A stretch of DNA of 22,738 nt from a virus. Both the position numbers and the translations under genes were made by a program. The notes beneath the pieces are model-generated. The model saw only the letters and a list, made by a program, of their open reading frames with translations. It was not told the DNA's origin and did no database searches. Below, piece after piece: positions 1 through 22,738 of this stretch (position 1 is its first letter; each line of letters begins with the position of its first letter). The stretch is taken from IMG/VR virus record IMGVR_UViG_3300048592_000407, positions 1 through 22,738 of that record. The stretch is one strand, 5' to 3'.

Positions 1-657
1 GAGGTGCCGCCGCAGGAGCCCGCGGCCGAGGACCCGCTCGCCTGGCTCGACGAGCAGGCCGCCGAGCCGGTGCCCGCGCCGCCGGCCGCCGAGCCGCCGA
101 CCATGCCCGAGGACATGCAGCGCGACTTCGCCGAGGTCGTCGAGCGCGCGGCTGAGCCCGCCGCGCCCGAGGCGGCGCTCGTCGAGCCCACGCCCGAGGT
201 GGTCGCCGCCGTGGGCGACGCGGCCGGCCGGGTCGAGGCGCCCGCCGCGTGCCGGCGGCACAACTACGACGCGGACGGTGCGTGCGCGCGCTGCGGGGCG
301 ACCCGCCAGCGCGCCCCGCGCAAGGCGGCTCGGTCGTCGGAGGTCCGGCCCGAGGTCGAGGCGATCCCGCCCCGGGCCTTCCTTCGGTGTGGCAAGTGCG
401 AGTTGAACATGAGCATGACGCAGGACGAGGCGCGCGCTGAGGTGGCGGGCGGCTCGCTCGCCTCGTGCGGGCGCGACTGCGAGCTGTTCGCCGTCGACGC
501 CGCGACCGAGCAGTGGCTCGCGGGCCCGCCCGACAGCGACGACGTCGAGGCCATGCAGCCGGACGTCGACGAGCCCGAGCCCGAGGCCGCGCCGGCCGCG
601 CCGCGCCTGCTCGACCGACTGCGCGGCGACGACGAGCCGGACGGGGGCGTCCGGTGA
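1..657 (+). CDS. Partial Cys-rich acidic phage protein, function unknown
   Basis: The frame is open from the first base, so the true start is probably upstream, although a GTG at position 4 could serve. The visible protein is about 218 residues. The first 75 are rich in Ala, Pro and Glu and look disordered. Two Cys clusters follow: CRRH...CARCG at about residues 82-98 and CGKCEL...CGRDCEL at about 129-160, both compatible with metal binding. An acidic tail follows. I do not recognise a family. Such a tail could belong to a larger replication or recombination protein that begins outside the window. The stop overlaps the GTG of the next gene in a GTGA quadruplet, so it is the first visible member of the early operon. 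Confidence 0.6.
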   Translation, partial: EVPPQEPAAEDPLAWLDEQAAEPVPAPPAAEPPTMPEDMQRDFAEVVERAAEPAAPEAALVEPTPEVVAAVGDAAGRVEAPAACRRHNYDADGACARCGATRQRAPRKAARSSEVRPEVEAIPPRAFLRCGKCELNMSMTQDEARAEVAGGSLASCGRDCELFAVDAATEQWLAGPPDSDDVEAMQPDVDEPEPEAAPAAPRLLDRLRGDDEPDGGVR

Positions 658-1445
658 GCGGCTACGAGGACGAGATCGAACGCCTCGTCGCGCTCCACCC
701 GCACTGCCGCGCGGAGGTCACGCCGGCAGACGTGCTCTGCGCCAGGGGCCGGCCGCGCAGCGTGCTGCTCGACGCGGATCGGATCCTGGCCCTGCGCCCG
801 TGCCCTGACTGGCCGGCCGAGCGCGTGACCCGGCACATCGGCGACCGCGCCGTGCTGCTCGCGGAGGTGCTCCGCTGCGCCGCGGTGCCCGCGGCGGATC
901 GTCTGTGGGTCGCCTGCCAGCCCGGAGTGTGGGCCGCGCCGAGCGTGACGCTGCGCTGGCTCGTGGCCGACTTCGCGGCGTCCGTGCTCCCGATCTGCGA
1001 GGCCGCGCGGCCGGGCGACCTGCGCCCGCGTCGCGCGATCGAGGCCGCGCGCCTCTACGCGCTGGGGCTGATCTCCTGCGAGACGCTGGCCGCCGCCGGG
1101 GCCGCCGCCTGGGCCGCCGCCATGGCCGCCGCCGGGGCCGCCGGGGACGCCGCCTGGGCCGCCGCCTGGGCCGCCGCCCGGGACGCCGCCGGGGACGCCG
1201 CCGGGGACGCCGCCTGGGCCGCCGCCTGGGCCGCCGCCATGGCCGCCGCCGGGGCCGCCGGGGACGCCGCCTGGGCCGCCGCCTGGGCCGCCGCCCGGGC
1301 CGCCGCCTGGGCCGCCGGGGACGCCGCCTGGGCCGCCGCCGGGGCCGCCGCCTGGGCCGCCGCCGGGGCCGCCCGGGACGCCGCCCGGGACGCCGCCGGG
1401 GACGCGCATCTCCGGCGCGTGCTCGACCTGCTGGGCGCCGCGTGA
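654..1445 (+). CDS. Imm-5-like alanine-repeat protein
   Basis: This 263-residue protein starts at a GTG inside the GTGA overlap with the previous gene. The first ~115 residues are ordinary globular sequence. The block RPGDLRPRRAIEAARLYALG (about residues 118-138) followed by an Ala-rich repeat matches my memory of the Imm-5-like 'putative immunity protein' family found in phages and high-GC bacteria. From about residue 144 to 253 the protein is a tetrapeptide repeat [W/G/M/R]-[A/D]-A-A with occasional three-residue steps, which should make a long amphipathic helix with Trp along one face. The repeat is much longer and purer than I would expect for this domain. The name refers to bacterial toxin-immunity families, and no function in phages is known to me. 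The family call rests on pattern recall. Confidence 0.7.
   Translation: MSGYEDEIERLVALHPHCRAEVTPADVLCARGRPRSVLLDADRILALRPCPDWPAERVTRHIGDRAVLLAEVLRCAAVPAADRLWVACQPGVWAAPSVTLRWLVADFAASVLPICEAARPGDLRPRRAIEAARLYALGLISCETLAAAGAAAWAAAMAAAGAAGDAAWAAAWAAARDAAGDAAGDAAWAAAWAAAMAAAGAAGDAAWAAAWAAARAAAWAAGDAAWAAAGAAAWAAAGAARDAARDAAGDAHLRRVLDLLGAA
1084..1410 (+). repeat. Coding minisatellite, 12-bp unit with a 117-bp higher-order repeat
   Basis: The DNA is a chain of variants of gccgcctgggcc, which encodes the Ala-rich repeat of the Imm-5-like gene. There is a longer order on top: 1098-1182 and 1215-1299 are identical over 85 bp, offset by 117 bp (39 codons). Repeat copies differ mainly at the first residue of each tetrapeptide. 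The composition removes stops from other frames, which explains long spurious open frames on both strands here. Confidence 0.9.
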
Positions 1446-1906
1446 GCCGCCGCCGCGCCCTTCGCCTCGACGACCTCGACCCGGCGCAGCGCGCCGCCGT
1501 CGAGGCGCAGCTCGGGCGCGCGCCCGTCGTGGTCGCGCCGCCCGCGGAGGTCGTCGAGCCCGAGGCCCCGGGCGGCCCGCGGTTCCGCTCGCGGACCGAG
1601 GCCCGGTTCGCGGCGTGGTGCGACGCCGGCGGCTGGACGTGGCGCCACGAGCCGCTCGTGCTGCGCCTGCCGACGGCGCGCGGGCGCTACGTGCCCGACT
1701 TCGCCTGCAGGGAAGTCGTCGGCGCAACGCGGCTCGTCGAGGTGAAGGGCGCGCGCGACGGGCGCCCCTACTACCGGCAGCGGGACGACGCGCGGCGCGT
1801 GTCGCTCGCGGCGTGGGTGCTCGCCGAGCTGGGGCTGCCGCCGCTCTACGTGGCGTGGCCGAGCGGCGACGGGTGGCAGTGGGAGCGGGTGGAGGTGCGA
1901 AGGTGA
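1442..1906 (+). CDS. DUF1064-like PD-(D/E)XK nuclease
   Basis: This 154-residue protein starts at GTG 1442, overlapping the previous stop in GTGA. It has the layout of small phage nucleases of the DUF1064 / VRR-NUC-like group: a basic segment FRSRTEARFAAW with Glu53, WRHEPLVLRL with Glu70, then the catalytic PD at residues 85-86 (VPDF) and EVK at 100-102 (LVEVKG). Such proteins often stand where other phages carry RusA-type Holliday-junction resolvases, so processing of branched DNA is a reasonable inference. The N-terminal 40 residues are Ala/Val/Pro-rich and probably flexible. Fold class is well supported by the motif; the exact substrate is not visible. Confidence 0.75.
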   Translation: MSRRRALRLDDLDPAQRAAVEAQLGRAPVVVAPPAEVVEPEAPGGPRFRSRTEARFAAWCDAGGWTWRHEPLVLRLPTARGRYVPDFACREVVGATRLVEVKGARDGRPYYRQRDDARRVSLAAWVLAELGLPPLYVAWPSGDGWQWERVEVRR

Positions 1907-2355
1907 AGGCGCTGACGATCCACGAGCCGTGGGCCTCGCTGCTCGCGGTCGGCGCCAAGCGCGTCGAGACGCGGGGCTGGCCGACCCGCCACCGGGGGCC
2001 GCTGGCGATCCACGCCGGCCGCCGCTGGACGCGTGGCGAGCAGGACGCGTGGGACGACCTGGGCTGGATCTCGCTGCGCGGGCGCCGGCCGGCACTCGGT
2101 TGCGTCGTGGCCCTCGGCCAGCTCGTGGCGTGCGAGCGCATGACGCTCGAGCTGATCGCATCGCAGGCTTCTGACCGGATCTCGGACGAGCTCGCGTTCG
2201 GGGCGTGGGATCCGGGCCGCTGGGCCTGGCGGCTCGAGGGCGTTGTCGCTCTGCCCGAGCCGATCGCGGTGCGCGGGAAGCAGGGCCTATGGGACCTGCC
2301 GGACAACGTGGCGCGGGCGGTCCTGGCGGCAGCGGAGGGGGTGCGGCGTGGGTGA
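1903..2355 (+). CDS. ASCH domain protein
   Basis: This 150-residue protein begins at GTG 1903 in a GTGA overlap. The opening KALTIHEPWASLLAVGAKRV then ETRGWPTRHRGPLAIHAG is the typical ASCH start: the I-x-x-PWA segment, the G-x-K-x-x-E-x-R motif, and the following 'IHA' strand. ASCH domains are PUA-related beta-barrels associated with RNA or modified-nucleoside binding; some members are ribonucleases or amidohydrolases acting on acetylcytidine. Short ASCH proteins are common in phage early regions, usually of unknown role. The C-terminal part (GRWAWRLEGVVALPEPIAVRGKQGLWDLP) is also typical of these phage proteins. Confidence 0.8.
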   Translation: MKALTIHEPWASLLAVGAKRVETRGWPTRHRGPLAIHAGRRWTRGEQDAWDDLGWISLRGRRPALGCVVALGQLVACERMTLELIASQASDRISDELAFGAWDPGRWAWRLEGVVALPEPIAVRGKQGLWDLPDNVARAVLAAAEGVRRG

Positions 2356-3433
2356 GACGACGAAGATCGAGTGGGCCGACGCGACCACGAACTTCTGGTG
2401 GGGCTGCACGAAGGTCAGCCCCGCCTGCGCGAACTGCTACGCCGAGACACTGGCGAAGCGCTGGGACAAGGACGTGTGGGGACTCGGCAAGCCGCGCGAG
2501 GACCACCGGGCCGGCGCACGCAAGCTCGCCATGCGGCTCCAGCGCCAGGCCGTGCGCGAGCGCCGGCGCCTGCGCGTGTTCTGCGCGAGCATGGCCGACT
2601 GGCTCGACCCGGAGGTTCCGGCCGAGTGGCTCGCCGACATGCTGGCGGTCGTCGCGGCGACGCCGGGCCTCGATTGGCTGCTCCTGACGAAGCGCCCGCG
2701 CCTGTGGCGCGAGCGCATGGAGGCCGCGTTGCGCATGGCCGGCGCCGACGAGATGCCGGGCCTGGACGAGGACGGCGTGCCCTGCCAGGCGGCCCCGTGG
2801 GTGAGCCTCGCGACGTCGTGGCTCGGAGGCCAGCCGCCAGCCAACGTCTGGGTCGGCTGCACGGCCGAGGACCAGCGGCGCGCTGACGAGCGGATCCCCG
2901 ACCTGCTGGCAATCCCGGCGCGCGTGCGGTTCTTGTCGTGCGAGCCGCTGCTCGGGCCGGTCGACCTCACTCGCATTGGCGCTGCCGAGCGCGGCGACGA
3001 CGTCGACGCGCTCCGTGGTCACGTCACGCGCTATCACGGCCACAAGGCGCGCAACGCCTCGGAGTGCTCGATCGGCGTCGAGACCGCTTGCTACGCCGAC
3101 GCGCCCCGCGTGCACTGGGTGATCGCCGGCGGGGAGAGCGGCCACGGCGCGCGCCCGATGCACCCCGCGTGGGCGCGCTCGCTGCGCGACCAGGCGCAGG
3201 CGGCCGGGGTCGCGTTCCACTTCAAGCAGTGGGGCGAGTGGGCCGCCGGCGAGCCGCGCGGCATGCGCCCCGTCGAGGAGCTCGCGTTCTTCCCCGCGAA
3301 GTGCGACTGCGACGACGGGCCCCACACGCACGTGCGCGATGCGGCCGGGTTCGCGTGCCTGAAGCGGTTGGGCAAGGGCGCGGCCGGCCGCCTGCTCGAC
3401 GGCCGCGAGTGGAGCGAGGTGCCCCGTGGGTGA
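2348..3433 (+). CDS. DUF5131 (phage Gp37/Gp68 family) protein
   Basis: This 361-residue protein starts at GTG 2348 with an 8-nt GTGGGTGA overlap. Its N-terminus KIEWADATTNFWWGCTKVSP and the Cys set C20, C27, C30 (CX6CX2C, ending NCYAE) are diagnostic of the Gp37/Gp68 family (DUF5131), found widely in phages and mobile elements. Further family blocks are RVFCASMADWLDPEVP, LDWLLLTKRP, VWVGCTAEDQ, RFLSCEPLLGPVDL, VIAGGESGHGARPM and FKQWGEW. The three cysteines suggest a metal or iron-sulfur centre, but the spacing differs from classical radical-SAM CX3CX2C. The biochemical activity is not established to my knowledge. An insertion near residues 215-250 separates the LGPVDL and VIAGGESG blocks. 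Confidence 0.9.
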   Translation: MGETTKIEWADATTNFWWGCTKVSPACANCYAETLAKRWDKDVWGLGKPREDHRAGARKLAMRLQRQAVRERRRLRVFCASMADWLDPEVPAEWLADMLAVVAATPGLDWLLLTKRPRLWRERMEAALRMAGADEMPGLDEDGVPCQAAPWVSLATSWLGGQPPANVWVGCTAEDQRRADERIPDLLAIPARVRFLSCEPLLGPVDLTRIGAAERGDDVDALRGHVTRYHGHKARNASECSIGVETACYADAPRVHWVIAGGESGHGARPMHPAWARSLRDQAQAAGVAFHFKQWGEWAAGEPRGMRPVEELAFFPAKCDCDDGPHTHVRDAAGFACLKRLGKGAAGRLLDGREWSEVPRG

Positions 3434-3674
3434 CCCCGAGCCGTGCACCGGCGCGCTGGAGCTCTCCTGCCCGCGCTGCGGGGCGTGCTCCTGCCCCGAG
3501 GACGACCAGGACGACGGCGGCGACGACTGCCCCTTGCACGGGCCGTTCGGCCAGCACGCGAGGACGGACCTGATCCGCCGCGTGGTGGCCCGGGCGGCGG
3601 CCGCCGGGATCCTTTTCCGGGGCGCGGCCGAGCCGCCCGCGCCGCCGCTCCCGCTGTTCGAGGGCGCGCCATGA
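3426..3674 (+). CDS. Small Cys-rich, probably zinc-binding protein
   Basis: This 82-residue protein starts at GTG 3426 with the same 8-nt GTGGGTGA overlap as the gene before it. The N-terminal half carries six cysteines: C7, then CPRCGACSC, then CPLHGPFGQH, a pattern suited to one or two zinc sites. The middle is acidic (EDDQDDGGDD) and the C-terminus proline-rich. I recognise it only as a type of small phage early protein; no function can be assigned. The next gene starts within its stop codon (ATGA). Confidence 0.7.
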   Translation: MGDPEPCTGALELSCPRCGACSCPEDDQDDGGDDCPLHGPFGQHARTDLIRRVVARAAAAGILFRGAAEPPAPPLPLFEGAP

Positions 3675-4078
3675 GCGCGCAGGAGTGGACGGCGACGAGC
3701 GACCCGGAGCGCTGGTCGGGCGCTCGGCGCTGGCCGACGCGCGAGGCAGCGATCGCCGGCGCGCCGCGCGAGCTGTTCCTCAAACCCGGGGCGCGCTACA
3801 GCGTCGGGCGTGTGGAGGAGTTGGAGCCCGCGACGCTCGTCGCCGAGATGCGGGTCGACTGGCTCGCCCGCGACGTGTCCGAGCGCGTGGTCGAGGCGGC
3901 CGTCGACCTGCTCGGTGACGAGGTGGTCGGGCAGCTCAGGGAGCGCTGGCCGAGCGACGACGCGCAGCGGGCCCTTGGCGACAGCCTGCGCTGCGTGATC
4001 TCCGAGTGGCTCAGCGCCTACGCCGACATGCCCGACTGGTGGCTGGCGGTCGACGTGACCGACCACGTGGCGCCGTGA
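3671..4078 (+). CDS. Conserved-looking phage protein, function unknown
   Basis: This 135-residue protein starts at ATG 3671 in an ATGA overlap. It opens with EWTATSDPERWSG, then TREAAIAGAPREL and FLKPGARYSVGRVEELEP, and ends in an acidic region with WLSAYADMPDWWLAVDVTDH. I recall similar small proteins in phage early regions ('...DPERW...T+EEAI...L.PG..F.VGR...'), always without assigned function. The block FLKPGARYSVGRVEE may bind something, but nothing visible is catalytic. It is translationally coupled on both sides. Confidence 0.65.
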   Translation: MSAQEWTATSDPERWSGARRWPTREAAIAGAPRELFLKPGARYSVGRVEELEPATLVAEMRVDWLARDVSERVVEAAVDLLGDEVVGQLRERWPSDDAQRALGDSLRCVISEWLSAYADMPDWWLAVDVTDHVAP

Positions 4079-4320
4079 CGCCCGAGGAGCGCCGCGCCCT
4101 GGCAGACCGCGCCCTCGGCGGCAGGGGCTCGACGACCTCGCTCCGCGAGGCGCTCGCCGCCGCCGGCCTGCGCCTCGTGGGCCCCCACGAGGACGGGCAC
4201 GGCGTCCGGCGCTGGGACGTGGTGACCGCCGAAGGCCGCCCGTTCGGCTCGCGCTGGTCGCCAGTGGACATGGTGCGTTGGATTCGCGGGCAGCCCGACG
4301 GGCCGGAGGTGCTCCCGTGA
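4075..4320 (+). CDS. Small hypothetical protein
   Basis: This 81-residue protein is read from GTG 4075, which overlaps the previous stop in GTGA; in-frame starts further upstream would overlap much more. The sequence TTSLREALAAAGLRLVGPHEDGHGVRRWDVVTAEGRPFG could form a short helix followed by a beta hairpin. No Cys, no membrane segment and no family I recognise. Support comes from its place in the unbroken chain of overlapping genes. Confidence 0.55.
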   Translation: MTPEERRALADRALGGRGSTTSLREALAAAGLRLVGPHEDGHGVRRWDVVTAEGRPFGSRWSPVDMVRWIRGQPDGPEVLP

Positions 4321-4748
4321 GGCGCGGGGCCCGCCTCGTGCGCCGGACCCCGTTGCGCCGCGCGAACCCCGAGCGCCTGGCCGCTCGCCGCGAGGCCGCG
4401 TTCGGCCCGTGCTCCCGCATGGCTCGCACGCTGCCGTGCTGCTCGTGCGGCGCCCCGCCGCCCAGCGACCCCGACCACGTGCGGACGCGCGGGGCCGGCG
4501 GGCGCGACGCGGGCAACGTCGTCCCGCTCTGCCGCCGCTGCCACCAGCAGCGCCACGCGCTCGGCGTGCTGCGCTGGCAGCTCGAGCGCCGCGTGTCGCT
4601 CGCCGAGGAGGCCGCCCGTGTTGCCCGCCTCGTGGCGTCGCACGCCTGCGAGGACTACCCCGAGACCCCGCGGACCCGGGACGGCAGGGCCGTCATGGGC
4701 ACCCGCTGCGCGATCTGCCTGCGGGCGATCGAGGAGCCGACGACGTGA
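4317..4748 (+). CDS. HNH endonuclease
   Basis: This 143-residue protein starts at GTG 4317 in a GTGA overlap. It has a zinc-supported HNH (beta-beta-alpha metal) site: CCSCG at 41-45, DPDHVRTRG with His54, GNVVPLCRRCHQQRH with Asn67, Cys72, Cys75, His76 and His80. The arrangement resembles NinG / DUF968-type recombination nucleases, where the motif reads 'DH...G...N.VPLC..CH...H'. The basic N-terminus (RRGARLVRRTPLRR) may bind DNA. In the early operon a role in recombination or Holliday-junction processing is plausible; a homing or defence nuclease is less likely because it is fully coupled to its neighbours. A second Cys pair near the C-terminus (CAICL) is unexplained. Confidence 0.82.
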   Translation: MRRGARLVRRTPLRRANPERLAARREAAFGPCSRMARTLPCCSCGAPPPSDPDHVRTRGAGGRDAGNVVPLCRRCHQQRHALGVLRWQLERRVSLAEEAARVARLVASHACEDYPETPRTRDGRAVMGTRCAICLRAIEEPTT

Positions 4749-4978
4749 CCGAACACTGCTGGCACATGCAGAGCCTGTCCGTGCTGCCCCAGAGCAAGAG
4801 CAAGAAGGCCGCGACGGCGCGCCTCGAAGAGCGGTGCTGCTGGTGCGGCGTGACGCGCGTGCGGACGACGAGGGCTGTCCCTGACTCGTCGCACGGGCCC
4901 CATGAGGCCGACCCGCGCAGTCGTGTCGACGTGGACGTCGAGGACGTGCCGATGTGCGTCGAGAGGCCGGCAACATGA
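4745..4978 (+). CDS. Small Cys/His-rich protein
   Basis: This 77-residue protein starts at GTG 4745 (GTGA overlap). It has HCWHMQ at 4-9 and CCWCG at 31-35, followed by SHGPH at about 49-53, so a single zinc site built from CxH / CxxC is possible. The basic stretch QSKSKKAATARLEER lies between. I do not recognise a family. Its stop overlaps the methyltransferase start (ATGA), so it could be a partner of that enzyme, but this is inference from position only. Confidence 0.55.
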   Translation: MTEHCWHMQSLSVLPQSKSKKAATARLEERCCWCGVTRVRTTRAVPDSSHGPHEADPRSRVDVDVEDVPMCVERPAT

Positions 4979-5760
4979 TCCCGGCCGAAGGATCCGTCGT
5001 GGTCCAAGGCGAGGCTCTCGCGCTGTTAGGCCGCGTGGCTGACGCGTCGGTAGACATGGTGTGCACCGACCCGCCATACAGCAGCGGCGGCATGGTTCGC
5101 GGAGATCGCATGGTCCGCACGGGGGATAAGTATGAGCAAAGCGGACAAGCACTACAGCGCGCGGACTTCTCTGGCGACACGCGCGACCAGCGCGGCTGGG
5201 GTCACTGGTGCGCCCTGTGGCTCGCCGAGTCGTTGCGCGTCGCGAAGCCAGGCGCGTTCCTCGCCATGTTCTCCGACTGGCGTCAGCTCCCGACGGCGAC
5301 CGACGCCGTGCAGGCCGGCGGCTGGGTGTGGCGCGGGGTGATCCCGTGGCTCAAGCCAGGAGCGCGGCCGACTCTCGGGCGCCCAACGAACGCCGCCGAA
5401 TACGTCGTCTGGGCGACGAACGGCGCGGCTCCAATGGAGGGCGAGTGCCACCCGGGCTACCTGCTGGAGCGTGTTGCGCAGCGCGACAAGCACCATATGA
5501 CCGGCAAGCCCACCGGCGTCATGCGGGCTCTCGTGCGGCTGTGCCCGCCTGGCGGGGTCGTGCTCGACCCGTTCGCGGGCAGCGGGACCAGTCTCGTCGC
5601 CGCCGCGCTGGAGGGAAGGCGCGGACTTGGGTTCGAGGTGACTGCGCACTACGCGAAGGTTGCCCGCGACAGGATCGCAGCGGCGAGAGTCGGCCTCACG
5701 GTCGCCGACTCCGCGGCAGGACAGGCCCCGCTGTGGGCGACCGAGGAGCCGACGACGTGA
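4975..5760 (+). CDS. Beta-class N4-cytosine / N6-adenine DNA methyltransferase
   Basis: This 261-residue protein is read from ATG 4975 in the ATGA overlap. The catalytic motif IV, DPPY, is at residues 32-35, and the SAM-binding motif I, DPFAGSGTS, at 198-206. Motif IV before motif I is the beta-class order. The region between, with FSDWRQLP, VWRGVIPWLKPGARP and EYVVWATNG, is typical of this class and contains the target-recognition segment. It would transfer a methyl group from SAM to adenine N6 or cytosine N4; the site is not visible. No partner restriction enzyme is nearby, so it is probably an orphan phage enzyme that protects phage DNA. Codon use is a little less GC-biased than its neighbours, including a TTA leucine at residue 18. 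Confidence 0.88.
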   Translation: MIPAEGSVVVQGEALALLGRVADASVDMVCTDPPYSSGGMVRGDRMVRTGDKYEQSGQALQRADFSGDTRDQRGWGHWCALWLAESLRVAKPGAFLAMFSDWRQLPTATDAVQAGGWVWRGVIPWLKPGARPTLGRPTNAAEYVVWATNGAAPMEGECHPGYLLERVAQRDKHHMTGKPTGVMRALVRLCPPGGVVLDPFAGSGTSLVAAALEGRRGLGFEVTAHYAKVARDRIAAARVGLTVADSAAGQAPLWATEEPTT

Positions 5761-6455
5761 CGCCCGAGCGCAAGGCGCCTGCGGGCACGATCACAGGCCC
5801 GACGCTCGATACGACGTGGCAGACTCCGCCCGAGCTGTTGGAGCCCGTGCGCGCCTACTTCGGCGGCCGGATCCCGCTCGACGCTGCGACCGCGACCGAC
5901 AACCCGACGGGTGCCGATCGCTTTTTCGCGCGGCCTGAGTCCGACGGTCTGACGTGGGCGTGGTCCGGCTACGGTGGCGTCTTCTGCAATCCGCCCTACG
6001 GGCGCGTCCTGCGCGACTGGCTCGACAAGATGCGGATCGAGGCCGAGGCAGGCGCCGAGATCATCTCGCTCCTGCCGTCGGCTCGCTGGGAGCAAGCCTA
6101 CTTCCAGCGCGCCATCTGCGCGGCCAACGCGCTGTGCATGATCCGCAAGCGGGTCGCCTTCGTGCGCGCTGAAACGCGCGAGAGGGTTGCCGGCAACCCC
6201 TACGCGAACATCTTCGTAGGGTGGAACGTGGACCACGCGCGCTTCGCGGAGTCCTTCGGGCCGCACGGAGCGTGCGTGGCGCTGCGCCCGCTCGCCCCGT
6301 GCCCGGAGAACGTGAAGCGACCAGCGCCCGCGAAGCGCAACGAGCGGGCGTTCGCGCGGGGCGAGCGGCCGAGGACGACTCCGCGCGTGCCCGAGGCGCC
6401 AGCGCCCGCCGTCATCTGCCGCGACACGCTCGACCTGTTTGGAGATGACGCATGA
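5757..6455 (+). CDS. Phage Dam-type N6-adenine methyltransferase
   Basis: This 232-residue protein starts at GTG 5757 (GTGA overlap). The N-terminus TTWQTPPELLEPVRAYFG, then PLDAATATDNP, then the catalytic NPPYG (residues 78-82) are the hallmarks of the phage N-6-adenine-methyltransferase family (DAM, PF05869). The block ETRERVAGNPYANIFVGW is also typical. The last ~60 residues are basic and proline-rich and look disordered. It follows directly after a beta-class methyltransferase, so the phage likely carries two different methylation specificities. Role: anti-restriction or replication/packaging marking, by inference. Confidence 0.9.
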   Translation: MTPERKAPAGTITGPTLDTTWQTPPELLEPVRAYFGGRIPLDAATATDNPTGADRFFARPESDGLTWAWSGYGGVFCNPPYGRVLRDWLDKMRIEAEAGAEIISLLPSARWEQAYFQRAICAANALCMIRKRVAFVRAETRERVAGNPYANIFVGWNVDHARFAESFGPHGACVALRPLAPCPENVKRPAPAKRNERAFARGERPRTTPRVPEAPAPAVICRDTLDLFGDDA

Positions 6456-6790
6456 CCGACGATGCCGACGACACCGACGACGCCTGGCTCGCGCGCGCCC
6501 GCGCGCTGCGCGCCGAGCTGCGGGCGCAGCCCGAGCCGCTCCTCCTGCCGTGGGGCGACGTGATCTGGGACCGCGAGATCGGGTCTCCGCATGACCGCGT
6601 GCACGCAAAGCGCCTGTGGATCCCGCGCGGTCTCGTGGGCGTCGACGCGGACGGCTACGCGCCGCCGCGCCTGCGCACAGAAGACCCGCACGGGGCCGCC
6701 GCGCAGGCCGCGCGCCTCCGCATGGCTCTCGTGCTCGACGCCGACTCGCCGGACGGCTGGCGCCTGGTGGACCTGGTGGAGACCCCATGA
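6452..6790 (+). CDS. Small hypothetical protein
   Basis: This 112-residue protein starts at ATG 6452 (ATGA overlap). The N-terminus is very acidic (TDDADDTDDAW), followed by a helix (LARARALRAELRAQ) and then LLLPWGDVIWDREIG and AKRLWIPRGLVGVDADG. No known motif is visible. It sits between the methyltransferase and the replication-like gene and overlaps both by 4 nt, so it is co-translated with them. Confidence 0.6.
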   Translation: MTDDADDTDDAWLARARALRAELRAQPEPLLLPWGDVIWDREIGSPHDRVHAKRLWIPRGLVGVDADGYAPPRLRTEDPHGAAAQAARLRMALVLDADSPDGWRLVDLVETP

Positions 6791-8235
6791 GCGCCGACCT
6801 GCTGACCCCCGCCGAGGCCGCCGCGCTCCTGCGCGTGACCCCCGAGACGGTCCGCCGCTGGGTGCGCGCCGCCCGCCCGGCGCTCGACGAGCCCGAGGCC
6901 CCGCCGGCCGCCGTGTCGGACCCGCCTGCTACGCCTGCCCCCATGCCCTCGCGCCCGGACCACGCCCGCCTGCCCGCCCGGGCCCTCGCTGCCCTGCGCA
7001 CCCTCGTGGCGCACGCGGGGGCCGACGGGCGGGTGGGGGCCTCGCGCGCCGCCGTCGAGCGCGCCGCCGGGCTCTCGACGGCGGCCTACACGCGCGCCCT
7101 GGACGACCTCGAGCGGGCCGGGCTCGTCGATCGCGCCCCACAGGGCTGGCGCGACCCGCTCACGGGCGCCTGGCCGACCCGCGCGGTCACGGTGACCGCC
7201 GCCGGCCGCGACCGCGCCGCCGTGCTCACCTGCCCCGCCGAGGTGAGCACCGGTGAGCACGGGGTGAGCACGGGTGAGCACGGCTCGGTGAGCACGGGTG
7301 AGCATCTTGTACAAGATTCCTCTCCTCCTCTTCTTATGAGGAAAAAGGAGGAGAGGAAGGAGGAAGGAGAGCCGTGCTCACTGAGCACGGGTGAGCACGG
7401 GGTGAGCACGGCTCAGGTGAGCACGGGTGAGCACGGCGCCCCCGTGGTCACCGGCGACTGCGTGCTGGTCCGCCTGCCCGCCTCGTGGGGCCCTGCGGTC
7501 GTCGCCCGCGCTCTGCGCGCTCTCGCCGACGCGCTCGACCCCCAGCCGGTCGTCGCCCCCCAGCAGCCAGCCCCTGCCGCGCCACCCTCGCCGGCGCCGC
7601 AGGCCGTCCGTCCCGCGCAGCGCCTCGACGAGCGCGACCATCGCGGCTGGACTGGCCACGACGCTGCCGGCCCGTGCCTGCGCGACCCGGCCCACGGCGA
7701 CTGCACGCCCCGTCTCACCCGCTCCGAGCCCCGCGAGTGGATCGCCTACTGCCCGGTCTGCGACGCGGTGAGGGACCCCGCGAAGCTCGAGGCCGCCCGC
7801 GTCGCCACCATGCACCCCGAGGGCGCGGCCAGGGCGCGCAGGCCTGAGCCCCCGCCCGAGCCCCCGGGTCACCGAGCAGGTCGACGGCCGCTGACGGACC
7901 GCTGGGCCGAGGCGGCCGAGCGCACGCGCGCTGAGCTCGGCGAGGCGGGCACGGGGGCAGGCGCAGTAGCGCGGGCCCTGGCCGAGGCCGAGCGCAGCGA
8001 GGGCATGACCCTGCGCGAGCGCGTAGCGGCTGCGCGCGCTGCCGCCCGGCCCGTGATCCCGCAGCGCCGAGCTCAGCGCGCGTGCGCCAGCTCGTGGGGG
8101 CTGGGTGATGGCCGAGACGAACCCGGACCCGGCCGCTCGGGGTCGGCGCGCTCGCCGCGCCGATCGCGGGGACAACCTGTACTTCGACCCGAAGCTCGGG
8201 ACGTTCGTCTGGCGGAAGGTCCACCCCGAGACTAA
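6787..8235 (+). CDS. Putative replication initiator with HTH and winged-helix domains
   Basis: This 482-residue protein starts at ATG 6787 (ATGA overlap). Residues 5-30 (LLTPAEAAALLRVTPETVRRWVR) are a MerR/excisionase-like helix-turn-helix. Residues 58-150 (ARALAALRTLVAHAG...GASRAAVERAAGLSTAAYTRALDDLERAGLVDR) look like a winged helix. Residues 153-216 are encoded by the iteron arrays and hairpin and read as VSTGEHG repeats with a charged centre (KKEERKEEGE). The C-terminal part is proline-rich, with CPVCD and a late helical region. An initiator gene that contains its own origin is known from lambda O and relatives; that comparison is by architecture, not homology. It could instead be a regulator acting on these repeats. 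The last 131 nt overlap the integrase gene, and that tail looks like out-of-frame sequence. Confidence 0.65.
   Translation: MSADLLTPAEAAALLRVTPETVRRWVRAARPALDEPEAPPAAVSDPPATPAPMPSRPDHARLPARALAALRTLVAHAGADGRVGASRAAVERAAGLSTAAYTRALDDLERAGLVDRAPQGWRDPLTGAWPTRAVTVTAAGRDRAAVLTCPAEVSTGEHGVSTGEHGSVSTGEHLVQDSSPPLLMRKKEERKEEGEPCSLSTGEHGVSTAQVSTGEHGAPVVTGDCVLVRLPASWGPAVVARALRALADALDPQPVVAPQQPAPAAPPSPAPQAVRPAQRLDERDHRGWTGHDAAGPCLRDPAHGDCTPRLTRSEPREWIAYCPVCDAVRDPAKLEAARVATMHPEGAARARRPEPPPEPPGHRAGRRPLTDRWAEAAERTRAELGEAGTGAGAVARALAEAERSEGMTLRERVAAARAAARPVIPQRRAQRACASSWGLGDGRDEPGPGRSGSARSPRRSRGQPVLRPEARDVRLAEGPPRD
7243..7305 (+). repeat. Left iteron array, GTGAGCAC
   Basis: Exact copies start at 7243, 7253, 7264, 7274 and 7288, with a last-base variant (GTGAGCAT) at 7298. 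Steps are 10, 11, 10, 14 and 10 bp, so most copies lie on the same face of the helix. Two iterons make a 21-bp unit encoding VSTGEHG. One inverted copy (GTGCTCAC) lies outside at 7222-7229. Confidence 0.9.
7304..7371. other. Central palindrome and purine/pyrimidine hairpin
   Basis: ATCTTGTACAAGAT at 7304-7317 is a perfect 14-bp palindrome. TTCCTCTCCTCC at 7317-7328 pairs perfectly with GGAGGAGAGGAA at 7347-7358. The + strand is all pyrimidine over 7317-7335 and all purine over 7338-7371, an asymmetry that favours unwinding or triplex-type structure. Confidence 0.85.
7374..7434 (+). repeat. Right iteron array, GTGAGCAC
   Basis: An inverted copy GTGCTCAC at 7374-7381 abuts a variant CTGAGCAC at 7381-7388, giving a 7-bp inverted repeat around one base. 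Exact direct copies start at 7391, 7402, 7417 and 7427. Steps are 10, 11, 15 and 10 bp, close to those of the left array. The copies have the same orientation as the left array, not mirror orientation. Confidence 0.9.
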
Positions 8236-9541
8236 GAAGCGCCTCTGGCGCGACACGCGGCAGACCAGGCGCGACCTGGCCCGGCGGGTCGCGGTGCGCT
8301 TCGACGACGAGCTGCGCGAGGAGCTCGCGGGCGTCGTCCGGGTCGAGGGGTGGGGGCTCGAGCTCGCCCCGCTCGCCGAGGCCTGGGTCGCGGCCGCGCA
8401 GGTCGGGGACCGGGTGCGCGCGGCTCGGCGCGTCCTGATCCTGCGCGCCCTGGCCGACCTGCGGTTGCGCCGGGCGTCGGACCTGCGGGACGTCGCCGGG
8501 ATCGACGAGCGCCTGCGCGCCCTCGGGCACGGGCTGAACAAGGCCCGGCGCGGCTACCAGGACCCGTTGCGGGCCTTCTCGCGGTGGCTCGCCGGGAACC
8601 ATCGTCACCTGCCGACGGACCCGCTGGCGTCGTGGGAGCTACTACCGACGGTGGCGCCGGGCCCGGACGAGGGCCGGCGGGCCCTCATGCCCGCCGAGGC
8701 CGCGGGGGCGTTCCTCGCGCTGCTCGCGCTGGACCGGGAACGGTCGGTGCCTGCGCTGCCGCTGATCCGCGCGCTGTTCGCGACCGGGGCGCGGATCGGG
8801 GCCCTGCTCTCGCGGACCGTCGCCGACTTCGACCCGCAGGAGCGCAGGATCGACCTCGGGCCGGGGGTCGGGCGCAAGCGACGGGGGGCGGGCGCCCTCG
8901 ACGACGCGACCGCTGCGCTGGTCGTGCACGCGGTAGGCGACCGCCAGGCGGGGGCCCTGTTCCTCTCGCCGCAGGGGCGCGCCTGGGACCGCTGGACCGT
9001 CGTGGACGCATGGCGCGGGGCCCTCGGGCTCTGGTTCACGGCCGACTTCTGGCCCGACGACGAGGACCAGGATCCCGAGCTCGTGCGGCTGGTCACCCGG
9101 ACCCTCGAGACGGGCAAGCCGCCCGTGTCCAAGGGCGGGAGCCGGCTGCGGGCCGAGACGGTGGCGGCCCGCGCGGCGCTCGCCCGGCGCGTCGAGGCGC
9201 TCGCCGACCGGCTGCGCGAGGCCTGGGCCGACCGGCTGCGCGGGTGCGACGTCCACGCGATCCGCAAGACGCACCGGACCTGGGCCGAGGTCTCGGGCGT
9301 CCCGGCTGCCGTGATCGACGCGCAGATCGGCCACGCGGACGCCGGGCACGAGGGGGCCCTCGGGCCGCTGCGCGCGCTCGCCGCGGGGTCAACCACGGGC
9401 CGGCGGTTCTACCTGGACCTACGCTCGCCGATCTTCGAGCCGCGACGCTCGGCCGAGGCCGTCTGCGGGTTGCTCGACGCCGCCCTCGCCGAGCTGGCCG
9501 ACGCGCCCCGCGCCCGGCTGCTCGCGCCCGTTCGGACGTAA
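8105..9541 (+). CDS. int: Tyrosine recombinase / phage integrase
   Basis: The protein has 478 residues from GTG 8105 (477 from the ATG at 8108; either could be used). The N-terminal part (DNLYFDPKLGTFVWRKV...) should bind arm-type sites, residues ~95-180 the core-binding helical domain. The catalytic domain shows Arg I in RALFATGARIGALLSRTVADF (R230), HAIRKTHRTW (H384, R387), the following IGHAD, and the nucleophile Tyr436 in TTGRRFYLDL. It integrates phage DNA by strand exchange at att sites. The non-coding stretch right after the stop holds a plausible attP. A large insertion (about residues 300-360) separates the Arg I and HxxR regions. It begins 131 nt before the preceding gene's apparent stop. 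Confidence 0.92.
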   Translation: MMAETNPDPAARGRRARRADRGDNLYFDPKLGTFVWRKVHPETKKRLWRDTRQTRRDLARRVAVRFDDELREELAGVVRVEGWGLELAPLAEAWVAAAQVGDRVRAARRVLILRALADLRLRRASDLRDVAGIDERLRALGHGLNKARRGYQDPLRAFSRWLAGNHRHLPTDPLASWELLPTVAPGPDEGRRALMPAEAAGAFLALLALDRERSVPALPLIRALFATGARIGALLSRTVADFDPQERRIDLGPGVGRKRRGAGALDDATAALVVHAVGDRQAGALFLSPQGRAWDRWTVVDAWRGALGLWFTADFWPDDEDQDPELVRLVTRTLETGKPPVSKGGSRLRAETVAARAALARRVEALADRLREAWADRLRGCDVHAIRKTHRTWAEVSGVPAAVIDAQIGHADAGHEGALGPLRALAAGSTTGRRFYLDLRSPIFEPRRSAEAVCGLLDAALAELADAPRARLLAPVRT

Positions 9542-9555
9542 GCCCAGGTCGATCC

Positions 9556-9666
9556 GTGTAGGTGTGTAGGTCGCGTGTAGGTTCCGGGCCGACCTACACG
9601 CGACCTACACGCACTCAACCCGTCTGGCCTCATGCCCTTACGGAGCAGAATGTAGGTCGTGTAGGT
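9556..9666. repeat. Left arm-type site cluster, GTGTAGGT
   Basis: Direct copies at 9556, 9564, 9575 and 9659, inverted copies at 9592 and 9603, and a one-base variant at 9650. The 19-mer GTGTAGGTCGCGTGTAGGT (9564-9582) is matched perfectly by its inverse at 9592-9610 with a 9-nt loop, so a 19-bp stem is possible. It could also end int transcription, but no T-run follows. The 11-bp phasing favours protein binding. Confidence 0.85.
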
Positions 9667-9717
9667 TTCCTCTACCCTTACGCGCGAGAGTTTTCCATGC
9701 CGTTGGCATGGGTCTCA

Positions 9718-9738
9718 TGGCAGTAGGGGTGGCAGTAG
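9718..9738 (+). repeat. TGGCAGTAG tandem, copy 1
   Basis: TGGCAGTAG occurs at 9718 and 9730, 12 bp apart. A copy of this 21-bp arrangement, differing at one base, lies at 9926-9946. The two pairs bracket the tRNA-like core and are distinct from the GTGTAGGT sites. They may bind an accessory factor (excisionase or host protein); this is inference. Confidence 0.8.
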
Positions 9739-9763
9739 ACGGGCGCCGACCGCCGTAAACCTT

Positions 9764-9805
9764 TGGAGACGAAGGGGATCGAACCCTCAACCCCCAGCTT
9801 GCAAA
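9764..9805 (-). other. attP core: 3' part of a tRNA-Ala(UGC)-like sequence
   Basis: Read on the - strand it gives an anticodon loop TTTGCAA with anticodon TGC, a stem strand GCTGG, a short variable region, a T arm with loop TTCGATC between GAGGG and CCCTT, an acceptor strand CGTCTCC and discriminator A. A T at position 70 fits the G3:U70 identity pair of tRNA-Ala. The expected 5' partner strands (CCAGC, GGGGACG) are absent, so it is a fragment, not a gene. Homology seems to start at the anticodon loop, a common crossover point. No CCA is encoded. Confidence 0.75.
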
Positions 9806-9925
9806 TGCCCAATCTGGTTACACCTGGAGACCCCTGGCGACCCCGTTCGGGACACAACGGGCGGTGCCCGCGGGGCCTGTGGGGTCGCGGGGTGTAGCAG
9901 GGTGTATCCCGCGACCACCCGGCCG

Positions 9926-9946
9926 TGGCAGTAGGCGTGGCAGTAG
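9926..9946 (+). repeat. TGGCAGTAG tandem, copy 2
   Basis: TGGCAGTAG at 9926 and 9938, again 12 bp apart. It matches the first tandem at 9718-9738 except for one base in the spacer (gcg for ggg). It lies about 120 bp right of the core. Confidence 0.8.
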
Positions 9947-10046
9947 GGTGGTTGTTCACGGTGGCGGACGGCTGGTCTCGGCTGCGTGCCACGGGATCCC
10001 GAAAACGCATGTTCTGGGGAGCGACAAGGTGCGATTTTCCTGCACG

Positions 10047-10157
10047 ACCTACACTTTTCGGCGCAAGCCGCTGAGCTCGTGCGACTTGGGCTCGTGTAGG
10101 TCGCGTGTAGGTGGGGGGAACGACCTACACGAACGGCCCCGACCTACACGAACGGCC
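10047..10157. repeat. Right arm-type site cluster, GTGTAGGT
   Basis: Inverted copies at 10047, 10123 and 10142, direct copies at 10094 and 10105. The 19-mer at 10094-10112 is identical to 9564-9582. GACCTACACGAACGGCC occurs at 10122-10138 and 10141-10157, a 17-bp direct repeat with a 19-bp period. Confidence 0.85.
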
Positions 10158-10328
10158 GCCCGGCCGACCGACCCCACGCGGGCCCGCCTGGCGCACGCTG
10201 GACCCGGGCCCGCACCGAACCGGCCGGGGGCCCTGCGCGCGTGCGTCCTCGGGCCTCGCTCGCCGTCGCGCGCTTCAACGGCGTCGGCCTACCGGAATCG
10301 CCAGCGCGGGCCCGTCGGGGGCGGGCGG

Positions 10329-10334
10329 TAGCCT
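10329..10334 (+). promoter_or_regulatory. Possible -10 element TAGCCT of a leaderless transcript
   Basis: TAGCCT ends 6 nt before ATG 10341, which fits the TANNNT -10 of leaderless genes where transcription starts at the start codon. No clear Shine-Dalgarno and no good -35 is visible. Confidence 0.45.
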
Positions 10335-10340
10335 GGGCGC

Positions 10341-10556
10341 ATGAGCAGCCCGCGTAGCCGCGCCTGGACCGACCGTGCTCGAGCGGCCGGCGTGAAGGCC
10401 GCTCGAGAGGGGCACGGGCCCGAGGACTGCCCGCGCTGGCTCCGGCCCGAGCTCGTGCGGGCGTGGCGCTCGGGCTGGTCGGAGGCCGCGGTCGAGCAGG
10501 CGCGCGAGGACCTGCGCGCCCAGGCCGAGACGAACCCGACGCCGGCCGCCGGCTGA
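10341..10556 (+). CDS. Rmf/CrpP-like small protein
   Basis: This 71-residue basic protein starts at ATG 10341. The core AGVKAAREGHGPEDCP then LVRAWRSGWSEA (about residues 16-49) follows the ribosome modulation factor / CrpP pattern: G..AA..G....DCP...........AW..GW..A. Rmf in gamma-proteobacteria helps form hibernating 100S ribosomes; the CrpP-like proteins share the fold but their roles are disputed. The gene stands alone between attP and the packaging genes. In an integrated prophage it would lie at the end next to the host chromosome, a usual place for genes expressed in lysogens. The assignment rests on a short motif, so function is inference. Confidence 0.65.
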   Translation: MSSPRSRAWTDRARAAGVKAAREGHGPEDCPRWLRPELVRAWRSGWSEAAVEQAREDLRAQAETNPTPAAG

Positions 10557-10958
10557 CCCGGCCGGGCCCGCTCGGGCCTGGCACGTAGCCGCCGCCCTCT
10601 GCCTGGGTCGCTCCTGGGCCGAACGCCTGCGAGCCCCCAGGGCGGGCGCTCGCCGTCCGGTGCCGCCGGGCGACCCCCGCGATCCGGCCGGCGCCCTGGC
10701 GCCCCCCGCGTGAGCCCAGGGGTGCCACCCACAGGGCGGGGGGGGTGTCTTTGGGTCCTCCCCACAAGTCCTTTGCCTGAGCTGCGAGGGCTTCCTCTGT
10801 GGGAGGGTTTCACGCACCCGGGACATATGTCCCGGGTGCGTCGCCCGGGCGCTGGCGTAGCGCGTCGCCTACGGTCCGGGTTCGTCTCGCGTCGCCGGCG
10901 CCGCGGTCGCCCGCTCGGGCGCCTCCCGGCTGGCGTGGCGCGGGCCCGGGCGACCCGC
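10557..10958. other. Non-coding gap upstream of the packaging region
   Basis: I see no convincing gene here on either strand. It holds a run of eight Gs (10738-10745), a less GC-biased stretch (10746-10812) and a perfect palindrome (10812-10841). A cos or other packaging site near here would suit a phage with a GpA-type terminase, but no such site can be proven by eye. Confidence 0.5.
10812..10841. repeat. Perfect 30-bp palindrome
   Basis: The half-site acgcacccgggacat is followed at once by its exact reverse complement, with CATATG at the centre. No T-run follows on either strand, so a simple intrinsic terminator is doubtful. It may be an operator, a terminator-like hairpin behind the Rmf-like gene, or part of a packaging site. 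Confidence 0.9.
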
Positions 10959-10964
10959 TACTCT
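10959..10964 (+). promoter_or_regulatory. Possible -10 element TACTCT of a leaderless transcript
   Basis: TACTCT ends 6 nt before GTG 10971, the same spacing as for the genes at 10341, 11814 and 14751. The start is followed by GTGGCCCTC, also seen at 14751. Confidence 0.5.
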
Positions 10965-10970
10965 GTGCGC

Positions 10971-11771
10971 GTGGCCCTCCCCGTCGTCGTCCCCGAGTGC
11001 GGTCCGTCCTGCGGGTGCTGGGCGTGCGTCGACGGGCCCGAGCCCGCGCCCGCTGGTCCCCTCGCGGTCGAGATCGAGCTCGTCAACGGGACCCGATACG
11101 GCTCGTTCGCGGAGTGGGCCCTCGCCGTCCGCAAGAACCTGCGCGCGGCCTACGGCGAGCCCACCCGCCGTGCGCCAGCCGTCGCCCGCGCGCCCGTGGC
11201 GCCGGTCGCCCCGCTGTCGCCCGAGTCGAGCACCGACGAGCTGGTCGCCGAGCTCGTGCGCCGCGAGGCCGCGCGCAAGGCGACGGTCGCCGAGCGGGCG
11301 CGGGCCCGGGCGACCGACCCGGCGCTGGTCGCGGCCCGGCGCGAGCGCCAGCGGGCGCGCTACCACGAGCAGCGCGAGGCCGCGCGCAAGGCCGCTGAGG
11401 CGGCGCCGCTGCCGGTCGTGTCGACGCCCCCGGCTGCGCCAGCCTTCTCGCCGGGCAGCCTCGCGGCGAGCGTCGACGCCGAGCGCGCGCGCTTCGCCCC
11501 CGCCGCCCCCGAGGCGCCCGGCCCGGGCGCCGTCGTGGTGCGCGGGTCGAGCGACCTGGTGCGCTGGCTCGCGGGCCCGGGCCGGGATCGGGTGGCGCTC
11601 TGCCGCGAGGACCTCGCCCCGCTCGCCCTGGCGATCCTCGACGACGTGCGCGCGAACGCGATCCTCGGCGAGTCGCCCGAGGACTGCCCGCGACTCGGCG
11701 GGGACTGGTCGGGCTACCTCGAGCGGGTCGACCTCGAGCGGCTGATCGACGGGCTGGCGGCGAGGGCGTAG
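10971..11771 (+). CDS. Cys-cluster and coiled-coil protein, function unknown
   Basis: This 266-residue protein is read from GTG 10971; the frame is open much further upstream, but that part looks non-coding and the promoter-like element supports this start. A GTG at 10965 is also possible. The N-terminus carries CGPSCGCWAC (residues 10-19), a possible metal site. Residues ~85-145 are a highly charged Ala/Arg/Glu helix (VAELVRREAARKATVAERARARAT...RRERQRARYHEQREAARKAAE). The C-terminus has SSDLVRWLAGPGRDRVALCREDLAPLALAILDDVRANAILG. No family recognised. It lies just before the small terminase, where some phages carry HNH or packaging-associated genes. Confidence 0.6.
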   Translation: MALPVVVPECGPSCGCWACVDGPEPAPAGPLAVEIELVNGTRYGSFAEWALAVRKNLRAAYGEPTRRAPAVARAPVAPVAPLSPESSTDELVAELVRREAARKATVAERARARATDPALVAARRERQRARYHEQREAARKAAEAAPLPVVSTPPAAPAFSPGSLAASVDAERARFAPAAPEAPGPGAVVVRGSSDLVRWLAGPGRDRVALCREDLAPLALAILDDVRANAILGESPEDCPRLGGDWSGYLERVDLERLIDGLAARA

Positions 11772-11801
11772 CGCGCCGGGGTCCCTGTCGGACCCGTCTG
11801 G

Positions 11802-11807
11802 CAGGGT
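11802..11807 (+). promoter_or_regulatory. Possible -10 element CAGGGT of a leaderless transcript
   Basis: CAGGGT ends 6 nt before GTG 11814. The hexamer departs from TANNNT at the first base. No ribosome-binding site is visible between it and the start. Confidence 0.4.
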
Positions 11808-11813
11808 GCGCGG

Positions 11814-12383
11814 GTGGCTCTCACCCGCGCGCAACTCGCCGCCGAGCTCGACATCGCGGAGAAGACCGTCACCCGATGGGTGGCCGCGGGCTGCCCGCAC
11901 GCGCGCGGAGCGCGCGGCGCGCTGCAGTTCGACCTCGCTGCGGTCGTCGAGTGGATGCGCGCGCAGGGGCGGACCGGAGAGCGCGGGCGCCCGACAGGCG
12001 GCAGCTACGCGCCGGTCGGGCCAGGCCAGCCGCCGAGCGCTGAGCGCACGGCGCCGCAGCCAGGCCCGCACCCAGCCCCCGGCGAGAAGCCGTCGCGGGA
12101 GGAGCTGCGCCGGCTGCGCGACGAGGTCGAGCTCCGGATCAAGGAGCTCGAGGCGACGAAGCGCGACCGGCTCGAGCGCGAGGCCGGCGGCGAGCTCGTG
12201 CGCTCCGAGGACGTGCGGCGGTTCTGGGCGAGCCGCGTCGAGCTCGTGCGCCAGGGCTTCGACGCGCTGCCGTCACGCCTGGCGCAGCGGTGCGCCGGGC
12301 GACAGGCCGAGGAGGTCCACGACGAGGCGCGCGACGAGCTCGAGCGCCTGCTGCACAGCTTCGCCGGAGGCGCGCCGTGGTGA
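11814..12383 (+). CDS. Terminase small subunit, Nu1-like
   Basis: This 189-residue protein starts at GTG 11814. Residues 3-35 (LTRAQLAAELDIAEKTVTRWVAAGCP) form the MerR-like winged helix-turn-helix typical of lambda Nu1, followed by FDLAAVVEWMRAQ. A proline-rich linker (about 60-90) leads to a long coiled coil (SREELRRLRDEVELRIKELE...RDRLEREAGGELV, about 92-130), which would mediate assembly and contact with the large subunit. The order with the GpA-type large terminase directly downstream (4-nt overlap) supports this strongly. It recognises the packaging site on phage DNA. Confidence 0.85.
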   Translation: MALTRAQLAAELDIAEKTVTRWVAAGCPHARGARGALQFDLAAVVEWMRAQGRTGERGRPTGGSYAPVGPGQPPSAERTAPQPGPHPAPGEKPSREELRRLRDEVELRIKELEATKRDRLEREAGGELVRSEDVRRFWASRVELVRQGFDALPSRLAQRCAGRQAEEVHDEARDELERLLHSFAGGAPW

Positions 12384-14251
12384 GCGCACCGGCCGGGCTG
12401 TGGGCCGAGCTCGACGCGCTGTGGCGCCCGCGGCCCCGCCTCGGAGGGGCCGAGTGGGCGGAGCGCGAGCGCGTGCTCGGAGCGGACGAGTCGCCGCTGC
12501 CAGGGCCGTGGCGGTCGGTGCCGTGGCAGCGCGAGATCCTCGACGCGCTCGCGGACGTCAGCGTCAGCGATCTGCTGATTTTGAAGGGCACGCAGGTCGG
12601 CGCGTCGGAGGTGATCCGTTGCGCGATCGGGCGCTGGGCTCTGCACGATCCGGGCGACGTGCTGTGGGTCATGACCACGGAGCACGCGGCCCGCCGCGCA
12701 ATGAAGAAGCTGCAGGCCATGTTCACGAACACGCCGACGCTGCGCCCGCTCGTGAGCGAGCGCAAGCGCGACACGGCGCTGCTCGAGATGGTACTCGCCA
12801 CGGGCATGCGGATCGTGATCGGTTGGGCCGGGTCTGCGCAGAGCCTCTCGTCGGACCCGTTTCGCTACGTCGTGTTCGACGAGGTCGCGAAATACGTGTG
12901 GGACGTGCAGGGAGAGGGCTCGCCGACGGCCCTCGGTCGCGACCGCACGAAGGCTCACGGCCTGCGCGGCAAGCGGGTCTACGTGTCTAGCCCGAAGTCG
13001 GAGGGAGACCCGATCGTCACGGGCTGGCGCGAGACGTCGGACCGGCGCGTCTTCGCGGCTCCGTGCCCGTCGTGCGGCCTTGCGCAGCCGTTCGAGTGGT
13101 GCCGCGTGCGCTGGCGCGCAGGTGGATCGGTGGTCGGGCCTGACGAGGCGCCGCAGGACCCGGAGCGCCGAGTCGAGCAGGCCGAGGAGCTCGAGCGCAC
13201 GCGCGCGGCGTGGCTCGCCTGCGAGGAGCCGGGCTGCTCGGGGCAGATCGAGCCGAGCGCGGCGCAGTCGCAGCCAGGCGCGAGGTGGCAGCCCGAGGCC
13301 GAGGCGGTCGAGCCTGGGCGCCGGCGCGCCTACCACGTCCCCGAGGCCTGGCACTGGGCCACGACCACGGCCGACCTCGCAGCGAAGTTCCTGCGCTCGA
13401 TCCACCCGAAGGACCGGCACGTCTTCTTCACGGGCGCCCTTGGCATGCCCGAGGCGAGCGCGGAGTCGCGGATCGAGGTCTCGCTGATCGAGGGGCGCGC
13501 GCTGTGGGCCCGCGGCGTGGTCCCGGCCTGGGCGAGCGTCGTCGTGGCGACGGCCGACACGCAGATGGCTGGCTGGTGGCACATGGTCCGCGCATGGGGA
13601 CCTGGCGGGCGCTCGCGCCTGCTCGACTGGGGGTTCGTCGAGACCGAGGCCGAGTTGCTCGCGCGCGCGCTCGACGCGACCTACCCGATCGAGGGTAAAC
13701 ACGAGGCCGAGCGCGCGCCGATCATGCGGCTCGGGATCGACACGGGCGGCGGCATGGAGACGCCCGACGGGTCGCGCACGCAGCAGGTCTACCGGCTGAT
13801 CCAGCGGAATCCGCGCGTGCTCGGGCTCAAGGGCGAGGGCGACCGCGCGGCGAACGAGGGCCAGCCATGGCGCGAGTCGAAGAGCGGGGCCGTCACGCTC
13901 TACCTGCTGAACCGCAGCTACTACGCGGACCTGGCGGCCTCGCTGATCCGCGCGCGCCCGGTCCTGTGGGAGGAGTGCGTCGGCGCCGAGGACCCGGCCT
14001 ACGCGCGCCAACTCGCGAGCGAGCACGTCGTGACCGAGACGACTGCTCGCGGCACGCGGCGCGTCTGGCGCAAGCGGAACAGCCGCAGCGCGAATCACCT
14101 GTGGGACTGCGCGCGCTACCAGGTGTTCCTCTCGGAGCACGTGCGCGCGGAGGACCGGCGCATGCCGGCCTGGACGGCGCGCCCGTCCGTGCGCCGGGCC
14201 GAGGAGCGGGCGCGAGACGAGGGCCGCCGGCCCTGGAAGATCGGGAGGTAG
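12380..14251 (+). CDS. Terminase large subunit, GpA family
   Basis: The protein has 623 residues from GTG 12380; an adjacent GTG at 12377 is equally possible. Walker A is LKGTQVGASE (Lys69), Walker B RYVVFDEVAKY (Asp167, Glu168). SPKSEGDPIVTGW and a zinc-knuckle insert follow (C229, C232, C281, C286: CPSCG and CEEPGC), as in GpA. The nuclease half shows TADTQ (Asp393), RLGIDTGGGM and NHLWDCARYQVFL. Family length and order match lambda gpA. It cuts concatemeric DNA and drives it into the prohead through the portal. Phages with this family often, not always, use cos ends. Confidence 0.95.
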   Translation: MSAPAGLWAELDALWRPRPRLGGAEWAERERVLGADESPLPGPWRSVPWQREILDALADVSVSDLLILKGTQVGASEVIRCAIGRWALHDPGDVLWVMTTEHAARRAMKKLQAMFTNTPTLRPLVSERKRDTALLEMVLATGMRIVIGWAGSAQSLSSDPFRYVVFDEVAKYVWDVQGEGSPTALGRDRTKAHGLRGKRVYVSSPKSEGDPIVTGWRETSDRRVFAAPCPSCGLAQPFEWCRVRWRAGGSVVGPDEAPQDPERRVEQAEELERTRAAWLACEEPGCSGQIEPSAAQSQPGARWQPEAEAVEPGRRRAYHVPEAWHWATTTADLAAKFLRSIHPKDRHVFFTGALGMPEASAESRIEVSLIEGRALWARGVVPAWASVVVATADTQMAGWWHMVRAWGPGGRSRLLDWGFVETEAELLARALDATYPIEGKHEAERAPIMRLGIDTGGGMETPDGSRTQQVYRLIQRNPRVLGLKGEGDRAANEGQPWRESKSGAVTLYLLNRSYYADLAASLIRARPVLWEECVGAEDPAYARQLASEHVVTETTARGTRRVWRKRNSRSANHLWDCARYQVFLSEHVRAEDRRMPAWTARPSVRRAEERARDEGRRPWKIGR

Positions 14252-14254
14252 GCC

Positions 14255-14692
14255 ATGGCGAAGAGGAAGCGCGACCTGGGGGCGGACGCCTACGCGGACG
14301 GCCGCGACGCGGCCGAGGAGGCGACACCCGCCAAGCCGAGCTACGCGCGCATGAGCCCGACGCTCGAGCGGCGCTGGGAGGAGGGGATCGAGGACGCGAG
14401 GCGCGAGGCGCGCGGGATCCGCGAGCGCGTGCCTGCGATCTCGACGCGCGCCGCCGACGACTCGCAGGGCGTGACGCCCGAGACCCATCCGGCCTACTTC
14501 TGGGACGAGGCGCGCGACGGGCCGCGCCCGCAGGCATTCGAGCGCCGGCGGATCTACCCGTGCCCGCACTGCGGCCGCAAGCTGGCCAACGACGCGGGGC
14601 AGGCGCTCGCGACCTACGCGAAGAACGACGTGGTCGCCTACTTCCGGTGCCGCGCGTGCGGCGAGCGGAGCAAGCTGCCGATCGCCCGCTAA
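14255..14692 (+). CDS. Small protein with C-terminal zinc ribbon
   Basis: This 145-residue protein starts at ATG 14255, 3 nt after the terminase stop, behind a strong Shine-Dalgarno (gggaggt). The N-terminus is basic (MAKRKRD), the middle charged and helical. The C-terminus has CPHCG (C103, C106) and CRACG (C132, C135), a clear zinc ribbon. Function unknown; it is in the position between terminase and portal where lambda has gpW, but shows no likeness to gpW. Confidence 0.7.
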   Translation: MAKRKRDLGADAYADGRDAAEEATPAKPSYARMSPTLERRWEEGIEDARREARGIRERVPAISTRAADDSQGVTPETHPAYFWDEARDGPRPQAFERRRIYPCPHCGRKLANDAGQALATYAKNDVVAYFRCRACGERSKLPIAR

Positions 14693-14713
14693 TACCGATT
14701 CCGGTATCGGTTT
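14692..14713 (+). terminator. Weak hairpin after the zinc-ribbon gene
   Basis: ATACCG-attc-CGGTAT (14692-14707) can alternate with ACCGAT-tccggt-ATCGGT (14694-14711) followed by TTT. The stems are only 6 bp. It could be a weak terminator or an operator upstream of the next promoter-like element. Confidence 0.3.
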
Positions 14714-14738
14714 GCTGGAATGAGCGACGAGCGCGCCG

Positions 14739-14744
14739 CACGAT
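14739..14744 (+). promoter_or_regulatory. Possible -10 element CACGAT of a leaderless transcript
   Basis: CACGAT ends 6 nt before GTG 14751. The following GTGGCCCTCACC closely matches the starts at 10971 and 11814. No clear Shine-Dalgarno is present. Confidence 0.4.
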
Positions 14745-14750
14745 TCGTGC

Positions 14751-15035
14751 GTGGCCCTCACCTTCACCGCAGCCGGACTCCAGGCCCAGCTCCAGCTCGT
14801 CGCCGACGCGCTGGACGGCGGGGACGTTCCCCAGGCGCGGATCGAGTACGGCAAGGCCTGCGCGCTGCTGACGGGCCTCCCCGCCGAGGTGTCGAGCGAC
14901 GGCGTCGTCGTGAAGACGGCGCGCGACACGCTGGCCAGGCTCGAGGCCGTGCTCTACCCGGCCGACTCCTCGGCCGCCCTCTCCGCCTCGTCGACGCGCC
15001 GGATCATCCGGGCCGGGTTCCGCCATGGCTCGTGA
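14751..15035 (+). CDS. Small protein between terminase and portal, function unknown
   Basis: This 94-residue protein starts at GTG 14751 and ends 11 nt into the portal gene. The body (FTAAGLQAQLQLVADALDGG, ARIEYGKACALLTGLP, VKTARDTLARLEAVL) is mostly helical. In lambda this position is held by the head-completion protein gpW, but there is no sequence likeness; functional analogy is a guess. It has its own promoter-like element. Confidence 0.65.
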   Translation: MALTFTAAGLQAQLQLVADALDGGDVPQARIEYGKACALLTGLPAEVSSDGVVVKTARDTLARLEAVLYPADSSAALSASSTRRIIRAGFRHGS

Positions 15036-16779
15036 CTCGTGGATCGAGCGCGCCGGGGACGCGGTCGTAGGGCTCGTGTCGCCACGCCGCGCGGCGCTGC
15101 GTCGCCACTGGCGCATGCTCGACCGCGACACCGGCTACCGTTCGGCGTTCGAGGCCCTGCTCCGCGCTCGCGGCTACAAGTCGGCCTCGAGCGGGCTGAC
15201 CGACACGCCGTGGAAGCACCAGAGCGGACGGAGCGCGGACGGTGAGCTCGTCCCGTCGCTGAAGATCATGCGCGACCGCTCGCGCGCCCTGAAGCGCGAC
15301 GAGCCGATCGCGCGCGGGATCTTCGCCACCTTCGTCTCGTCGGTCGTCGGGACCGGCGTGCGCCCGCTGGCGAACACGAACGACCCGAAGAAGAACGCGG
15401 CGCTCGACGCGGTGTGGCGCGAGCGCGCCCCCTGGCTCTCCCTGTCGAGCGGCCACCAGCAGCACGCCAAGCACCAGCGCATGGTCTACGGCAAGGTGAT
15501 CGAGGACGGCGAGGTCCTGCTCCTGCCGACGAAGCGCCACCCGGCCGACCCTGTGTTCGTCGAGGTCGTCGAGGCCGACCGGCTCGAAACGCCGAGTGAC
15601 GCGCAGCCTCACGACCCCGAGGGCAGGATCGTCCAGGGCGTCGAGAAGGACAGGCACGGCGTGCCGGTCGCCTACTGGATCCGGCGCCGCCACCCGGGCG
15701 ACGCATGGGTCGCCGGCGCGAAGGGCAAGCACGAGGCGCCCGGCACGACGGTCGCCTACTTCGCTCGCGTGCCCGCCTCGCGCGTCGTGCACTACCGCCG
15801 CGGCGACGAGCGGCCCGGTCAGACCAACGGCGTCCCGCTCCTGCACAGCGTCCTTCAGGACCTCCACGACTTCGACCTCCTGATGCTCGCGAGCATGAAG
15901 CGGTCGCAGGTCGCGGCCTGCCTGTCCATGTTCATCACGTCGAGCGCGGCCGACGAGGACCTCCTGCCGCTAGCGGCCGAGGACTACGGCTACGTGCTCA
16001 AGGAGAAGCTCGAGCCAGGCGGGATCATGCGCCTGTTCCCGGGCGAGCAGGCCCAGTTCCTCTCGCCCAACATGCAGGTGCCCGAGCTCGCGCAGCTCGC
16101 CATGCTGATCGCGCGCAGGATCGGCGCAGGGGTCGGGATCTCGCCGCAGGCCGTCCTGCGGATCTGGGAGGGCCTCACCTACTCGGCCGCCCGGACCGTG
16201 ATGATCGACGACGACAAGACGTTCGACGCGGACCGCGTCGACCTGGTGGACGAGGTCCTCGCCTGGGAGTGGCGCCTCGTCCACGAGGACGCGCTCCTGC
16301 GCGGGGACCGGCGCCTCGTCGACGCGCGCGTGACGATCGCCGACCTGGACCTCGTGCGCTGGATCGCGCAGAAGCGGCCATGGGTCGACCCGAAGAACGA
16401 GGCCGAGGCGATCAAGCTCGAACTCGAGATGGGCCTGACGACCGTCGCCGAGGAGTGCGCCCGCCGCGGGCGCGACTGGCGCGAGGTGATCCGGCAGAGG
16501 CTCGAGGTCGAGGCCTACACGCGCGAGCTCGAGGCGCAGGCGTCGCTCGACGTGTCCAGCGCCGGCGGCGAGGGAGACGAGTCCAAGCAGGTCTTCGCCT
16601 ACCACCTGGACCGCGGCGTCGTGCGCGTCAACGAGGCGCGCGCTCAGCTCGGGCTGTCCCCGGTTCCTGGCGGTGACGTCACGATCCCCGAGTGGCTCGC
16701 GTCGCTCGGGGTCGGGCTGCCGACCGCGATCGGAGAGGACGAGGCGACCGCCGGCGCAGGGGAGGCGATCGCCGCATGA
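15025..16779 (+). CDS. Portal protein, lambda family
   Basis: The protein has 584 residues from ATG 15025. Family blocks of lambda gpB-type portals (PF05136) run in order: a Tyr/Arg-rich N-terminus, LKIMRDRSRALKRDEPIARGIFATFVSSVVGTGVRP, HQRMVYGKVIEDGEVLLLP, VEVVEADRLETP, GVEKDRHGVPVAYWIRRRHP, VPASRVVHYRRGDERPGQTNGVPLLHSVLQDLHDFD, and RRIGAGVGISPQAVLRIWEG with TYSAARTVMIDD. The portal is the twelve-fold ring at the DNA-entry vertex that docks the terminase and later the tail. The last ~70 residues are acidic and Gly/Ala-rich. The ATGA overlap with the protease gene is typical for co-translation. Confidence 0.95.
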   Translation: MARDSWIERAGDAVVGLVSPRRAALRRHWRMLDRDTGYRSAFEALLRARGYKSASSGLTDTPWKHQSGRSADGELVPSLKIMRDRSRALKRDEPIARGIFATFVSSVVGTGVRPLANTNDPKKNAALDAVWRERAPWLSLSSGHQQHAKHQRMVYGKVIEDGEVLLLPTKRHPADPVFVEVVEADRLETPSDAQPHDPEGRIVQGVEKDRHGVPVAYWIRRRHPGDAWVAGAKGKHEAPGTTVAYFARVPASRVVHYRRGDERPGQTNGVPLLHSVLQDLHDFDLLMLASMKRSQVAACLSMFITSSAADEDLLPLAAEDYGYVLKEKLEPGGIMRLFPGEQAQFLSPNMQVPELAQLAMLIARRIGAGVGISPQAVLRIWEGLTYSAARTVMIDDDKTFDADRVDLVDEVLAWEWRLVHEDALLRGDRRLVDARVTIADLDLVRWIAQKRPWVDPKNEAEAIKLELEMGLTTVAEECARRGRDWREVIRQRLEVEAYTRELEAQASLDVSSAGGEGDESKQVFAYHLDRGVVRVNEARAQLGLSPVPGGDVTIPEWLASLGVGLPTAIGEDEATAGAGEAIAA

Positions 16780-17915
16780 AGCGCACGCGACAGATTCCCG
16801 TGAAGGTCCGAGCGGTCGACGAGGCCACGCGCTCCGCGGAGTTCGTGGCCTCGACGGAGTCCCCGGTCGACATGGGCTACGGACCGCCCGAGGTCCTTCG
16901 CATGCGCGGGGCCGGGCTGGATCGCTACCAGGAGAACCCGGTCCTTCTCGACTCGCACGACCGACGTTCGATCGAGGCGATCGTCGGGCGCGGGACGAAC
17001 GTGCGCGTCGAAGACGGGCAGCTTGTGGTCCGCGCCGAGTTCGCCGAGGTTCCGCGCGGCAACCTCGCGTGGGACCTCGTGCGCGGCGGGTTCCTGCGCG
17101 CGCTCTCGATCGGCTACGCGGTCGACCCGGCGAGCGTGCGGACGATCCGCGCAGGCGAGACCGACGGAGACGTGAGCGGGCCGGCCTCGGTGGTCGACCG
17201 CTGGGAGCTGCTGGAGATCAGCGTCGTGCCGGTCCCCGCGGACAAGGCGGCGCTCATGCGGCAGCGGGCCGCGAAGGCGAGGAGTCGCGTCATGGCGAAG
17301 AAGATCGCGAAGGCCGCGAAGCGCGGCGAGAAGCTCGGCGCGGCCCTGACGGCCGCGGTCGACGCCGCCGTCCAGGGCGGCATGAGCATGGAGGACGTCG
17401 TCGCGACGCTCGCCTCCGCGGCCGCGATCGAGCCCGAGGAGGTCGATGGCGTCCTGTCCGGCGGGTTGAACCCGTCGGCCGACCAGCTCGCGGCCATGGC
17501 CGACGCGCTCGGTCTCGAGCTCGAGCCGCTCGCCGCGGCGCTCGCGGAGGACACGGCGGAGCCGCCGCCTACGGAGGAGGCCGCGGCGCCCCGCGCCGGC
17601 GAGGAGGCCGGCGACGACGAGATGCTGCCCGAGGAGCGCGCGGCCCGGGTGCTCATGGCGCGGAACAAGGCCGTGCGCGACCTCGTGCGCCACGGGAGCC
17701 CGCTGCGCGCGCTCGCCGAGACGCTGCTCCTCGAGCCGCTCACGCTGGAGCAGATCCGCGAGCGGCTGCTCCGTGAGGCGACGAAGGGCATGGCGCCGGT
17801 CGGGACGCCGGAGCCGGACGAGCCGACGACCAGCGGTGAGCGGGACGACGGCAAGGAGATCACGGAGAAGTTCGAGCGCGCCCTCTCGCGCGTCTCGCCG
17901 AAGGAGCGTGCCTGA
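16776..17915 (+). CDS. Prohead protease (U35) fused to scaffold-like domain
   Basis: The protein has 379 residues from ATG 16776 (ATGA overlap). Residues 1-165 are a U35 / HK97-type prohead protease: SAEFVASTE, YQENPVLLDSHDR with the likely catalytic His61, and GGFLRALSIGYAV with the likely catalytic Ser111, then WELLEISVVPVPADKAALM. Residues 173-379 are helical and charged with an acidic proline-rich stretch, as expected for a scaffold (delta) domain. Within it, about 203-256 (MSMEDVVATLASAAAIEPEEVDGVLSG then NPSADQLAAMADALGLELEPL) resembles an XRE-type helix-turn-helix. It cleaves scaffold and capsid N-termini during head maturation. Confidence 0.9.
   Translation: MKRTRQIPVKVRAVDEATRSAEFVASTESPVDMGYGPPEVLRMRGAGLDRYQENPVLLDSHDRRSIEAIVGRGTNVRVEDGQLVVRAEFAEVPRGNLAWDLVRGGFLRALSIGYAVDPASVRTIRAGETDGDVSGPASVVDRWELLEISVVPVPADKAALMRQRAAKARSRVMAKKIAKAAKRGEKLGAALTAAVDAAVQGGMSMEDVVATLASAAAIEPEEVDGVLSGGLNPSADQLAAMADALGLELEPLAAALAEDTAEPPPTEEAAAPRAGEEAGDDEMLPEERAARVLMARNKAVRDLVRHGSPLRALAETLLLEPLTLEQIRERLLREATKGMAPVGTPEPDEPTTSGERDDGKEITEKFERALSRVSPKERA
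17292..17915 (+). CDS. Nested in-frame scaffold start within the protease gene
   Basis: An in-frame ATG at 17292 (codon 173) has the Shine-Dalgarno GAGGAG at 17279-17284, 7 nt upstream, better than that of most genes here. It would make a 207-residue protein beginning MAKKIAKAAKRGEK and containing only the C-terminal scaffold-like region. Lambda makes its scaffold Nu3 from such a nested start in the protease gene C. Expression is inferred, not seen. Confidence 0.6.
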   Translation: MAKKIAKAAKRGEKLGAALTAAVDAAVQGGMSMEDVVATLASAAAIEPEEVDGVLSGGLNPSADQLAAMADALGLELEPLAAALAEDTAEPPPTEEAAAPRAGEEAGDDEMLPEERAARVLMARNKAVRDLVRHGSPLRALAETLLLEPLTLEQIRERLLREATKGMAPVGTPEPDEPTTSGERDDGKEITEKFERALSRVSPKERA

Positions 17916-18433
17916 TGCCTCTCGTGAAGTGGGTTCGGAACATCTACAACCCGAACAAGTCCGGGCCGACGATCCTGGAGCGCCCGGGTGGCGCGTTCGC
18001 CGCGGGCGCGACGAACGAGGTCACGGCGGGGGACTTCCTGTCGATCGACGGCGGCGTGTTCGTCCCGCAGGCGGCGGACGCGGCCATGACGGCCGAGCTC
18101 GCGGTCGCGCACGAGTCGATCCTGCCGGGCGACCGCGCGGGGCGCTACCCGATCGTCGTCCCGTGCGACGGCGACGTGTTCGTGGCCGAGCTCGCGACGG
18201 CCGGCAGCCCCTCGCCCGGGGCGGACGTCTACCTGAGCGGGACGCAGAACAAGGTCGCGCTGAGCGGGTCGAACGCGATCGGCAAGGTCGTCGACCACTC
18301 GGGGATCCCGGCGCGCCAGGGCCACACGGCGAGCGACGCGAGCGGCGACTCGGGCAACACGATCACGAACGCGGGCATGGTCGAGTTCACGATCCTGAAG
18401 GCGGCCAGCTACGCCGCGGCCCTCCAGGGCTGA
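17915..18433 (+). CDS. Capsid decoration-like protein (possibly DUF2190)
   Basis: This 172-residue protein starts at ATG 17915, sharing one base with the previous stop (TGATG). The sequence is beta-rich and Gly/Ala-rich: VTAGDFLSIDGGVFVPQAAD, ELAVAHESILPGDRAGRYPIVVPCDGDVFVAEL, GADVYLSGTQNKVALSG, AIGKVVDHSG. This resembles DUF2190-type capsid cement proteins, which often lie between protease and major capsid. Placement supports a head decoration role as for lambda gpD. The family call is tentative; a head-fibre protein is an alternative. Confidence 0.6.
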   Translation: MPLVKWVRNIYNPNKSGPTILERPGGAFAAGATNEVTAGDFLSIDGGVFVPQAADAAMTAELAVAHESILPGDRAGRYPIVVPCDGDVFVAELATAGSPSPGADVYLSGTQNKVALSGSNAIGKVVDHSGIPARQGHTASDASGDSGNTITNAGMVEFTILKAASYAAALQG

Positions 18434-18444
18434 GGAGCAACAGC

Positions 18445-19695
18445 ATGAAGGCGACGATCATCTTCGAGGACGCCGGGCGCGTCGACGTGCGCTCCCTGGT
18501 GGAGGCCGCCGAGCTCGCGCACAAGGCGCGCGAGAAGCACGGCCCCGACAGCGAGCACGCGCTGAAGTTCCAGCGCATGCTCACGCAGGCGCACAAGGAG
18601 GGCAAGCTCTCCTACGCCAACGTCCGCAACGTGGGGGCCCTCCTCGGGCTCGAGAAGTTCCGCGTCTCGGCCCAGACCGAGGAGCAGGACGAGCAGGGCG
18701 CGATCAAGAAGCGCACGATCACGACCGGGGCCTTCCCCGCGATCGTGTCGGCGCTCAACCTCCAGGCGATCGAGTCGGCCTACCAGGAGATGCCGGACCC
18801 GACGGACGAGCTGGTCACGGACCTCGACGACCCGAAGAAGGTCACCTTCTTCCCGCTCATCAAGACCGAGAGCAGCGCGAAGCGGGCCCTCGGCGAGGTC
18901 GAGTCGTTCCCGCTCATCACCGCCAGCGAGGAGATCTACGAGCTCCACAGCGAGAAGGACGGCCGCCGCGTCGAGCTGTCGCGCGCGCTCTTCGACGAGA
19001 ACGACGTGACGGGCCTGATCGAGCGCGTCACCCCGCTCGCGAAGATCCTCCGCGCGCAGCGCATGAAGCGCACGGCGCGGGCGATCTACGACGTGTTCGG
19101 CTCGGCGGCGACCCCGCAGCAGCCCTACGCGCTCCGGCCGAAGTCGGGCGTCGCGTCGCTCTACACGACGAGCACGACCGCCCTCCCGCGGGCTCCGCGC
19201 GGGACGCGGATCAACAACAACCCGCTGACGGACACGACCGCGCTCGAGACCGCGGACGCGGTCCTCTGCGCCATGCTCGACCCGGACGGCGAGCTGGCCT
19301 ACGCGGACGCGAACCAGTTCCAGCTCGTGGTCCCGAAGGCCCTGAGCTACCGCGCGTTCAAGCTGCTCAACTCGCACCTCGAGCCGGGCGTCGAGAACGA
19401 GACCAACTACTGGGGCCCCCAGGGCATGGCGAAGCCGAGGCTGGTCACCTCGCCGATCTTCGACGCGATCAGCCAGACGGCCTGGATGATGGGCGACTTC
19501 AAGCGCCAGTTCCGCCGGAAGTGGAAGCAGCGCCCGACGTTCGTCGAGTCGGGCGAGAGCGCCGAGTCCTACCTGCAGCGCGACGTGGCCTACCAGGCGC
19601 GCCTCTCGTGGGACTTCGTGGTCGGCGCGGTCGACTACGCCTTCGCCGTGCAGTGCCTCGCCGGCACGACCCCGCCGTCGGTCCCGGCGATCTGA
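18445..19695 (+). CDS. Major capsid protein
   Basis: The protein has 416 residues from ATG 18445, with Shine-Dalgarno GAGGAG 7 nt upstream and overlapping the previous stop. Features of HK97-fold capsid proteins of the Mu gpT-like group are visible: a charged N-terminal helical region (~1-80), then TTGAFPAIVSALNLQAIESAYQ, KVTFFPLIKTE, VESFPLITASEEIYELHSEKDGRRVELSR, and late RLSWDFVVGAVDYAFAVQCL. It follows protease and decoration-like genes, as expected. Size and location leave little alternative. If the protease processes it, a cut after the N-terminal helical region would be expected. Confidence 0.85.
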   Translation: MKATIIFEDAGRVDVRSLVEAAELAHKAREKHGPDSEHALKFQRMLTQAHKEGKLSYANVRNVGALLGLEKFRVSAQTEEQDEQGAIKKRTITTGAFPAIVSALNLQAIESAYQEMPDPTDELVTDLDDPKKVTFFPLIKTESSAKRALGEVESFPLITASEEIYELHSEKDGRRVELSRALFDENDVTGLIERVTPLAKILRAQRMKRTARAIYDVFGSAATPQQPYALRPKSGVASLYTTSTTALPRAPRGTRINNNPLTDTTALETADAVLCAMLDPDGELAYADANQFQLVVPKALSYRAFKLLNSHLEPGVENETNYWGPQGMAKPRLVTSPIFDAISQTAWMMGDFKRQFRRKWKQRPTFVESGESAESYLQRDVAYQARLSWDFVVGAVDYAFAVQCLAGTTPPSVPAI

Positions 19696-19706
19696 GGAGG
19701 GCTGCA

Positions 19707-20243
19707 ATGACCAAGCTCTACGCGATCCTCGGCGCCATGCTGCTCGCCTTCACGCTCGCCCTGGCCTCGGCCTGGGCGGGCGCGGAGGACGTCCGCAGCT
19801 TCGACCGCAGCATGCTGCGCGTCGCCACGGGCGAGATCGTCGTCGACGAGAGCGACGGCGACTTCACGGCGTGGAACGGCGCGCTGATCTGCGCCGTGAC
19901 CACGGGCACCAACTCGAGCGCGACCGACCTGGTGGTCACGTTCGACCTGGCGAAGGCGACCACGGGCTGGGCCGCGCTCGCGACGAGCGAGACGATCCAG
20001 TTCGCGGTCGATCGTCGCGTGGACGGGACCAACTGGCGCACAGACGCGCAGGCGGTCACGACCGCGATCAGCGGCACCAACAGCGCTGGGCGCTCCGTGA
20101 CGCTCACGGTGGGGGCCGTGACCCCGACCGAGAGCGTGCGGATCGCCCTGAAGCTGTCAGCCGAGACCGGCAGCGACCTGACGGTCCCCTTCATGGCGAC
20201 CTACCGCGCTCCGGAGCGGCTCGCCTTCGTGCCGATCGAGTGA
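19707..20243 (+). CDS. Secreted or membrane-anchored beta-rich protein of the head operon
   Basis: This 178-residue protein starts at ATG 19707 behind a strong GAGGAGG (6-nt spacing). Residues 1-26 (MTKLYAILGAMLLAFTLALA then SAWAGA) look like a Sec signal peptide: Lys3, a long hydrophobic core and an AGA site before ED. The rest is Thr/Ala/Ser-rich beta sequence (TDLVVTFDLAKATTGWAALA, GRSVTLTVGAVTPTESVRIALKL) and may form an Ig-like sandwich. Signal peptides are unusual between major capsid and connector genes. It could be a surface-displayed exclusion factor or a head protein with a hydrophobic N-terminus; neither can be decided here. Confidence 0.65.
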   Translation: MTKLYAILGAMLLAFTLALASAWAGAEDVRSFDRSMLRVATGEIVVDESDGDFTAWNGALICAVTTGTNSSATDLVVTFDLAKATTGWAALATSETIQFAVDRRVDGTNWRTDAQAVTTAISGTNSAGRSVTLTVGAVTPTESVRIALKLSAETGSDLTVPFMATYRAPERLAFVPIE

Positions 20244-20584
20244 GCCTGGCGAGCGACCTCCAGGGGTGGGGCGCCGCGTTCGCGGCCTCGGTGCACGGGA
20301 ACGTGACCGTGGGCTGGGCGCGCGGCTCCTCGTCCCTGGCGTCGCTCGCGGCCACGAAGACCAGGGCGGTCCGGCAGTCGGACGCCATGACCGAGGCTCC
20401 GGACGAGGAGACGTGCCGCATGACGTTCCTCTCCGGGGTGCTCACGAGCGGGGCGAGCAAGGGCGACACGATCACCGACGCGGCCGAGTCCTCGCGGCCG
20501 TGGCTCGTCGAGAGCGTCGAGGTGCTCGCGGGCGGACAGCTCGCGCTCAGCCTCACCCGGCGGACGCAGCGGGGGACCGCGTGA
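20240..20584 (+). CDS. Probable head-tail connector protein
   Basis: This 114-residue protein starts at GTG 20240 (GTGA overlap). It reads LASDLQGWGAAFAASVHGNVTVGW, TCRMTFLSGVLTSGASKGDTI, then a C-terminal beta hairpin SRPWLVESVEVLAGGQLALSLTRR. I do not recognise a named family. Size, order (after capsid, before the tail-morphogenesis protein) and the final hairpin with arginines fit head-tail joining proteins such as lambda gpFII, by position only. Confidence 0.5.
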   Translation: MSLASDLQGWGAAFAASVHGNVTVGWARGSSSLASLAATKTRAVRQSDAMTEAPDEETCRMTFLSGVLTSGASKGDTITDAAESSRPWLVESVEVLAGGQLALSLTRRTQRGTA

Positions 20585-20985
20585 CCACGGCGAGGGTCGA
20601 CCTCACCAAGGTGTTCTTCCGGATCGGCGAGCAGTCGATGCGTCAGGCCGGGCTGCGGATCCGCGAGGGCCGCGGGTTCAAGGGCCCGCTCGCGCCGAAG
20701 GTCCGCCCGGACGGCCGGCCCGTCGGCTACGCGGGATCGAGCAGCGGCCTCTCGGGCGCGTTCCAGCGCGGCACGCTGAGGATCTACCCGCTCGGGTTCA
20801 CCGTGCGGTTCGACGAGGACACCCTGTCCGGCATGCGGGCCTTCCACGCTGGGCGCCGGCCCGAGGGCCAGGTTGCGCGCCCGGTCTTCGGCATGTCGGG
20901 CCGCGCGCGGCTCGAGGCGCGCGAGGCGGTCCGCGACGAAGTCCGCGACCAGCTCGAGCGCGAGCTCCGCGCCGTGCGCCCGTGA
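20581..20985 (+). CDS. Tail morphogenesis protein, Mu gpG / HK97 gp10-like
   Basis: This 134-residue protein starts at GTG 20581 (GTGA overlap). The segment GEQSMRQAGLRIREGRGFKG then PKVRPDGRPVGYAGSSSGLSGAF, and the end RRPEGQVARPVFGMSGRARLEAREAVRDEVRDQLERELR, match the pattern of the virion morphogenesis / HK97 gp10 group: 'RPxLGLS' followed by a charged helix. These proteins act at the head-tail interface. The family call is from pattern memory but the order supports it. Confidence 0.68.
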   Translation: MTTARVDLTKVFFRIGEQSMRQAGLRIREGRGFKGPLAPKVRPDGRPVGYAGSSSGLSGAFQRGTLRIYPLGFTVRFDEDTLSGMRAFHAGRRPEGQVARPVFGMSGRARLEAREAVRDEVRDQLERELRAVRP

Positions 20986-21401
20986 GCCTCTCGCGGTCCG
21001 CGCTCGAGGCAGCCCTGCCCGCGGCGACGATCGCCGCGGTCGCCTCCGTCGCGAACGGGCTCACGAACGCGAGCACGCAGGTCTACGTGGCCTCGCGCCC
21101 GCGCGTCTCGCCCGTGAGCCCGCAGGCCTGGTGGCGGCCGATCGACCCGGCCCTGCTCGACGGGGGCCTGGGCGTGTCGCGCCACGCGCTGCGCTACTGG
21201 CTGGTGATCGACGCGAACGCGCCGACGCTCGCGCAGCTTCAGGACTGGGCCCGCGCGCTCGTCGACTACTTCCACGGCTGGCAGCGGCCCGCGCTGGCGA
21301 CGCTCTACCGGGCGCTTGTGAGCGAGCCCGAGGTTGAGCTCTACGACGGCGAGGGGCCCGCTGGCGCGTGCCGCGTCGTGGTCTCGTTCGAGCCGAGGTG
21401 A
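20982..21401 (+). CDS. Probable tail terminator / tail completion protein
   Basis: This 139-residue protein starts at GTG 20982 (GTGA overlap). It reads ALPAATIAAVASVANGLTNAS, VYVASRPRVSPVSPQAWWRP, RYWLVIDANAPTLAQLQDWARALVDYFHGW and ELYDGEGPAGACRVVVSFEP. The alpha-beta pattern and the ending beta strand suit tail-terminator proteins (lambda gpU position), but no decisive motif is visible. It precedes the first large tail gene with an 8-nt gap. Confidence 0.5.
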   Translation: MSLSRSALEAALPAATIAAVASVANGLTNASTQVYVASRPRVSPVSPQAWWRPIDPALLDGGLGVSRHALRYWLVIDANAPTLAQLQDWARALVDYFHGWQRPALATLYRALVSEPEVELYDGEGPAGACRVVVSFEPR

Positions 21402-21409
21402 GGTGACAC

Positions 21410-22738
21410 ATGGGCGCTGACTGGGGGCTCACGAACACGGTCCGCGACGCGCTCTACGCGCGGAAGGCGGTCCCGCTGCGCTTCGCCGACGAGCTGCGGC
21501 TGATGGCGCTCCGGCTCCACCCGCAGAGCGACGACTTCGGCGCCCTGCTCGTCCACGGTGACGAGGAGCGCACGAGGATCACGGCGCTGCGCGTCTCGGC
21601 CGGCGTGCTCGGCGCGGACACGGACGCACACGGGATCGCCTACGGCAAGCTCGTGGACGCGGTGACGATCACGGCCAGCGGCGGCAGGACGTTCACCTTC
21701 GCGGCCTCGGGCAACACGCTCACCGCGTCGAGCGGCGACTGGCGCGACGACGGCTACCGCGTTGGCATGGCGGTCGTGATCGCAGGCACGTCCTCGAACG
21801 ACGCGACGCGCACGATCACCGCGCTGAGCGCGACCGTCATGGAGTTCGCCTCCGGGGTCGTGAACGAGGGCCCGCTGTCGGCCACGGCCAACGTGTCGGC
21901 GGCCTGGGCCGCGGTCGAGTTCTACGCCGAGCAGGCGCGCTCCACGCTCGTCTCCGCCGGGATCGTGGCGAACGGCGCGTCGGGGTCCTTTTCGCCCGAG
22001 TCGGGCTACGCGCTCGCCGGCACGATCGCGGTCGGCACGATCACGGCCGACCTCGAGTTCGCGATCCTCGTCAACCCGCCGGCGTACAAGCAGGTCGACG
22101 ACGCCTACGACGGCTCGGCCACGTTCCCCGACGACGCGCAGAACAGCCGTGCGCTGAAGCAGGCGTGCGACTCGGCGCGCGCGAGCCTGCTCCAGGCGGC
22201 CAACGCTTTCGCGGCCGCGGCCGCGGCGTTCCAGCGCTCGGCCGTCCGCAGGCTGCTCGTCGCGCGCTCGAGCGAGACGGTCCTGATCGACCCGCGCGTG
22301 CGCCAGTCGGCGACGGGCCAGGTCGACAAGCGCCCCGTCGGGCTGCTCGAGGACGAGCGCGCGGCGCAGGAGGCGAACACGGCGGGCGACGGCGCGATCA
22401 CCTTCGGCGCCGGGACCCACGCGGCCGTGGTCAGCTACGCCAGCGGGTGGACCGGGCGCGAGACCGGGCCGTCGCTGAACAAGCGGGCGGTCCCGGGGAC
22501 GGTCTCGCTCGTGTGCGTGCAGACGCTGACGGACCGCCCGCCGCGGTTCGACGTGCTGTTCGACCCGGACGACACGCGGCGCAAGCCAGACGACGGGCGC
22601 GCGACCCTGCGCGCAGCGCAGCAGCTCGTCCTCGGGTCGACCTACCGTGCGCTGGAGTTCGGGATCGAGTCGCTCCTGATCGACTACGAGCCCACGGTCG
22701 CGAACGACAGCGGCGACACCACGCTCGACACGACGGCG
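21410..22738 (+). CDS. Partial tail protein, runs off the window
   Basis: ATG 21410 lies 8 nt after the previous stop; the frame stays open for 443 codons to the last base. The start MGADWGLTNTVRDALYARKA is followed by a helix (RFADELRLMALRLHP). Residues ~86-155 (VTITASGGRTFTFAAS, DWRDDGYRVGMAVVIAGTSSNDATRTITALSATVMEF) resemble a beta domain recurrent in phage tail proteins: 'GF+VGM.V.I.GT..ND...TI.A...T...'. A helical segment (SRALKQACDSARASLLQAAN) and more beta sequence follow. By order it should be the major tail tube or sheath-type protein, but it is long for a tube and the match is weak. Confidence 0.65.
   Translation, partial: MGADWGLTNTVRDALYARKAVPLRFADELRLMALRLHPQSDDFGALLVHGDEERTRITALRVSAGVLGADTDAHGIAYGKLVDAVTITASGGRTFTFAASGNTLTASSGDWRDDGYRVGMAVVIAGTSSNDATRTITALSATVMEFASGVVNEGPLSATANVSAAWAAVEFYAEQARSTLVSAGIVANGASGSFSPESGYALAGTIAVGTITADLEFAILVNPPAYKQVDDAYDGSATFPDDAQNSRALKQACDSARASLLQAANAFAAAAAAFQRSAVRRLLVARSSETVLIDPRVRQSATGQVDKRPVGLLEDERAAQEANTAGDGAITFGAGTHAAVVSYASGWTGRETGPSLNKRAVPGTVSLVCVQTLTDRPPRFDVLFDPDDTRRKPDDGRATLRAAQQLVLGSTYRALEFGIESLLIDYEPTVANDSGDTTLDTTA

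Follow-up and report, generated by a model that had tools for sequence, protein, structure and literature searches.

What kind of site do the repeats downstream of the integrase gene of virus record IMGVR_UViG_3300048592_000407 compose, and which protein reads which of them? We addressed these questions in the window, which is the whole stretch of DNA analysed (22,738 nucleotides), and in related loci of planctomycete genomes. The segment is an intact attP, a known kind of site from a little-known phage group. In the reading that we prefer, with a probability of roughly 0.7 given the comparisons below, it would be the attP of a temperate tailed planctomycete phage in which inner tandem repeats of the TGG type serve as integrase arm sites and arrays of GTGTAGGT form an outer tier.

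Anatomy of the site beside the integrase gene

The features on which the argument depends are as follows.

6787 to 8235, + strand: open reading frame upstream of int, with N-terminal HTH_17 and MarR-like stretches whose matches lie under the Pfam cut-offs
8105 to 9541, + strand: int, tyrosine recombinase of 478 amino acids, GTG start, with an ATG at 8108
9556 to 9610, both strands: outer tier, cluster 1, GTGTAGGT at 9556+, 9564+, 9575+, 9592- and 9603-
9650 to 9666, + strand: outer tier, cluster 2, ATGTAGGT at 9650 and GTGTAGGT at 9659
9670 to 9742, + strand: predicted hairpin in a terminator-like place, containing the inner P arm (fold of 9660-9742, z -4.4)
9718 to 9738, + strand: arm pair proposed for the integrase on its own side of the core (P, inner tier), TGGCAGTAGGGGTGGCAGTAG, starting 84 bp before the middle of the core
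9764 to 9805, - strand: attP core, equivalent to the 3' half of a tRNA-Ala(UGC) gene (anticodon loop through 3' end)
9926 to 9946 (about 9924-9947), + strand: arm pair proposed for the integrase on the distal side (P', inner tier), TGGCAGTAGGCGTGGCAGTAG, at +124
10047 to 10054, - strand: outer tier, single GTGTAGGT, from the count of exact sites
10094 to 10149, both strands: outer tier, cluster 3, GTGTAGGT at 10094+, 10105+, 10123- and 10142-

The window integrase is a divergent tyrosine recombinase. It matched a PHROG integrase (E 5.9e-10), its PF00589 score of 21.2 bits was under the Pfam cut-off of 27.1, and its catalytic set (R230, K258, H384, R387, H410 and Y436) was complete, with R230, K258, R387 and Y436 invariant across 13 sequences. 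The top PDB match of the structural model (mean pLDDT 82.9) was lambda Int (E 2.3e-4). The N-terminal domain of the model comprised strands at residues 25-28, 33-39 and 46-50 and a helix at 56-74, and residues 20-74 matched the arm-binding domain of lambda Int (1kjk) with a modest Z of 5.5 (rmsd 3.0, 49 aligned residues). As modelled, the protein is of the lambda-Int type, with predicted N-terminal arm-binding, core-binding and catalytic domains. Phage lambda has a three-domain integrase and an attP core with arm sites to either side, and the window is alike in both respects; it differs in its tRNA-gene target, its two-tier repeats and the low identity of its integrase to lambda chains (11-16% in structural alignments).

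Exact GTGTAGGT sites numbered 11, all within 9556-10149 and none elsewhere in the 22.7-kb window, against an expectation of 0.09 and a maximum of 2 in 100 dinucleotide shuffles; a 12th copy with one mismatch, ATGTAGGTCG, lies at 9650. The preliminary description of this DNA had reported a 19-mer, GTGTAGGTCGCGTGTAGGT, among single GTGTAGGT sites. The 19-mer was confirmed at the positions given there, direct at 9564-9582 and 10094-10112 and inverted at 9592-9610, and the single sites lie at 9556, 9659, 10047(-), 10123(-) and 10142(-). The paired sites keep the 11-bp phasing proposed there, and other spacings depart from it: 9556/9564 (8 bp), 9650/9659 (9 bp) and 10123/10142 (19 bp). The orientations run +++-- then ++ on the left and - then ++-- on the right, with a palindromic ++-- block on each side of the core. 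With the anticodon-loop middle as zero, the sites span -246 to -143 and +245 to +340, and the left arrays begin 15 bp past the int stop codon.

A second tandem repeat pair, absent from the preliminary description, lies nearer the core. It has a 12-bp period and is of the type TGGCAGTAGG(G/C)GTGGCAGTAG; TGGCAGTAGGGGTGGCAGTAG and TGGCAGTAGGCGTGGCAGTAG are direct repeats in the same orientation, one pair on either side of the core. This anatomy and the tRNA origin of the core can be read directly from the letters; the crossover is presumably in the anticodon loop, the middle base of which is 9802. ARAGORN found no complete tRNA in the window, folding of the core region gave no excess of structure, and the Rfam matches in the attP segment were all far under their gathering scores.

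The window also carries terminase, portal and protease genes, and its two ends share no direct repeat of 15 to 200 bases. The presence of both arms on one molecule had been taken to argue for a free phage sequence. That argument is weakened, as two bacterial contigs (L085 and L086) also have a core with arms on both sides, so that tandem insertions might look like the window and the arms are not proof of a free form. The missing 5' half of the tRNA is better evidence, and both arms together with a core that lacks this half fit an excised or packaged genome.

Relatives of the integrase and the position of the inner repeats

The host is probably a member of the Planctomycetota. A search of 392 genomes of this phylum with the integrase gave matches in 20, and the best five genomes (G165, G179, G192, G150 and G045) belong to one order, with best matches at 41-48% identity to the window integrase. 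The integrase family occurs in one small class, in 6 of the 12 genomes sampled (22 match rows, representing 21 genes or fragments). Relatives at 39-47% identity carry motifs other than those of the window, and a near-identical integrase was not found. The first and third best matches of the window terminase in the phylum sample fell in G150 and G179, and the tRNA-Ala(UGC) genes of these two genomes (L070/L071) have 3 mismatches to 40 core bases, with identical T arm and acceptor. The check suggested beforehand, for a host tRNA-Ala(UGC) gene with an adjacent prophage, reached these two genomes, but no lysogen carrying the window's own prophage was found. The exact core had no match in the viral or genome collections, and a looser search of the genome collection reached one planctomycete MAG. 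Searches of viral contigs with the integrase and the terminase, and of phage records with the integrase, returned no relative; the terminases of the phage collection were all distant (<60% identity).

In seven cases a family integrase gene stops shortly before a tRNA gene whose 3' end faces it, as in the window, the tRNAs being Gly, Pro, Thr, Arg, Met, His and Ala(UGC). At all seven, a TGG tandem (period 11 or 12 bp) begins at a distance of 89-94 bp from the 3' end of the tRNA. Among 16 other tRNAs in the fetched loci, none had such a tandem at 85-95 bp, and two had one elsewhere (59 and 100 bp). No tRNA or core was found directly adjoining 12 of the 21 family genes or fragments, which therefore provide no test of the arm pattern. 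L085 and L086 each hold a 3' piece of tRNA-Gly with TGG tandems on both sides, the integrase-side arms lying at 93 and 92 bp. When distances were taken from the anticodon-loop middle, the integrase-side tandem started at -128 to -132 in eight loci; in the ninth, L030, it lies 90 bp from the tRNA 3' end. Beyond the core, five of six distal copies examined had a TGG-type repeat at 112-145 bp, with starts at +112 (L077), +125 (L085), +124 (L086), +145 (L080) and +121 (L119). Arms were absent from L123, a copy of a tRNA-Gly piece with two mismatches.

L085, L086 and L080 came from a prior scan for tandems, and for these loci the existence of the repeat was therefore selected and its position was not. 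L119 was tested after the other positions had been noted: a second copy of the L031 tRNA-Thr piece, on another G192 contig, carries TGGATGCGCTGGTGGATGCGT at +121, which pairs with TGGATGCACTATGGATGC at -129. The same kind of search found no second tRNA-Met copy. Taken locus by locus, the tandem gave p values of 0.24 for L012, 0.06 for L037 and about 0.002-0.03 for the other scored arms; another repeat outscored the arm pair in the distal stretch of L086, and the stretch of L030 used in this test was too short to contain the arm.

The integrated element in L077 is bounded by an intact tRNA-Arg on one side and by its 45-base duplicate on the other, with an identical 21-base arm beside each, so that the two arms stand about 10 kb apart at the two ends of the element, each next to a copy of the tRNA core. 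This bears out the identification of the window segment as an attP with both arms and a tRNA-Ala(UGC)-derived core beside int. The L077 element itself (3587-13787, about 10 kb) carries CHC2 primase, DUF5906 and AAA genes; of eight proteins checked in it, none matched a phage structural family, and it is perhaps a satellite. Two G165 contigs (L080 at 7761-7963 and L079 at 1664-1850) hold tRNA-His pieces with matching TGGGGAA-type arms and are probably the two ends of one tRNA-His element on separate contigs. The L080 core had first been assigned to integrase L010, and the far end of the element that ends in L079 is the better fit.

The P' inner pair of the window, at +124, occupies the same place as in L085, L086 and L119. 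The P inner pair, at -84, is about 46 bp nearer the core than in relatives, and the strongest P-side tandem in the window is the outer tier, not the inner pair. A hairpin lies between arm and tRNA in L077, and in the window the predicted hairpin at 9670-9742 contains the arm; a moved terminator might explain the shift of the P pair.

Outer arrays and the assignment of proteins to the two tiers

Repeated 8-mers were in excess in the outer zones of four of eight elements (the window, L077, L085 and L031) and not in those of L086, L012, L037 and L080. Cross pairs of 8-mers between the two arms numbered 105 in the window against 1.4 in shuffles, 12 against 1.7 in L077 and 78 against 3.6 in L031/L119; the values for L085 (5 against 4.4) and L086 (3 against 2.4) were not significant. 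Sharing from arm to arm was thus clear in three of five elements. Pairs across different elements numbered 0-5, with one exception at 14. On these comparisons of sequence, three elements have a genuine outer tier, each with a motif of its own. In L031, the GGGCAG repeats had been considered as the arms; this was dropped when a TGG tandem was found at the conserved distance, and they are now counted as outer tier. Separately, L085 contains units of about 60 bp with TGGCCCACAGG-like repeats beside its att core (7930-8080).

The outer pair was found with one mismatch in 7 of the 392 phylum genomes and never exactly, and a reversed control gave scattered matches as well; the GTGTAGGT motif was accordingly taken as private to the window phage. 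The inner motif was at background level when up to 3 mismatches were allowed, and an exact scan of viral contigs for it returned none. The sole 19-mer match in a viral contig, L008, was taken as chance (44% GC, two 8-mer copies, no integrase match). In that contig, TCTTACAC repeats surround the single 19-mer copy (1480-1850).

Considering these results, we propose that the integrase would recombine the 3' half of the tRNA-Ala(UGC) gene by crossing over within the anticodon loop, the tRNA then being restored by the phage copy. Both arms would be held in the intasome through the inner TGG-type tandems (9718-9738 and 9926-9946), and the outer GTGTAGGT arrays might be bound by a second phage-encoded protein, whether a directionality factor or a regulator that forms loops, or by additional integrase. 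We infer this allocation of proteins to tiers, and with it any bending of the DNA and control of direction. The inner tier is regarded as the integrase arm set because of its position, its orientation, its presence across the family and its likeness to the arm sites of Cluster J phages.

Assigning the outer tier to a directionality factor or loop-forming protein is a guess. Directionality-factor-like small genes lie upstream of int in four relatives: those of L076 and L072 pass the HTH_17 cut-off, that of L077 has weak HTH matches and that of L075 was judged by eye. Upstream of int in the window, inspection by eye showed only the larger HTH_17/MarR-like frame at 6787-8235. A link between the small genes and the outer tier is unproven, since L072 (element L012) is without a significant outer tier. 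We suggest tentatively, and as a doubtful extension, that there is a family of planctomycete elements with two-tier att sites. In this family the inner pairs would keep a constant distance to the crossover, the outer arrays would have motifs private to each element and matched between its ends, and a second, co-evolving protein would read these arrays, bridge the arms and set the direction of recombination.

The arrays could instead be what the preliminary description took them for, arm-type sites bound cooperatively by the integrase at 11-bp spacing, with the inner TGGCAGTAG repeats left to another protein. GTGTAGGT is the most numerous repeat, is found on both arms and shares its period of 11 with the arm pairs of L080, L079, L037 and L031. 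The best argument left for this assignment is that the integrase N-terminal domains of the three clear outer-tier elements (window, L031 and L032) look alike by eye, which fits binding by that domain. However, the outer tier is missing or not significant in several relatives and its motif is out of register with the arm of every relative, whereas an inner TGG tandem stands in register at nine of nine integrase-side sites. The position and type conserved across the family are those of the inner tandem, which the window also has, and we consider integrase binding to GTGTAGGT unlikely.

Slightly less probable still is that a transcription repressor uses the arrays as operators, or that they are a control site of another kind, with no role in recombination. 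Both clusters have the palindromic ++-- layout and one of them lies upstream of an open reading frame at 10341, but a start 15 bp past the int stop would be odd for an operator, the arrays stand on both sides of the core, and the outer tiers of two relatives flank the core with different motifs. It is very improbable that the palindrome at 9564-9610 is merely the int transcription terminator. Its RNA fold is strong (z -6.9) and directly follows int, yet a further copy of the 19-mer, in direct orientation, stands at a distance of 530 bp, and there are single sites outside any palindrome of this kind.

Comparison with known systems and other features of the window

In the literature searched, we found no report of a planctomycete phage attachment site. 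The available text on the Cluster J mycobacteriophages (Omega, BAKA and others) describes a tyrosine integrase with attP on its 3' side, a 44-bp core that ends within the anticodon loop of a tRNA gene, and two pairs of direct repeats, P1/P2 and P3/P4, that flank this core with one pair to either side (PMC3706429). The order of int and attP, the anticodon-loop core and the paired direct repeats on both sides are alike in the window. The host phylum and the TGCATAC-type motif are different, and that text does not describe outer arrays on both arms (PMC3706429).

In the available account of ICEMlSymR7A, IntS has arm-type repeats and a separate oligomerising directionality factor, RdfS, binds within attP (PMC11963761). 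Repeated arm-type sites for a tyrosine integrase are common to that element and the window; its attP of 283 bp has five arm sites, and its RdfS sites are without a clear consensus, in contrast to the highly regular outer tier seen here (PMC11963761). The KplE1 prophage (IntS, TorI) is described as carrying arm-type sites and short clustered directionality-factor sites on one att DNA (PMC2951348). In the part of that description available, the factor sites are on attL near the intS promoter, whereas the outer arrays of the window are downstream of int and on both arms (PMC2951348).

If the proposed reading is true, the geometry of about -130 and +124 from the crossover would be a rule for locating the ends of integrated elements in these genomes, and integrase-attP cassettes could be suggested for Planctomycetota genetics. 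It would also pose a clean question, namely the identity of the protein that reads the outer tier.

Further features were observed in the window. Nine GGTGAGCAC direct repeats at 7242-7434, in groups spaced 10-11 bp, lie inside the frame at 6787-8235 and flank on both sides a stretch richer in A+T (51% AT at 7300-7380). This looks like a replication origin with iterons within an initiator gene, and the frame might encode a replication initiator or an accessory DNA-binding protein. Between attP and the terminase gene, the frame at 10341-10556 (71 amino acids) resembles ribosome modulation factor (PF04957, E 3.8e-6, just below the Pfam cut-off). Tandem repeats of 12 bp (GGGCCGCCGCCT type), which may be coding repeats, occupy 1099-1397.
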